From Halolamina salifodinae (GTDB taxonomy: Archaea > Halobacteriota > Halobacteria > Halobacteriales > Haloferacaceae), in NCBI RefSeq assembly GCF_017874235.1, contig NZ_JAGGLC010000004.1, positions 124,001 to 188,000 of the forward strand: a stretch of DNA of 64,000 nucleotides. Reading direction: 5' to 3'. The translations under genes and the position numbers were made by a program. Under the pieces are notes generated by a model, which made no database searches, was not told the DNA's origin, and saw nothing but the letters and a program-made list of their open reading frames with translations. Each line of letters opens with the position of its first letter. The stretch's first letter is position 1. Below are positions 1 to 64,000 of the stretch, one piece after another.

Positions 1-188
1 TCAACCGCCGAGCGAGAACGGATCGGCGGCACCGGCCAGCCGCCGAGCGAGAACGGTTCGGCGGTGATTGTCAACCGCCGAGCGAGAACGGATCGGCGGC
101 ACCGGCCAGCCGCCGAGCGAGAACGGATCGGCGGCACCGGCCAGCCGCCGAGCGAGAACGGATCGGCGGTGATCGTCAACCGCCGAGC
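1..188. repeat. 35-bp tandem repeat array with palindromic units
   Basis: Five full 25-bp units start at exactly 35-bp steps (5, 40, 75, 110, 145), with a partial sixth at 180. Each unit begins CCGCCGA and ends TCGGCGG, so its ends can pair around an 11-nt centre. The 10-nt gaps come in two kinds, CACCGGCCAG (30-39, 100-109, 135-144) and TGATYGTCAA (65-74, 170-179), the latter also ending at position 4. The array therefore runs off the left edge of the window and stops about 35 bp before the rqcH start. Units are near identical (one A to T change at 57). The function is unknown; upstream regulatory DNA or a minisatellite are both possible. Confidence 0.9.
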
Positions 189-224
189 GGAACGCCCTTC
201 CCGGTCGCCCGAGAAATTCGGCGT

Positions 225-2378
225 ATGGAGCCGAAACGTGAACTGTCGAGCGTCGACCTCGCGGCGCTCGCAACCGAGCTCTCCCGCTACGAGGGAGCGA
301 AGCTCGACAAGGCGTACATCTACGACGAGGATCTGCTGCGACTCAAACTCCGGGACTTCGACCGGGGCCGTATCGAACTCCTGATCGAGGTGGGCGAGTA
401 CAAACAGGCCCACGTCGCCGACCCCAAACGCGTCCCCGACGCGCCCGGGCGGCCACCGGAGTTCGCGATGATGCTGCGCGGGCGCATCGAGAGCGCGGAT
501 CTCGTCTCGGTCGAGCAGTACGAGTTCGACCGGATCCTCGTGTTCGAGTTCGAGCGCCCCGACCAGAACACCACCCTCGTCGTGGAACTGTTCGGCGACG
601 GCAACGTCGCCGTGCTGGACGAGAACGGCGAGGTCGTGCGGTCGATGGAGACGGTCCGGCTCAAGTCCCGCACCGTTGCGCCCGGCAGCCAGTACGAGTT
701 CCCCCAGTCCCGGCTGAACCCGCTCGAGGTCGACTACGACACCCTCGAAGCCCGGATGGAGCAGTCCGACACCGACGTGGTGCGCACCATCGCCACCCAA
801 CTCAACCTCGGGGGCTTCTGGGGCGAGGAACTCTGTCAGCGCGCCGGAATCGAGAAGGCGATGGCCATCGACGACGCCGGCGAGGCGGAGTACCGCGCGA
901 TCCACCGCGAACTCGAGTCGCTCTCGGAGGCGCTCAAGAGCGGCCAGTTCGACCCGCGCATCTACGTCGAACCTGACAGCGACGAGGCAACCGAGGAGGA
1001 GAGCGACCAGCCACTCACGGCCCGCGAGAAAGTCGTCGACGTGAGCCCGGTCGCCCTGGAGGAGCGCGCGGACCTCCCCAGTCGCGCGTTCGACTCGTTC
1101 AACCCCGCGCTGGAGGAGTACTTCTACCGCCTCAAGGAGCAGCAGCGCCGCGAGGAGGAGGGTGCCGGCCGCGAGCGCCCGGACTTCGAGGCCGAAATCG
1201 AGAAGGAGAAACGCATCATCGAACAGCAGGAGCAGGCCATCGAGGGGTTCGAGGAGGAGGCCGAGCACCTGCGCCGGAAGGCCGAACTCTGCTACGAGCG
1301 CTACGACCTCATCGACGAGATGCTCTCGACGATCCAGGAGGCCCGCGAGGCGGGCACCTCGTGGGCCGACATTCAGGAGACCCTCGAAGCCGGCGCCGAA
1401 CAGGGCGTCCCCGCCGCCGAGGCCGTCGTCGACATCGACGGCGCCGAGGGGACGGTCACGGTCGACGTGGACAATGAACGTATCACGCTCCACGCCCTGA
1501 CCGGCGTCGAGAAGAACGCCGACCGCCTCTACCGGGAGGCAAAGCGCGTCGAGGGCAAGAAGGAGGGCGCCCACGAGGCCATCGAGGACACCCGCGAACG
1601 CCTCGAAGCCGTCAAGCAGCGCCGCGAAGCGTGGGAGGAAGAGCCCGAACCCGAGCCAGAACCCGAAGAGGGCGAACACGAGGAAATCGACTGGCTCGCC
1701 CGGGAGAACATCCCCGTCCGTCAGCCCGAGCACTGGTACGAGGAGTTCCGGTGGTTCCGCACCAGCGACGGCTACCTCGTGATCGGCGGGCGCAACGCCG
1801 ACCAGAACGAGGATCTGGTGAAGAAGTATCTCGACAAGCACGACCGCTTCTTCCACACGCAGGCCCACGGCGGCCCGGTGACGATTCTGAAAGCCAGCGC
1901 GCCCTCCGAGCCGTCCAGCCCCGTCGACTGGCCCGACTCCAGTCTGGAGGAGGCCGCGCAGTTCGCCGTCGCCTACTCCTCGGTCTGGAAGGACGGCCGC
2001 GGCGCCGGCGACGCCTACATGGTCGAACCGGATCAGGTGAGCAAGACCCCCGAGTCCGGCGAGTATCTCGAGAAGGGCGGCTTCGCCATCCGCGGCGACC
2101 GCGAGTACTTCCGGGATATGGCCTGCCGGGTCGCGGTCGGCATCACCTGCGAGGACGAGACCCGCGTCATCGGCGGCCCGCCGAGCGCTATCGTCCCGAA
2201 AGCCGAGACGACCATCACGCTCGAACCCGGGAAGTTCGCCCAGAACGACGCCGCGGTGAAGTGCTACCGGGAGTTCAAGAGCCGCTTCGCCGACGAGTCG
2301 TTCGTCCGGAAGATCGCCAGCGCGGACAAGATCCAGGAGTTCCTCCCGCCGGGCGGGAGCGACCTGCAGGGGGTGTAG
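225..2378 (+). CDS. rqcH: NFACT-family ribosome rescue factor RqcH (NEMF/Rqc2 homologue)
   Basis: The 717-aa protein has the full NFACT layout: an NFACT-N domain (about residues 5-220), helix-hairpin-helix and long charged coiled-coil segments (about 300-370 and 430-490), and the C-terminal NFACT-R domain (about 500-620, around WYEEFRWFRTSDGYLVIGGR). The Asp-Arg pair at residues 102-103 (YEFDRILVF) matches the conserved DR motif needed for tRNA handling in bacterial RqcH. The family binds split 50S subunits carrying stalled peptidyl-tRNA and, in bacteria, directs C-terminal tailing. Pelota lies 2.3 kb downstream on the same strand, which fits a role in translation quality control. The ATG start is the first in frame after the repeat array. 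Confidence 0.93.
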   Translation: MEPKRELSSVDLAALATELSRYEGAKLDKAYIYDEDLLRLKLRDFDRGRIELLIEVGEYKQAHVADPKRVPDAPGRPPEFAMMLRGRIESADLVSVEQYEFDRILVFEFERPDQNTTLVVELFGDGNVAVLDENGEVVRSMETVRLKSRTVAPGSQYEFPQSRLNPLEVDYDTLEARMEQSDTDVVRTIATQLNLGGFWGEELCQRAGIEKAMAIDDAGEAEYRAIHRELESLSEALKSGQFDPRIYVEPDSDEATEEESDQPLTAREKVVDVSPVALEERADLPSRAFDSFNPALEEYFYRLKEQQRREEEGAGRERPDFEAEIEKEKRIIEQQEQAIEGFEEEAEHLRRKAELCYERYDLIDEMLSTIQEAREAGTSWADIQETLEAGAEQGVPAAEAVVDIDGAEGTVTVDVDNERITLHALTGVEKNADRLYREAKRVEGKKEGAHEAIEDTRERLEAVKQRREAWEEEPEPEPEPEEGEHEEIDWLARENIPVRQPEHWYEEFRWFRTSDGYLVIGGRNADQNEDLVKKYLDKHDRFFHTQAHGGPVTILKASAPSEPSSPVDWPDSSLEEAAQFAVAYSSVWKDGRGAGDAYMVEPDQVSKTPESGEYLEKGGFAIRGDREYFRDMACRVAVGITCEDETRVIGGPPSAIVPKAETTITLEPGKFAQNDAAVKCYREFKSRFADESFVRKIASADKIQEFLPPGGSDLQGV

Positions 2379-2561
2379 ATGTCCGTCCCGCCGCCGACCG
2401 ACGACGAACTGGCCGACGTGCCCGAGGACGCCGAGTTCGACGAGGGGTTCTGGCGTGACTACGCCGTCTTGGTTGCCGGCTATCGGGAGCAGTGGGTCGA
2501 GGACCTGATCGACGATCAGGGCGTCGCCGCGCTGGTCGCTGAACTGAACCCCGACGCGTAG
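2379..2561 (+). CDS. Small acidic protein of unknown function
   Basis: A 60-aa acidic protein whose ATG directly follows the rqcH stop codon, so it is almost certainly co-transcribed and translationally coupled. It has no Cys, signal peptide or membrane segment. It begins MSVPPPTDDELADVPEDAEF and contains a Trp-Arg-Asp-Tyr stretch (FWRDYAVLVAGYREQWV) that looks like an amphipathic helix. I do not recognise a family. The coupling to rqcH suggests it is a real gene. Confidence 0.65.
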   Translation: MSVPPPTDDELADVPEDAEFDEGFWRDYAVLVAGYREQWVEDLIDDQGVAALVAELNPDA

Positions 2562-2562
2562 C

Positions 2563-3246
2563 TCACTCGGTCGGCAGCACCAGATCCTCGCGCCGGCCGT
2601 CGAGCACCCCGAACCGCTCCCCACGACGGCTCTCAAGCCAGTAGAGCAGGCGCTCGGCCCAGCCGAGCTTTTTCGCCTTCATCTCGCCAAGAGAGGGGTC
2701 ATCGAACCCCCAGCCGACGAACCGGAGGCGCTCGGCGCCCAGCGCGTCCGCGAGAAACGCCGCACGGTCGCCGTCGGTGAAGCCGCCGAAGTTCCGCACG
2801 GGGCCAGCAGGTTCGGCCTGCGTGGTCGCGAGCAGGCGGTGGTCGGCGAACTCCGGCACCCAGCGCTCGAGGGCGTCGACGTTGTCGCCGTGGGCGTGGA
2901 CAGCGACTGGGGTCCCGCCGTGGCTCATGCCGGCGAGTCGTTCGGGAGCGCCGTCGAGGTCCGTCACCGCGAGATCCACCTCGATCCCGGCGTCCCGGAG
3001 CGTCGTCGCCGCCGAGGAGGCCGCGACGACCCGGTCGGCAGCGGCGGCGGCCGCGGCCTCGCCAGCGAGAGTCGGCCCGGCGCCGGCGACGGCGACGGTG
3101 GCGCCCTCGAACCCCGAGAGGGCGTCGAGGTCGAACGGCGAGGTCATCGACGCCAGCCGGTCGCGGGCGCGCTCGTCGGCGGCCCGGCCGAAGCCGAAAT
3201 CGGCGAGGATACGCTCGTACACCGGCTCCCAGACGTGGAACTCCAT
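2563..3246 (-). CDS. mptE: 6-hydroxymethyl-7,8-dihydropterin pyrophosphokinase, archaeal MptE type (DUF115)
   Basis: A 227-aa protein of the archaeal DUF115 family, which transfers pyrophosphate from ATP to 6-hydroxymethyl-7,8-dihydropterin in folate or tetrahydromethanopterin synthesis and replaces bacterial FolK. Family features seen are FEGATVAVAGAGPTLAGE (the glycine-rich nucleotide loop), VTDLDGAPE, and VHAHGDNVDALERWVPEF. The start chosen is the ATG giving MEFHVWEPVYERIL. A longer reading frame extends upstream, but its residues are not family-like. It is convergent with the small gene after rqcH, with a 1-nt gap. Confidence 0.9.
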   Translation of the reverse strand: MEFHVWEPVYERILADFGFGRAADERARDRLASMTSPFDLDALSGFEGATVAVAGAGPTLAGEAAAAAAADRVVAASSAATTLRDAGIEVDLAVTDLDGAPERLAGMSHGGTPVAVHAHGDNVDALERWVPEFADHRLLATTQAEPAGPVRNFGGFTDGDRAAFLADALGAERLRFVGWGFDDPSLGEMKAKKLGWAERLLYWLESRRGERFGVLDGRREDLVLPTE

Positions 3247-3462
3247 GGTGGATAGGCGTGGCTCCCGAACGTGAATACTGCGAAGATGAGTGGGCCGGCC
3301 TGGTACCAAAGTACCCCTACCCGGGCACCGTGCCGGCGTCCACCTGCTCGTACCTGCGGGTCCGGTATAAGCTTTCTTGTCGCCCACCACGGATCCGGAA
3401 GCCCCGCCCTCCCGCGGTGGCCGCTGCGTAACCTTGATGCGCCCGCTGGCTGTGGGTTGCCC

Positions 3463-4620
3463 ATGAACCTCTATCGGACCAGCGAGTCGGGGCTCGTGCC
3501 GGTACAGCCGCTGGGAACCGACGAGACCGACGGACTCGCCGGCGCGCTGCTGCGCGGCCGCGGGGGCCCGCTCGGCGCCGAGAACGTGCTGTTCGTGGAG
3601 ACGACTGTCGAGGACGACATCGCCGCGGCGCTGGCCGTCGACGCCGCCGGGACCGCGGTGGTCGTCGGCGCGGCCGACGGCGAGGTGGGCAGCGACGTGG
3701 TGACCGACGCGCTCCAGCGCGCCAGCGCCGTCGCCGACAGCGGCTACGAGGCGCTCGCAGAGCGCTTCGAGGGCGACGAGGAGCTACGGGCCGCCCACGC
3801 GGCCTACTTCAATCGCGAGCCGCTGGCCCCCGCGGCGTTCAACGACGACCAGCGCGTCCGCCTGCTGGGTACCGCGTTCGCCGAGGACGCCCTCGAACTG
3901 GCGTCGTTCCTCAGCGACCGCGAACTCGCCGTCGACGCCGTCCCCGTCGAGGCGTTCGGCGACCCCGCCAGCGACCAGTACCTCGCCCGGTTCGACGTAG
4001 ACGAGGAGACGGCTGACGCCGGGGCGGGGGCAGACAGCACCGACGGCAGCGAGCAGTGGGTCGCCGGCGGGAGCGCCGTGTCCGCGAGCGAGGACGGCAA
4101 CGCGGGCGCCGAGGGTACAGACGAACCGGTGAGCGAGGAATCGACGTCAGCGAAGGGAGCGACCGGGACCGAACAGTCGAGCGACGAGCCACTCGACCTC
4201 CCGGTGCTGCTCGACGCCGTCGCCGAGGGCGTGAAAGAGCGCCTGCGGGGCACGTTCGACGCGGACCCCGAACGGCTGGCCTCCCTCGAGCGCGGAAACG
4301 AACTGCTGGTCCGGCCCAACGCACCAGCCTACGCCGGCGGCGTGCTGCGCTACCGGATGCAGACCGAGCGTGACGGCACCGTCGAGTTCGGCGTCTCCAT
4401 CTACGGCGGCAGCGAGGCCGAGAAAGAACAGATGCGCGCGCTGATCCGCGACCACGAGGCGGCCATCGAGGAGGAGTTGGGCTACGAGGTGTCGGACCGC
4501 TACGACGGCTTTCACGCCGAACGCGAGTTCCCGACGCTCGATCAGGTGGCCGCCTCGGAGATCGTCGACGAGTTCGACCGCCTCGTGCGCTTTTTCCACC
4601 CGCGTGTGATGCGGACCTGA
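3463..4620 (+). CDS. Nuclease-fold-like protein with probable lost active site; unknown function
   Basis: A 385-aa acidic protein. Residues about 40-90 (VETTVEDDIAAALAVDAAG, then AVVVGAADGEVGSD) follow the pattern of archaeal DUF91/PD-(D/E)XK nuclease-like domains. The usual E-x-K is absent: VVVGAA stands where V-x-E-L-K is expected. A following segment, NDDQRVRLLGTAFAEDALEL, matches the layout seen after the nuclease core in such proteins. A low-complexity acidic Ser/Gly/Glu linker (about 185-240) leads to a C-terminal domain (about 245-385) around LRYRMQTERDGTVEFGVSIYGG that recalls DUF4268-type modules. The fold assignment is by eye and tentative. The gene lies 48 bp before pelA, so the two may be co-transcribed. 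Confidence 0.75.
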   Translation: MNLYRTSESGLVPVQPLGTDETDGLAGALLRGRGGPLGAENVLFVETTVEDDIAAALAVDAAGTAVVVGAADGEVGSDVVTDALQRASAVADSGYEALAERFEGDEELRAAHAAYFNREPLAPAAFNDDQRVRLLGTAFAEDALELASFLSDRELAVDAVPVEAFGDPASDQYLARFDVDEETADAGAGADSTDGSEQWVAGGSAVSASEDGNAGAEGTDEPVSEESTSAKGATGTEQSSDEPLDLPVLLDAVAEGVKERLRGTFDADPERLASLERGNELLVRPNAPAYAGGVLRYRMQTERDGTVEFGVSIYGGSEAEKEQMRALIRDHEAAIEEELGYEVSDRYDGFHAEREFPTLDQVAASEIVDEFDRLVRFFHPRVMRT

Positions 4621-4668
4621 CGGGGCTGGAGGGAAAGGCACGTCACCCCGGCGCCCCGAGAGTCGGCC

Positions 4669-5739
4669 ATGCGAATCGTTCAGCGCGGTCACGGCGCGGA
4701 GGGTCGTGACCGGGTGACGCTCGTCCCCGAGACCGTCGACGACCTCTGGCATCTCTCGCACGTCCTCGAACCCGGCGACATGGTCGAGGGCGACACCACC
4801 CGCCGGATCCAGCGCAACGACGACCAGATGCGCGACACCGGCGGCGAGCGCGAACACATCCACGTCACCCTGGAAGTCGAGGACGTGGAGTTCGCGCGCT
4901 TCGCCAACCGCCTGCGGGTCGGCGGCGTCATCGAGTACTGCTCGCGGGAGGACCAGATCGGCCTCCACCACACCATCAACGTCGAGACCCACGAGGAACT
5001 CACCATCGAGAAGTTCCTCAAACCTGACCAGCGCGACCGGATCGAGGAGGCCGCCGAGGCCACCGACGCCCCCGACGTGGCCATCGCCACCGTCGAGGAG
5101 GGCGAGGCGTACGTCCACACCGTCCAGCAGTACGGCACCGACGAGTACGTCTCGCTGACGGCGCCGACCGGGAAAGGCGAGTACGCCCAGCCCCGGACCC
5201 GCCTGTTCGAGGAGTTGGGCTCGGCGCTCCAGCACGTCGACGCCGAGGCAATCATCATGGCCGGCCCGGGGTTCACGAAACGCGACGCGAAGGACTACCT
5301 CGAAGAGGAGTACCCCGACGCCGCCGAGCGGATCACGACCACCGTCGACACCTCCGCGGCGGGCGACCGCGGGGTCCACGAGGTGCTCAAGCGCGGCGCC
5401 GTCGAGGAGGTACAGGACCAGACCCGGATCGCCCGCGAGAGCGAACTCATCGACGAACTCACCGAGCGCATCGCGACCGGCGAGCAGGCGACCTACGGCG
5501 TCGAGCAAACCGCCGAGGCCGCCGAGTTCGGCGCCGTCGAGACGCTGCTCGTCGTCGACGAGCGCCTGCGCTCCGAGCGCCAGGACGAGGGAGACTGGGA
5601 CCGGGACGCCAACGACATCATCGAGACCGTCGAGCAGAAGGGCGGCGAGGTGGTGGTGTTCTCCTCGGAGTTCGCGCCGGGCGAGCAGCTATCGAACCTC
5701 GGCGGCATCGCGGCGCTGCTGCGCTACCGGATCCAGTAG
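4669..5739 (+). CDS. pelA: mRNA surveillance protein pelota
   Basis: At 356 aa this is the usual length for archaeal Pelota (aDom34). It has three eRF1-like domains: the N-terminal Sm-like domain (MRIVQRGHG to about residue 130, with the loop near GDTTRRIQR), the central domain (about 135-255, [19 protein letters not shown]) and the C-terminal domain (about 260-356, ending [14 protein letters not shown]). It lacks the GGQ motif of eRF1, as expected for Pelota. With aEF1A and ABCE1 it recognises stalled ribosomes with an empty A site and promotes subunit splitting. This would produce the 50S-peptidyl-tRNA substrate of RqcH, encoded just upstream. Confidence 0.95.
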
Positions 5740-5778
5740 GCGCGGTGCGTTTATCTGAATCCGCCACCATGCCGAACC

Positions 5779-8283
5779 ATGAGCGACACTGTCCCCGATG
5801 CCGAGGACAGTACCGCGCTCGTCGACGCGCTGGGCGACGGTATTTATCGCCTCGACGCCGACGGGCGGGTTCTCCGGATCAACGACGCCTTACTCGATCT
5901 CACCGGCTATAGCCGCGAGGCCCTCGAGGGCGCCCACGTTTCGATGCTGTTCGGTGCGGCGACACGCGACCGTCTGGGCGACGCCGACGGCACGGCCGTC
6001 GACGTGGTGATCGAGACATCCGACAGCGGACAGATCCCCTGCGAAGTTCGCGTGAACGCGGTGAGCGAGGGCCGCGTCGGCGTCGTCCGGGAGCGATCCA
6101 CTGCCGACGACGAGGACGACGTGCGGACGCCGCCGAACTCAGTCTCGGCCGTGATCGAGGAGGCCGATATCGGCGTGTTCGTCCTCGACGCGGACCGCCG
6201 CGTGGTGTGGGCCGACACCACCGTCGAACGCTACTTCGGCCTCGGCCGCTGTGCCGTCGTCGGCCGCGACAAGCGCGAGGTGATCGAGGAACAGATCACT
6301 GACCATGTCGCGGACGGCGAGCGGTTCGCCGAGACGCTGCTCGCGGCCTACGCCGACGGACGCTACCCCAACCAGTTCGAGTGCCACGTCACCCCTGGCG
6401 AGGACCGTGAGGAACGCTGGCTGGAGCAGCACAGCGAACCCATCGAGTCCGGCGAGTACGCCGGCGGCCGGATCGAACTCTACTACGACGTGACCGACCG
6501 CAAGCGCTCGGAGGGGAGCCTGCGGGACGCCGAGGAGCGGTTCCGGTCGCTCGTCGACGCCGTCGAGGAGTACGCCATTTTTCGACTCGACACCGACGGG
6601 ACGGTGATTAGCTGGAACGAGGGCGCCCGGTCGATCAAGGGGTACGACGCCGACGAGATCCTCGGCCGGCATTTCTCGGCGTTCTACACCGAGGCGGACC
6701 GCGCCGACGGGGTGCCACAGGCCAACCTCGACGCCGCCTACCGGAACGGCTCCGTAGAGGACGAGGGCTGGCGGGTACGACAGGACGGGAGTCAGTTCTG
6801 GGCCACCGTGACGATCACGGCTGTCTACGACGACGGGAGCCACAAGGGGTATCTGAAAGTCACCCGGGACCTGACCGACCGCCATCTCCGGGAGCGGGAA
6901 CTGGAGAGCGAACTCGAACAGATGCTCGGGCGCATCTCCGACGCGTTCTACGCCGTCGACGACGAGTTCCGGTTCACCCACGTCAACGAGCGCGCCGAAC
7001 AGCTACTGGGCTACTCGCAGGAGGAGTTAGAGGGGACGGTGATGTGGAAAGCGCTCCCGGAGGGGCCGGGACTCTACGGGGAGTTCCAGCACGCACTGAC
7101 CAGACAGGAGTCGACATCGTTCGAGCGCTACTTCGAGCCACTCGGGATCTGGGCGGAGGTGAACGTCTACCCCTCCGAAACCGGGCTGTCGGTGTATCTC
7201 CGCGACGTGACCGAGCGCAAGGAGCGCGAACGCGAGCTCGAACTGTTCAAGAACCTGCTCGATCAGTCAAACGACGCGCTGCTGATCAGCAACCCCGAGA
7301 CCGGGGCGATCCACGACGTGAACGATACCGCCGTCGAACGGCTGGGCTACACCCGCGCGGAACTGCTCGACATGGGGATCCCCGATGTCGAGACGGAGCT
7401 AAGCGGCCGGGAGGAGTGGCGGACGTTCGTCGAAGAGCTACGGGCCGAAGGCCAGACCACGTTCAACGGCCTCCACCAGCGAAAGGACGGCTCGACGTTC
7501 CCGGTGGAGGTCGAGGTGTCCCACGCCGAGTTCGATCAGGAGTACGTCCTCTCCATCGCGCGTGACGTGACCGAGCGCCGGGAGTACGAGCGCAAACTCG
7601 AGGCGTCGAACGAACGCTTAGAGCAGTTCGCCTACTCGGTCTCCCACGACCTGCAGGAGCCCCTGCGGATGGTTTCGAGCTATCTCCAGTTGATCGAGGA
7701 GCGCTACGGCGACGTGCTCGACGAGGACGGTCAGGAGTTCCTCGCGTTCGCCGTCGACGGCGCCGACCGGATGAAGGCGATGATCGAGGGGCTGCTCGCC
7801 TACTCCCGGGTCGAGACCCGCGGGGATCCCCTGGAGCCGACGGATCTCGATTCGGTGCTCGCCGACGTGTGCACGGACCTCCAACTCCGGATCGAGGAGA
7901 GCGGCGCCGAGATCACGGCCGACTCGCTGCCGACGGTCGTCGGCGACGAGAACCAACTCCGGCAGGTGTTCCAGAACCTCGTGGAAAACGCCATCGAGTA
8001 CAGCGGCGAGGCCCCTCCAGCGATACGGATCGACGCCGAGCGCGACGGCCAGCAGTGGCGGATCGACGTCCACGACGAGGGGGTCGGGATCGAGGCTGCG
8101 GATCAGGAGCGCATCTTCGAGGTGTTCGAGCGCCTACACACGCAGCGGGACCACGACGGCACCGGGATCGGCCTCTCGCTGGTCGAACGGATCGTCGAGC
8201 GCCACGGCGGCGAGATCTGGGTCGACTGCGAACCCGGCGAGGGGACGACGTTCTCCTTTACCCTGCCGGCCGCCGAGGAGTGA
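5779..8283 (+). CDS. Cytoplasmic multi-PAS sensor histidine kinase
   Basis: An 834-aa protein with five consecutive PAS/PAC modules (starting near residues 12, 120, 250, 380 and 490). A HisKA dimerisation domain (about 615-685) carries the phospho-acceptor His in YSVSHDLQEP, and a HATPase domain follows (about 725-832; N box NLVENAIEYS, G1 box DEGVGI, G2 box GTGIGLSL). No transmembrane helix is visible, so it should sense intracellular signals such as redox, light or ligands. No response regulator or receiver domain lies next to it, which is typical of haloarchaeal orphan kinases. PAS 3 has the common haloarchaeal form (RFRSLVDAVEEYAIFRLD). The specific signal cannot be told from sequence. 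Confidence 0.92.
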   Translation: MSDTVPDAEDSTALVDALGDGIYRLDADGRVLRINDALLDLTGYSREALEGAHVSMLFGAATRDRLGDADGTAVDVVIETSDSGQIPCEVRVNAVSEGRVGVVRERSTADDEDDVRTPPNSVSAVIEEADIGVFVLDADRRVVWADTTVERYFGLGRCAVVGRDKREVIEEQITDHVADGERFAETLLAAYADGRYPNQFECHVTPGEDREERWLEQHSEPIESGEYAGGRIELYYDVTDRKRSEGSLRDAEERFRSLVDAVEEYAIFRLDTDGTVISWNEGARSIKGYDADEILGRHFSAFYTEADRADGVPQANLDAAYRNGSVEDEGWRVRQDGSQFWATVTITAVYDDGSHKGYLKVTRDLTDRHLRERELESELEQMLGRISDAFYAVDDEFRFTHVNERAEQLLGYSQEELEGTVMWKALPEGPGLYGEFQHALTRQESTSFERYFEPLGIWAEVNVYPSETGLSVYLRDVTERKERERELELFKNLLDQSNDALLISNPETGAIHDVNDTAVERLGYTRAELLDMGIPDVETELSGREEWRTFVEELRAEGQTTFNGLHQRKDGSTFPVEVEVSHAEFDQEYVLSIARDVTERREYERKLEASNERLEQFAYSVSHDLQEPLRMVSSYLQLIEERYGDVLDEDGQEFLAFAVDGADRMKAMIEGLLAYSRVETRGDPLEPTDLDSVLADVCTDLQLRIEESGAEITADSLPTVVGDENQLRQVFQNLVENAIEYSGEAPPAIRIDAERDGQQWRIDVHDEGVGIEAADQERIFEVFERLHTQRDHDGTGIGLSLVERIVERHGGEIWVDCEPGEGTTFSFTLPAAEE

Positions 8284-8331
8284 GCCGGCCCGAACTGTCC
8301 CTTTTTACCACGCGCCGCCCCAGCCACGGGT

Positions 8332-9267
8332 ATGGGCACCCACATCGTTCCCGTGGGCTTCGACTACGACCGGCTGATCGCGCCGCTGATCCGCGACCAG
8401 TTCGACGTGGACCGCGTGGTGCTGCTGGAGGGCGCCGTCGGCAGCGAGGCCAACGTCGAGTACTCCCGGAACCTCGCGGGCAAGCTGGAACAGGACTTCC
8501 GGAGCCTGCTGGGCGCCGAGACCGAACGTGTCGCACTCACGGACGTGTACGACTACGACGCCGCCTTCGAGCGGGCCTACGACCTGATCAACGCCCACCT
8601 CGATACGGGCAGCGAGGTCTGGGTCAACATCTCCTCGATGCCCCGCCCGGTGAGCTTCGCGTTCGCGACTGCTGCTCACTCGATCACGCTCGAACGGCAG
8701 GCGGACCGCCACCGCATCCACACCTACTACACCGCCCCGGAGAAGTATCTGGAGACCGAGCTGGCCGAGGAGCTCCGGGAGACGAAGGAACTGCTCTCGG
8801 CGATGGAGGCCGGCGATGAAGCCGGCGGAGGAAACGGTGACGAGGGCGACGACACAAGCGAGGTCGCCGAGCGCCTCGCCAGCATCGAGAGCCTGCTCTC
8901 GGAGTTCGACGAGCGCGGGACCACCATCGGCGCCAAGCAGATCGGCGACAACCACATCGTCGAACTCCCGGTGGCAGCGTTCTCGAACGTCAAACCGTTC
9001 GAGGAGGTGATCCTGTTCACGCTGGGCGAGTACGGCGAGTTCGAGAGCGTGAGCGAACTCGCGAAGACGCTCGCGGCCGACATGGGCGAGGAGTACACCG
9101 ACAGCTTCCGGTCGAAAGTCATCTACACGGTCGACCGGCTTGGCCCCGGCGGGAAGGCGTACGTCGAACAGGAGGAACACGGCAACTCACACCGGACTTC
9201 GCTCTCGCGGATCGGCGAACTCTGGGTTCGGGCCCACGCCGACGACGAACCGACAGAACTCGCCTAA
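8332..9267 (+). CDS. HFX_2341-type transcriptional regulator (CARF-like N-terminus, winged HTH C-terminus)
   Basis: A 311-aa protein starting MGTHIVPVGFDYDRLIAPL. The N-terminal ~150 residues have the Rossmann-like CARF/Csa3 pattern: a first strand ending in VGFDYDRL, then DTGSEVWVNISSMPRPVSFAFATAA, the loop that in CARF proteins contacts ligand. A charged coiled coil (about 150-200) connects to a C-terminal winged helix-turn-helix (about 215-295, FTLGEYGEFESVSELAKTLA). The family is widespread in Halobacteria and is assigned to transcription regulation. The gene is 48 bp downstream of the histidine kinase and its stop overlaps the convergent subtilisin-like gene by 4 nt. Confidence 0.85.
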   Translation: MGTHIVPVGFDYDRLIAPLIRDQFDVDRVVLLEGAVGSEANVEYSRNLAGKLEQDFRSLLGAETERVALTDVYDYDAAFERAYDLINAHLDTGSEVWVNISSMPRPVSFAFATAAHSITLERQADRHRIHTYYTAPEKYLETELAEELRETKELLSAMEAGDEAGGGNGDEGDDTSEVAERLASIESLLSEFDERGTTIGAKQIGDNHIVELPVAAFSNVKPFEEVILFTLGEYGEFESVSELAKTLAADMGEEYTDSFRSKVIYTVDRLGPGGKAYVEQEEHGNSHRTSLSRIGELWVRAHADDEPTELA

Positions 9268-10613
9268 TCGCGGCTCTCGTTCGCGCTCGCACGGAGCCAC
9301 GGCGGCCGCGTCGTCTGCACCGACGACGCCGGCGCCACCGCCCGGACCGCACTCGCAGTGTCGAGGTAGAGTCGGCCGTCGACCCGGATGGCGGCGTCTC
9401 GAAGCACGCGCTGGGCCTCTGTCGGGGTGAGACTCTCGTCCTCGGCGAGCATCAGCGTTAGCGTTCCCCCCACCAGCGGCGCGGCCGCGGAACTCCCGTA
9501 GAACTCCCCCGCCGCGTTCGTGGCGGTGCCGTCTGGCGCCGAGATGTCCAGTGCCGGCCCGGTCGAACTGTACGGCTGGGGCTCGCCGGTCACGCTATCG
9601 ACGGCGCCGACGGCAACGACACCCTCGGCCGTCGCGGGCGCGACCATCCCGCCGGCGTCGCTGGATATCGCGAGGTCGTGGTGCGAGGCGAACAGTTCGA
9701 CCGTGCCGTTGGCGTCCGGCCCGCCGCGGACCGCGACGTAGTACTGGCCTACCGGCAGCGTGGCATCAATAGCCTCGGTGTGGCGCCCGTCGGCGCTCTC
9801 GTCGGCCGCCGACTTCGCGACCAACTGGTCCTCGCCGTCGACGGCCCGGTAGAGATAGAGGTCGTAGCTGTCGGTCCCCGACCAGTGGAGTCGGAGCGAG
9901 ACCGACCCCGAAACCGCGCCGTCGCCGAGGCTGTTGTACCGGGTGTCGTTCGCGAAGCCGATCCAGCCCTCGCTCCCCTCGCCGATCCAGTGGCGGTCGG
10001 CGTAGTTGCCCGCGGAAGTGACGAACGCGGTACCGTTCTCGGTGGCAGCGGCGGCAACGGCGTTCAGCCGCTCCCGCCCCTCGGCGGTCGCGGGGAAGTA
10101 GCTCCCGGCGTCGACGATTACGTCCACGCCGCGCGTGCGGAGCCACGCGACCGCGTCGGCGTACTCCTCGGGCCCGCCGTCGCGGCCGATGCTGGCAAGG
10201 TAGAGATCGGCGCCGGGCGCGGTCCGACTCACGATTTCGGCGACCGCGGTGTCGTGGCTGGTGTCGGCGATCAGCCCGGGCGCTCCCGCGGCGAAGCGCC
10301 GGCGGTCAGTCACGTCGTCGGCCAGACGGCCGCCCCCCGTCGCGAACGCCGAGCCGACGACGCCGACGCGGACGTCCTCGCCGGTGATTCCTGCGTCGTG
10401 AACCCGGGCGAACCCGGCGAGCGTGTCTGGGTTGGGGGCGGGATCAGCGGGCGCGGAAGATCTGACGGGGTCATCGCCGAACGCGCCCACCGGGCGGTCC
10501 CGAGCCAGTCCCTCGGTGTCGACGGCGCTGCTCGACCCGACGGGGACGACGAACGAGACGCTGCTGACCACGAGCACGAGCACGAACAGGACGACGGCGG
10601 ATTCGGCTCTCAC
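9264..10613 (-). CDS. Exported subtilisin-like (S8) protein with altered catalytic Asp
   Basis: A 449-aa protein with an N-terminal hydrophobic signal segment (AVVLFVLVLVVSSVSFVVPV). The S8 fold is recognisable: His region TSHDTAVAEIVSRTAPGADL, oxyanion Asn in FVTSAGNYADRHW, and nucleophile Ser in GEFYGSSAAAPLVGG. The first catalytic motif, normally V-x-V-x-D-T-G, reads VRVGVVGSAF, so the usual Asp is missing. A beta-sandwich resembling a pre-peptidase C-terminal domain (about residues 235-320, DSYDLYLYRAVDGEDQL, LPVGQYYVAVRGG) is inserted between the Asn and Ser motifs. The start chosen is GTG at 10613, immediately before the signal segment. It is the last gene of the moxR run, 20 bp behind the HTH gene. 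Confidence 0.82.
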   Translation of the reverse strand: MRAESAVVLFVLVLVVSSVSFVVPVGSSSAVDTEGLARDRPVGAFGDDPVRSSAPADPAPNPDTLAGFARVHDAGITGEDVRVGVVGSAFATGGGRLADDVTDRRRFAAGAPGLIADTSHDTAVAEIVSRTAPGADLYLASIGRDGGPEEYADAVAWLRTRGVDVIVDAGSYFPATAEGRERLNAVAAAATENGTAFVTSAGNYADRHWIGEGSEGWIGFANDTRYNSLGDGAVSGSVSLRLHWSGTDSYDLYLYRAVDGEDQLVAKSAADESADGRHTEAIDATLPVGQYYVAVRGGPDANGTVELFASHHDLAISSDAGGMVAPATAEGVVAVGAVDSVTGEPQPYSSTGPALDISAPDGTATNAAGEFYGSSAAAPLVGGTLTLMLAEDESLTPTEAQRVLRDAAIRVDGRLYLDTASAVRAVAPASSVQTTRPPWLRASANESRD

Positions 10614-10633
10614 GATGGGTTCCGGGGCAGCCC

Positions 10634-11239
10634 TTAGCTGGTGTATCGGTACTGGATCGCGACGGCCGCGAGCGCGACGAGGCCGCCCGCGACGAACAGC
10701 AGCGCCGGCGGGACGGCGCCGAACAGCGCATCCGTGCCGACGGAGTCGGCGACTCGTGGCCCGCTCGGCCCGGACACCGTGGGCGTCCAGCCTGAAACGG
10801 TGGCCTGGACCAGCAGCGCGCCGACGACCAGCGCCGCGGCGGCGCCGACGTAGTTCCGGATCGAGTCGAGCAGCCCCGAGCGCTCGGCCTCGTCGCCGAC
10901 ACAGACGACGAGCGAGTCGTCGGCGGGGGCGTACACCTTCATCTCGCGACCCTTGACCGAGTAGCGCGTCTCCGCGATCTCCACCAGATCGGCGTCCTGG
11001 AGGTTGCCGAGGTGGTGGCGGACGTTCTGGAGCGACGTGTCGACCGCCTCGGCGAGTTCCGAGGCCGTGCGCCGCTCCTCGTGGAGCGCCGTCAACAGCG
11101 AGCGGGCGGTGGCCGAGGAGAGCGACCCGATCAGCGGGTCGACCTCCTCGTCGTCGAGCCAGAGCAGCCGCGTCCCGTCGTCGTCCTCGGCCTCGTTCGC
11201 GGCGACACCGTCTGACTCGGACGGCAGCAGGCCGGACAT
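10634..11239 (-). CDS. Membrane-anchored winged-HTH transcriptional regulator
   Basis: A 201-aa protein. An ArsR/HTH_20-like winged helix domain occupies about residues 25-100 (PLIGSLSSATARSLLTALHE, TASELAEAVDTSLQNVRHHL, DADLVEIAETRYSVKGREMK). Two C-terminal hydrophobic helices follow (about 125-145 and 170-195), so it should be tethered to the membrane. Proteins of this plan are common in Halobacteria and often sit beside subtilisin-like or secreted protein genes. The ATG at 11239 (MSGLLPSESD) is preferred; an in-frame GTG 15 bp upstream is possible. It follows the transglutaminase gene by 47 bp and precedes the S8 gene by 20 bp. Confidence 0.82.
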   Translation of the reverse strand: MSGLLPSESDGVAANEAEDDDGTRLLWLDDEEVDPLIGSLSSATARSLLTALHEERRTASELAEAVDTSLQNVRHHLGNLQDADLVEIAETRYSVKGREMKVYAPADDSLVVCVGDEAERSGLLDSIRNYVGAAAALVVGALLVQATVSGWTPTVSGPSGPRVADSVGTDALFGAVPPALLFVAGGLVALAAVAIQYRYTS

Positions 11240-11286
11240 GGGCACTGGTACCACACCCAGTAACTAAACCCTTCGGTACCGACAGC

Positions 11287-13548
11287 TCAGCGGAGCCGCC
11301 CCAGTAGCGGGGTCGACGCCGCCACCAGCGCGTCCGCGGCGTCGACGGCCTCGTCGGCCGCCGCCTCGTCGGCGTCGCCGCCGTGGTGGGCGCGCTCGTA
11401 CAGCGCCGCCACCGTCCGGACCCGCGAGTCGGTCGCGCGGATGGCGTCGAGGTACGCCCCGACCGTCTCGTTCGGCCGCCGGGGGCGGTTTTTGGCTGCG
11501 AGCAGCGTCTCCACGCGGTCGTACGCCCGTTCCACGTCGGCGACCGGGTCGGTCCGTGGCTGGTAGCGCAGCCAGACGAACCGGTAGAGTCGGGTGTCGA
11601 GACCGATCCGACGCCCGGCAGCGACACCGCCGAGCAGGATCACCAGCCCGTAGCCCACCTCCTCGGGCGTCGGGAGCGAGGGGTCGCCGTCGTTCTCGCT
11701 GCCGCCGGGGGAGAACGTCCCCACGTCGCCCGGCGCCGCGGTGCGCCGGCCCTCCGCGATGTCGGCGAGATCCGGCGTCTCCGTGGAGCCGTTGGTGCTA
11801 TCCTGGCCCTCGGTCGGTTCGGGCGTCGGCGCGGGCGTCGGCGTCCACTCCCCCGACCCCGAGCGGCCGGTGTCGACACCGGACTCACCGGCCTCGCGGG
11901 CCTGGGAGACGCGGGACTCGCTCGTTTCCTCGCGGGCCGCCGACGGCGTCGGGTCGAACGTGACCCAGCCAGTCTCCGGGAAGTACACCTCGACCCAGGC
12001 GTGGGCGTTCAGCCCGCGGACCACCCACTCGTCCTCGCCGACGCGTTCGCCGGGGGTGTAGCCCGTCGCCATCCGGGCCGGGATCCCCTGGGTGCGGAGC
12101 ATCACGGCCATCGTCGTCGCGTAGTAGGTGCAGTAGCCGGCGTCCATCTCGAAGAGGAACGCGTCGGCGACGTTGCCCCGCGGGCGCTCGACGTTCAGCG
12201 AGTAGGACTTGGTCGACTCCAGATACTGTTCGACCGCGACCGCGGTGCCGTAGGGCGTCGTCGCGTTCGCCCGGTCGGCGATGGCCGCAGTTCGCTCCCC
12301 GACGCGGTCGGGCGTGCTGTCGGGCAGGCCGAGATAACGCTCACGGATCGGCGCGGGGTAGTCGGTGCCGGCCTCGCGGAGGTCACGCCGAGTGTAGACG
12401 GGGCGCCGGCTAGTGACCGAGTAGGACTCGCCCGGCGAAATCGACGCCACGGCGCGCAGGCCGTTCTCGGCGGTCACCTGCGTCGCTCGCTCGACGTTGC
12501 CGCTGACGCCCACGGGCTTCCAGAGCGCCGGCATGGAGTTGAGCGTGGTCTCGGCGGTGATCGTCTGCTCGACGGTGATGCTGCCACCCGGCGGCGGGTC
12601 GAGGGAGCCGTCGTAGGCCCGCGCCTCGCCAGTCCTGACCCACGAGCCGCCGGTGTAGCGGTCGTAGGCGCCGACGCGCCAGTAGCCCTCACGCTCGGAC
12701 TGGACGGTGAAGCGCACCTCCGGGGAGAGCCGGATGGCGCCGACGATGCCCACGCTGTCGCCGTTGGCAACGACGTTCCCCTCCAGCGTCGGCTGGCCGG
12801 TGCCGGCGAGCATCGGCCGGGCGTCGCCGCCGGGCACCAGCGAGACGGTCGTCGAGAGCACCACCATCAGGGTGAGCACGAGGACGACGGTGTCCCAGCG
12901 CGCCGCGAGCGCGCGTCGGGGCGCGAGTTCACCCAGCGCGACCGCGAGTGCGGCGCCGACGACGCCCGTGAGCGTGGTGAGGAAGCCGGCGTCGCCAGTG
13001 AGGACGAACAGGCCGAGCGCGCTCCCGCCGACCGCGGCACTCAGCGGGAACTCCCCGCGGAGCGCGAGCAGCCACGAGCCAAACAGCGGCGCCGGCAGCA
13101 CCGCCAGCGCCCAGATCTCCGCCTGGATCAGCCGGAACACTGAGAGCCCGCTCAGGAGCGCGAACAGGTCCCGGAGCACGACGCCGAGGTCGATCAGCGC
13201 CCGCTGGCTCGCCGGGATGGCGGAGTAGTAGCCGAGCAGCCCCCCGACGAGCACCGCGCCGGTGCCCAGCAGCGCCGTCCGGGCGTCGACACGCGAGGCC
13301 AGCGCCGCGCCGACGAGCAGCACCACGACCACCTCCGCGACCAGCGCGCCCGTCCCCCCGACCACGTCGGTGACGTGGACCAACACTCGGAGATACGACG
13401 CTGTCAGGAGCGCAAAACCGAGCATCGCCGGCCGGGCGAGCGCCTCGCGGAGCGACCACGCCTGGTCGGGGGCAAGCAGCCTCGCGAGTCGGCCGGGCTC
13501 CCGGCCGGCGTCAGAGCCCGCATCGGGGCCGGCGCCTCTGGTGCTCAT
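11287..13548 (-). CDS. Transmembrane transglutaminase-like protein (TgpA type, with DUF4129)
   Basis: A 753-aa membrane protein. The N-terminal part has about six hydrophobic helices within residues 40-235 (DUF3488/TgpA-N). An extracytoplasmic region with a transglutaminase core follows (about 380-510). The papain-like triad is visible: Cys in DAGYCTYYATTMAV, His in GLNAHAWVEVYF, Asp in WVTFDPTPSA. A Ser/Thr/Glu-rich linker leads to another membrane helix (about 625-645) and a cytosolic DUF4129 tail (FVWLRYQPRTDPVADVERAY). This architecture is the standard partner of MoxR and DUF58, both directly upstream, with a 4-nt overlap with DUF58. The substrate is unknown; cross-linking or trimming of surface proteins is the usual suggestion. 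Confidence 0.92.
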   Translation of the reverse strand: MSTRGAGPDAGSDAGREPGRLARLLAPDQAWSLREALARPAMLGFALLTASYLRVLVHVTDVVGGTGALVAEVVVVLLVGAALASRVDARTALLGTGAVLVGGLLGYYSAIPASQRALIDLGVVLRDLFALLSGLSVFRLIQAEIWALAVLPAPLFGSWLLALRGEFPLSAAVGGSALGLFVLTGDAGFLTTLTGVVGAALAVALGELAPRRALAARWDTVVLVLTLMVVLSTTVSLVPGGDARPMLAGTGQPTLEGNVVANGDSVGIVGAIRLSPEVRFTVQSEREGYWRVGAYDRYTGGSWVRTGEARAYDGSLDPPPGGSITVEQTITAETTLNSMPALWKPVGVSGNVERATQVTAENGLRAVASISPGESYSVTSRRPVYTRRDLREAGTDYPAPIRERYLGLPDSTPDRVGERTAAIADRANATTPYGTAVAVEQYLESTKSYSLNVERPRGNVADAFLFEMDAGYCTYYATTMAVMLRTQGIPARMATGYTPGERVGEDEWVVRGLNAHAWVEVYFPETGWVTFDPTPSAAREETSESRVSQAREAGESGVDTGRSGSGEWTPTPAPTPEPTEGQDSTNGSTETPDLADIAEGRRTAAPGDVGTFSPGGSENDGDPSLPTPEEVGYGLVILLGGVAAGRRIGLDTRLYRFVWLRYQPRTDPVADVERAYDRVETLLAAKNRPRRPNETVGAYLDAIRATDSRVRTVAALYERAHHGGDADEAAADEAVDAADALVAASTPLLGRLR

Positions 13549-14717
13549 GCTGCCACCCCCGCGGGCGCGCCGGCCGAGTCGCCGTCGACCATCTCGCTGA
13601 ACTGGTGGCTCGCCCCGCGCACGTCGACGCTGGCGTCGTCGGCGCGGCCCTTGATCACCACGTCGGCGTCACCGTCCGGAACCGGACCGGCAGCCACTGT
13701 CGCCAGGGTCCGGAGCATCGCGCGCTCGCCGCCGTACTCCGGGCCGACCCGGAGGTCGCCGCGTGGGAGCGAGAGGTCGACCGGGACGCCGCTCGCGACC
13801 AGCGAGGAGACGACGCTCGCGGTCGCCTCGGCCATCGCGTCGGCGCCGTCGGCGTTGGCGCCCGCGGCGACCGACACCGACTCGGCCTCCGTTTCGGCGG
13901 CGAACTCCGTGACGATCAGTTCGTCGCGTTTGGCCGTCGTCTTCCAGTTGATGTCCCGCAGCGGGTCGCCGGGGACGTACTCCCGGAGTTCGGCGAACTC
14001 GCCGCGCTGGTCGCTGTGGCCGAACTCCTCCAGCCGACCGAGCGAGCGTCGGCCCACTCTCCCAAGCCGTCGGACCCGGGGGTAGACCAGCGTCGGTTCG
14101 GAGCCCGTGAGTTCGGTCTCGCGGGCGAACAGGCCGAACGCGTCGGTCGCGGTCACCGTCGCCGGCCCTAGTTCGTGCCGGCCCCGGGACTCGTAGCGCA
14201 CGTCGTAACGGAGCGTTCCGGCGCCGACGGCCGTCTCGAACGTGATTTCGGCGTCACCAGAAATCTCCGATTTCTGGTTGGCAGACGAGAGCCTCCGGCT
14301 CTCGTCGACGTCACCAGAACGCGGCGCGTTCTGGTTGGCAGGCGAGAATCTTCGATTCTCGTCGACATCGCCGTCGGCGCGCTCACGGACGTTCCCGCCG
14401 TCGTTGGGCGGAATTGGCGCGAGGCCGGCAGCCAGTCGTTCGGTCACGTCGCCCGGGAACGGGCGGGCGATCATCTCGCCGTCCCGGCGGGCGAGCGTGA
14501 GTTCGGCGGTTCGAGTCTCGCCAACGTGGGCGTCCCCGGGCGGCGTGCGCTCGACGGTCACGTCGGGCGTCGTCGACAGCTGGACGTAGCCGGCCGAAAG
14601 CGCCACGGCTGCGGGGACGACGACGGCGTTGAGCGAGCGCGCGCCGAACCAGAGCGCGAGCAGGACCGCGACGCCGGCGACGCCGACGACGGCGCGGCCA
14701 CGACGGGTCAGCATCAC
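13545..14717 (-). CDS. DUF58 domain protein carrying an in-frame palindromic repeat insert
   Basis: A 390-aa protein with two N-terminal hydrophobic helices (AVVGVAGVAVLLALWFGARS and SLNAVVVPAAVALSAGYV) and the DUF58 signature GDPLRDINWKTTAKRDELIV (about 255-275), followed by a von Willebrand-like C-terminal region. DUF58 proteins are encoded with MoxR ATPases and transglutaminase-like proteins, as here. Residues about 115-155 are out of place: two 19-aa tandem repeats (VDENRRFSPANQNAPRSGD and [19 protein letters not shown]) encoded by the double-hairpin element at 14253-14366. The insert keeps the frame and lies in the extracytoplasmic beta-rich region before DAEITFETAVG. The stop overlaps the transglutaminase start by 4 nt. 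Confidence 0.92.
   Translation of the reverse strand: MMLTRRGRAVVGVAGVAVLLALWFGARSLNAVVVPAAVALSAGYVQLSTTPDVTVERTPPGDAHVGETRTAELTLARRDGEMIARPFPGDVTERLAAGLAPIPPNDGGNVRERADGDVDENRRFSPANQNAPRSGDVDESRRLSSANQKSEISGDAEITFETAVGAGTLRYDVRYESRGRHELGPATVTATDAFGLFARETELTGSEPTLVYPRVRRLGRVGRRSLGRLEEFGHSDQRGEFAELREYVPGDPLRDINWKTTAKRDELIVTEFAAETEAESVSVAAGANADGADAMAEATASVVSSLVASGVPVDLSLPRGDLRVGPEYGGERAMLRTLATVAAGPVPDGDADVVIKGRADDASVDVRGASHQFSEMVDGDSAGAPAGVAA
14253..14366 (-). repeat. Two tandem 57-bp double-hairpin elements translated in frame
   Basis: Copy 1 (14253-14309) and copy 2 (14310-14366) are exactly 57 bp each. On the plus strand each reads GTCA, a hairpin with 9-nt arms and a 3-nt loop, a TTGGCAG linker, a second 9-3-9 hairpin, then CGAC. 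Hairpins are at 14257-14277, 14285-14305, 14314-14334 and 14342-14362; the first three are perfect and the last has one terminal G-T pair. Arm sequences differ between the copies (CCAGAAATC versus CCAGAACGC; ACGAGAGCC versus GCGAGAATC) yet each matches its own partner, while the linkers are identical. Both copies are read as protein by the DUF58 gene. Confidence 0.92.
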
Positions 14718-15718
14718 TCGACGGCGACCGACGAGAGCGCCGCCGACACCACGTCGTCGCCGGTCTCGCTGCCGGTTCGCGGGCGGATCCGGTGGGAAAG
14801 CACCGTCGGCGCCTCGGCCTGCACGTCGTCGGGCGTGACGTACTCCCGGCCGGCGAGCAGCGCCCGGACCTGTGCAGTGCGGGCCAGCGCGATGCTGCCA
14901 CGGGGGCTCACGCCGAGTTGGGCGTGGTTCCGGGTGTACTCGGCCAGCCGACTGATGTAGTTCCGGACTGGCTCACCCAGCCGAACCTCGGCCACGGTCT
15001 CGCGGGCGCGCCGGAGCGCGTGGCCGTCGGTGACTGGCGCTAACTCCTCGATGGGGTGGTGGCCGGCGGTGCGGCCGATGATCTCGGCCTCCTGATCGCT
15101 CTCGGGGTAGCCCAGCCGGAGTTTCTTCGCGAACCGGTCGATTTCGGCCATCGGGAGTTCGTAGGTGCGGCCGGTCTCCACGTCGTTCTGGGTCGCGATC
15201 ACCGCGAACGGTTCGGGCAGCGGCCGGGTGTCGCCGTCGACGGTTACCTGCCGCTCTTCCATCGCCTCCAGCAGCGCGCTCTGGGTTTTCGGCGGCGCGC
15301 GGTTGATCTCGTCGGCGAGCACGACGTTCGCGAACACGGGACCGGGCTGGAACTCGAACTCCTGGGTCTTCTGGTTGTAGACGTTCACGCCCGTCACGTC
15401 GGCCGGGAGGAGGTCGGGCGTGAACTGCACGCGCCGGAACGAGGCGTCGACGGAGGTGGCCACCGACCGCGCGAGCATCGTCTTCCCGGTGCCGGGCACG
15501 TCCTCCAGCAGCACGTGGCCGCCGGCGAGGACGGCGACGACGATGTGTTCGACGGCCTCACGCTTGCCGACGATGACGCGCTCGACGTTGTCGACCACGT
15601 CCTCGATCAGATCGCCGGCGGCGTCGACCGACAGCGGTTCGAACGTGGGAGGGCTGGCGTCGCCGCCTGGATCGACCGCGGCGTCGCCGCCGTCGCTACG
15701 GGGGTCGTCGGGACTCAT
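14714..15718 (-). CDS. MoxR-family AAA+ ATPase
   Basis: A 334-aa AAA+ ATPase. Walker A is in EDVPGTGKTMLARSVATSVD, Walker B and the MoxR-specific loop in VVLADEINRAPPKTQSALLE, followed by MEERQVTVDG and sensor 1 in FAVIATQNDVE. The C-terminal lid carries SPRGSIALARTAQVRALL, typical of the MoxR proper subfamily. It acts as a chaperone-like ATPase for von Willebrand-domain proteins; here the partner should be the DUF58 protein, whose start overlaps its stop by 4 nt. It is the first gene of a five-gene minus-strand run that ends at 9264. The divergent upstream region (15719-15881) should hold its promoter. Confidence 0.93.
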   Translation of the reverse strand: MSPDDPRSDGGDAAVDPGGDASPPTFEPLSVDAAGDLIEDVVDNVERVIVGKREAVEHIVVAVLAGGHVLLEDVPGTGKTMLARSVATSVDASFRRVQFTPDLLPADVTGVNVYNQKTQEFEFQPGPVFANVVLADEINRAPPKTQSALLEAMEERQVTVDGDTRPLPEPFAVIATQNDVETGRTYELPMAEIDRFAKKLRLGYPESDQEAEIIGRTAGHHPIEELAPVTDGHALRRARETVAEVRLGEPVRNYISRLAEYTRNHAQLGVSPRGSIALARTAQVRALLAGREYVTPDDVQAEAPTVLSHRIRPRTGSETGDDVVSAALSSVAVE

Positions 15719-15881
15719 CGGCCCCGACCACCCGTTCGGGGTACGGAACGGTCGTACACGGAAGGTATGTGTGTCTGTGCCTACCTAACTCTGCCGCCAG
15801 CGGCGGACCGTCGCCGGCGCCCGAACGACCCGCGAGATTAAGGCACTCGGCCGCGTGGGACCCACAAGCCTTGGCGAGGAC

Positions 15882-18269
15882 ATGACGGGAACACGAACGC
15901 GCGGCGGGTTCGTCTTCCAGGCGGTCGAGGGGGTCCGAACCCTCTTCGAGAACCCGCCCACGGGGACGGCCGCCGACTACGTGCCGGCACTCACCCGCCG
16001 GCTGTTCGACGGCGTCCTCGGCTACGACGATATCGCCTACAGCCAGCGCAACGACTGGGAGTCGGTCACGTTCGTCGACGACGACGGCCAGCCGGCGGTC
16101 GTGCTCACCGCGACGGGGGTCGGCGAGGATATCCGCGGCGCCCGCCGGCGGGCGGTCGCCGCGCTCGAAACGGAGCCGAGCGCCCGCTACGCCGTCGCCA
16201 CCAACCGCGACGAGATGGTCGTGCTCGCCCGCTGTTCGCCCGACCACCCCGACGCCACCGAACGCGACGGGATCGCGATCCGGACTCTCACCGAGATCGG
16301 CGTGCGCGCGGCCGTCGAGCGCTCCGCCGGGCGCTCGCTGGCAGAGGCGCTCACGCCGGACCAACAGCTCTCCTTCGCGAAACTCACCGCGCTCCAGCGC
16401 GACGCCGTCTCGGCCGCGCGAGACGACCCGGATGCCGACGACCCCGAACCCACGCTGGGCGACCTGACGGCGTCGTCGCCCAGCCACGAAACCACCCCTG
16501 AGACGCTCGCCGATACCCTGACCGAGACGCTGGAAGACGTGCTGCGACCGGCCGTCTCGGACGCGTTCGGCCGGCTCTCCCACCGGATTCAGGCGTTCGC
16601 TGACCGGGAATCCACCCTCGAGGAGCGTATCGAGGAGGCGAAAGCCGCCGGCGACGAGGTGGCGGTCACGGACCTGCGGGCGGACCTGTTCGACCTGCGC
16701 GAGCAGTACGCGACCGCCCGACGGCTCGAAGCGGGGTTCGCCCGCTGGCGCCGCGTCGCTGCCGACGGCAGCGAGGCCGAGGCCGCGGAGGCGTTCGTGG
16801 CCGAGTCCGCCGCCGTCGCACTCGACACCTTACTGCTCGCCCGCGTCGCCGCCGACCGCGGGCTGGCGGGGGATCTGGGCGCCTACCGGGAGTTCTGGGC
16901 TGACGAGGCCGAGCACGCCCATCGCGACGCCGCCGACATGGTCCAGGTCGTCCGTGAGGAGCTATCCGGCGTCAGCGAGGACGCCACCGACGACGGAACC
17001 TTCGCGTGGGTGTTCGAGGCCGGCATCGCCGACGCGTTCGCCGACGCCGTCGCCGCCCTGGAGGCCGTCGACGTGGGCGATCTCGACGCCCGGGAGCTAA
17101 CCGAGGCGTTCGACGGCCATCTCGGCGCCGACGCCCGGCCCGTCCGCGGCGCCACGCGGCCCTCCACGGCCGGCCTCCTCCTCGACCGCGCGGGCTACAC
17201 GCCCGACGCCGCCATCGACGACGCCGGCTCTGACCTGCTCGACCCGGCGTGTGGCGACGGCAGCCTGCTCGTGGGGGCGGCCGACCGCCTGCTCGCGCGA
17301 CTCGACCGGACCGATGCGACCCCCGCAGAGACGCTCGAAGCCGTCCGGGACCGCCTCCACGGCTTCGACGTCCACCCCTACGCAGTCCACCTCGCGGAGA
17401 GTCGGCTGCTGCTCCGGACCGTCGACGTGCACGCCGACGCCGCGGTGGCCGACGGGAGCTTCTCGCTCGGGCGGTTCGGGGTTCACCGAACCGACGCGCT
17501 GCGCGACGAGCGCGGTGGCCGCTTCGCTGGCACTGCCGGCGGACGGCGCGCCCGCCGGCGCGAGCAGGCCGCCGACGTGAAAGCCCGCGACGGGTTCGGG
17601 TTCGTCGTCAGCGATCCCCCGAACGGCCCGGTCGAGGAGCCACCCGAAACCGACTGGAACGCCGCCGCGGGCGCCGACTGGTCCGCGTTGTTTCTGGAGC
17701 GGACGGGCCACTGGCTGGCCGACGGCGGCCGGCTCTCGATGGCCGTCGACGGCAGCCTGCTCGACGACGAGGCCGCCGCGGGCACGCGCTCGCGGCTGGC
17801 AACGGGGTTCCGGATGCGGGAACTGATCGAGTTCGACACCGGCGGCGGCGCCGCACCGCTGTTCGTCGCCGCCGAGCGCGTCGATTCCGGTGCCGAGAGC
17901 GACTCGTTCACCTACGCCCGGGTGACGCCAACCTTCCTCGACCTGGTGCGCGAGGGGCTGATCCGCCCGGGCAGCGGCGAGGAGACGACGCCCGCCGAGT
18001 TGGTCTCGCGCTGTCTCCCCGGAAGCGCTGGCGGGGACCCGCCGTCAATGGAGACCGTGCTGGTCGAACTCGGCCTCGTCTGTGACGCCACCGTCGATGG
18101 GCCAATGCCCGTCGAGGTGCAGTCGGTCGACGGCGACCGACTCGCCGAGGGCGCGTGGGCGTTCGGCGCCGATTCCGCGGCGGCCGCCGAGGAGTCGATC
18201 TCGCCACTCGACGGGCAGACGACCGACGAACCCGATATCGGCAGCCCTCGCTCGCGCGTCGAGAAGTGA
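15882..18269 (+). CDS. Orphan N6-adenine DNA methylase-like protein (type IIG-like layout, motif IV altered)
   Basis: A 795-aa acidic protein. The N-terminal ~130 residues have the strand pattern of a restriction-nuclease-like domain (DWESVTFVDDDGQPAVVLTA) but without E-x-K. A helical connector with coiled coil follows (about 190-330). The SAM-binding motif I is clear (LLDPACGDGSLLVGA, about 455-470), with FDVHPYAVHLAESRLLL as motif II. The catalytic motif, normally N/D-PP-Y/F, reads SDPPNGP: the aromatic residue is replaced by Asn. FLERTGHWLADGGRLSMAV matches the strand after motif IV. No restriction or specificity gene is adjacent. The start is the ATG preceded by GGCGAGG; an in-frame GTG 27 bp upstream is less likely. 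Confidence 0.78.
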   Translation: MTGTRTRGGFVFQAVEGVRTLFENPPTGTAADYVPALTRRLFDGVLGYDDIAYSQRNDWESVTFVDDDGQPAVVLTATGVGEDIRGARRRAVAALETEPSARYAVATNRDEMVVLARCSPDHPDATERDGIAIRTLTEIGVRAAVERSAGRSLAEALTPDQQLSFAKLTALQRDAVSAARDDPDADDPEPTLGDLTASSPSHETTPETLADTLTETLEDVLRPAVSDAFGRLSHRIQAFADRESTLEERIEEAKAAGDEVAVTDLRADLFDLREQYATARRLEAGFARWRRVAADGSEAEAAEAFVAESAAVALDTLLLARVAADRGLAGDLGAYREFWADEAEHAHRDAADMVQVVREELSGVSEDATDDGTFAWVFEAGIADAFADAVAALEAVDVGDLDARELTEAFDGHLGADARPVRGATRPSTAGLLLDRAGYTPDAAIDDAGSDLLDPACGDGSLLVGAADRLLARLDRTDATPAETLEAVRDRLHGFDVHPYAVHLAESRLLLRTVDVHADAAVADGSFSLGRFGVHRTDALRDERGGRFAGTAGGRRARRREQAADVKARDGFGFVVSDPPNGPVEEPPETDWNAAAGADWSALFLERTGHWLADGGRLSMAVDGSLLDDEAAAGTRSRLATGFRMRELIEFDTGGGAAPLFVAAERVDSGAESDSFTYARVTPTFLDLVREGLIRPGSGEETTPAELVSRCLPGSAGGDPPSMETVLVELGLVCDATVDGPMPVEVQSVDGDRLAEGAWAFGADSAAAAEESISPLDGQTTDEPDIGSPRSRVEK

Positions 18270-18324
18270 GGCGGGGTTTGCCGGATCGCACAAGCCATTA
18301 GCCGTGGCGCTCGCAGGCCCGGGC

Positions 18325-19533
18325 ATGGAGACCACGGAGGCGTTCGTCGGCCTCGACTGTATCGACTGTGGCGAGCGGTTCGATGCCGAAACGGCGACCC
18401 ACCGCTGCCCGGACTGTGGCGGCATTCTCGACCCGGCCTACGACTACGACCAGATCGACGTGTCTCGGGAGACGTTCGAGTCCGAGCCGTTCGACTCGCT
18501 GTGGCGCTACGACGCGCTGCTGCCGTTCCCCCGCGAGTCGGCCGTCTCGATGGGCGAGGGCGCGACGCCGCTCGTCGAATGTCCCAACCTCGCAGACGCG
18601 ATGGGTGTCGGCGAAGTGTACCTCAAGGACGAGGGGATGAACCCCACGGGGACGTTCAAGGACCGCGGGCAGACCGGCGCGCTGACCGCCGCGGCCCAGC
18701 ACGGCGCCGAGACGGTCGCGCTCAACACCGCCGGCAACGCCGGGCAGTCCTCGGCGGCCTACGCGGCCCGCACGGGCATGGACGCGCACGTCTGGATGGC
18801 CGAGCGCGCGGGCTACACCCAGAAGGCGATGGTGGAGGTCCACGGCGGCGAACTCCACATCGTGGAGGGGGAGATCACCGACGCCGGCGCGGCCTACGCC
18901 GAACGGATGGACGAGGAGGACTGGTACTCCACCAAGACGTTCGTCACGCCGTACCGCCACGAGACCAAGAAGACGATGCTGTACGAGACGGTCGAACAGC
19001 TCGACTGGGAGGTCCCTGACGCCGTGGTCTACCCGACCGGCGGCGGCGTCGGTCTCGTCGGGATGCACAAGGGCGCCAAAGAGCTCCGCGATCTGGGCCT
19101 CATCGACGGCCTGCCGGGCATGTACGCCGCGCAGGCCGCCGGCTGTGCCCCGGTCGTCGAGGCGTGGGAGCAGGGCGAGTCGATCCACGAGGCGTGGGGC
19201 GACGAGGAGATCACGACCATTCTCAACGGCATCGCCGTCCCCGACCCGGGCGCGAGTCCGATGATCCTCGACGCACTCGAAGAGAGCGACGGCGGCGCCG
19301 TCGCCGCCGCCGACGAGGCGATCCTCGACGCCGCCGTGGAGATTGCCCAGACTGAGGGGCTGGAGATGGGCGCGACCTGCGCCGCCGCGGCCGCCGGCGC
19401 GTTCGACCTGGCCGAGGAGGACGAACTCGGCGAGGACGACACGGTCGTCCTGCTGAACACTGGCGCCGGCAACAAGGACGTGGACACGCTGCGAAGTCAC
19501 CTCGGGGAGCGGGAGTTCGAGAGCGGGGAGTAG
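18325..19533 (+). CDS. thrC: Threonine synthase (PLP-dependent)
   Basis: A 402-aa fold-type II PLP enzyme. The N-terminus carries a zinc-ribbon-like pair of CxxC motifs (CIDCGERF and CPDCGG), as in archaeal and plant-type threonine synthases. The PLP lysine is in NPTGTFKDRGQTGAL. The phosphate-binding and Asn-containing loops are seen in NTAGNAGQSSAAYAARTG, YPTGGGVGLVGM and LLNTGAGNKD near the C-terminus. It converts O-phospho-L-homoserine to threonine. A paralogue with a different amino-acid substrate cannot be excluded, since haloarchaea carry more than one ThrC-like protein. It lies 55 bp downstream of the methylase-like gene. Confidence 0.85.
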   Translation: METTEAFVGLDCIDCGERFDAETATHRCPDCGGILDPAYDYDQIDVSRETFESEPFDSLWRYDALLPFPRESAVSMGEGATPLVECPNLADAMGVGEVYLKDEGMNPTGTFKDRGQTGALTAAAQHGAETVALNTAGNAGQSSAAYAARTGMDAHVWMAERAGYTQKAMVEVHGGELHIVEGEITDAGAAYAERMDEEDWYSTKTFVTPYRHETKKTMLYETVEQLDWEVPDAVVYPTGGGVGLVGMHKGAKELRDLGLIDGLPGMYAAQAAGCAPVVEAWEQGESIHEAWGDEEITTILNGIAVPDPGASPMILDALEESDGGAVAAADEAILDAAVEIAQTEGLEMGATCAAAAAGAFDLAEEDELGEDDTVVLLNTGAGNKDVDTLRSHLGEREFESGE

Positions 19534-19838
19534 ACGAGTCTGGCTCTGTTGAAACCCTATTTATCAGACACTATCTGCGGTGAAAGAGCTGGCAAGTGGG
19601 GTTGCCTACTTAACTGACGTTCCAGAGGGTCTCCTGAATTAAGAATCCGTACTTTGATCTATATTTAACCAACTCAGCCGAGACTGCTTCTTTAGGTTGG
19701 TTAAGAATGTGGGCTATGGAGCCTGTATATCTCGAACCGGCTTTACGGTGAACTACTCTGGATCGCTAGCTGACATTTTTCGCGTATCTGGCAGAAAGTT
19801 GCTGTTGTTCATTTCACAATCTAGGATAGAATTGTAAG
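19534..19838. other. AT-rich non-coding flank of the low-GC island
   Basis: This 305-bp stretch has base composition sharply lower in GC than thrC just before it. I see no open frame with coding character. It contains the left inverted repeat (19542-19554) and probably the terminator region for the minus-strand genes of the island. Confidence 0.6.
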
Positions 19839-20300
19839 TTAATTAGATGCGCTAATATATCGGTGAACCCCTCTCCCAACAATACCGAGGGCGAGACCGA
19901 CGAAATAGGCAAAAATGCCGTATTCAATCCACGTAATGCTACGACGAAGAGGAAATAGCGTCCCCCCAAGTTGAGTGCCCGTCCCCGCCGCTATGAGGAT
20001 AAAGTATCCTTGTGAAAGGAATGCGAGCGAAATCAGCCACGGGAAAAGTGTTGAGACGGCTACCCCCTCAATAAAGGATCGAACACCAAAGGATCGCTGT
20101 AATACTCCCCAGCCGAGAGGTGGGGTATACATCAGCACGTGAAGTAGGAGATTGTTCAGCGTTGGTCCATCTAAAGCAAGTGTTCTCGTGGGCTCAAATG
20201 GGTGGCGTTGATCAACCACGCAGATGAGATAGCCGAGACAGACAGCGGCTAGGATGGGTGCGTACCATTCAATATCACGGCCCAAAACGGACACTGACAT
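19839..20300 (-). CDS. Multi-pass membrane protein of unknown function in the low-GC island
   Basis: A 153-aa hydrophobic protein with about four membrane segments (around residues 12-30, 48-66, 82-105 and 124-145; for example PWLISLAFLSQGYFILIAAG and YGIFAYFVGLALGIVGRGVH). I do not recognise a family. Its start lies 7 bp after the stop of the trypsin-like protease gene on the same strand, so the two form an operon. Partner roles such as immunity, membrane anchoring or acting as substrate are possible but unsupported. Codon usage is AT-rich like the rest of the island. Confidence 0.75.
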   Translation of the reverse strand: MSVSVLGRDIEWYAPILAAVCLGYLICVVDQRHPFEPTRTLALDGPTLNNLLLHVLMYTPPLGWGVLQRSFGVRSFIEGVAVSTLFPWLISLAFLSQGYFILIAAGTGTQLGGTLFPLRRSITWIEYGIFAYFVGLALGIVGRGVHRYISASN

Positions 20301-20307
20301 TATTCTA

Positions 20308-21546
20308 CTATGGGCTTACTGCTCCTCCGCCAATAGAGAAGGGATTGTTTTCGATCACTCTCCATATTGGATATGAAACCGGTTGAGGCATTTTAAGCAT
20401 ATCTCCGCCGTTACATCCCGGATATGTGTCTGTGCTATCATAGTTCTTCCCAGCTGAGATTAAAGAGAGCAAAGCTGCGTCCTCACCCAGATCATACCAA
20501 ATGGGGCCACCAGAATCGCCCTGTGCACCTCGCGTGTCGGTTTGAATCGCGCTGAGATAATAATCGATACAGCCCTTCCTGAATAGTTTCCCCCTTTCAA
20601 TTACTTGTCCATCTGAATACCCTGTTGTTGCCCCAAACTTCGTTACTGTCCTGTTCTCACTAGCTACGGTACCAATACCTTCATCTGTTAGATAGCCGCT
20701 TACAGTTGTGAGATTCTCGTCTATTGATTCGCCGTCCTCTCTTATTCCAGTAACTATTTTCCCGCTGATATTCACCCCCGTTTCGGGCTCCGCTAATATC
20801 CAGTCATGGCTGATGTTATTCATATCTGTCCCAGTTGCAATCGGCTCTCCGTTGACGTCTGTTACTGTTCCTCCATTGCCCGAGACACACTCCCCTTGTG
20901 CTGGGTCCTTCGATGTGAATCCGTGATTTACACTATACATATATGATTTGTATTTTTTATTATGGTAGATCCGGACGCCAGACGTCATATATCCACCTGG
21001 TGAGTTCACGTATAATCCGCCCGGGAAGGGATTCGGACTATATTCGCCACGACACATCATCTCCTTTGTTCCACCTTCTACGACTGTCTTTATTCTATTC
21101 GTTTTTAGGTTGTTACTGGGATTGATTCCCAACTCTTCCACAGTTTCCGGAATGTCATCTGGACCAACTATATCTATTGTTTCGTTCGAAGGTGCTTGGC
21201 TCTCAGCAGGTTGCATATGAACTGTAATTTCTGGGTAGGATACACCATCGGAGGCCTTGTCTGAATTCGTCAGAGATATACCATTATATCTATCATATTT
21301 TGATAGAATCATATGAACCTGCTCTTCTATAGATTTCACTTCTTCTCTATGATTAAGCCACTCTTTCGGGACTTTCTCCGTCGCAATAGGTTCATCCTGA
21401 AGTCCACCACGGGCAATCACGACTCGCTTGGTTCTGTTGACTTTCCCCGCTACTGGAATTGAGAGTCCCGGTATACTACTGATCCCGACGCTTGCACCTA
21501 GCCCTTTGATTACTCCTCGCCGACTTACTCTGTTAAGGTCCGTCAT
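20308..21546 (-). CDS. Tat-exported trypsin-like (S1) serine protease
   Basis: A 412-aa preproprotein. The N-terminus has a twin-arginine signal (SRRGVIKGLGAS, residues 8-19) followed by a hydrophobic stretch. Residues about 40-165 look like a propeptide. The chymotrypsin-fold domain starts near 165, with His208 in YSVNHGF, Asp248 in NISHDWILA and the nucleophile Ser345 in RGAQGDSGGPIWYD. Cys166/Cys220 and Cys326/Cys378 could form disulphides outside the cell. Lys and Asn content is much higher than in neighbouring proteins, matching the AT-rich DNA and pointing to transfer. It is the first gene of the two-gene unit inside the inverted repeats. The substrate is unknown. Confidence 0.88.
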   Translation of the reverse strand: MTDLNRVSRRGVIKGLGASVGISSIPGLSIPVAGKVNRTKRVVIARGGLQDEPIATEKVPKEWLNHREEVKSIEEQVHMILSKYDRYNGISLTNSDKASDGVSYPEITVHMQPAESQAPSNETIDIVGPDDIPETVEELGINPSNNLKTNRIKTVVEGGTKEMMCRGEYSPNPFPGGLYVNSPGGYMTSGVRIYHNKKYKSYMYSVNHGFTSKDPAQGECVSGNGGTVTDVNGEPIATGTDMNNISHDWILAEPETGVNISGKIVTGIREDGESIDENLTTVSGYLTDEGIGTVASENRTVTKFGATTGYSDGQVIERGKLFRKGCIDYYLSAIQTDTRGAQGDSGGPIWYDLGEDAALLSLISAGKNYDSTDTYPGCNGGDMLKMPQPVSYPIWRVIENNPFSIGGGAVSP

Positions 21547-21739
21547 TTCGAAACCAAAATCTACCTGTATAGATATAATACTTTCGGACTATAGTTATTC
21601 ATACGATATAAATATCGAGTTCAGAGCCATTGCTGCAACACCCAATCAGTAAATGAGCTGTACTTACCGATCACCCCAAATCTGTCACGAGTTGACGATT
21701 TCAACAGAACCACAAGAGCCCCCTTGGGGGTGCTTTCTT

Positions 21740-21757
21740 GTATACGGGGCCGTATAC
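21740..21757. promoter_or_regulatory. Palindrome before vapB, possible autoregulatory operator
   Basis: A perfect inverted repeat with 8-nt arms, GTATACGG-GG-CCGTATAC, ends 7 bp before the vapB ATG. VapBC operons are commonly repressed by the antitoxin-toxin complex at such palindromes. It could also contain the promoter (TATAC). Upstream, CCCCC-TT-GGGGG (21719-21730) is a second, simpler hairpin. Confidence 0.55.
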
Positions 21758-21764
21758 ATGGCGT

Positions 21765-21974
21765 ATGAGCAAGAGTATCCGCGTCGACGAGGAGACGCAT
21801 GCGGCGCTGTCGGCGCTCAAGCGGGAGGACGAGACGTACGACGACATCCTCTCGCGCCTGCTTGAAGAGCGTCGCGAGGCCGTCGTCGAGGGTGCGGGGC
21901 TGTGGGAAGAGAGCGACGCCGCCACGGCCGCACGCGAGGCCCGCGAGCGCTCGAAGCGGAGCATCGGGCAGTGA
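21765..21974 (+). CDS. vapB: VapB-family antitoxin
   Basis: A 69-aa protein beginning MSKSIRVDEETHAALSALKR. The N-terminal strand plus two helices (ETYDDILSRLLEERREAV) are typical of haloarchaeal VapB/DUF7557 antitoxins with a ribbon-helix-helix-like DNA-binding part. The C-terminal charged helix (AATAAREARERSKRS) would block the toxin. The stop overlaps the GTG start of vapC (GTGA). An in-frame start 27 bp upstream falls in the palindrome and is less likely. The pair sits just outside the right inverted repeat of the low-GC island and is itself GC-rich. Confidence 0.85.
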   Translation: MSKSIRVDEETHAALSALKREDETYDDILSRLLEERREAVVEGAGLWEESDAATAAREARERSKRSIGQ

Positions 21975-22363
21975 CGCTCTACGACAGCAGTGTCCTCATC
22001 GACTACCTCGCCGGAGACTCAACAGCAGTTCAGTACGTCGAAAGTCGGTTAGACGAGCGAGCGGTCGCTCCACCGCTCGTGCTGTTCGAGGTGTACCAGG
22101 GGGAGGTGTTCAAGTCCGGCGTGGCCGACTTCGAGGCTGTCGACGACGCGCTGGCGTGGGTAACAGTCGTGGAGACGGATCGGGAAGTGGCTCGAACTGC
22201 TGCGATGGTCCAGAACGAACTACACAACGCCGGGACAGCGCTTGCACCACGCGACGCCTTCGTCGCCGGTACCGCTGTCGCGCTGGACGAAACGCTTGCA
22301 GTCGCGGACGACGACTTCGACGTGGCGTCGCTGGCCGACGTAGTCGATATCGACCTCCTGTAG
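21971..22363 (+). CDS. vapC: VapC-family PIN-domain toxin ribonuclease
   Basis: A 130-aa PIN domain, the normal length for VapC. The acidic metal-binding residues are visible: Asp in TLYDSSVLIDYLAG, Glu in PLVLFEVYQG, Asp in LAPRDAFVAGTA and Asp in AVADDDFDVAS. VapC toxins are endoribonucleases, often cutting initiator tRNA or rRNA, and are held inactive by VapB. The start is GTG at 21971, overlapping the antitoxin stop by 4 nt; the longer upstream frame lies within vapB and is not PIN-like. Confidence 0.9.
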   Translation: MTLYDSSVLIDYLAGDSTAVQYVESRLDERAVAPPLVLFEVYQGEVFKSGVADFEAVDDALAWVTVVETDREVARTAAMVQNELHNAGTALAPRDAFVAGTAVALDETLAVADDDFDVASLADVVDIDLL

Positions 22364-22412
22364 GGTCCTTCATCTACGGTCCTTTTTACCCGATGCCGCC
22401 GAAACCCGGCGT

Positions 22413-23645
22413 ATGACCACGATCAAGGACTCCGTCCACGACCACATCGAGGTGGAGGGGGTCGCCGCCGACCTGCTGGACACCCCCGCAGTCCAGCGGC
22501 TTCGCCACATCAAGCAGTTGGGGACGGTGCAGTTGGCCTACCCCTCGGCCAACCACACGCGCTTCGAGCACTCGCTGGGCGTCTACCACCTCGCCGAGCA
22601 GGCGCTGGAACACATGGATGTCGACGGCATCGACGCCGAACGCGTCCGCGCGGCGGCGATGCTCCACGATGTCGGTCACGGCCCCTTTTCACACAACATC
22701 GAGTCGCTGACCCACCGCGAGACGGGGAAGTACCACGACGACGTCGACGAACTGCTCGCGCAGGGGCAGGTCGGCGACGTGCTCCGGAGAAACGGCCTCG
22801 ATCCCTCCCGCGTCGCCGGTCTCGTCGCCGGCGAGGGGAAGTACGGCCAACTCGTCTCCGGGGAACTGGACGTGGACCGGATGGACTACCTCGTTCGGGA
22901 TGCCCACCACACCGGCGTCCCCTACGGTACTATCGACCCCGGGCGACTCGTCCGGGCGCTGCAGTTCGTCGATGGCGAACTCGTGCTCGCGCCGGGGAAC
23001 GTCCAGAGCGCCGAGTCGCTGCTGGTCGCGCGGGCGCTGATGAACCCTACCGTCTACTCCCACCACGTCGCCCGGATCAGTAAGGCGATGCTGCGGCAGG
23101 CCGCCGAGCGACTGCTTCGGAGCGACCCCGACCTGACCGCCGAGGAACTCCGGCGGATGGACGACCACGGCCTCATCGTCGCGATGCGGCTCTGTGCGGA
23201 GACCGCGGCGTTCGCCCGCCGATACGCCGAACGGGACCTGTACAAACGCGCGGTCTGGGCGGAGTTGGGCGGCGTCCCCGACTGGCTGCTCGACGCGGAT
23301 CACGAGGACCTGCGCGAACTGGAGGCCGAGATCGCGGGGGCCTGTGACCTCGACCCGCGGGAGGTGATCGTCGACGTGGCCAGCGATCCGGCGATGACCG
23401 AGTCCACGAGTCGGGTGATGGTCGGCGACGAGATCCGGGAACTCGGCCGGCAGTCGCCGCTGGTGAAGGCGCTCCGGACCGCCCAGTACCAGCAGTGGCG
23501 GCTGGGCGTCTACACCGTCGAGGAAGCGTCCGAACGCGTCGGCCGCGTGGCCGTCGATATCCTCGGTCTCGAGGTCGACGGCGCGCTGGTGAGCGAGCGC
23601 CGCGGCCGGCCGGCGACGCTCGACGAGTTCGCTGACGCGACGTAG
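22413..23645 (+). CDS. HD-domain phosphohydrolase
   Basis: A 410-aa protein of the dNTPase-like HD family. The metal-binding H...HD...D set is visible: His in ANHTRFEHSLGVYHL, HD in AAMLHDVGHGPFSHN, and Asp in ELDVDRMDYLVRDAHHTG. It starts MTTIKDSVHDHIEVEGVAAD, the usual form of archaeal members. Such enzymes hydrolyse nucleotides (dGTPase or SAMHD1-like), but the substrate here is unproven. It follows vapC by 49 bp. The C-terminal third (TMTESTSRVMVGDEIRELG) is conserved in archaeal homologues from memory. Confidence 0.88.
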   Translation: MTTIKDSVHDHIEVEGVAADLLDTPAVQRLRHIKQLGTVQLAYPSANHTRFEHSLGVYHLAEQALEHMDVDGIDAERVRAAAMLHDVGHGPFSHNIESLTHRETGKYHDDVDELLAQGQVGDVLRRNGLDPSRVAGLVAGEGKYGQLVSGELDVDRMDYLVRDAHHTGVPYGTIDPGRLVRALQFVDGELVLAPGNVQSAESLLVARALMNPTVYSHHVARISKAMLRQAAERLLRSDPDLTAEELRRMDDHGLIVAMRLCAETAAFARRYAERDLYKRAVWAELGGVPDWLLDADHEDLRELEAEIAGACDLDPREVIVDVASDPAMTESTSRVMVGDEIRELGRQSPLVKALRTAQYQQWRLGVYTVEEASERVGRVAVDILGLEVDGALVSERRGRPATLDEFADAT

Positions 23646-23725
23646 ACGGAACGAGCCGCGCGCCTGAGGTGCAACCGGTTTCGGCTTTCCGCGCGTTTAT
23701 GAGTCGGCGGTGCGGATGCGAGGCC

Positions 23726-24199
23726 ATGACCGGTACCGTCGAGTACGTCCACGTCGCCGGCGAGGCGGGCGCCCCACCCCAGCAGCGCGAATCCGTCGAG
23801 GCCGTCGTCGGGAAGGGCCTGCAGGGCGACCGCTACTTCGAGAAGGAGGGGACGTTCTCCACCGACGAGGAGGACCGCACCCGCGACCTGACCCTGATCG
23901 AGGCCGAGGCCATCGAGCAGGCCGAAGCCGACTACGACGTGGAGTTCGAACCCGGGATCCACCGCCGGAACCTCACCGTCCGCGGCGTGGGGCTGAACCG
24001 CCTGCTGGGCGAGCGCTTCCGCGTCGGCGACGCCGTCGTCGAGGGGGCGGAGCTCTGCGAGCCCTGCACCTACCTCGAACGGAAACTCGAGGAAAAGGGG
24101 ATCCGAGAAGCGCTCGTCCACCGTGGCGGCCTGCGGTGTGAGATCGTCGAGACCGGCGAGATTGCTGTCGGCGACGACATCGGGACGGGCGACACATGA
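23726..24199 (+). CDS. MOSC domain protein
   Basis: A 157-aa single-domain MOSC protein. Conserved features are VVGKGLQGDRYFEKEG near the start, the DLTLIEAEAIE segment, PGIHRRNLTVRGVGLNRLLG, and the Cys-containing loop AELCEPCTYLERK that in MOSC proteins handles sulphur bound to the molybdenum cofactor. The probable role is in molybdenum cofactor sulphuration or in a molybdo-enzyme for N-hydroxylated substrates. The start is the ATG giving MTGTVEYVHVAGEAG. It overlaps the next small gene by 4 nt. Confidence 0.88.
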   Translation: MTGTVEYVHVAGEAGAPPQQRESVEAVVGKGLQGDRYFEKEGTFSTDEEDRTRDLTLIEAEAIEQAEADYDVEFEPGIHRRNLTVRGVGLNRLLGERFRVGDAVVEGAELCEPCTYLERKLEEKGIREALVHRGGLRCEIVETGEIAVGDDIGTGDT

Positions 24200-24375
24200 G
24201 CGACAGCGAGTTCGGCCTCAACCGCGAACTCCGGGTTCGTCTGGCGTTCGCCGCCGTCGCCGCCATCCTCGGCGTCGGCGCGGCGACGTTCACCGACGTC
24301 TCGGAGTGGATCGCGTTCGCCATCGTCGTCCTGCTGGGGATCGTGGCGCCGCGGCTCTACCTCTACGTCGAGTAG
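24196..24375 (+). CDS. Small two-helix membrane protein
   Basis: A 59-aa protein (MSDSEFGLNRELRVRLAFAA to LYLYVE) whose ATG overlaps the stop of the MOSC gene (ATGA), so it should be translationally coupled. Two hydrophobic segments (LAFAAVAAILGVGAATF and WIAFAIVVLLGIVAPRLYLY) make it a likely inner-membrane protein. It has no recognised family. It is convergent with pccX, with a 1-nt gap. Confidence 0.72.
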   Translation: MSDSEFGLNRELRVRLAFAAVAAILGVGAATFTDVSEWIAFAIVVLLGIVAPRLYLYVE

Positions 24376-24376
24376 C

Positions 24377-24688
24377 TCAGAGGCGCTCTGAGCGGCCCGC
24401 CGCGCTCCAGGCGTCCGTGGGCGTGCCGTCGCGCACGCGGACGGTTCGGGACTGGAGCGACTCCACGCGGCCGGCGAAGCCCCACTGCTTCCCTTGCCAG
24501 CTTGCTCCCTCGCTCTCTTCGGCGGCGGCCGCTGCGGCCGCAGCCTCCTGATCCCGGATGTGTGCCGAGACGGCGGCGACGATGGCTGCCGCCTCGGTAG
24601 GGTCGGCGTCGTCCGGGAGCGTGAGCCGATCTGCGAGGCCGGTCGGCGACGCCGCAGCCGTCTCGCCTGCCGCGTCCGCGTCGGTCAT
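24377..24688 (-). CDS. pccX: Small third subunit of acyl-CoA (propionyl-CoA) carboxylase, PccX-like
   Basis: A 103-aa protein, Ala-rich and acidic, ending in a basic tail around [20 protein letters not shown]. Its start overlaps the end of pccB by 4 nt. In Haloferax mediterranei the propionyl-CoA carboxylase has a small extra subunit, PccX, encoded next to pccB; length, composition, position and the [20 protein letters not shown]-like helix (here [20 protein letters not shown]) fit it. It resembles the epsilon subunits of actinobacterial acyl-CoA carboxylases in size and context. Confidence 0.75.
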
Positions 24689-26229
24689 ATCGGGATGTTG
24701 CCGTGCTTCTTCTGGGGTTTCTGCTCGCGCTTGCCCTGCAGCATCTCCAGATCCGAGATCAGCCGCTTGCGGGTCTCTGGCGGCTCGATCACGTCGTCGA
24801 GGTAACCCCGGTCGGCCGCAGTGTAGGGGTTCGCGAACTCCTCGCGGTACTCGTCGATGAGTTCCTGCCGGCGGGCCTCGGGGTCGTCAGCTTCGGCGAG
24901 TTCGTCGCGGTAGAGGATGTTGACCGCGCCCTTCGGCCCCATCACGGCGATCTCGGCACTGGGCCACGCGTAGTTCACGTCGGCGCCGACGTGGCTGGAG
25001 GCCATCACGTCGTAGGCGCCGCCGTAGGCCTTCCGGGTGATAACGGTGAGGAGGGGGACCGACGCTTCACAGTAGGCGTAGAGCAGTTTCGCGCCGTGGC
25101 GGATGATCCCCTCGTGCTCCTGATCCGTGCCGGGCATGAAGCCGGGCACGTCGACGAAGGTGAGGACAGGGATGTTGAACGCGTCGCAGGTGCGGATGAA
25201 GCGTGCGCCCTTCTCGCTGGCCTCGATGTCCAGCGTGCCGGCGTTGACCCGGGGCTGGTTCGCGAGCACGCCGACCGAGCGGCCGTCCATCCGGGCGAAG
25301 CCGACCACGAGGTTCTTCGCGAACTCCTCGTGGACCTCGAAGAAGGAGCCCTCGTCGACGACGGAGTCGAGCACGTCGTGCATGTCGTAGGGTTTCCGGG
25401 GTTCGTCCGGGACCGTCTGGTTCAGCGACTCGTCGGCGCGCTCGGGGTCGTCCCACGGTTCGACACGCGGCGGGTCCTCGACGTTGTTCTGCGGGAGGTA
25501 GGAGAGCAGGCGCGCGATGTTGTCCAGCGCGTCCTCCTCGCTCTCTTCCGCGAAGTGGGCGACCCCGGAGGTGGAGGCGTGGGTGACGGCGCCGCCGAGT
25601 TCCTCGAAGGAGACTTCTTCGCCGGTGACCGTTTCGACGACATCGGGCCCGGTGATGAACATGTGGCTGGTGTCTTTCACCATGAACGTGAAGTCCGTCA
25701 GCGCGGGGGAGTACACCGCGCCGCCGGCACAGGGGCCCATGATCGCCGAGATCTGCGGAACGACGCCCGAGGCCTCGGTGTTGCGCCGGAAGATCTCCGC
25801 GAAGCCCCCCAGCGCGTCGACGCCCTCCTGAATCCGGGCGCCCGCCGAGTCGTTGAGGCCGACGACGGGTGCGCCGACCTGCGTGGCCTTGTCCATCACC
25901 TTGCTGACCTTCTCGGCGAACACCTCGCCCAGCGACCCGCCGAAGACGGTGAAGTCGTGGGCGAACACGAACACCTTCCGGCCGTTGACCTCGCCGTAGC
26001 CCGTGACGACGCCGTCGCCGTACAGCTGTTCTTCCTCCATCCCGAACTTGTGGTTGCGGTGGGTCCGGAACTGGTCGAACTCCGTGAACGTGCCATCGTC
26101 GAGGAAGTAGTCGATGCGCTCGCGGGCGGTCATCTTCCCCTTCTCGTGCTGGCGCTCGATGCGCTCCTCGCCGCCGCCCTTCAGGGCCTCGGCGCGGCGT
26201 TCACGGAGTTCCTCGATGCGGTCCTCCAT
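24685..26229 (-). CDS. pccB: Acyl-CoA/propionyl-CoA carboxylase carboxyltransferase subunit
   Basis: A 514-aa carboxyltransferase of the PccB/MmdA family. Two crotonase-like halves are evident: the N-terminal oxyanion loop near [20 protein letters not shown] and [16 protein letters not shown], and the C-terminal half with [20 protein letters not shown] and [10 protein letters not shown]. The end [20 protein letters not shown] is typical of PccB. It transfers CO2 from carboxybiotin to propionyl-CoA or acetyl-CoA. The start [20 protein letters not shown] is chosen over an upstream extension into the birA promoter region. The biotin carboxylase/carrier subunit is not in the window. It is divergent from birA. 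Confidence 0.93.
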
Positions 26230-26463
26230 CGTCACTGTGGACCACCTGCAGTCATTGTTGGAGCCTCGCCCACATGCCGCAAAAGGATTCCGAACACGCG
26301 AGGCTGGAAAACGCCGACTGAAAGGAGGCGGCAAACGGCCTCGTCACGCGAACGAGGGGCGAACGCGACTCGTGAGCGGGGGACGAACGAGAGTCGATAC
26401 GTTGTCCGTCGAACAGTGTCGCGGACCGCGACCGATTTACCCCCGCCGAACCGATCCACCTCC

Positions 26464-27408
26464 ATGACCGACACGCGCCGCGCGCTGCTTACCGCGCTGG
26501 AGGACGGCCCCGTCGCCGGCCCGGAACTGGCCGACCGACTCGGCGTCTCCCGGGCCGCGGTCTGGAAGCAGGTCGAGAGCCTCCGCGAGGCGGGGTGGGG
26601 CATCGAGAGCATCGACGACGGCTACCGCGTGACCGATGTCCCGGAGTTCGGCGGCGCCGCCATCGAGTTCGGCCTCGACGCTCCCTTCGACGTCGAGTAC
26701 CACGACAGCATCGGCTCGACGAACGAGCGCGCCCGCGAACTGGCAAGCGAGGGCCGCGAGGACGTGGCTGTCGTCGCCGACGAGCAGACCGCCGGCCGGG
26801 GACGGCTGGATCGGGGCTGGACCGGCCCCGCTGGCGGTATCTACAGTTCACTGCTGCTCCGCCCGGACGTGCCGCCGGCCCACGCGCCCGTCTACACGCT
26901 CGCGGCCGCGGTGGCCGTGACGCGCGCCGCGCGGGAGGTCGGCATCGACGCGTCGATCAAGTGGCCAAATGATGTGCTAGTGGGGCAATCGGGCGAACGC
27001 GGCGGGAAGAAGCTCTGTGGCATCCTCACGGAGATGGAGGGCGAGGCGGACCGCGTCGCGTGGCTGATCGTCGGTATCGGGATCAACGCCAACGTCCACG
27101 CGGAGGTGCTCCCTGAGGGTGCGACATCGTTACAGGAAGAGCGCGGTGAGCCAGTCGACCGCCGCGTCTTCACCCAGCGCCTGCTGGAGACGTTCGACGA
27201 ACTCAGGGCCGATCCCGACTCCATCCTCGACGCCTGGCGCGAGCACGCGGCGACGCTCGGCCAGCGCGTGCGGGTGGATACGCCCGGCGGCGAAGTCGTC
27301 GGGGAGGCCGTCGACGTGGAGTTCCCCGGCGCGCTGATCGTTGAGACCGACGACGGCGAGCGCGAGCGAGTGACGGCCGGGGACTGTGAGCACCTGCGGC
27401 CGGTGTGA
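26464..27408 (+). CDS. birA: Biotin-[acetyl-CoA-carboxylase] ligase with N-terminal HTH (BirA)
   Basis: A 314-aa bifunctional BirA. An N-terminal winged HTH (about 1-60, GPELADRLGVSRAAVWKQVE) is followed by the ligase core with DSIGSTNERAREL, the biotin/ATP loop ADEQTAGRGRLDRGW, IKWPNDVLV and KLCGILTEMEGE, then a C-terminal SH3-like cap (LGQRVRVDTPGGEVVGEAVD). It attaches biotin to the carrier lysine of biotin-dependent carboxylases and may repress biotin-related genes through the HTH. It is divergent from pccB with 234 bp between the starts, suggesting that it serves, and perhaps regulates, that carboxylase. Confidence 0.94.
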   Translation: MTDTRRALLTALEDGPVAGPELADRLGVSRAAVWKQVESLREAGWGIESIDDGYRVTDVPEFGGAAIEFGLDAPFDVEYHDSIGSTNERARELASEGREDVAVVADEQTAGRGRLDRGWTGPAGGIYSSLLLRPDVPPAHAPVYTLAAAVAVTRAAREVGIDASIKWPNDVLVGQSGERGGKKLCGILTEMEGEADRVAWLIVGIGINANVHAEVLPEGATSLQEERGEPVDRRVFTQRLLETFDELRADPDSILDAWREHAATLGQRVRVDTPGGEVVGEAVDVEFPGALIVETDDGERERVTAGDCEHLRPV

Positions 27409-27907
27409 ACCGAGACACTGCGTCTGCAGCGCCGCGAGTCACGGGCGCTGCCGTGTGTGGGAAGCCACGTCTCCATCCCGCGGGACGTCACCTCCGTCTC
27501 CCGGGACGTTCCCGGTGTTACCGGACCGGTGTGAGTGAAAGTCCGGAAGCGTCGTTCTCGGTTCCCGCCGGTCGCTAGTTGGACGGTTTCTCCCCCCGGA
27601 ACAGGCTGTCGAGTCGTCGATACAGAGAGGGTTCTGCGAGGCACTACCCCAAGATGGCTCTCTACTCGTCTTCGCTTCGGTTCTTCCCCAATCGGACTGC
27701 GACCAGAACGAAGGCAAGTCCTTCGAGCCTCGCGACGCTGTACAGCCACGGCTTGAACTCGTAGGTGGTGTCCCCCGTCGTCGTCAGTTCCAGTATAAGC
27801 TGCTCGGGTCGTCACTCGGGAGGAACGACTCCCCGAGTCAGAGGGTCGGTGGCCCGGACAGTGCTCCCATCTCTGTAGGAAACCCCACGGGTTCGGTGTG
27901 GGGGTGA
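27409..27907. other. Gene-poor stretch between birA and a small membrane gene
   Basis: About 500 bp without a convincing intact gene. It contains a probable gene remnant (27663-27817) and several short dyads, such as the CGGGACGT/ACGTTCCCGG copies near 27480-27510. Frames of 60-75 codons exist on both strands but lack haloarchaeal coding character. Confidence 0.5.
27663..27817 (-). pseudogene. Possible C-terminal remnant of a membrane protein gene
   Basis: The minus strand between in-frame stops reads a protein-like tail (LELTTTGDTTYEFKPWLYS, then VARLEGLAFVLVAVRLGKNR) ending SEDE and a stop at 27663. It has no ATG or GTG start, and an in-frame TGA lies just upstream. The hydrophobic stretch suggests a single membrane helix. 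It may be the decayed end of a gene once continuous with the locus, or chance. Confidence 0.3.
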
Positions 27908-28180
27908 CTATGCGACGGCGATTGCTGCGCCAGCAACGAACACGGCGGCGGCGATCAGAAGCGGGACTGCGGAAGGTCGGCCGCCTCCTTTCGGTTCGCG
28001 TTCGAACGAGTCCCACTGACGGAGGATTCCGAGGCCGATGACGATAGCGGTGCAGCCACCGACGAACCCCGGAACCGACCAGAGCGAAGGCCCGTTTTGA
28101 ACGATTGCTGCTCCCGAGTCGAACGCGAGCAGTATTCCGGTGATCAGCGGCGCAGCGCCGACTGTCTTTGTGGAGGACAT
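27908..28180 (-). CDS. Small membrane protein of unknown function
   Basis: A 90-aa protein starting MSSTKTVGAAPLITGILLAF with three hydrophobic segments (about 8-22, 33-50 and 70-90, ending AAAVFVAGAAIAVA). I do not recognise a family. The ATG at 28180 is the natural start; the longer upstream frame is divergent-promoter DNA for hemE. It is transcribed away from hemE. Confidence 0.65.
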   Translation of the reverse strand: MSSTKTVGAAPLITGILLAFDSGAAIVQNGPSLWSVPGFVGGCTAIVIGLGILRQWDSFEREPKGGGRPSAVPLLIAAAVFVAGAAIAVA

Positions 28181-28361
28181 ACGACAGAGATGTGAAACGC
28201 GTACCCGATAATGTTTCCCCTCATCGATTGCCGATAGTGGGTACTCAGTACGCACTCCGTCTCGCGGGTTTCGCTTGGCAGTCTGCACACGGCGGCTGCC
28301 CACCGAGCGACCGTTGCCGAAACGGAAACGCACTAACCTCGACCCGCCGAAACGACGAACC

Positions 28362-29372
28362 ATGACCGATCCACTTCTCGTCCGCGCCGCCCGCGGCGAG
28401 CGCACCGAGCGCCCGCCGGTCTGGCTGATGCGGCAGGCCGGCCGCCACCTGCCGGAGTACCGCGAACTCCGCGAGCAGTACTCGTTCCGCGAGGCCATCG
28501 AGACCCCCGAGGTCGCCGAGGAGATCACTCTCCAGCCCTACGAGCGCTACGGCGTCGACGGCGTCGTCATGTTCTCGGACATCCTCACCTGCCTCGAACC
28601 GCTCGGGTTCGACTACCACATCGAGTCCGGCGTCGGCCCGGTGATCGAGAACCCCGTCGAGGGGTCCGACGACGTTGCCCGCCGCCGCGGCGACGTGCGC
28701 GAGGAACTCGGCTTCGTCGCCGACCTGCTGGACCGCCTGAGCGAGAGCGTCGCCGACGAGGACGCCGTGCTGGGCTTCGCCGGCGGGCCGTTCACGCTTG
28801 CGTCGTACGTCGTCGCCGGCGGGCCGGATAAGGGGCGCAAGGAAGTCCGGAAGTTCCGCGCCAGACACCCCGAGGCGTTCCTCGAACTGATGGAGCGCTT
28901 CGCGGACGTCGTCTCGGAGTACCTCCAGATGCAGGCCGACCACGGCGCCGACGCCGTGCAGCTGTTCGACACCTACGCCGGCGTGCTGCCGCCGGAGGAT
29001 TACGAGCGCTACGTGCTGCCGCTCCACCGCGAAATCATCGACAGCGTCGACTTGCCGACCGTGGAGTTCGTCCGGAACATGGGCGGGCGACTGGAGAGCC
29101 TCGACGCCACCGGCGCCGACGTGGTCGCGCTGGACTGGACCGTCGACATGGCCACTGCGCGGGCGGAACTGGGCGAGCGACCCGTGCAGGGGAACCTCGA
29201 CCCGACGCTGCTCTACGCGGATCCGGAGACGGTTCGGGAGCGAACCGAAGAGATCATCGAGGCTGCGGGGCCGAAGGGCCACATCCTGAATCTGGGCCAC
29301 GGCGTCAACCGAGACACCCCCATCGAGGGTGTCGAGGCGTTCGTCGAAACCGCCAAAAACTGGGAGTGGTAG
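28362..29372 (+). CDS. hemE: Uroporphyrinogen decarboxylase
   Basis: A 336-aa UroD. The signature RPPVWLMRQAGRHLPEYREL near the N-terminus carries the substrate-binding Arg residues. Other conserved pieces are MFSDILTCLEPLGFDYHIES, GFAGGPFTLASYVVAGG and VVALDWTVDMATARAELG, ending ILNLGHGVNRDTPIEGVEAF. It converts uroporphyrinogen III to coproporphyrinogen III. UroD is not part of the usual archaeal sirohaem route to haem, so its presence beside hemG and hemH marks a bacterial-type branch. It is convergent with hemG, one base between stops. Confidence 0.95.
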   Translation: MTDPLLVRAARGERTERPPVWLMRQAGRHLPEYRELREQYSFREAIETPEVAEEITLQPYERYGVDGVVMFSDILTCLEPLGFDYHIESGVGPVIENPVEGSDDVARRRGDVREELGFVADLLDRLSESVADEDAVLGFAGGPFTLASYVVAGGPDKGRKEVRKFRARHPEAFLELMERFADVVSEYLQMQADHGADAVQLFDTYAGVLPPEDYERYVLPLHREIIDSVDLPTVEFVRNMGGRLESLDATGADVVALDWTVDMATARAELGERPVQGNLDPTLLYADPETVRERTEEIIEAAGPKGHILNLGHGVNRDTPIEGVEAFVETAKNWEW

Positions 29373-29373
29373 G

Positions 29374-30726
29374 CTACTCGCCGCGGGATAGCTCCCCGGC
29401 CAGCCGGCGCCCCTCGCGAACCCGGGAGGGGAGGCCCATCCGGCCAGCGTAGTTCGTCGCGAGCGTCAGCCCCTCGGGGAGATTCACGCGCTCGCTGGCG
29501 TCCCAGGACTCGTCCCACGCGGGGAACGCCTGGGGGATGCGCTCGACGTTGAGCACCTCGGCGTCAGTGCCCATTACGCGCCGGAACTCGGAAACGGCCG
29601 TCTCGCCGATCGTCTCGGCGTCGCGCTCGACCGCCTCGGGGTCGTGCATTCCGCCCATGAAGACGGTGTAGACGCCCTCGCGGTCGAACAGGCTCGTGTT
29701 CCACGTCACGCCCAACGTGCGCATCGGCTCAGTCCGGCGCACCTGATAGCCGAACCCGTCCGCGCGGGCGGGGCTCTCCAGATGCACCAGCACGAGCGGG
29801 TTGTAGTTGAACTCCCGGAGCGCCGCGGCGCTCTCGGCGTCGACGCCCTCGACGATGTCAGCGGTGGCCTCGGCGGGCGTCGTGAACACCACGTGCTCGA
29901 CGCGCTGGCTTCCGTTCTCGGTGTGAACGAGCCACGGCGGATCGTCGCCCGTACCGGCACGCTCGACGTTCGTCACCGGTGTCTCCCGGTGGATGCTGTC
30001 GGCGTGTTCCTCGGCCAGCGCCTCGGGTAGGCGCTGGAGCCCGGACTCGAAACTGGCCGGCGGCGGCGTCTCGTCGGCCGAAAAGACCAGCCGATCCAGC
30101 CCGGCCCGGAGCAGACTCCCCTTCTTCGCCTCCAGCCCCATCAGCGGCTCGAGGGCGTGCTTGGCGGGCATCCTCGCGGGGTCCGAGCCGTACGTGCCGC
30201 CGAAGATGGGCGCGATCAGGCTCGTGTACGCCTCGCGCCCGAACTTCCGGACGAACGCGTCCTGGGCGGACTCCGCGGGGTCGATGGAGTCGCTCAGGGG
30301 CTCCGCGAGCAGGCGGAGTTTCCCTCGCGTCGAGAGTAGATCCGTGCGCCGGAACGCCGACAGCGAACGCGGGACCTCCCGGAGTTTGCCGTCGGCGTAG
30401 ACGAACAGCGGCAGGTCGTCGTCGGCCGTGATCACCTCGTCGGCGAGGTCCAGATCCGTCACCATCGCCCGGATGGCGTCGGTCAGGCGCAGGCGCTGGG
30501 GGCCGACCTCGAGGAGTTTCCCCTCGATTTCGCGGCTGCGGACGACGCCGCCGACCTCGTCGCTCGTCTCGTAGACGACCGAGTCGACGCCGCGCTCTTC
30601 CAGCGCGTGGAGCGTCGAGAGGCCGGTGAACCCCGCGCCGACGATGGCGACGCGAGGCTCGTCACTGGACGCCGTGTCGGTCTCGGCTCCCGCATCGGTG
30701 TTAGCTCCCGTGTCGGCGTCGCTCAT
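29374..30726 (-). CDS. hemG: Protoporphyrinogen/coproporphyrinogen oxidase, FAD-dependent (HemG/HemY type)
   Basis: A 450-aa flavoprotein. After an acidic N-terminal tail the FAD-binding Rossmann motif is in VAIVGAGFTGLSTLHALEER, followed by ETSDEVGGVVRSREIEG. The YTSLIAPIFGGTYGSDPARM segment is characteristic of HemY-type oxidases. The C-terminal FAD motif is in LTLATNYAGRMGLPSRVREG. It oxidises protoporphyrinogen IX or, in the coproporphyrin-dependent branch, coproporphyrinogen III. The start MSDADTGANT overlaps the hemH stop by 4 nt, so hemH-hemG is an operon. The choice of substrate cannot be settled from sequence alone. Confidence 0.88.
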   Translation of the reverse strand: MSDADTGANTDAGAETDTASSDEPRVAIVGAGFTGLSTLHALEERGVDSVVYETSDEVGGVVRSREIEGKLLEVGPQRLRLTDAIRAMVTDLDLADEVITADDDLPLFVYADGKLREVPRSLSAFRRTDLLSTRGKLRLLAEPLSDSIDPAESAQDAFVRKFGREAYTSLIAPIFGGTYGSDPARMPAKHALEPLMGLEAKKGSLLRAGLDRLVFSADETPPPASFESGLQRLPEALAEEHADSIHRETPVTNVERAGTGDDPPWLVHTENGSQRVEHVVFTTPAEATADIVEGVDAESAAALREFNYNPLVLVHLESPARADGFGYQVRRTEPMRTLGVTWNTSLFDREGVYTVFMGGMHDPEAVERDAETIGETAVSEFRRVMGTDAEVLNVERIPQAFPAWDESWDASERVNLPEGLTLATNYAGRMGLPSRVREGRRLAGELSRGE

Positions 30727-31769
30727 TCGTTGCGCCGAGCGTTCAGACACATCGCGTTCGACTCCGGCCGGCACTTACACTGCTGTAGCCCGTAGAGGTC
30801 CGGGTCGAAGTCGGCGATGAACGGCTCGGTGAGATCCGCCAGCAGGCCGACGAACCGGTCGTCGTCGTAGGGGACGGGAACGCGGGTGAACCCGAGCCCC
30901 TCCTCCTCGGCCTCCTCGCGGAGTTCCACGTCGAGTTCCGAGAGCGTCTCGCTCTGTTCGTGCATGAAGCTCGTGGGGTCGACGACGACGCGCTCGGCGT
31001 CGACGTTCTCGACGACCGCCTCGACGTCGGGCTGGGTCCACTCCACGTCGCGGTTGGCGTGGTTCTGGTAGCCCAGTTCGTACTCGGAGATGCCGAGCAT
31101 CCCCGCAACCATGTCGCAGTGCTCCTCGACGTACTGGACGTAGCGGCTCCCCTCGTCGAGGTAGTAGGTCGGGGTCCCGTGGGCCGAGAAGACCAGTCGG
31201 GTGTCCTCGTCGAGTTCCATCCCCTCGCGGTCGAGGGTCCGTCGGATGTTGTCCGCGCGGAGGCGGGCGTAGGCGGAGTGGGTGTGGTAGCCCGTGATCT
31301 CGGTGTAGTCGACGTCCCAGTCGAGGTCGTCGACGGCCGCCGAGAGCTTTTCGAGGGATTGCACCGTCGTCGAGGGGCCACACAGCGGGTAGACGGGGAG
31401 CCCGATCAGCCGGTCGACGCCGTCCGCGTGGGCGGCCTCGGCGGCGTCGCCGATGAACGGCTCCATGAACTGGTAGCCGGTGTAGGTCTTCACGTCGTAG
31501 CCCCGTTCCTGCAGCTCGGTCTCGATGAGGTCGGCCTGGCGCTGTGCGTGGGCATTCAGCGGCGAGCCGCCGATCTCGCCGTACTCCTCCATCAGGCCGG
31601 GGGCGCGGCGCTCGGCCAGCGAGCGGGCGCGCTCGCGGGCGGCCTCCTCGGTGGTCTCGCCCTCGATGTCCATGTTGGCGAGGAAGATGCGTTCGAGGTA
31701 GTCCACGACGACGTCGCGGTCGGCCGCTGCCGGCTCTCCGAAGTTGAGCACGGCGATCCCTGTGGTCAT
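30723..31769 (-). CDS. hemH: Ferrochelatase with C-terminal cysteine cluster
   Basis: A 348-aa ferrochelatase starting MTTGIAVLNFGEPAAADRDV. The active-site His is in LVFSAHGTPTYYLDEG and the second conserved region is in EYELGYQNHANRDVEWTQPD, with DPTSFMHEQSETLSELD. It inserts Fe2+ into proto- or coproporphyrin. The C-terminus has Cys331, Cys333 and Cys341 (QQCKCRPESNAMCLNARR), and Cys130 lies in VYPLCGPSTT. Such a set recalls the [2Fe-2S] cluster ligands of actinobacterial-type ferrochelatases; cluster binding is an inference. It is the first gene of the hemHG unit. Confidence 0.92.
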   Translation of the reverse strand: MTTGIAVLNFGEPAAADRDVVVDYLERIFLANMDIEGETTEEAARERARSLAERRAPGLMEEYGEIGGSPLNAHAQRQADLIETELQERGYDVKTYTGYQFMEPFIGDAAEAAHADGVDRLIGLPVYPLCGPSTTVQSLEKLSAAVDDLDWDVDYTEITGYHTHSAYARLRADNIRRTLDREGMELDEDTRLVFSAHGTPTYYLDEGSRYVQYVEEHCDMVAGMLGISEYELGYQNHANRDVEWTQPDVEAVVENVDAERVVVDPTSFMHEQSETLSELDVELREEAEEEGLGFTRVPVPYDDDRFVGLLADLTEPFIADFDPDLYGLQQCKCRPESNAMCLNARRNE

Positions 31770-31829
31770 ACTCGGCGGTTGGAGCCTGTCGGTGCAAAAG
31801 CTGTCGGTCGCGACGCGCGCCCGCGCGAT

Positions 31830-32882
31830 TCAGCGGTCGGTGTCGGCGTCCGCACCCCCGTCGGTCCCGTCGCCATCACCGGCTTCTCCGCTGGATTCTG
31901 CCCCGGATCGGTCGCTGAGCGCCGCCGACTCGACGGCCTCGCGCTCCCCGCCCTCGCGGGTCGCGACCCGCGCCTCGCCGCTGGTGTCGTCGAACACCAG
32001 ATGGCGGTGCGGGTAGGCCATCTCCACGTCGACGTCTTTCTCCTGCAGGCGCTCCCAGATGGCCGTCTGGACGCGCGAGCGGGCCGTCATCAGCTTGTAC
32101 GGCCGGTCGACCCAGTAGCGAAGCGTCAGGATCACCGCGCTGTCGCCGTACTCGTCGATGTAGCAGGTCGGCCGCGCCGGGTAGCGTGCGGAACCGATGC
32201 GGATGTCCGGGCCGCCCTCGATGACCCCGTCGGCGGTGACCGCTGCGGACTCGAACAGGCTCCGGGCTGTGGCGATGTCGCTCTCGTAAGATATCGACAC
32301 CGACACCGAGAGGCGGGTGCGCTCGTCCTCCGCCGAGAGGTTCGTCACCTTGTCCTGTCGGATCACGTCGTTCGGGATGACGAGGAACGTGTTGTCGAGC
32401 GTGAATATCTTCGTGTAGCGGATCGTGATGTCGTCGATGAACCCCCGGGTCCCGTCGGGGAGTTCGACCATATCGCCGATCTCGTAAGGCTCGTCAGCCA
32501 GCAGGAACAGGCCGTTGATCACCGATCCCACCAGCGGCGCCAGCACAATACCGACCACGGCGGAGAACACCGTGACCGAGAGGACGATGTTGCTCAGTTT
32601 GAGGCCCACCAGCCCCGCGCCGATGAGGACGAAAAACAGCGTGATCGTCGCGCGGATCGCCCGCAGCACGATCTGGGCGACGCTCTGGCGGCGGAACCGC
32701 TTGGCGACGGACCGGCCCAGCAGGCGCACGACGTACCGCGAGAGGATGTAGCCGACGGACCCGACCACCACCAGAAGCAGGAAGCTCAGCGCGGGCGAAC
32801 TCCCCCAGTTGGGAGACAGCGTCGTGAGCCGGTCGATTACCCCATCGACCGACTGTATCGGGAGTGCTGGGCCCAAGCTCAC
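31830..32882 (-). CDS. MscS-family mechanosensitive channel
   Basis: A 350-aa membrane protein. Three hydrophobic helices lie at about 25-50, 70-92 and 97-125, the last being the Gly/Ala-rich pore helix (VFSAVVGIVLAPLVGSVINGLF). The MscS beta domain follows (LADEPYEIGDMVELPDGTRG, NTFLVIPNDVIRQDKVTN), then the alpha/beta cage domain and a disordered acidic tail. It would release solutes on hypo-osmotic shock. The start is GTG (32882). Six bases separate it from the upstream hypothetical gene, so it is probably part of the DUF2240 - hypothetical - mscS run. Confidence 0.9.
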   Translation of the reverse strand: MSLGPALPIQSVDGVIDRLTTLSPNWGSSPALSFLLLVVVGSVGYILSRYVVRLLGRSVAKRFRRQSVAQIVLRAIRATITLFFVLIGAGLVGLKLSNIVLSVTVFSAVVGIVLAPLVGSVINGLFLLADEPYEIGDMVELPDGTRGFIDDITIRYTKIFTLDNTFLVIPNDVIRQDKVTNLSAEDERTRLSVSVSISYESDIATARSLFESAAVTADGVIEGGPDIRIGSARYPARPTCYIDEYGDSAVILTLRYWVDRPYKLMTARSRVQTAIWERLQEKDVDVEMAYPHRHLVFDDTSGEARVATREGGEREAVESAALSDRSGAESSGEAGDGDGTDGGADADTDR

Positions 32883-32888
32883 AGCGGC

Positions 32889-33302
32889 CTATCCCGCCCC
32901 CTCAGAAAAAGCGTTGCCGTCGGTCCCGTCGCCGGCCAGTGCCGTCTCGAACGCCGGGAGTATCCACTTGGCCTGCGCGCCGTCCTCCACGAACACGATG
33001 GTCTGCGGGGGGTGGGCCGCCTTCGGACGGGCCCGGAGGCCCTCCGCCTCGGCTGTCTCGGCGACGGCCGCCGGGGCCACGCTGAACTCCACGTGGGCGC
33101 GGTCCGGTTGGACGTAGACGGCCGCGATCTCCTCGTCTGCCGCCGTGTCCCGGACGCGGTACGCCAGCGCCCCCTCGGGGACCGGCTCCACTTCGGGGTC
33201 GGCGTCGATCACCGCCAGCGCGTCGGGGCTGGCGCCGCTCTCCAACTCGGAGGCCAGCAGTTCGGCGATCCGGTGGCCGTCCCGCACGCGGTCGGCGCTC
33301 AT
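32889..33302 (-). CDS. Haloarchaeal hypothetical protein
   Basis: A 137-aa acidic protein without membrane helices or Cys. The N-terminal half is helical (RIAELLASELESGASPDALA) and the centre forms a likely beta sheet (EIAAVYVQPDRAHVEFSVAP, QTIVFVEDGAQAKWILPAF). I do not recognise a family. Its start overlaps the end of the DUF2240 gene by 4 nt and its stop is 6 bp before mscS, so it belongs to a three-gene operon. Confidence 0.7.
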   Translation of the reverse strand: MSADRVRDGHRIAELLASELESGASPDALAVIDADPEVEPVPEGALAYRVRDTAADEEIAAVYVQPDRAHVEFSVAPAAVAETAEAEGLRARPKAAHPPQTIVFVEDGAQAKWILPAFETALAGDGTDGNAFSEGAG

Positions 33303-33748
33303 TCGCCCACCACCGACCGGCGGGCCGCGGGCGCGACGTCCGCCACGTCGACGCCCTCGCGGCGGGCGTAGACGACCGCCGCGGCCTCGATTGTCAGCCC
33401 CAGTTCGCGCTGGAGTTCGTTGATCCCCGCGACCGCGGCCTGTTTCTCGACGCCGGCGTCGGTAACGCGGTCGAGTACCTTCTCGAAGGCGCTCTGCTCG
33501 CGCAGGATCGACGCGTCCGGGACGAACTCCTCGGGCACGTCGACGGCCTCGGGGTCGAACTGCGCGACCAACTCCCCCTCGTCGCGCGCGAGCAGCCCTC
33601 GGCCGAGCGCCACGTCGACCACGCGCTTTGCCTGGTCGGGGGAGAACCAGTCCCGGTCCAGCGAGAGCGCGACGACGAACTCGCCGTCGCCGAGCCGTTC
33701 CCGGCCCTCCTGCCGGAACGGGACGGCGACGGTGGCCTCCAAACTCAT
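33299..33748 (-). CDS. DUF2240 family archaeal protein
   Basis: A 149-aa protein matching the archaeal DUF2240 family in length and sequence style: AVPFRQEGRERLGDGEFVVA at the start, then WFSPDQAKRVVDVALGRGLL (probably a winged-helix-like segment) and a C-terminal helical part EKQAAVAGINELQRELGLTI. The function of the family is unknown. The start is the ATG giving MSLEATVAVPF; a longer upstream frame runs into the S8e promoter region and is rejected. It is the first gene of the operon leading to mscS and is divergent from rps8e. Confidence 0.82.
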   Translation of the reverse strand: MSLEATVAVPFRQEGRERLGDGEFVVALSLDRDWFSPDQAKRVVDVALGRGLLARDEGELVAQFDPEAVDVPEEFVPDASILREQSAFEKVLDRVTDAGVEKQAAVAGINELQRELGLTIEAAAVVYARREGVDVADVAPAARRSVVGE

Positions 33749-33907
33749 GCTCGTGAGGCGGGCGCGGGCGGGCCTAAGCGTTGCGGAGCGGCCACTCGGT
33801 CGCCAACCGTGTCCTCGCTGGCTCGACTCCGGCCGTGCGCCTCGCCGTCGCTCGGCGCTGGGCCGAGAGTCGAACGCTTCAAGTATTCCCTCGTCGTTTT
33901 CGCACGT

Positions 33908-34282
33908 ATGCAGGACCAGGGACCCTCCCGACGCAAGCGCACCGGGGGTCGACTCGTTCGATCGCAGAAGAAGAAGCGACACCAGCTCGGCAACGAGCCC
34001 ACCGAGACGACTGTCGGCGAGCCGCGGTTCCGCGTCGTCGACGCCCGTGGTGACAACCGCAAGATCCGCGCGCTCTCGACCAACACGGCCCAGGTCGCCG
34101 ACGGCGAGGAGACCGTCGAGGCCGAGATCGAGGACGTGAGCGAGAACCCGGCGAACGTCAACTACGTTCGACGGAACATCATCACCAAGGGCGCCGTCAT
34201 CGAGACCAGCGCCGGCACGGCCCGCGTGACCTCGCGACCCGGCCAGACCGGCCAGGTCAGCGCCGTCGTCATCGAAGAGTAA
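33908..34282 (+). CDS. rps8e: 30S ribosomal protein S8e
   Basis: A 124-aa S8e. The basic N-terminus (GPSRRKRTGGRLVRSQKKKR) and the rest (RNIITKGAVIETSAGTARVT, SRPGQTGQVSAVVIEE) are characteristic, and the length fits archaeal S8e. It is a structural protein of the small subunit found only in archaea and eukaryotes. It is a single gene divergent from DUF2240. A TTCAAGTA element about 30 bp before the ATG may be part of the promoter. Confidence 0.96.
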   Translation: MQDQGPSRRKRTGGRLVRSQKKKRHQLGNEPTETTVGEPRFRVVDARGDNRKIRALSTNTAQVADGEETVEAEIEDVSENPANVNYVRRNIITKGAVIETSAGTARVTSRPGQTGQVSAVVIEE

Positions 34283-34368
34283 TCGCGACTCGCGTTCTCC
34301 CGTTCTCCATACCTATCAGCGACTGCACCGGCGACGAGCTACGACTACGCCCGGCTCCCACCCTACGA

Positions 34369-34518
34369 GTGACAGTTGGTGAGGGGTCGGTGACGACTGT
34401 CGCCGCAGCGGTGACGGACACGGTCTTGAGTTTCGACGCCGCCGCCGACCTCACTGGCTGGAACGGCGCCGCCGTCGAGCACGGCGGGGCGGAGATAACC
34501 GGCGGCGAGTTCGCTTAA
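34369..34518 (+). CDS. Possible 49-aa protein (GTG start)
   Basis: An open frame with strongly haloarchaeal codon use reads from GTG 34369 to TAA 34516-34518 (begins MTVGEGSVTTVAAAVTDTVL, ends GAEITGGEFA). Its stop overlaps the stop of the convergent PhoU-type gene. No ribosome site or family is obvious. It may instead be the tail of a decayed longer gene after rps8e. Confidence 0.35.
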   Translation: MTVGEGSVTTVAAAVTDTVLSFDAAADLTGWNGAAVEHGGAEITGGEFA

Positions 34519-35516
34519 GGCGTCGGCGCCGCGTTCTGGAGCGCAGTCTCGGCGACGTTGCCGCCGTAGTCCGCCGAGCGGGAGAGCGAGTCGACGATCA
34601 GGCCCAGTAGCTGTGCCCGCGCGGGGTCGAGATCCCGGAGCAGTTCGTCGATCTCGCGGGCGTTGCTGTCGATCTCCTGGACGCGCTCGCGGGCACCGTT
34701 GGCCAGCCGGATCGCGTCGTCGTTCTCCGCGGCGAACAGCGCGGCCATCCCGTCGTCGATGACCGCGTCGGCGGCCTCGTGGAGTTCGCCGAGCGACTCG
34801 ACGACTTCCGCGGGCGGGGTCTCTTCCAGTTCGAGCGAGAGGTGGGCGATCTTGGTCGCGTGGTCCGCGACGCGCTCGAGCTGTCGGGCGCTGGAATGGT
34901 AGTCGAAACAGGTCTCGCGGGGGAGGCCCAACTCCTCGGCGGCGGTGGGGCTGCGGAGCGTCGCCCGGAAGATCCGGGAGACGACCATGTAGAGGCGATC
35001 CACGTCGTCGTCGCGCTGGATCACGTCGTGGGCCAGGTCCGCGTCGGCGGTCGAAAGCGCCTCGACGGCGTCCGCGAGCATCGACGCGGCGATCAGCCGC
35101 ATGCGGTCGACGGCGTTGTGGATCGATAGCTCCGAAGAGTCGAGCAGGTCCCGCACGACCACGCGGTCGCCCGTCTCCTCTAACACCTCCAGGCCGACCA
35201 GGCTCTGGGTCGCCTCACGGATCGTCCGGCGCTGGCCGGTCGTGATCCGGTCGGCCGTCAGCGTGATCACGTCGAATCCGGAGACGTACATAGTCATCAC
35301 CGCGCGTCGAAGCTCTTCGCCCGCCAGTCCCGCGACGTCGAGGCTCCCTTCGGTCCGCTCCTCGTCGGAGACGGGAGTCAGAATCAACGAGTCGCCCTCG
35401 GGGTTGAACACGACACGGCTCCCGGCTTCCACGTCGTTGTCGGTCGCCCAGTCTTTGGGAATGGAGACTGTGAACGTGGAACCACCGGTCACCTGCACCT
35501 TCCGGGTCTCGGCCAT
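34515..35516 (-). CDS. AbrB/PhoU fusion, phosphate-response regulator
   Basis: A 333-aa protein with an N-terminal SpoVT-AbrB swapped-hairpin DNA-binding domain (RKVQVTGGSTFTVSIPKDWA, about 1-55) followed by two PhoU-like three-helix bundles (about 95-330; FDYHSSARQLERVADHATKI carries the typical RVADH metal-binding motif). In haloarchaea this fusion is encoded beside pst genes and is thought to regulate them. It is divergent from pstS, with 284 bp holding both promoters. A separate stand-alone PhoU ends the pst operon. Confidence 0.88.
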   Translation of the reverse strand: MAETRKVQVTGGSTFTVSIPKDWATDNDVEAGSRVVFNPEGDSLILTPVSDEERTEGSLDVAGLAGEELRRAVMTMYVSGFDVITLTADRITTGQRRTIREATQSLVGLEVLEETGDRVVVRDLLDSSELSIHNAVDRMRLIAASMLADAVEALSTADADLAHDVIQRDDDVDRLYMVVSRIFRATLRSPTAAEELGLPRETCFDYHSSARQLERVADHATKIAHLSLELEETPPAEVVESLGELHEAADAVIDDGMAALFAAENDDAIRLANGARERVQEIDSNAREIDELLRDLDPARAQLLGLIVDSLSRSADYGGNVAETALQNAAPTP

Positions 35517-35560
35517 GGGAGTACGTAGTCCCGGAACGGGTGATAAACGTTTCCCGAGTC

Positions 35561-35567
35561 TATATAC
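35561..35567 (-). promoter_or_regulatory. TATA box of the AbrB-PhoU regulator gene
   Basis: TATATAC/GTATATA, about 45 bp upstream of the start at 35516 on the minus strand, in an otherwise GC-rich setting. Spacing suits a short leader of roughly 15-20 nt. Confidence 0.5.
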
Positions 35568-35747
35568 TCCGAACGAGATCGGCGTATACGGTGGTCGTCG
35601 ACGACCTTCGCCACGATCACTACCGAGCCCGATCAGTACGCCGCTCCTGTCGGCTGTCGAAGGAACCGCCCCAGGGGAGTCGGTACACTTCGGTTGGGGC
35701 CGGTGTCTACGTGCAGCTGGGTTTGTGGACTATGCTCATATATTGCA

Positions 35748-35755
35748 CTATATAG
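35748..35755 (+). promoter_or_regulatory. TATA box of the pst operon
   Basis: ACTATATAG lies about 46 bp upstream of the pstS ATG, in a locally AT-rich segment (35733-35777) that also holds CATATATTG just before it. This is the likely phosphate-controlled promoter. I cannot identify a specific P-box sequence with certainty. Confidence 0.55.
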
Positions 35756-35800
35756 ATTTCATAGTAGTGTATTTACCTACGAGCGTGTTCCGGCTGAGTG

Positions 35801-36805
35801 ATGGCAAAGAAGACCAACGGTGTCTCCCGACGTTCGTTCATGGCCGGTGTCGCTACCACGGGCGCCGTAGCGGCCGCGGGCTGTACGAGTAACACGGGTA
35901 CCGAGACCGCTAGCGGGCTCTCCGGCAACATCGACATCTCGGGGAGTTCGACGGTGTTCCCCCTCGCGGTGGCGATGCGCGGGGAGTTCACCGCGGAGGA
36001 GATGCACCCGAACGTCGACATCTCGATCAACTCCACGGGGAGCGGCGGCGGCTTCACGAACTACTTCTGTACCGGCGACACGGACTTCAACAACGCCTCC
36101 CGCCCGATCTCCGAGACCGAGCAGGAGCAGTGTACGAACAACGACGTGACGCCGGTCGAACTCAAGGTCGCGACCGACGCGCTGACCGTCGTCGTCAACA
36201 ACGACGCGAGCTGGTTCGGCGAGGACGGCGAGGAGTGCATCACCGTCGAGGATCTCGCGGAGGTCTGGGCGGCGGACTCGAAGCCGACGACCTGGAGCGA
36301 CGTGAACAGCGACTGGCCCGACGAGGAGATCCAGCTCTACGGGCCCACTGACGCCTCCGGGACGTTCGACTACTTCCACGAGGAGATCCTCGGCGAGGAG
36401 ACCGGCCACCGGACGGACTATCAGTCGACCGAACAGGACAACCAGATCATCAACGGCGTCGCCAACAGCGAGTACGCCATCGGCTACATGGGCTTTGCCT
36501 ACTACTCCGAGAACACGGACCGCGTGACCGCGCTGGGCATCGACAACGGCGACGGCTGCGTGAAACCGACCCTCGAAACCGCAAGCAGCGGCGAGTACCA
36601 GCCGCTCTCGCGACCGCTGTTTACCTACCCCGCGCGGTCGGCGCTGGCCGAGGACCACGTCGCCGAGTTCGCGCGCTTCTGGCTCGAGAACAGCACCAAC
36701 AAGGCCATCGTGGCCGACGAGGTCGGCTACGTGCCCAACACCGAGGCCGAACGCGACGAGAACCTCGACCGTCTCGACTCCGCAATCGAGGCCGAGTCGG
36801 AGTAG
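35801..36805 (+). CDS. pstS: Phosphate ABC transporter substrate-binding lipoprotein
   Basis: A 334-aa PstS. The N-terminus is a Tat-type lipoprotein signal (SRRSFMAGVATTGAVAAAGC), with Cys28 as lipidation site. The phosphate-binding signature is ISGSSTVFPLAVAMRGEF, followed by NSTGSGGGFTNYFCTGDTDF and GPTDASGTFDYFHEEILGEE. It captures phosphate outside the cell for PstCAB. ATG 35801 is used; a GTG directly before it would add one residue. It heads the pstS-pstC-pstA-pstB-phoU operon, 60 bp before pstC. Confidence 0.95.
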   Translation: MAKKTNGVSRRSFMAGVATTGAVAAAGCTSNTGTETASGLSGNIDISGSSTVFPLAVAMRGEFTAEEMHPNVDISINSTGSGGGFTNYFCTGDTDFNNASRPISETEQEQCTNNDVTPVELKVATDALTVVVNNDASWFGEDGEECITVEDLAEVWAADSKPTTWSDVNSDWPDEEIQLYGPTDASGTFDYFHEEILGEETGHRTDYQSTEQDNQIINGVANSEYAIGYMGFAYYSENTDRVTALGIDNGDGCVKPTLETASSGEYQPLSRPLFTYPARSALAEDHVAEFARFWLENSTNKAIVADEVGYVPNTEAERDENLDRLDSAIEAESE

Positions 36806-36865
36806 TCGTCGCGGTGAGCCGCACAACGAAGCGCTTTTTCGGGGATACACCGATGATTGATCCAC

Positions 36866-37855
36866 ATGAGCGGTGACTCGTCGACGGAGGCGCTGACCCG
36901 CCGGACACAGAACTCCTCCCGGGAGCTACTGGCGAAGGGGTTTTTCTTCGGCTGTGCGGCGCTCTCGGTCGCGACGACGCTGAGTATCATCGGCCTCCTG
37001 ACGTTCGAGGCCGCGAAGTTCTTCAGTATCACCGCGCCGCTCGTGGGCATCGACGGCCCCACCGCGACGCTGACTGAGTTCTTTACGGGCAGCGAGTGGG
37101 GGCTGCAGGGCCCGAACCTCGGCGTCATGCCGCTGGTAGCGGTGACGCTGATGGTGACCATCGGCTCGGGGCTGATCGCCATCCCGCTCGGGGTGGCGAC
37201 CGCGCTCTACCTCAGCGAGTACGCGAGCGAGCGCGCGCGCTCGTACCTCAAGCCCGCGCTCGAAGTGCTCGCGGGTGTGCCGTCGATCATCTACGGCATC
37301 TTCGCGGTAGCGTACATCACGCCCGCCCTCGACGCGCTGTTCGGCGTCGACGGCCTGTTCAACGTCGCCTCGGCCTGTATCGTCGTCGGCATCATGATCC
37401 TCCCGATGGTCGCCTCCGTCTCCGAGGACGCGATGCAGGCGGTGCCCGACGACCTGCGGCAGGCCGGCTACGGGATGGGCGCGACCAAGTACGACGTCTC
37501 CACGGGCGTCGTCGTCCCCGCGGCGGCGTCGGGAATCTTCTCCTCGTTCATCCTCGCGCTCTCGCGTGCCATCGGCGAGACCATGGCCGTGACGCTCGCG
37601 GGTGGCTCGCTCGCCCGGGAGTTCGACCCGACGAGCCTCTCCTCGTATCTCTCCTTGTTCGACCCCGAGTCGTATCTCGAACCCGGGATGACGATGACGG
37701 CGGCGATGATCCAACTCCTGACCGGCGACGTGACCGGCGGGGGGCTGGCCTACCGCAGCCTGTTCGCGGTGGGACTGGTGCTGTTCGTCATCACGCTGGG
37801 GATGAACGTACTGAGTGACCTGATCGCCCGACGCTACCAGGAGGACTACCAATGA
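36866..37855 (+). CDS. pstC: Phosphate ABC transporter permease PstC
   Basis: A 329-aa permease with six hydrophobic helices. The binding-protein-dependent permease (EAA) loop is in DDLRQAGYGMGATKYDVSTG, followed by [18 protein letters not shown]. It forms the membrane channel with PstA. The ATG follows pstS by 60 bp and its stop overlaps the pstA start by 4 nt. Confidence 0.94.
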   Translation: MSGDSSTEALTRRTQNSSRELLAKGFFFGCAALSVATTLSIIGLLTFEAAKFFSITAPLVGIDGPTATLTEFFTGSEWGLQGPNLGVMPLVAVTLMVTIGSGLIAIPLGVATALYLSEYASERARSYLKPALEVLAGVPSIIYGIFAVAYITPALDALFGVDGLFNVASACIVVGIMILPMVASVSEDAMQAVPDDLRQAGYGMGATKYDVSTGVVVPAAASGIFSSFILALSRAIGETMAVTLAGGSLAREFDPTSLSSYLSLFDPESYLEPGMTMTAAMIQLLTGDVTGGGLAYRSLFAVGLVLFVITLGMNVLSDLIARRYQEDYQ

Positions 37856-39438
37856 GTGACACCGACGAGTTCGGCCGTGTCAGCCGCCGTGTCGGACAGC
37901 TGTTCCGTGGCGTGCTGCTGGCGTCGACGCTCGCGGGTATCCTGACACTCGCGGTGCTGCTGGTGTACGTCGCCAACGACGCGTTCCGGCCGCTGACGGC
38001 CGATCCCGGCTGGCATCTGACCTTCCTGCTCACGTTCGTCCTCCCGACGCTCGGCGTGGGCTGGTGGAGCTACCAGCGGAGCTACGGCACGCTGACGACG
38101 GGGCTGCTCGGCATCATGCTCCCGACTATCGCGGCGCTGTACGCCGGCGGCCTCGCCGCGCTGTTCATCGACGTGATCCCGACGCTGGTCTGGCTCTCCT
38201 TCGTCGTCGCGTTCGCGATCCCCGTGGGCGTCGTCGTCGCACTGGACCGCACCGAGCGCGACATCCCGTTCCTCGCGGAGATCACGGCCGTGCTGGCCGT
38301 GACCGCGGGATCGCTCCTGTTCGTACCGGATCTCGTGCAGGGGCTCCCGACGGTGCCCGCCGACTGGATGGTGCTCGTGCTGACCATCGGGATTCCGGAA
38401 GCACTACTGCTGGGCCGCTGGACACGCGGGCGCTGGGGCCGGCGTGCAGGGCTGACCACCGGCGCCGGTATCGTCGTCGGCAGCGCCGTCGCGGGCGTCC
38501 TCGGCACCGTCACCGGGGTCGGCGCGATCCCCGGCGTCGCACTCGCCCTGTTCGCGGGCGTGCCGACCGCGCTCTACCTCTCGGTCGTCGCTATCGAGCG
38601 ACCCGAGCGCCGCGCCGGCCTGCTGCTCCCGGCGGTGATCGTCGGGGGTGCGCTCGTTGGCGAACTGTTCGTCGGCGCGCTCGGCTTCGCCGGCCCCGAG
38701 TCGTGGGTCGACTGGGGGTTCCTGACTAGCACCGTCCAGCGCGGGGCCGACCCCGGCGCGGTCGGGATCTACTCCGGAATCGTCGGCACGATCCTGCTGA
38801 TGTTCACCGTGGCGGCCATCGCCATCCCGGCCGGCGTCGGCGCCGCGGTGTATCTCGAGGAGTACGCGCCCGACACGACGGTCACCCGCATCATCGACGT
38901 GAACATCAGCAACCTCGCCGGCGTCCCCAGCGTGGTGTACGGCCTGCTGGGGCTGGGGCTGTTCGTCCGCTACGGCGGGGCACAGACCGGGACGCTGCTG
39001 GTCGGCGGCGCGACGCTCGCACTGCTCGTGTTCCCCATCGTGATCATCTCCGCCCGCGAGGCGATCCGGGCGGTGCCCGACTCCGCGCGGCAGGCGTCCT
39101 ACGGTATGGGCGCGACGCGCTGGCAGACCGTCAAGAACGTCGTGCTCCCGCGGGCGTTCCCGGGGATCCTCACTGGGACGATCCTCGCGCTCTCGCGAGC
39201 CATCGGCGAGACGGCGCCGCTGCTGGTGATCGGCGCGGCACAGGTGTTCGGAGTCCCCGACTCGTGGAACTCCACGGTCGGCGCGATGCCGCTCCAACTG
39301 TACGTCTGGGCGTCGACGTACGCCAGCCCGGCGTTCTACACCACCGTGCTCGCGGCGGGTATCGTGGTGCTGTTGACCGCGATGCTGAGCATGAACTCCA
39401 TCGCCATCTACGTACGCAACCACTATGAGCAACGGTAA
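37852..39438 (+). CDS. pstA: Phosphate ABC transporter permease PstA, with extra N-terminal membrane domain
   Basis: A 528-aa permease, well above the roughly 290 aa of bacterial PstA. The C-terminal ~300 residues are PstA proper, with the EAA loop in [20 protein letters not shown] and [20 protein letters not shown]. The N-terminal ~230 residues add about six more hydrophobic helices (for example [40 protein letters not shown]), an extension I associate with haloarchaeal PstA. It overlaps pstC by 4 nt and pstB by 14 nt. Confidence 0.93.
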
Positions 39439-40285
39439 CCAGGCATCGGACATGAGCGAGGGATCGAGCGGCGACGAGTACGCGGTCAGCGTCCCCGAGG
39501 GTCGGGGGCGGGATCGCGACGCCGACGGCGAGGCGTCGACGATCATCGAGAGCCGCGATCTGAGCGTCTGGTACAACGACGAACAGGCGCTCCAGTCGGT
39601 GAGCATGGAGATCCCCGAAAAGCGGGTGACCGCGATGGTCGGCCCCTCCGGCTGTGGGAAATCCACGTATCTCCGGAGCATCAACCGGATGAACGACCTG
39701 ATCGACGCCGCGCGCGTCGAGGGCGAGATGCTGTTCAACGGGAAGAACGTCTACGACGACGACGTCGACCCGGTTGCGCTCCGGCGCCGCATCGGGATGG
39801 TGTTCCAGCAGCCAAACCCCTTCCCCAAGAGCATCTACGACAACGTCGCCTACGGCCTGCGCCTGCAGGACCGCACCGAGAACCTCGACGAGAAAGTCGA
39901 GGAGGCGCTGCGAAAGGCCGCGCTCTGGGACGAGGTGAAAGATCAGCTCGACCAGTCCGGCCTCGACCTCTCGGGCGGACAGCAGCAGCGACTCTGCATC
40001 GCCCGGGCCATCGCCGTCGACCCCGAGGTGGTGCTGATGGACGAGCCAGCGTCGGCGCTCGACCCCGTCGCCACCTCGAAGATCGAGGACCTGATCGACG
40101 AGATGGCCGAGGAGTTCACGGTCATCATCGTTACACACAACATGCAGCAGGCCGCCCGTATTTCCGACAAGACCGCCGTGTTCCTGACCGGCGGGGAGTT
40201 GGTGGAGTTCGACGACACCGACAAGGTGTTCGAGAACCCCGAGAACGACCGGGTTGAAGACTACATCACGGGGAAGTTCGGATAA
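39425..40285 (+). CDS. pstB: Phosphate ABC transporter ATP-binding protein PstB
   Basis: A 286-aa ABC ATPase. Walker A is [20 protein letters not shown], the Q-loop is in [20 protein letters not shown], the ABC signature is [20 protein letters not shown], Walker B is [13 protein letters not shown], and the H-loop is in [20 protein letters not shown]. It powers phosphate uptake through PstCA. An N-terminal acidic tail of about 40 residues precedes the core. Its start lies within the end of pstA and its stop shares one base with the phoU start. Confidence 0.96.
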
Positions 40286-40956
40286 TGCCACGAGACGACT
40301 ACCAACGACAGCTCGAATCGCTCCGCGAGGACGTGCTCTACATGGGGGAGGTCGTCGCCGAACGCCTCCGCATGGGGCTCGACGCCCTCGAACAGCAGGA
40401 CGAGGCGCTCGGCCGCGAGGTCATCGACCGCGACGACGAGGTGAATCAGCTCTACCTCGACCTCGAACAGGACTGCATCGACCTGCTGGCGCTCCAGCAG
40501 CCAGTCGCGGGCGACCTGCGCTTTATCGCCTCCTCCTTTAAGATCATCACCGACCTCGAACGCATCGCGGATCTGGCGACCAACCTCGGGGGGTACGCCG
40601 AGGAGGCCCGCTACGAGGTGTTCCCGGACGTCGACGTCCAGCGCATCGGCGACGAGACCCTCGAGATGCTCGCGATGGCGATGGCGGCCTACGAGGACGA
40701 GGAACCAGAGGGCTGCTTCGGGGTCGCGGAGCGCGACGACGAACTCGACGCGCTCTGTGAGAACGCCTCGGAGATCATCGTCCGGGACCTGATCGAGAAG
40801 GAAACCGAGGACCGCGAGGAGGTCGAGGACCTGATGGCCGACGTGTCGCGGCTCCTCCTCACCGTGCGGGACTTAGAGCGCGTGGGCGACCACGCGGTCA
40901 ACGTCGCCGCCCGCACGCTCTACATGGTCGAGAACTCCGACGAACTGATCTACTGA
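40285..40956 (+). CDS. phoU: Phosphate signalling protein PhoU
   Basis: A 223-aa PhoU with two three-helix-bundle repeats. The metal-binding E/DxxxD motifs are visible in DLERIADLATNLGGYAEE and DLERVGDHAVNVAARTLYM. It modulates the Pst transporter and phosphate signalling. Start ATG overlaps the pstB stop by 1 nt. It is the last gene of the operon. Confidence 0.94.
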   Translation: MPRDDYQRQLESLREDVLYMGEVVAERLRMGLDALEQQDEALGREVIDRDDEVNQLYLDLEQDCIDLLALQQPVAGDLRFIASSFKIITDLERIADLATNLGGYAEEARYEVFPDVDVQRIGDETLEMLAMAMAAYEDEEPEGCFGVAERDDELDALCENASEIIVRDLIEKETEDREEVEDLMADVSRLLLTVRDLERVGDHAVNVAARTLYMVENSDELIY

Positions 40957-41409
40957 TTGGCTGGCGGACTTTTGCTTTGAGCCGGAGTTGAGACAGTACG
41001 GCGATTGGGTGCGTTGAACAGCAGGAACAGCACCGCGGAGTTCCCAGGGCCACTTGTGACCGCACAGCGACCACACCGCGACCACGGCCTCCCCAGCCGA
41101 CTCGCTCCCTCCGGCAGAGCAAGCTCTGCCGTGCTCTCGTTCGCTTCGTCGCCGGCGGCGTCGCCGCCGGCTGTCACCGAAAGCCGCTGGCTTTCGGTTG
41201 CCCGAGGGGCTTCGCTCCTCCCTGCTAGCGGAACCTTCGGTTCCGCCCCGCTCACGAGAACATACAGTCGCTCGTCCCTCGCGCTTGCTCACGCACATCG
41301 GCGCTCGCGCTTCGCGCCACCGCAGCCGGCGGTGACGACCGCAAGTGGCCAACTCTCGAGACGCTGGCACGGCCGGCGCAGGACGGGGAAAAACTCCTAA
41401 TCGACGCCG
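40957..41409. other. Non-coding stretch after phoU filled by a hairpin-array element
   Basis: This 453-bp gap holds no gene. It contains the conserved core (41025-41100, minus orientation) and the hairpin array (41112-41246) described separately. Frames up to about 165 codons cross it on the minus strand but reflect the repeat's lack of stops, not coding. Confidence 0.7.
41025..41246 (-). repeat. Composite repeat: hairpin array plus 75-bp core (copy 1)
   Basis: Read on the minus strand, a hairpin array (41246 down to 41112) is followed by a core of about 75 bp (41100-41025). The core shares long runs with 46568-46643, including TCGGCTGGGGAGGC, GTGCGGTCACAAGTGGCC and TGGGAACTCCGCGGT. Hairpins: 41112-41131 (9-nt arms, 2-nt loop), 41151-41171 (9-3-9, GC only), 41176-41198 on the plus numbering 41176-41198 (10-3-10, ACCGAAAGCC arms) and 41228-41246 (8-3-8). 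The segment around 41173-41220 also has the GTCA...GGTTG frame of the 57-bp double-hairpin unit, with a decayed second hairpin. Confidence 0.8.
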
Positions 41410-42282
41410 CTACTCGCTCAACCGCGCGATCTCGCCCTCACGCAGGTCGATTTCGCTGGCGGCGACGTTCTCCCGCAGGTGCTCGACGCTCGACGTTCCC
41501 GGAATCGGGAGCGTCACGTCCGAACTCCCGAGCAGCCACGCCAGCGCGATCTGGTAGCGCGAGGCGTCGTGGGCCTCGGCGACGTCGTCGACGACCTCGG
41601 CTTTCTCGTCGAGATCGCCCGCGCCGATGGGGAAGTACGGGATGAAGCCGATGCCGGCATCCTCACAGGCGTCGAGCACGTCCTGATGCTCGCGGTTCGT
41701 GAGGTTGTACTCGTTCTGGACCGTCGCCACCTCGACGTGGTCGCGAGCGGTCTCCAACTGCTCGACGGAGACGTTGCTCACGCCGACGTTCTCGATCAGC
41801 CCGTCGTCTTTGAGTTCGCCGAGCGCGGCGACCGACGCCGCGAAGTCGGTGTCCGGGTCGGGCCGGTGGAACTGGTAGAGGTCGATACTGTCGACGCCGA
41901 GTCGGTCCAGCGACGCCAGCGCGGCGTTCTTGAGGTAGTCTGGGTCGCCGTTCGGGAGCCAGTCGCCGTCGGGGCTCCGGAGGAGGCCACCCTTCGTCGC
42001 GACGAGGGCGTCGTCGGCGTCCGGCCGACCGTCGCCGGTCGCACCCGTACCGACGACACCGGCCTCCCGGAGCAGGCGCTCGCTGGTTCCGGGGCCGTAG
42101 GAGTCCGCCGTGTCGATGAAGTCGACGCCGAGGTCGACTGCCTCTCTGGCGACTTCACGGGACGCCGCTTCGTCGTCGGGTGCCCCGATGATGTTCTCGC
42201 CACAGAGCCGCATCGCACCGAACCCCAGTCGGTGGACAGTGTACTCGCCGATGTCGAACGTGTCGCTCTGGTTCGTAGTCAT
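41410..42282 (-). CDS. Aldo/keto reductase
   Basis: A 290-aa (alpha/beta)8 oxidoreductase. Conserved pieces are LGFGAMRLCGENI, the catalytic Asp and Tyr in GVDFIDTADSYGPGTSERLL, Lys in DALVATKGGL, and His in DLYQFHRPDPDTDFAASVAA. The NADPH-binding C-terminus includes LPIPGTSSVEHLRENVAASE. It reduces aldehydes or ketones with NADPH; the substrate is not predictable. The start chosen is the ATG giving MTTNQSDTFDIGEYTVHRLG. It is 49 bp downstream of the lipoprotein gene on the same strand. Confidence 0.92.
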   Translation of the reverse strand: MTTNQSDTFDIGEYTVHRLGFGAMRLCGENIIGAPDDEAASREVAREAVDLGVDFIDTADSYGPGTSERLLREAGVVGTGATGDGRPDADDALVATKGGLLRSPDGDWLPNGDPDYLKNAALASLDRLGVDSIDLYQFHRPDPDTDFAASVAALGELKDDGLIENVGVSNVSVEQLETARDHVEVATVQNEYNLTNREHQDVLDACEDAGIGFIPYFPIGAGDLDEKAEVVDDVAEAHDASRYQIALAWLLGSSDVTLPIPGTSSVEHLRENVAASEIDLREGEIARLSE

Positions 42283-42331
42283 ACATGAACGAAACAGCCT
42301 CGCCGGGTTGGGCGTTGTGCTACCGGCAGCG

Positions 42332-50819: not shown

Positions 50820-51914
50820 ATGTTCTCCCTCCGCGAGCGCCTCGACGCCGAGCCCCAGCAGCTGTGGGCAGCCGTCGTCGGGGCGCTGGTGCTGGTGCTG
50901 GGCGGGGGTTCGCTGCTGTTCCCCGAGACGGTGTACGACAGTTTCCTCTGGCACTACTTCTGGGGGCCAGTGCAGGCCGACGCCCACAACGCCACCTGCG
51001 CGATCCGGCCCGGAAGCACCATCGAGTATCTCTACAGCAAGTCGGCGTGTGCGGGCGCCGCCGAACCCGTCGCGGAGCCGGGCTACACCATCGTGAGCGA
51101 GGTCGGCTACATGATCGCGCTGCTGCTGACGGTCTCGGGCGTGGTGTTCCTGCTCGAACGCCTCGAGATCGGCGAGGAGCGCGGGCTGTTCTGGGCCATG
51201 GTCCCGTTCATGCTGCTGGGCGGCGCGCTCCGGACCGTCGAGGACGCCCACAACGCTATCGGCGATAGCTGGTTCGACTACCCGCTCAACACGCTGCTGA
51301 TCAGCCCCGTCATCTACTTCACCGTGTTCGGGGTGGCGCTTGCCTGCATCGTGGCGTCGATCTGGCTGGCCCGCCGGGAGGTCGTCGACCGCTATGACTA
51401 CGCGCTGGGGACGATGGGCACCGCCGGCTTCCTGCTCTCGGTGGCCTATCTCGCCGTGCTCGCGGTCATCGAGTCCGCGGTGACGTTCTACCCGCTGGTC
51501 CTCGTCGCGATGGTGGGACTTGCCGCGGCGGCGGCGCTGGCGACGTGGGTCGCTATCGAACGGTTCGCGCCGGAAGTCAACGAGGGGACGGGGCTGGCCG
51601 GCGGGATGGTGCTCGTCGCCCACGCTGTCGACGGCGCCGCGAACGTGATCGGTCTCGACTACCTGATGGCGCTTGGCGTGCCGTACAACCTCAGCCCGAA
51701 ACACCCCGCGAACCGCTTCATCGTCGACCTGTTCGGCGCGGCGTGGCCGTTCCTCGTGGTGAAGATGGTCGCGGCGACGTTCGTGGTCTGGGTGTTCGAC
51801 GGCCAACTCGCCGAGGAGAGCCCGCGCTACACCATCCTGCTGCTCGTCGCCGTCGCCGCCGTCGGCCTCGGCCCGGGCACGCGGGACCTCCTGCGGTCGG
51901 TGTTCGGGGTCTGA
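50820..51914 (+). CDS. DUF63 family membrane protein
   Basis: A 364-aa polytopic protein with about eight hydrophobic helices, matching archaeal DUF63 (for example VPFMLLGGALRTVEDAHNAI, VAHAVDGAANVIGLDYLMAL, LFGAAWPFLVVKMVAATFVV). The repeated acidic and His residues within helices (RTVEDAHNA, AHAVDGAANV) are a family trait; its function is unknown. The start used is the ATG at 50820 (MFSLRERLDAEPQQLW). Confidence 0.88.
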   Translation: MFSLRERLDAEPQQLWAAVVGALVLVLGGGSLLFPETVYDSFLWHYFWGPVQADAHNATCAIRPGSTIEYLYSKSACAGAAEPVAEPGYTIVSEVGYMIALLLTVSGVVFLLERLEIGEERGLFWAMVPFMLLGGALRTVEDAHNAIGDSWFDYPLNTLLISPVIYFTVFGVALACIVASIWLARREVVDRYDYALGTMGTAGFLLSVAYLAVLAVIESAVTFYPLVLVAMVGLAAAAALATWVAIERFAPEVNEGTGLAGGMVLVAHAVDGAANVIGLDYLMALGVPYNLSPKHPANRFIVDLFGAAWPFLVVKMVAATFVVWVFDGQLAEESPRYTILLLVAVAAVGLGPGTRDLLRSVFGV

Positions 51915-52125
51915 GGCGGTCCCCGACCCCCACGGCCGCCGACCCGCGCCATTTTTACCCTCGGGCGGAGAAGGGACGGTAAGAACACCCGCGGGTAAGC
52001 GCCAGTGTGGCGTTGCGGGGATCGGTGACCGACGCGCTGTAAGACGCCGGGGTCCACGGCCCCCAGAACTCGCGGCTGTTTCAGTACGCACACCGCCACG
52101 AACGTGGCTTTGAGTGCACCCAACC
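51915..52125. promoter_or_regulatory. Leader/promoter region of the RNase J - prenyl synthase pair
   Basis: This 211-bp gap holds no gene. A TTTTTA run near 51953-51958 is the only AT-rich element. Possible dyads include CGCCAGTGTGGCG (52001-52013) and GCCGGGG...CGGCCCC (52049-52068). An untranslated leader is possible. Confidence 0.35.
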
Positions 52126-53472
52126 ATGGAAGTCGAAATCGCAACAATCGGCGGCTACGAAGAAGTCGGCAGACAGTGTACAGCAGTCCGTGCGGGACAG
52201 GACGTGGTCATCTTCGACATGGGTCTGAACCTGAGTAAGGTCCTGATCCACGACAACGTCGAGACCGAGCAGATGCACAGCCTCGACCTCATCGACATGG
52301 GCGCGATCCCCGACGACCGCGTCATGTCCGAGATCGAGGGCGACGTGCAGGCCATCGTCCCGACCCACGGCCACCTCGACCACATCGGCGCCATCTCGAA
52401 GCTAGCACACCGCTACGACGCCCCCATCGTCTCGGCGCCGTTCACCATCGAACTCGTCAAACAGCAGATCCAGAGCGAGTCGAAGTTCCAGGTCGACAAC
52501 GACCTGATCAAGATGGATCCGGGCGAGACGATGCAGATCGGCGACGAGACCGAACTCGAGTTCGTCAACATCACCCACTCCATCATCGACGCCATCAACC
52601 CCGTCCTCCACACGCCGGAGGGCGCCGTGGTGTACGGCCTCGACAAGCGGATGGACCACACGCCCGTCATCGGCGACCCAATCGACATGGAGCGGTTCCG
52701 TGAGATCGGTCGCGAGGATGAGGGCGTGCTGGCCTACATCGAGGACTGTACGAACGCGGGCCGCAAGGGCCGAACTCCCTCCGAGCGGGTCGCCCGCGAG
52801 CACCTGCGTGACGTGATGCAGAGCATCAAGGACTACGACGGGGGGATCGTCGCCACCACGTTCTCGAGCCACATCGCTCGGGTCAAGAGCCTCGTCGAGT
52901 TCGCCGAGGAGATCGGCCGCGAACCCGTGCTCCTCGGTCGCTCGATGGAGAAGTACTCCGGCACCGCCGAACGCCTCGGCTTCGTCGACTTCCCGGACGA
53001 CCTCGGGATGTACGGCCACCGGAAGTCCGTCGACCGCACGTTCAAGCGGATCATGAAGGAGGGCAAGGAGAACTACCTCCCCATCGTGACCGGCCACCAG
53101 GGCGAGCCGCGCGCGATGCTCACCCGTATGGGTAAGGGCGAGACCCCCTACGACCTGGAGGAAGGCGACAAGGTCATCTTCAGCGCCCGGGTCATCCCGG
53201 AGCCCACCAACGAGGGCCAGCGCTACCAGTCCGAACAGCTCCTCAAGATGCAGGGCGCCCACATCTACGACGACATCCACGTGTCGGGCCACCTGCGCAC
53301 CGAGGGCCACCACCAGATGCTGGAGGCGCTCCAGCCCAAGAACATCGTCCCCGCCCACCAGAGCCTGAAGCACCTCGCCGACTACGTCGAACTCTGCGAG
53401 TCCGAGGGGTACAACCTGGGCGACGACATCCACCTCTCGCGTAACGGCAACGTGATCTCGCTCACGGAGTGA
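52126..53472 (+). CDS. rnj: Ribonuclease J (archaeal, 5'-3' exoribonuclease)
   Basis: A 448-aa beta-CASP metallo-beta-lactamase. The metal-binding motif HxHxDH is in [20 protein letters not shown]. Later conserved pieces are [18 protein letters not shown], the beta-CASP region with [20 protein letters not shown], and [20 protein letters not shown] with the final [17 protein letters not shown]. It degrades 5'-monophosphorylated RNA. The ATG giving [18 protein letters not shown] is used. It is 2 bp from idsA, a pairing conserved in Halobacteria. Confidence 0.95.
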
Positions 53473-53474
53473 TC

Positions 53475-54521
53475 ATGAGCGAGGACGCGACGGTCGAACG
53501 GCTGCTCGCTGCGGTGACCGAGCGCCGCGAGCGGGTCAACGACGCCATCGCGGCGGAGCTCCCGGTTCAGGAGCCCGAGCGCCTCTACGAGGCCTCGCGC
53601 TACCTGCTCGACGCGGGCGGGAAGCGCCTGCGACCGACGGTCTGTCTGCTCGTCGGCGAGGCGCTCGCCGACGTGGCGCCCGGAAGCGCGGACTACCGGG
53701 AGTTCCCCGCGCTGTTCGGCGACGACATCGACCTGCTGCGGGCCGCAGTCAGCATCGAGGTCATCCAGTCGTTCACGCTGATCCACGACGACATCATGGA
53801 CGACGACGACCTGCGCCGGGGCGTGCCGGCGGTCCACCGCGAGTACGACGAGGAGACGGCGATCCTCGCGGGCGACACGCTGTACGCCAAGGCGTTCGAG
53901 TTCATGACCGACACCGGCAGTCAGCCGGAGCTCTCCGTCGCCGCGACGAACCGCCTCGCACGGACCTGCACCCAGATCTGCGAGGGGCAGGCCCTGGACG
54001 TGGAGTTCGAGAACCGCCACGGGGTACTGCCCGAGGAGTATCTGGAGATGGTCGAACTCAAGACCGCCGTGCTCTACGGCGCGTCCGCGGCCATCCCCGC
54101 CATCCTGCTCGGCGCCGACGACGACACCGTCGAAGCGCTGCGCCAGTACGGCATCGACTCGGGCCGCGCGTTCCAGATTCAGGACGACGTGCTCGACCTG
54201 ACAGTCCCGAGCGAGGAGCTGGGCAAGCAGCGCGGCTCGGACCTCGTGGGCGAGAAGGAGACGCTGATCACGCTCCACGCCCGCCAGCAGGGCGTCGACG
54301 TGGACAACCTCGTCGACGCCGAGACGGCCGACGACCTCACCGAGCGGGAGGTCGCCGACGCCGTCGCGACGCTCGAGGAGGCTGGCAGCATCGAGTACGC
54401 CCGCTCGAAGGCCCAGGAGCTGACCGCCCGCTCGAAGGAGCATCTCGACGTGCTCCCGGACAACGAGGCGAGCCACCTGCTGGCTGATCTGGCGGACTAC
54501 CTGATCACCCGGGGCTACTGA
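53475..54521 (+). CDS. idsA: Geranylgeranyl/farnesyl diphosphate synthase
   Basis: A 348-aa polyprenyl synthase. The first Asp-rich motif is in SFTLIHDDIMDDDDLRRG and the second in RAFQIQDDVLDLTVPSEELG, with GGKRLRPTVCLLVGEAL upstream. Small/aromatic residues before the first motif (VIQSFTL) suit C15-C20 chain length, as needed for archaeal lipids and carotenoids; exact length is an inference. The ATG at 53475 follows the RNase J stop by 2 bp. Confidence 0.93.
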   Translation: MSEDATVERLLAAVTERRERVNDAIAAELPVQEPERLYEASRYLLDAGGKRLRPTVCLLVGEALADVAPGSADYREFPALFGDDIDLLRAAVSIEVIQSFTLIHDDIMDDDDLRRGVPAVHREYDEETAILAGDTLYAKAFEFMTDTGSQPELSVAATNRLARTCTQICEGQALDVEFENRHGVLPEEYLEMVELKTAVLYGASAAIPAILLGADDDTVEALRQYGIDSGRAFQIQDDVLDLTVPSEELGKQRGSDLVGEKETLITLHARQQGVDVDNLVDAETADDLTEREVADAVATLEEAGSIEYARSKAQELTARSKEHLDVLPDNEASHLLADLADYLITRGY

Positions 54522-54577
54522 GCGGCGCCCCGTTTCGGCCGTATCGCCTTTACTCCACCCCTGAGAGTCGTCGCCGT

Positions 54578-54856
54578 ATGGAGTCCACGCCCAGCGACCG
54601 CCGCCGCCGCTCCGTGCGCCAACTGCTGTTCGTCATCGCCGGCGCCCACACCGGGGCGTTCGCCGGGTCGGCGCTCCCTCGCTTTGGCCTGCCGGGGGAG
54701 GTGGTCAGCGCCATCACGGTGCTCGTCCTGTTCACGCTACCCTTCGTCGTCGACGAGAATCAGAGATTCTCGTCTGCACACGAGAGCTTCGCTCTCGTGA
54801 ACGTCGACGCCAAGTGGGAGTACGTCGACCCGCTGTTCGAGAAGGTGATGCAGTAG
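54578..54856 (+). CDS. Small membrane protein carrying an in-frame palindromic element
   Basis: A 92-aa protein with two hydrophobic helices (RQLLFVIAGAHTGAFAGSAL and VVSAITVLVLFTLPFVVDEN). Directly after the second helix, residues about 58-77 (VDENQRFSSAHESFALVNVD) are encoded by a double-hairpin element (54749-54808) related to the one inside the DUF58 gene. The ending AKWEYVDPLFEKVMQ probably reflects the original C-terminus. The function is unknown. It follows idsA by 56 bp. Confidence 0.72.
   Translation: MESTPSDRRRRSVRQLLFVIAGAHTGAFAGSALPRFGLPGEVVSAITVLVLFTLPFVVDENQRFSSAHESFALVNVDAKWEYVDPLFEKVMQ
54749..54808 (+). repeat. Double-hairpin palindromic element translated in frame
   Basis: GTCG, hairpin 54753-54773 (ACGAGAATC-AGA-GATTCTCGT), linker CTGCA, hairpin 54779-54799 (CACGAGAGC-TTC-GCTCTCGTG), then AACGTCGAC. 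Both hairpins are perfect 9-3-9. In the coding direction it parallels the DUF58 copies (GTCGACGAGAATC..., CTGCCAA linker). Translation gives VDENQRFSS, close to VDENRRFSP and VDESRRLSS in DUF58. Confidence 0.85.
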
Positions 54857-54911
54857 GGGCATCACGGGCCACGATGGACACGCTCAAGCCGCCGCCGGCT
54901 CACCATCCGAC

Positions 54912-55868
54912 GTGTCTCGCTACCAGGACGCCGCGCTGTTCGCGCTGCTCGCCGTCGCATGGGGAGCGGGCTTCTCGGCCATCGAGGTCGGCCTCCGGAC
55001 GCTCGATCCGGTCCTGTTCGCCGGCTACCGCTTCGATGTCGGCGCCGCCGTCACGCTGACCGCGCTGGCGGCGCTGGGTCGGCTGGAGGTCCCGCAGGTA
55101 CGGGCCGACTGGGAAGCCATCTTCGCGGCCGCCGCGCTGCTCGTGTTCGGCAACGTGTTCTTCCTGTTCGTCGGCCAACTGTACACCTCCGGCTCCATCG
55201 CCTCGGTCGTCTACAGCCTCAACCCCGTCCTCACGGTCGGGTTCGCCGCCGTCCTCCTCTCCGGGGCGGGACTGGCCGCCCGTGACGCCGTGGGCATCGT
55301 GCTGGGCCTGATCGGCGTCGTACTGATCGCTCGCCCCGATCCGACGGCGACCGCGGCCGCGCCAGCGAACGCGCCGGAGTTCCTCTCGCCCGTGTTCGCG
55401 GTGCTCGGGCCCGACGGCGTGGGCGCGGCGCTGGTGTTCGGCGCCGTCATCTCGGTTGCGGCGGGGAGCGTGCTCCTGCGCCGCATCGAGGCGCCGATGG
55501 CCAGCCTTCCGACGACCGGGTGGGCGATGGCCGTCGGCGCGGTGATGCTCCACGCCGCCAGCCTCGCGATGGGGGAGACGGTGACGGTCCCCAGCGGTAC
55601 CGACACGCTGCTGGCCGTGGCGTACGTCGGCGTCGTTGCGAGTTCGGTGGGCTACGGCGCCTACTTCACGCTGATGCGCCGTCGCGGGCCGTTCACGGCG
55701 AACCTCGTCAGCTACGCCGTGCCGGTGGTCGCGTCGCTCACTGGCTGGGCGCTGCTTGGCGAACAGTTGCCGCCGGTCGCTATCGCCGGCTTCGGCTTCA
55801 TCCTCCTTGGCTTCCTCGTGCTCAACCGCGAGGTCGTCGCCGAGGAACTCCACCGCTTTGGCGTCTGA
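54912..55868 (+). CDS. EamA/DMT-superfamily transporter
   Basis: A 318-aa membrane protein with ten hydrophobic helices in two EamA repeats (first near DAALFALLAVAWGAGFSAIE, second from about 160). Family marks include YTSGSIASVVYSLNPVLTVG and PVVASLTGWALLGEQLPPVA. It probably exports metabolites or amino acids; the substrate is unknown. The start is GTG at 54912. It is convergent and directly abutting the peroxiredoxin gene. Confidence 0.9.
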   Translation: MSRYQDAALFALLAVAWGAGFSAIEVGLRTLDPVLFAGYRFDVGAAVTLTALAALGRLEVPQVRADWEAIFAAAALLVFGNVFFLFVGQLYTSGSIASVVYSLNPVLTVGFAAVLLSGAGLAARDAVGIVLGLIGVVLIARPDPTATAAAPANAPEFLSPVFAVLGPDGVGAALVFGAVISVAAGSVLLRRIEAPMASLPTTGWAMAVGAVMLHAASLAMGETVTVPSGTDTLLAVAYVGVVASSVGYGAYFTLMRRRGPFTANLVSYAVPVVASLTGWALLGEQLPPVAIAGFGFILLGFLVLNREVVAEELHRFGV

Positions 55869-56330
55869 TCAGGCCAGCCCGAGATCCGCGAGGATCTCGT
55901 CGGCGTGGTTCTCGGGGTCGACGCCCTCGTAGGCTTCGACGATCTCGCCGTCGTCGTCGACGACGAACGTGTTCCGGAACACGCCCATCACTTCGTTGCC
56001 GAAGACGTTCTTCTCGCCGTAGGAACTGTACGCCGCCGACACATCGCCGTCCTCGTCCGAGAGCAGGTCGAAGGGCAGGTCGTACTTCTCGCGGAAGTCC
56101 TCGAGATCCTCGACGGGGTCGTCGCTGATGCCGACGACGGAGACGCCGGCCGCCTCGTAGGCGTCCCAGTCGTCCCGGAACGAGCAAGCCTCCGTCGTAC
56201 AGCCGGGGGTATCGGCCCGCGGATAGAAGTAGACGACCGTGTACTCGCCGGGAGTCTCGTCGAGCGAGAGTTCCTCGCCGTCCTGGTTCGGGAGTGAGAA
56301 CTGTGGTGCGTCATCGCCGGGTTCGAGCAT
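55869..56330 (-). CDS. bcp: Peroxiredoxin (Bcp/PrxQ type)
   Basis: A 153-aa thioredoxin-fold peroxidase. The peroxidatic Cys is in FYPRADTPGCTTEACSFRDD and a second Cys five residues on (TPGCTTEAC) is the usual resolving Cys of PrxQ-type enzymes. It reduces hydroperoxides using thioredoxin-like donors. Start MLEPGDDAPQFSLPNQDGEE is typical. Confidence 0.93.
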   Translation of the reverse strand: MLEPGDDAPQFSLPNQDGEELSLDETPGEYTVVYFYPRADTPGCTTEACSFRDDWDAYEAAGVSVVGISDDPVEDLEDFREKYDLPFDLLSDEDGDVSAAYSSYGEKNVFGNEVMGVFRNTFVVDDDGEIVEAYEGVDPENHADEILADLGLA

Positions 56331-56398
56331 GCCTCGACCTGTGGCCGGTGGGGACTAACGCTTTCCGCTCCCAGCGGGTGTCCACAACGCCCGTCCGA

Positions 56399-57328
56399 TC
56401 ACCAGAGCCGTTCGGCAGCCTCACGCTGGAGCAGCGCGTCGGCGTTGTCCTCGGGCAGCGAGACCACGTCGTCGCGCTTGAGTTCGTACTCGCGGTCGTC
56501 GACGCCGAGTAGCCGACCCACGTCCTCGGTGACGCGGACCGTCGTTCGGGCCGCGTCCTCATCGGCGCCCGTCGCGTCCTCCGCTGGGCCGGCGGGCACC
56601 GGCGAGCCGTCCCCGCCAGCCACTGCTTCGGCCGCGACGCCGCCATCAGATCGTGGGTCCATCCCCTCCTCTGGCGGGGCGGGCGGTGTTTTCGACTCAT
56701 CCAACTCCTCCGGCGGGACCTCCGACGGCGCGTCCGATGGACTCTCGGATGCCGGTTCGGTCGATCCGGTGCCGACTGCCGGCTCCGTGCGGGCGGGCGC
56801 GCTGTCGTCGGTATCGGCCGTCGACGGTTCGGGCTCCGGGTCCGGCTCCGGGCTGGGCGAGCGCTCAGGGGCGGATGTTTCCTCCGTCGGTGCGGGCTGA
56901 GCCCCCGGCGCGCCGCCGGGCGAGGTGGGCATGCTGTCGCCCTCACCCGCGAGGATGTCGAGCACCCGCGAGCGGTTCTCGCCGATGCGGCCGACCATGT
57001 CCTCGAACAGGTCCCGCTCCTGTGTGGTCAGCCCCTCCTCCTCGACCGGCATATCCGCGGCGGCGAAGGAGGCCATCTTCACGACCTTGCCGACCCGGCG
57101 CTCGTAGATTGCCTCCACGACGTCCTCCCCGCGCTCGATGTCGTCGGAAAGCTGGGAGACCTCCGGGTCCGAGAACGGGTCGTCAGTCTCGTCGGCGACG
57201 CGGTCGCGTTCGGCTTTCAGCTCCTCGATGTAGGCCGCCACGTCCTCGTAGAAGGAGTCCCGCAGATGCTGGAGGCTGTCCTTCTGGCGCTCCTTGCTCT
57301 GGACCGTCTGTAGTTCGTCGATATCCAT
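56399..57328 (-). CDS. GINS complex subunit (archaeal Gins51-like)
   Basis: A 309-aa protein. The N-terminal helical A domain (about 1-130: DIDELQTVQSKERQKDSLQH, TQERDLFEDMVGRIGENRSR) and the short C-terminal B domain (about 260-309: VRVTEDVGRLLGVDDREYEL, DDVVSLPEDNADALLQREAA) match archaeal GINS. They are joined by a long Pro/Glu/Ser-rich linker (about 140-255), which makes the protein much longer than typical non-halophilic homologues. GINS stimulates the MCM helicase with the GAN/Cdc45-like protein. It is 51 bp downstream of priS, a conserved pairing. Confidence 0.88.
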   Translation of the reverse strand: MDIDELQTVQSKERQKDSLQHLRDSFYEDVAAYIEELKAERDRVADETDDPFSDPEVSQLSDDIERGEDVVEAIYERRVGKVVKMASFAAADMPVEEEGLTTQERDLFEDMVGRIGENRSRVLDILAGEGDSMPTSPGGAPGAQPAPTEETSAPERSPSPEPDPEPEPSTADTDDSAPARTEPAVGTGSTEPASESPSDAPSEVPPEELDESKTPPAPPEEGMDPRSDGGVAAEAVAGGDGSPVPAGPAEDATGADEDAARTTVRVTEDVGRLLGVDDREYELKRDDVVSLPEDNADALLQREAAERLW

Positions 57329-57379
57329 GCTGTGGTCTGGGTCGCGAGTGGCGCGACGGCGGGCTGGGGGTCTCTCTAT

Positions 57380-58555
57380 CTACTCTGTGGCTTTCTCGGC
57401 GCGTCCCCGGGCCATGAGGAACACGCCGACGTACTCCTCCACTGATTGCGGACCAGCCGTGATAGTCGTTTCGGCGCCTACGTCGATAGGCCCGGGATCA
57501 GTGACGTTCACCATGATCCGCTGGCCGCGGAAGCGGTCGGCGACGGCGTCGGTCAGCGGGTCGAACTCGTCGAGTTCGTCCGGCGCGATGGGTTTCACGA
57601 CGAACCCCGTGCCGCCGTGGAGCGTCCCGGGGAGTCGGATCAGTCGGCGAACGTCCGTAGTGACTGGCTCGTCGATGGGCGCCGTCTCGTTCTGGACGAC
57701 CTGTGCGGTCAGCGCTTCGACCAGCTTTCGCAACCCGGGGCCGCCGGCCTCGACGTTCCCCTCCCGGATGGCGCCGGGGTTGCGCTCGGCGGCGTCGAGG
57801 ATGGTGCCGGCCCGGCCGTCGCCGATGCCGTCGAACGCCGTGAGTTCCTCGAGGGCGTCCTCGCGCTCCATCTCCCGGATGTCGGCGAGGAACTCCACTA
57901 GTTCGCGGTGGACGCGTCGGCCCCACCCACCGCGGGTCTTGAGTTCGCGGCGGGTCGTGCCGCCGTGGGAGACCGTCCGGATCAGCCCCTCGCGGTCCAG
58001 ATCGACCGCGCGCACGTAGTCGACGATTTCGCGGCGCGCCTCGCTGTCGAGTTCGAGCAGCGCGTCGTTCCGGACGTGGACGTGGTAGCCACGGCCCCCC
58101 GAGAACACGATCAGCAGGTCCTCCTCCGCGAAGCCGAAGTCCTCCCGGAGCAGGTCGAGGAGGCGCTGGAGGGCGTCCTTACAGGCCTCGAGCATCTCGG
58201 CGTAGCTCGCTTCCGCCTCGTCGACGCCGGGGAGGTGGTCGGCGTCCAGGTCGAACACGAGGTCCGCGCCGCGCCAGCCCTTCTCGACCATGGTGCGGTT
58301 CCGGGGGTCGTCGTAGCGCGCCGCCGAGAAGTAGGCGTGACGGGGGGCCGACCGCTCGAGGAACTCCTGGACCGACTGGGCGTCCCCGCCCATGTCGAGT
58401 AACGTGCGGTGGCGGACCATCGTCGTTCCCTCGCTCTCGGTGTAGGGGATGTGCCCCCACTCGCGGGCGTCGGGGGCGGGCGGGACCGAGAGGTCCGCGT
58501 CGGCGTAGTAGTCGCCGAAGCGGCCCTCGAGGTAGCTTCGCGTACGGTCCTCCAT
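57380..58555 (-). CDS. priS: DNA primase catalytic small subunit PriS
   Basis: A 391-aa archaeo-eukaryotic primase. The catalytic Asp pair is in ADLVFDLDADHLPGVDE, and the nucleotide-binding region in LIVFSGGRGYHVHVRND. The third acidic residue is likely in PIDEPVTTDVRRLIRLPGTL, followed by HGGTGFVVKPI. It makes RNA/DNA primers with PriL. The start giving MEDRTRSYLEGRFGDYYADA is chosen. Gene order priS-GINS is common in archaea. Confidence 0.94.
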   Translation of the reverse strand: MEDRTRSYLEGRFGDYYADADLSVPPAPDAREWGHIPYTESEGTTMVRHRTLLDMGGDAQSVQEFLERSAPRHAYFSAARYDDPRNRTMVEKGWRGADLVFDLDADHLPGVDEAEASYAEMLEACKDALQRLLDLLREDFGFAEEDLLIVFSGGRGYHVHVRNDALLELDSEARREIVDYVRAVDLDREGLIRTVSHGGTTRRELKTRGGWGRRVHRELVEFLADIREMEREDALEELTAFDGIGDGRAGTILDAAERNPGAIREGNVEAGGPGLRKLVEALTAQVVQNETAPIDEPVTTDVRRLIRLPGTLHGGTGFVVKPIAPDELDEFDPLTDAVADRFRGQRIMVNVTDPGPIDVGAETTITAGPQSVEEYVGVFLMARGRAEKATE

Positions 58556-58697
58556 CTCTGTGCCCGCTTGGACAGTTCGGGGTTTAGGCCTTGCCCTCGG
58601 CGGCCCGGAACTCTGCCACGGCCGCCACGCACGGGACGCCGCCACACGTCACGAGGCGGCGCCCTCTGCCGGTTTTACGGTTTCTCGAGTTCGACGG

Positions 58698-58704
58698 GTT
58701 TAAG
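58698..58704 (+). promoter_or_regulatory. TATA box of the L1-L10-L12 operon
   Basis: GTTTAAG in a GC-rich setting, about 90 bp before the rpl1 ATG, leaving room for a leader of roughly 65-70 nt that holds the structure at 58724-58757. Confidence 0.55.
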
Positions 58705-58723
58705 TCTCGCATCGCCGTCGTCT

Positions 58724-58757
58724 CGGATGAGACAGGCGTGGCCTGTTTCACTCACCC
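58724..58757 (+). promoter_or_regulatory. Predicted L1-binding autoregulatory hairpin in the rpl1 leader
   Basis: The leader folds as AGACAGGC-GTG-GCCTGTTT with flanking GGATG(A) and CACTCACC that leave an asymmetric internal loop below the stem. Ribosomal protein L1 recognises such a stem with an asymmetric loop both in 23S rRNA and, in archaea, in its own mRNA, where it represses translation. The assignment is by shape and position. Confidence 0.6.
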
Positions 58758-58792
58758 GTAGGAGCTACCTACGCGTACTACGGAGGTGAAAG

Positions 58793-59431
58793 ATGGCAGA
58801 TTCAATAGAGGAAGCAGTATCCCGCGCACTCGAGGACGCGCCGCCCCGGAACTTCACCGAGACGGTCGACCTCGCAGTCAACCTGCGCGACATCGACTTG
58901 AATGACCCGTCCAACCGGGTCGACGAGAGCGTCGTGCTCCCGTCAGGTACCGGACAAGAGACACGTATCGTCGTCTTCGCGACCGGCGAGACCGCCGTCC
59001 GTGCAGAAGAGGTCGCCGACGACGTCCTCGGCCCCGACGAGCTCGAAGAGCTCGGGGACGACGACGACGAGGCCAAGGACCTCGCCGACGATACGGACTT
59101 CTTCATCGCGGAAGCCGCGATGATGCAGGACATCGGCCGCTACCTCGGGACCGTGCTCGGTCCCCGAGGGAAGATGCCGACCCCGCTCCAGCCCGACGAC
59201 GACGTGGTGGAGACCGTCGAACGGATGAAAAACACCGTTCAGCTGCGGTCGCGTGACCGCCGGACGTTCCACACCCGCGTCGGCGCCCAGGACATGGAGC
59301 CCGGAGAGGTTTCGGACAACATCGACGTCATCATCCGACGACTCGAAGCTGACCTCGAGAAGGGTCCGCTCAACATCGACTCAGTCTGGGTGAAGACGAC
59401 GATGGGCCCGGCCGTGGAGGTGCCCGCATGA
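58793..59431 (+). CDS. rpl1: 50S ribosomal protein L1 (uL1)
   Basis: A 212-aa uL1. Landmarks are [20 protein letters not shown] at the N-terminus and [20 protein letters not shown] in the centre, with [15 protein letters not shown] at the end. It forms the L1 stalk near the E site and in archaea represses its own operon. The ATG follows GGAGGTGAAAG, an unusually good ribosome-binding site for a haloarchaeon, consistent with a leadered mRNA. Its stop overlaps rpl10 by 4 nt. Confidence 0.97.
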
Positions 59432-60474
59432 GCGAAGCCGAGAGCGTTCGGAAGACCGAGACCGTCCCCGAGTGGAAGCAGGCGGAGGTCGACGAGCTCG
59501 TCGACTTCCTCGAGCGCTACGACGCCGTCGGCGTCGTCGGCGTGACCGGCATTCCCTCGCGACAGCTCCAGAGCATGCGACGCGGGCTTCACGGCACCGC
59601 CGAGGTGCGCATGAGCCGCAACACGCTCATGACCCGCGCCGTCGAGCAGGTCGACGAGGGGCTCGAGCAGCTCGCCACCGAGATCAACGGCGAGGTCGCC
59701 TTCGTCGGTTCGAACGACAACCCGTTCGGCCTGTTCAAGGAGCTCGAAGCCTCGAAGACCCCGGCGCCCATCGGCGCCGGCGAGGTCGCCCCCAACGACA
59801 TCGTCATCCCCGAGGGTGACACCGGAGTCGACCCGGGCCCGTTCGTGGGCGAGCTACAGACCGTCGGCGCCTCCGCCCGCATTATGGAGGGGTCGATCAA
59901 GGTCACCGAGGATTCGAAAGTGCTCGAAGCCGGCGAGACCGTCGACCAGGATCTGGCCGACGTGCTCTCCGAGATGGGCATCGAGCCCAAGGAAGTGGGT
60001 CTCGACCTGCGCGCCGTCTACGCCGACGGCGTGCTGTTCGAGCCCGACGAGCTCGAAATCGACGTCGAAGAGTACCGCGCAGACGTGCAGGCCGCCGCCT
60101 CGGCTGCCCGCAATCTGTCGGTCAACTCGGCCTACCCGACTGCCCAGACCGTGGGCACCCTGCTCGGGAAGGCCGCCGGCGAGGCCAAGTCCGTCGGCCT
60201 CGAGGCGACGATCGTCAACGAGGAGCTCGCTCCCGACCTGATCGGCACGGCCGACGCACAGCTTCGTGCGCTCGCCGCGCAGATCGAGGACGAGGAGGCG
60301 CTCCCCGAGGAGCTGCAGGGCGTGGAAGCGCCGGCAGCCACCACGGAGAGCGCCGAGGAGGACGAACAGGACGACGAAACGACTGATGCCGAGGACGCCG
60401 ACGAGTCCGAGCCGGAGGACGACTCCGACGACGACAGCGACGGCGGCGAAGGTCTCGGCGAGATGTTCGGGTAA
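59428..60474 (+). CDS. rpl10: 50S ribosomal protein L10 (uL10/P0)
   Basis: A 348-aa archaeal P0-type L10. The rRNA-binding N-terminal domain includes [20 protein letters not shown] and [17 protein letters not shown]. The C-terminal half binds P1 dimers, and the very acidic tail ends in GLGEMFG, matching the common end of archaeal stalk proteins. It overlaps rpl1 by 4 nt and is 5 bp from rpl12. Confidence 0.97.
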
Positions 60475-60479
60475 CTACA

Positions 60480-60824
60480 ATGGAATACGTCTACGCTGCA
60501 CTCACGCTGAACGAATCGGGCGAGGAGATCAACGAGGAGAACATCACGGCCGTGCTCGAAGCCGCGGGCGTCGATGTCGAGGAGTCGCGTGTGAAGGCCC
60601 TCGTGGCCGCCCTCGAGGACGTCGATATCGAGGAGGCCATCGAGACGGCCGCCGCCGCGCCCGCCGCGGGCGCCGCAGCCGGCGGCGCCGCCGGTGGCGC
60701 CGAGGAGAGCGAGGAAGCCGAGGAGGAAGAGGCTGAGGAAGCGGCCGAGGCCGAGGAAGAAGAGGAAGACGAGGAAGAAGAAGAAGAGGACGGCGGCGAG
60801 GGTCTCGGCGAGCTGTTCGGTTAA
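60480..60824 (+). CDS. rpl12: 50S ribosomal protein P1 (archaeal L12)
   Basis: A 114-aa archaeal P1. It starts [20 protein letters not shown], has the helical dimerisation domain to about 58, an Ala/Gly hinge and a Glu-rich tail ending GLGELFG, which recruits translation factors. It is the last gene of the operon. A T-rich run (CTGATTTCTTTCGA, around 60860) about 35 bp after the stop may terminate it. Confidence 0.97.
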
Positions 60825-60907
60825 CCGGCCGACCCTCCTTCCGACTGCTTCCCGCAGTGCTGATTTCTTTCGACGCCAGTTCCGGAGTGGCGACGCTCGC
60901 CGACGCG

Positions 60908-61084
60908 CTACCGAAGTCGGCTGACCACGGCCAGCACCACGCAGGCGACGCCGAGGGCGACGGGGACAGGTCCACTCGGCGCACCGAACTCCCAGCCCAG
61001 TAGCGTCGTTCCCACAAGAGCGACGGCGGCAACGACGAGTCCGATCAGGAACAGCCCGGTGGAGTCGGTGGATCGTCCGGACAT
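60908..61084 (-). CDS. Small two-helix membrane protein
   Basis: A 58-aa protein (starts MSGRSTDSTGLFLIGLVVAA, ends VVLAVVSRLR) with two hydrophobic helices separated by a Pro/Gly turn (EFGAPSGPVPV). No family is recognised. It is convergent with the ribosomal protein operon. Confidence 0.6.
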   Translation of the reverse strand: MSGRSTDSTGLFLIGLVVAAVALVGTTLLGWEFGAPSGPVPVALGVACVVLAVVSRLR

Positions 61085-61200
61085 AGTCGACGCTACGGGT
61101 TGAGAACTGATAGGTGACAGGACGGCGTAACCGCTCAGAGTGTAGCGTTCGGAAGGATATGCGTGGGTGCTGTCCAGAGGACGAGCACCTGCATCGTGTT

Positions 61201-61281
61201 CGGCGGGTGGTTGCCCGCCTCGCGTCCGCCGACCGCGGCCTCGGCGACTTCGTCGCCTCGGTTTCGCGACCTTCGGTCGCG
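61201..61281. repeat. Decayed hairpin pair beside tRNA-Leu
   Basis: Two TTC-loop hairpins occur in a row: 61243-61257 (GGCGAC-TTC-GTCGCC) and 61265-61281 (CGCGACC-TTC-GGTCGCG), preceded by a GCGGG/CCCGC dyad near 61203-61218. The spacing and loop resemble the 9-3-9 family with shortened arms. The site directly adjoins the tRNA 3' end and may act in termination. Confidence 0.5.
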
Positions 61282-61288
61282 TATGCGA

Positions 61289-61373
61289 TGCGTGGGACCG
61301 GATTTGAACCGGCGGACCTCTACAGGACAGCGCCCTCAACGCTGCGCCGTTGGCCTAGCTTGGCTACCCACGC
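61289..61373 (-). tRNA. tRNA-Leu (anticodon GAG)
   Basis: Read on the minus strand, the acceptor arms GCGTGGG (from 61373) and CCCACGC pair perfectly, with A as discriminator at 61289 and no encoded CCA. The anticodon stem CAGCG/CGCTG encloses the loop TTGAGGG, giving anticodon GAG. A long variable arm (GTCCTGTAGAGGTC region) is typical of class II tRNA-Leu, and the T arm reads CCGG-TTCAAAT-CCGG. No intron is seen. Confidence 0.93.
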
Positions 61374-61408
61374 TCGCGCCGTTCTCTGCACTCCATCGTT
61401 GGCCGTGG

Positions 61409-61419
61409 GCTAGTAAAAG
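61409..61419 (-). promoter_or_regulatory. Promoter element of tRNA-Leu
   Basis: CTTTTACTAG on the minus strand lies about 40 bp upstream of the tRNA 5' end, in a GC-rich context, matching a haloarchaeal TATA box for stable RNA. Confidence 0.55.
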
Positions 61420-61544
61420 GGCTTCCCTTTGCCGTCGCCGTCGGGCGACGACGATGGCCCGCGCTCGGCGGTCGGGTGGGCGGCATCCGGCGATCCGCGT
61501 GCCGGTCGCCATACGTTTATTCCCCACCGCACCCACTCGTCGGT

Positions 61545-62108
61545 ATGAACGTGCGCACAACCGTCCGCGAGCACACGCTCGCCGTCGCGGCAGTGCTGTC
61601 GGCCGTCTCGCTCGCGCTGGTGTTCGCCGCCGCGCTGCGGGTCGTCCCGCCCGAACTCCTCCCACGGGCACCGACAGCCGTCGTCGACGCCATCCCCCAC
61701 GTGAACGCGCTCGTCAGCGCCGTCGCGTTCGTCGTCGTCGTTCTCGGCGTCCGCGCGATCAAGGACGGCGATGTCGACCGCCACCGGAAGCTGATGGGGT
61801 CGGCGTTCGGCCTGTTCGCGCTCTTTCTCGTCGGCTACCTCTACCGGGTCGCGCTCGTTGGGCCGACGGAGTTTTCGGCCGCGCCGGCCGTCGAGACCGC
61901 CTACGCCGTGATCCTCGGGATCCACGTCACGCTCGCGGTGGTCTGCGTGCCGCTGCTGTTCTACACGCTCCTACTGGCGTGGAGCCATCCCGTGAGCGAG
62001 ATCCCGCGGACGAACCACCGCAGGGTAGGGACGGTCGCGGCGCCGCTCTGGGCCATCTCGTTCGCGCTGGGTGTCGTCGTGTATCTGATGGTGTACGTGG
62101 TCGTCTGA
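61545..62108 (+). CDS. DUF420 family membrane protein
   Basis: A 187-aa protein with four to five hydrophobic helices. The DUF420 pattern is visible: PHVNALVSAVAFVVVVLGVR, VDRHRKLMGSAFGLFALFLV, and GIHVTLAVVCVPLLFYTLLL, with conserved His residues in helices (PHVNA, DRHRKLM, GIHVTLA, TNHRRVG) that could bind haem or copper. Related proteins are linked to cytochrome oxidase function. It is a single gene; an ACGTTTAT element about 30 bp upstream may be its promoter. Confidence 0.87.
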   Translation: MNVRTTVREHTLAVAAVLSAVSLALVFAAALRVVPPELLPRAPTAVVDAIPHVNALVSAVAFVVVVLGVRAIKDGDVDRHRKLMGSAFGLFALFLVGYLYRVALVGPTEFSAAPAVETAYAVILGIHVTLAVVCVPLLFYTLLLAWSHPVSEIPRTNHRRVGTVAAPLWAISFALGVVVYLMVYVVV

Positions 62109-62112
62109 GGAT

Positions 62113-62196
62113 CAGTCGTCCTGCCCGCCGGACCGCGTGCCGGGCACCTCAGTCGTCCTGCCCGCCTGACCGCGTGCCGGGCAGCTCAGTCGTCCG
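62113..62196. repeat. 37-bp tandem duplication at the 3' end of purF
   Basis: TCAGTCGTCC starts at 62113, 62150 and 62187, giving two full 37-bp units and a partial third that is the purF stop region. Units differ at three positions. Each contains CTGCCCG and CGGGCA, which can pair. It appears to be a duplicated terminator between the convergent DUF420 and purF genes. Confidence 0.85.
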
Positions 62197-63667
62197 CGAC
62201 GGCGCCCTCGATCTCCGGTCGACTCACGTCCCGATCCGTCGTCTCGCCGTCGATCTCGTAGGGGTACTCGCCGGTCACGCAGCCCAGACAGAGGTCCGCG
62301 CGGGACTCGCCGAGCACCTCGGCGACGCCGTCGACGCTCAGATACGAGAGCGAGTCGCCGCCGACGACCTCGCGGATGTCGTCGGTGTCCTGCCCGGCAG
62401 CAATTAGCTCCTCGCGGGAGGCCATGTCGATCCCCATGTAGCAGGGTGCGACGATCTCGGGAGCGCCGATCCGGAGGTGAACCTCCGCGGCGCCGGCGTC
62501 CTCGAGCAGCGAGACCAGTTGGGTCGAGGTGGTGCCGCGGACGATGCTGTCGTCGATGAGGGTGACGGTCTTCCCCTCGACAGTCGAGCGAATGGGGTTG
62601 AGCTTCAGGCGGACCGCCTGCTCGCGCTGGTCCTGGGTGGGCATGATGAACGTCCGACCCACGTAGCGGTTCTTCATCAGCCCCTCCGCGAACTCCGGGG
62701 CGTCGTCGCCGAGTTCCTCGGTCGCGGCCTCGGCGTAGCCCGTGGCGAACGCGCGCCCGGAGTCGGGCACGGGCATCACCACGTCGCTCTCGACGCCCGA
62801 CTCCTCCCAGAGGCGCGCCCCCAGGCCGCGCCGGGTGTCGTAGACGAGTTCGTCGTCGATGACCGAGTCCGGGCGCGCGAAGTAGACGTGCTCGAAGAAG
62901 CAGTGGGCGGTGTTTTCCTGCTCGATTAGCTGGTAGCTCTCGTAGCCCGAGCCGTCGGGTTCGAGCAGCACCAGTTCGCCCGGTTTCACGTCCCGGATCA
63001 ATTCGCCGCCCAGCGTGTCGATGGCCGCCGACTCGCTGGCGAGCACGTAGCCGTCGTCGACCTTGCCGAGACAGAGCGGGCGGTTCCCCTGCGGGTCCCG
63101 GATCCCGATGACGGTCTCGTCGTGCATCACCGTCAGCGCGTAGGAGCCGTGGATGCGGTCCATCGTGCGCTTGACCGCGCGCACGAGATCCGCGTCGAGC
63201 AGGTTGCGCGCGAGATCGTGGGCGATGACCTCGGTGTCGCCGTCGGAGGTAAAGGCGTGACCCTCGCCCGCCAGTTCCTCGCGGATCTCGCCGGCGTTGA
63301 CCAGATTGCCGTTGTGTGAGAGCGCGAGCGACCCCGACCGGAACGAGACCGTAAACGGCTGTGCGCAGGCCTTGTCGACGCTGCCGGCGGTGGGGTAGCG
63401 GACGTGGCCCACGCCGTTCTCGCCCTGGAGGCCGTCGAGGTCGTCCTCGGTGAACGCCTCGCCGACCAGCCCCATCTTGACGTGGTCGTGCTGCTGGAAC
63501 CCGTCGTGGGTGACGATGCCCGCGGACTCCTGCCCGCGGTGCTGGAGCGCGTAGAGCCCGTAGTAACAGGGGCGAGCAGCCCCCCGTTCTTCGAGTGCGA
63601 CGCCGACGACGCCGCACTTGTCGCGCATCCCGTCGTCGGCCGGCCCCGCAGCCGAACCCTCGTGCAT
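62186..63667 (-). CDS. purF: Amidophosphoribosyltransferase (PurF)
   Basis: A 493-aa glutamine PRPP amidotransferase. The N-terminal glutaminase has its nucleophile in RDKCGVVGVALEER (Cys18), exposed after propeptide removal, with YYGLYALQHRGQESAGI and LALSHNGNLVNAGEIREEL. The phosphoribosyltransferase domain carries the PRPP loop in TVTLIDDSIVRGTTSTQLVS. Cys residues in IVAPCYMGID and DLCLGCVTGEYPYEI suit a 4Fe-4S cluster as in Bacillus PurF. It performs the first step of purine synthesis. Start MHEGSAAG is chosen; the shorter start MRDKC is also possible. Confidence 0.94.
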   Translation of the reverse strand: MHEGSAAGPADDGMRDKCGVVGVALEERGAARPCYYGLYALQHRGQESAGIVTHDGFQQHDHVKMGLVGEAFTEDDLDGLQGENGVGHVRYPTAGSVDKACAQPFTVSFRSGSLALSHNGNLVNAGEIREELAGEGHAFTSDGDTEVIAHDLARNLLDADLVRAVKRTMDRIHGSYALTVMHDETVIGIRDPQGNRPLCLGKVDDGYVLASESAAIDTLGGELIRDVKPGELVLLEPDGSGYESYQLIEQENTAHCFFEHVYFARPDSVIDDELVYDTRRGLGARLWEESGVESDVVMPVPDSGRAFATGYAEAATEELGDDAPEFAEGLMKNRYVGRTFIMPTQDQREQAVRLKLNPIRSTVEGKTVTLIDDSIVRGTTSTQLVSLLEDAGAAEVHLRIGAPEIVAPCYMGIDMASREELIAAGQDTDDIREVVGGDSLSYLSVDGVAEVLGESRADLCLGCVTGEYPYEIDGETTDRDVSRPEIEGAVADD

Positions 63668-64000
63668 ACGCGTAGCTGAGGGATGGGAGACCAAAAACCC
63701 CCGCTATCGTGCCCTATCTCTGCCGGAAGCTCCCAGAGTTATACAGCTACGTGCATACCCGTCGCCGTCGACGAGACAGGATCCGTAGCGACGCTGTCGC
63801 TCCCGGGAGGCGTCGACGGCGGAGAACGAAGCGACGGCTGTGAGGAGAGCGCCGTCGCTGACGGGTGGAGAAAGCGGCCGCAGAGAGCGCCGTCGCTGAC
63901 GGGTGGAGAAAGCGGCCGCAGAGAGAACCGTCAGTTGTCGCCGTTTTTCGACTGCCACGAGTAGCCACGACGCTTGGCGGACTTCCCGAAGCCACACGAC
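63668..64000. other. Non-coding right end with a 38-bp tandem repeat
   Basis: This 333-bp stretch holds no gene I can support. The purF promoter should lie at its left end. A 38-bp tandem repeat is at 63845-63920. Confidence 0.55.
63845..63920. repeat. 38-bp tandem repeat, two full copies
   Basis: The unit starting GAGAGCGCCGTCGCTGACGG occupies 63845-63882 and is repeated without change at 63883-63920. A degenerate third start (GAGAGAACCG) follows. Each unit holds GCGGCCGC near its end. The function is unknown. Confidence 0.9.

Follow-up and report, generated by a model that had tools for sequence, protein, structure and literature searches.

Palindromes lying in frame inside protein genes are best known from Rickettsia, with scattered cases in other bacteria, and the Rickettsia elements favour one frame and one orientation. 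Here we describe a double-hairpin unit from a 64,000-nucleotide stretch of the genome of the archaeon Halolamina salifodinae (hereafter, the window). Like the Rickettsia palindromic elements (RPEs), as far as our partial sources describe them, it places palindromes in frame within many unrelated protein genes; unlike them, it has an archaeal host and a two-hairpin layout of 57 bp. This comparison, already made in the initial annotation of the window, turned out to be closer than proposed, since RPE-6 and RPE-4 of Rickettsia conorii have been classed as CGTC-tagged repeats (PMC3733652) and our unit carries CGTC at both outer ends. RPEs are also reported, in the portion of the source used here, to lose their repeat identity (PMC6649704), whereas the stems of our unit are maintained in three orthologous gene pairs.

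The sections of the work on the CGTC-tagged REP superfamily that we draw on (Di Nocera 2013, PMC3733652) describe hairpins tagged with CGTC on their outer side, intragenic copies and no known associated transposase, all of which apply to the unit as well; they also describe mostly HH dimers, the arrangement of the units that a dimer-only model finds here. In contrast, stems of 8–9 bp and loops of 4–5 nt in those repeats compare with a stem of 10 and a loop of 3 by maximal pairing here, and their three-base tail, mostly CCA, with a TGGCA linker. The commonest hairpin of our family pairs over 10 bp around a 3-nt loop (101 of 157), and opening its innermost pair would give 9 and 5; the CGTC tag lies unpaired outside the single hairpin, but pairs with GACG in the folded dimer. 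The element resembles CGTC-tagged REPs, yet departs from their definition in some respects, and the main text of that paper, as far as it was available, names archaea only in the titles of two references.

REPINs, as presented in the part of PMC3116915 that we cite, also have an inverted pair of hairpins as the replicating unit, with compensatory changes and tandem clusters, but they are linked to RAYT genes, whereas no unit lay beside the 16 Y1 loci examined here; a survey of Y1 proteins reports, in its accessible portion, only the IS200-type subclass from archaea (PMC6006769). The PATEs and SMRs of Haloquadratum (PMC3119063) are likewise small mobile repeats built from palindromes or inverted repeats, and they leave no duplicated target, as is proposed for our unit; the ends of PATEs resemble IS605-type transposons and SMR-A (about 110 bp) targets those elements, and none is described, in the part of that report considered here, as lying in frame within genes. 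The coding palindromes known from nematomorph mitochondria (excerpts of PMC6649704) are similar in that inverted repeats are kept perfect, for which template switching has been proposed, but they reach 284 bp, are mitochondrial and do not form a dispersed unit with a usual site. In the literature searched, which took in few subscription papers, we found no account of archaeal palindromes lying in frame, nor was there one in the sections consulted of a 2024 review of MITEs (PMC10969869). The class is known; new here are an archaeal host, a dimer layout and its insertion site, and stems that are maintained.

Results

Two double-hairpin units lie in frame within a DUF58 gene

Two units with a period of 57 bp occur side by side on the plus strand of the window, as the initial annotation had proposed, but they span 14252–14367 instead of 14253–14366, that is, 1 bp more on each side (Table 1). 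The loops are of 3 nt, as stated there, whereas the arms, given as 9 nt, pair over 10 bp in every hairpin of both units if one includes the A-T or G-C pair next to them, and the linker proper is TGGCA in both units instead of TTGGCAG. Folded as single-stranded DNA, unit 1 is predicted to form a closed three-way junction with the outer CGTC paired to GACG and TGGCA as the sole long unpaired stretch (−21.2 kcal/mol compared with a mean of −7.8 over 200 shuffles; z −6.4). The two-arm pattern occurred three times in the window, compared with none in 100 shuffles.

The expectation that the 38 residues encoded by the insert would be precisely absent from the DUF58 proteins of relatives was borne out: three Halolamina orthologues (L034–L036) lack exactly 38 residues, with a DNA gap of 114 bp, and read ERAD/GDAEITFE, ERAD/GDSEITFE or ERAD/GDAEITFR across the junction.

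Table 1. Location of the units, of their host gene and of further copies (window positions unless a contig is named)
Feature	Coordinates	Strand	Description
Transglutaminase-like gene	11287-13548	-	adjoins the DUF58 gene; ORF list and Pfam
DUF58 gene (PF01882)	13545..14717	-	carries the insert; ORF list and Pfam
MoxR-type AAA ATPase gene	14714-15718	-	adjoins the DUF58 gene; ORF list and Pfam
Unit 1	14252..14310	+	order CGTC, hairpin 1, TGGCA, hairpin 2, GACG
Unit 1, hairpin 1	14256..14278	+	ACCAGAAATC-TCC-GATTTCTGGT
Unit 1, hairpin 2	14284..14306	+	GACGAGAGCC-TCC-GGCTCTCGTC
Unit 2	14309..14367	+	CG shared with unit 1 by overlap; starts with CGTC, ends with GACA
Unit 2, hairpin 1	14313..14335	+	ACCAGAACGC-GGC-GCGTTCTGGT; paired changes relative to the arms of unit 1
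Unit 2, hairpin 2	14341..14363	+	GGCGAGAATC-TTC-GATTCTCGTC; second pair a G-T wobble, 8 Watson-Crick pairs inside it
Net in-frame insert	14254..14367		114 bp, two 57-bp units, 38 aa; orthologue comparison; boundary set by the GRCG/TC model, a shift of a few bases being equally possible
Third window copy	46356..46414	+	intergenic; lies inside a larger structured repeat (about 46290-46670)
Fourth window copy, divergent	54748..54802	-	C4:178748-178802, E 6.6e-13
Larger repeat copies (G000)	window 46290-46670; C1:544108, C1:660139, C2:268499, C6:66898, C6:151336		
Larger repeat copies (G000), continued	C7:71797, C7:78075, C7:96856, C7:115322		

The unit belongs to a family dispersed across the order

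The sequence TTCTGGTTGGCAG occurs 27 times in the 2.75-Mb genome of H. salifodinae and not once when read backwards. A covariance model (R1) built from 23 copies, which detects dimers only and leaves singletons uncounted, gave 147 raw matches over both strands of this genome, with 150 of 4244 first-look candidates scored. Taking the better strand and E values down to 2.8e-8, there are at least 91 units, merging into at least 82 arrays. Matches on both strands numbered 87, 23, 14, 67, 6, 71 and 24 in G000 to G006, G000 being this genome and G001–G006 six others of the genus. At an E value of 0.001, 52 of 60 genomes, H. salifodinae included, contained a match (7/7 in the genus and 45/53 in the remaining order), and among 80 genomes of the phylum, again with H. 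salifodinae, 9 of the 11 from the order matched at 1e-4 compared with 4 of the 69 from outside it. The predicted recurrence of the pattern is seen both within this genome and across the order. The four outside genomes (G084, G101, G094 and G066) come from a single family, and six stretches from them (L261–L266) hold AT-rich paired hairpins of the AAATC-nnn-GATTT type, in part connected by TGCC-like linkers, but lack the CGTC layout; these are possibly a separate family of like design.

The units found with the dimer-only model R1 are dimers with tags outside (HH). Among 148 units of the genus (88 from H. salifodinae and 60 from the other genomes, three later units of the former being omitted), the left tag was CGTC in 89, CATC in 29 and GGTC in 17; in 28 loci from other genera the left end was CGTC in 16 and CGTT in eight. 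The linker was TGGCA in 67 of the 101 units of 59 nt.

Nine haloarchaeal plasmid records matched, mostly partially, and in the two inspected (L256 and L257) no mobilizing gene could be singled out. In pHME132 of Haloferax mediterranei (L256) an annotated IS6 transposase gene begins within the match and has an integrase gene as its neighbour; a similar sequence lies on pNRC200 of Halobacterium salinarum (L257). No match was found in the phage records searched. Ten stretches of viral contigs fit the spaced pattern and were taken as chance occurrences, because the nine bases between their fixed arms add at most one pair and the second hairpin of the family is absent from roughly 150 bases around them.

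Some units are enclosed, singly or severally and at times inverted, in larger intergenic repeats of roughly 300–750 bp, whose ends are partly complementary, of the GACAGCAACAGCATCTCTATCGTTGGCAACTTGTGACCGC type in some copies. A simple end pattern identified ten copies among the fetched loci (Table 1), and the one in the window has a strong RNA fold (z −6.7); this larger repeat could represent either a MITE or a structured RNA. G004 (L199) and G000 (L070) share one orthologous intergenic site at which their units have opposite orientations and different arms, as if the unit had been replaced or inverted there.

Copies inside genes share one orientation and one frame

Using a codon log-odds model trained on the window, 21 of 79 arrays of H. 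salifodinae, plus one of three fetched later (22/82), were called as lying inside genes. All but one of these 22 have a common orientation, with the unit strand opposite to the gene, and a common frame, which encodes roughly VDESxxxSSANQNAxRSGD, close to VDESRRLSSANQNASRSGD, so that each insertion lengthens the protein by about 19 residues. The lone exception (C1:515733) is a divergent copy of opposite sense in a deaminase gene. A further copy (C1:729418), which falls below the in-gene thresholds, splits the domain of a Usp gene in the shared frame and is included in the genic counts of unit lengths and pairing. The divergent fourth copy of the window, which lies towards the C terminus of a small ORF on the plus strand, also begins in the shared frame (VDENQRFSSA), but it is shorter than a full unit and its length is not divisible by three.

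Units in genes measure 57 bp, and also 45, 51 and 54 bp. Their length was a multiple of three in 24 of 24 genic units compared with 46 of 64 non-genic ones (Fisher, 0.002), a test that is indicative only, because it treats related copies as independent; the same dependence makes the probabilities of frame and orientation no more than indications. In the 64 non-genic units, the six frames were open in 19, 44 (the shared frame), 53, 43, 54 and 54 cases, and comparison with flanking genes gave 57 units oriented as in genes and 55 opposite. Stop codons are therefore not the cause of the frame bias, since five of the six frames are mostly open, nor can a general preference of orientation be the cause of the bias seen in genes.

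The hosts are diverse. A Pfam scan of 19 of the 23 (those of the 22 arrays and the Usp copy) identified DUF58, shikimate dehydrogenase, DsbA, FtsJ, FAA hydrolase, phosphomannomutase (PMM), DHDPS (DapA), aldo/keto reductase, class V aminotransferase, UDG, AA kinase, Usp, NIF3, carboxymuconolactone decarboxylase, GNAT, DUF5807 and deaminase, whereas the hosts at L019 and L072 had no match. We read the FtsJ host as RlmE and the AA kinase host as isopentenyl phosphate kinase (IPK).

The 60 best-scoring loci listed from the six other genomes of the genus (28 of 67 in G003, 20 of 71 in G005 and 12 of 67 in the other four, a choice from which no rate is claimed) included eight called as in-gene, five in the shared frame and three antisense. 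The shared frame of these three, however, encodes a glyoxalase-like domain (L175) and MazE/AbrB-like matches (L200 and L201, the latter under the Pfam cut-off), so we overrode the codon model and counted all eight as shared-frame. In other genera, three of 28 usable loci (30, minus two too short) were called as in-gene, all in the shared frame, with unit orientation assigned by a crude rule.

The hydrophilic, non-basic peptide of the shared frame would suit an acidic proteome. In a predicted structure of PMM (mean pLDDT 74.4, from a 14-row alignment), residues 166–183, which belong to the insert, form a coil with pLDDT under 50; five further, shorter segments of the model also score under 50. 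Aligned to its best solved relative, 2yxg, DapA shows a 19-residue gap at the insert.

Stems stay paired and inverted loops are in excess

In 23 full-length copies, 99.3% of the stem cells were paired, compared with 30–48% when partners were slid. Double-changed stem cells numbered 34, compared with a shuffled mean of 10.7, and none of 500 shuffles reached this value; by contrast, two of the five measures taken, pairs with a double change (5 compared with 3.3, reached by 46 of 500 shuffles) and further pair types (10 compared with 9.5, reached by 267 of 500) were not outstanding in these copies. Pairing in hairpins 1 and 2 was 99.6% and 97.3% for 26 genic units of 59 nt and 98.7% and 97.9% for 75 others, with the outer CGTC/GACG pairs intact in 77.9% and 72.0%, respectively. 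Pairing of the arms, which differ and yet stay self-complementary as first noticed in the DUF58 gene, is as complete inside genes as outside them.

Three orthologous pairs of filled genes, DapA (G000/G003), AbrB-like (G002/G004) and RlmE (G000/G006), showed no difference in 51, 51 and 45 non-loop positions (0/147), whereas their flanks differed at 93/600, 156/590 and 90/600 positions (339/1790 in all; 15–26%). The 45 positions of the RlmE pair are the two outer hairpins and the linker of the second G000 unit, G000 being 57 bp longer between them. Loop bases had changed in 4/6, 1/6 and 0/6 positions of DapA, AbrB-like and RlmE, respectively, and one loop of the DapA pair is exactly inverted, TTC facing its reverse complement GAA. 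Common descent of the DapA copies is likelier than two insertions, because both orthologues have the rare GAGAACC arms, present in three of the 148 units, two of which are this pair. Inverted loops are also in excess across the family: among copies with the same arms and different loops, 572 of 3601 pairs are exact reverse complements, and 14 distinct reverse-complement loop pairs occur on identical arms, compared with a mean of 5.5 and a maximum of 13 in 2000 simulations.

The covariation, the stable folds and the non-loop conservation in the three pairs would also be expected of a functional RNA element, with hairpins acting in mRNA (processing, stability or termination) and selected as RNA, in genes and elsewhere. 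We consider this unlikely, because orientation relative to flanking genes is unbiased outside ORFs (57 compared with 55), the insert is missing from most sister genomes in the seven genes compared (below), loops and arm types vary widely, and the whole window has no Rfam match at the gathering threshold. The initial annotation had taken compensatory arm changes to imply selection or conversion; the compensation holds, and as to its cause we favour self-templated correction with loop inversion over selection on DNA or RNA. Selection on structure or transfer between species could explain the stems, but loop inversion less easily. Conserved stems could also come from a recent transfer or from separate insertions at one and the same site.

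Units enter genes as exact insertions at a usual site

Seven genes (DUF58, DapA, AroE, RlmE, PMM, IPK and UDG) have filled and empty alleles that differ by exact units, with gains of 57, 51, 108 or 114 bp. In the six other genomes of the genus, AroE, PMM, IPK and UDG were empty in 6/6; RlmE was empty in 5/6, G006 being filled with one 51-bp unit compared with 108 bp in G000; DapA was empty in 5/6, G003 being filled at the identical site; and DUF58 was empty in all three Halolamina records. Besides, a glycine-transporter-like gene of G005 (L226) carries a full unit of which the G000 orthologue retains a remnant with a 27-bp in-frame deletion. The differences are between species, none having been seen at strain level.

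In the seven genes the site is mostly GRCG when read along the unit strand, which corresponds to CGTC or CGCC in the direction of the gene. To the right of the insert, the gene strand retains the four bases CGTC in AroE, DapA (G000) and UDG, CGCC in PMM, DUF58, DapA (G003) and RlmE (G006), TGCC in RlmE (G000) and CATC in IPK. Empty alleles have CGTC at the site in AroE (4/6, the others CGTT and TGTC), DapA (1/5, the rest CGCG) and IPK (2/6), and CGCC in PMM (4/6), DUF58 (2/3) and RlmE (2/5); the UDG alignment is uncertain at this point. At its left end, the insert reads CGTT (AroE), CGTC (DapA, RlmE), CGGT (PMM), TGTC (DUF58, UDG) or CATC (IPK). Two of these bases do not agree with the kept site at DUF58 and PMM, and one does not at RlmE (G006) and DapA (G003), suggesting that the unit brings its own CGTC, although duplication followed by mutation could also give differing left ends.

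A Y1 transposase as the mover is unsupported. Matches to PF01797 numbered 1, 0, 0, 3 (broken), 1, 10 and 4 in G000–G006, so that G001 and G002 have none, yet they contain 23 and 14 unit matches, G002 being only 79% complete. The 13 best matches are short frames of 133–149 aa, and no unit was found at the 16 of 19 Y1 matches examined (best E 0.025).

We read the element as REP/REPIN-like, a haloarchaeal counterpart of the RPEs, a dispersed palindrome, inserted as a whole unit, that is probably non-autonomous, moves in single-strand style and has self-corrected stems. As a single strand, the unit would close into a three-way junction, with TGGCA between its two 10-bp hairpins and CGTC pairing with GACG, and would enter immediately 3′ of the short usual site, in most cases GRCG as read along the unit strand, bringing its own CGTC and duplicating no target, much as elements of the IS200/IS605 and REP types insert as single strands. 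It would land in all orientations and survive in genes almost only in one orientation and frame, which would encode a hydrophilic loop tolerated by the protein, with selection removing other placements. Stems would then be kept perfect through template switching or conversion between arms or copies, loops being inverted too.

An origin without transposase, in which CGTC-flanked repeats would multiply by replication slippage and by ectopic gene conversion among themselves, would agree with the tandem units, the mixed hairpin types, the common ends and the two copy-bearing genomes without Y1. We find it improbable, because units entered exactly into genes that have no such sequence in relatives, which needs more than about 4 bp of homology. 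It is very doubtful that the element is a MITE with incidental palindromes, mobilized by a DDE transposase that duplicates a short target (about YGYC): inverted-repeat ends, small size and like sides at DapA (G000, CGTC), IPK (CATC) and, without comparison to an empty allele, the AbrB-like gene speak for it, but the left ends are off at the four sites above and two internal hairpins with paired changes would be unexpected.

Significance

We tentatively suggest that haloarchaea may possess their own lineage of protein-inserting palindromes, moved by a non-RAYT enzyme, in which pairing would be inherited through continual recopying of the partner arm within working genes, with loops flipping and synonymous sites frozen even where the protein has no need of them. 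The genus includes cultured archaea, its species offer both filled and empty alleles, and the insertion site can be read, which makes it possible to test how hairpin elements spread when no transposase is known for them, and how proteins such as DapA or AroE accommodate an insertion that comes ready-made. Because codon positions and pairing can be scored together, these genes are also a natural experiment on stem correction. If the suggestion is true, core-metabolism proteins across an archaeal order would gain a standard disordered loop of 15–38 residues.
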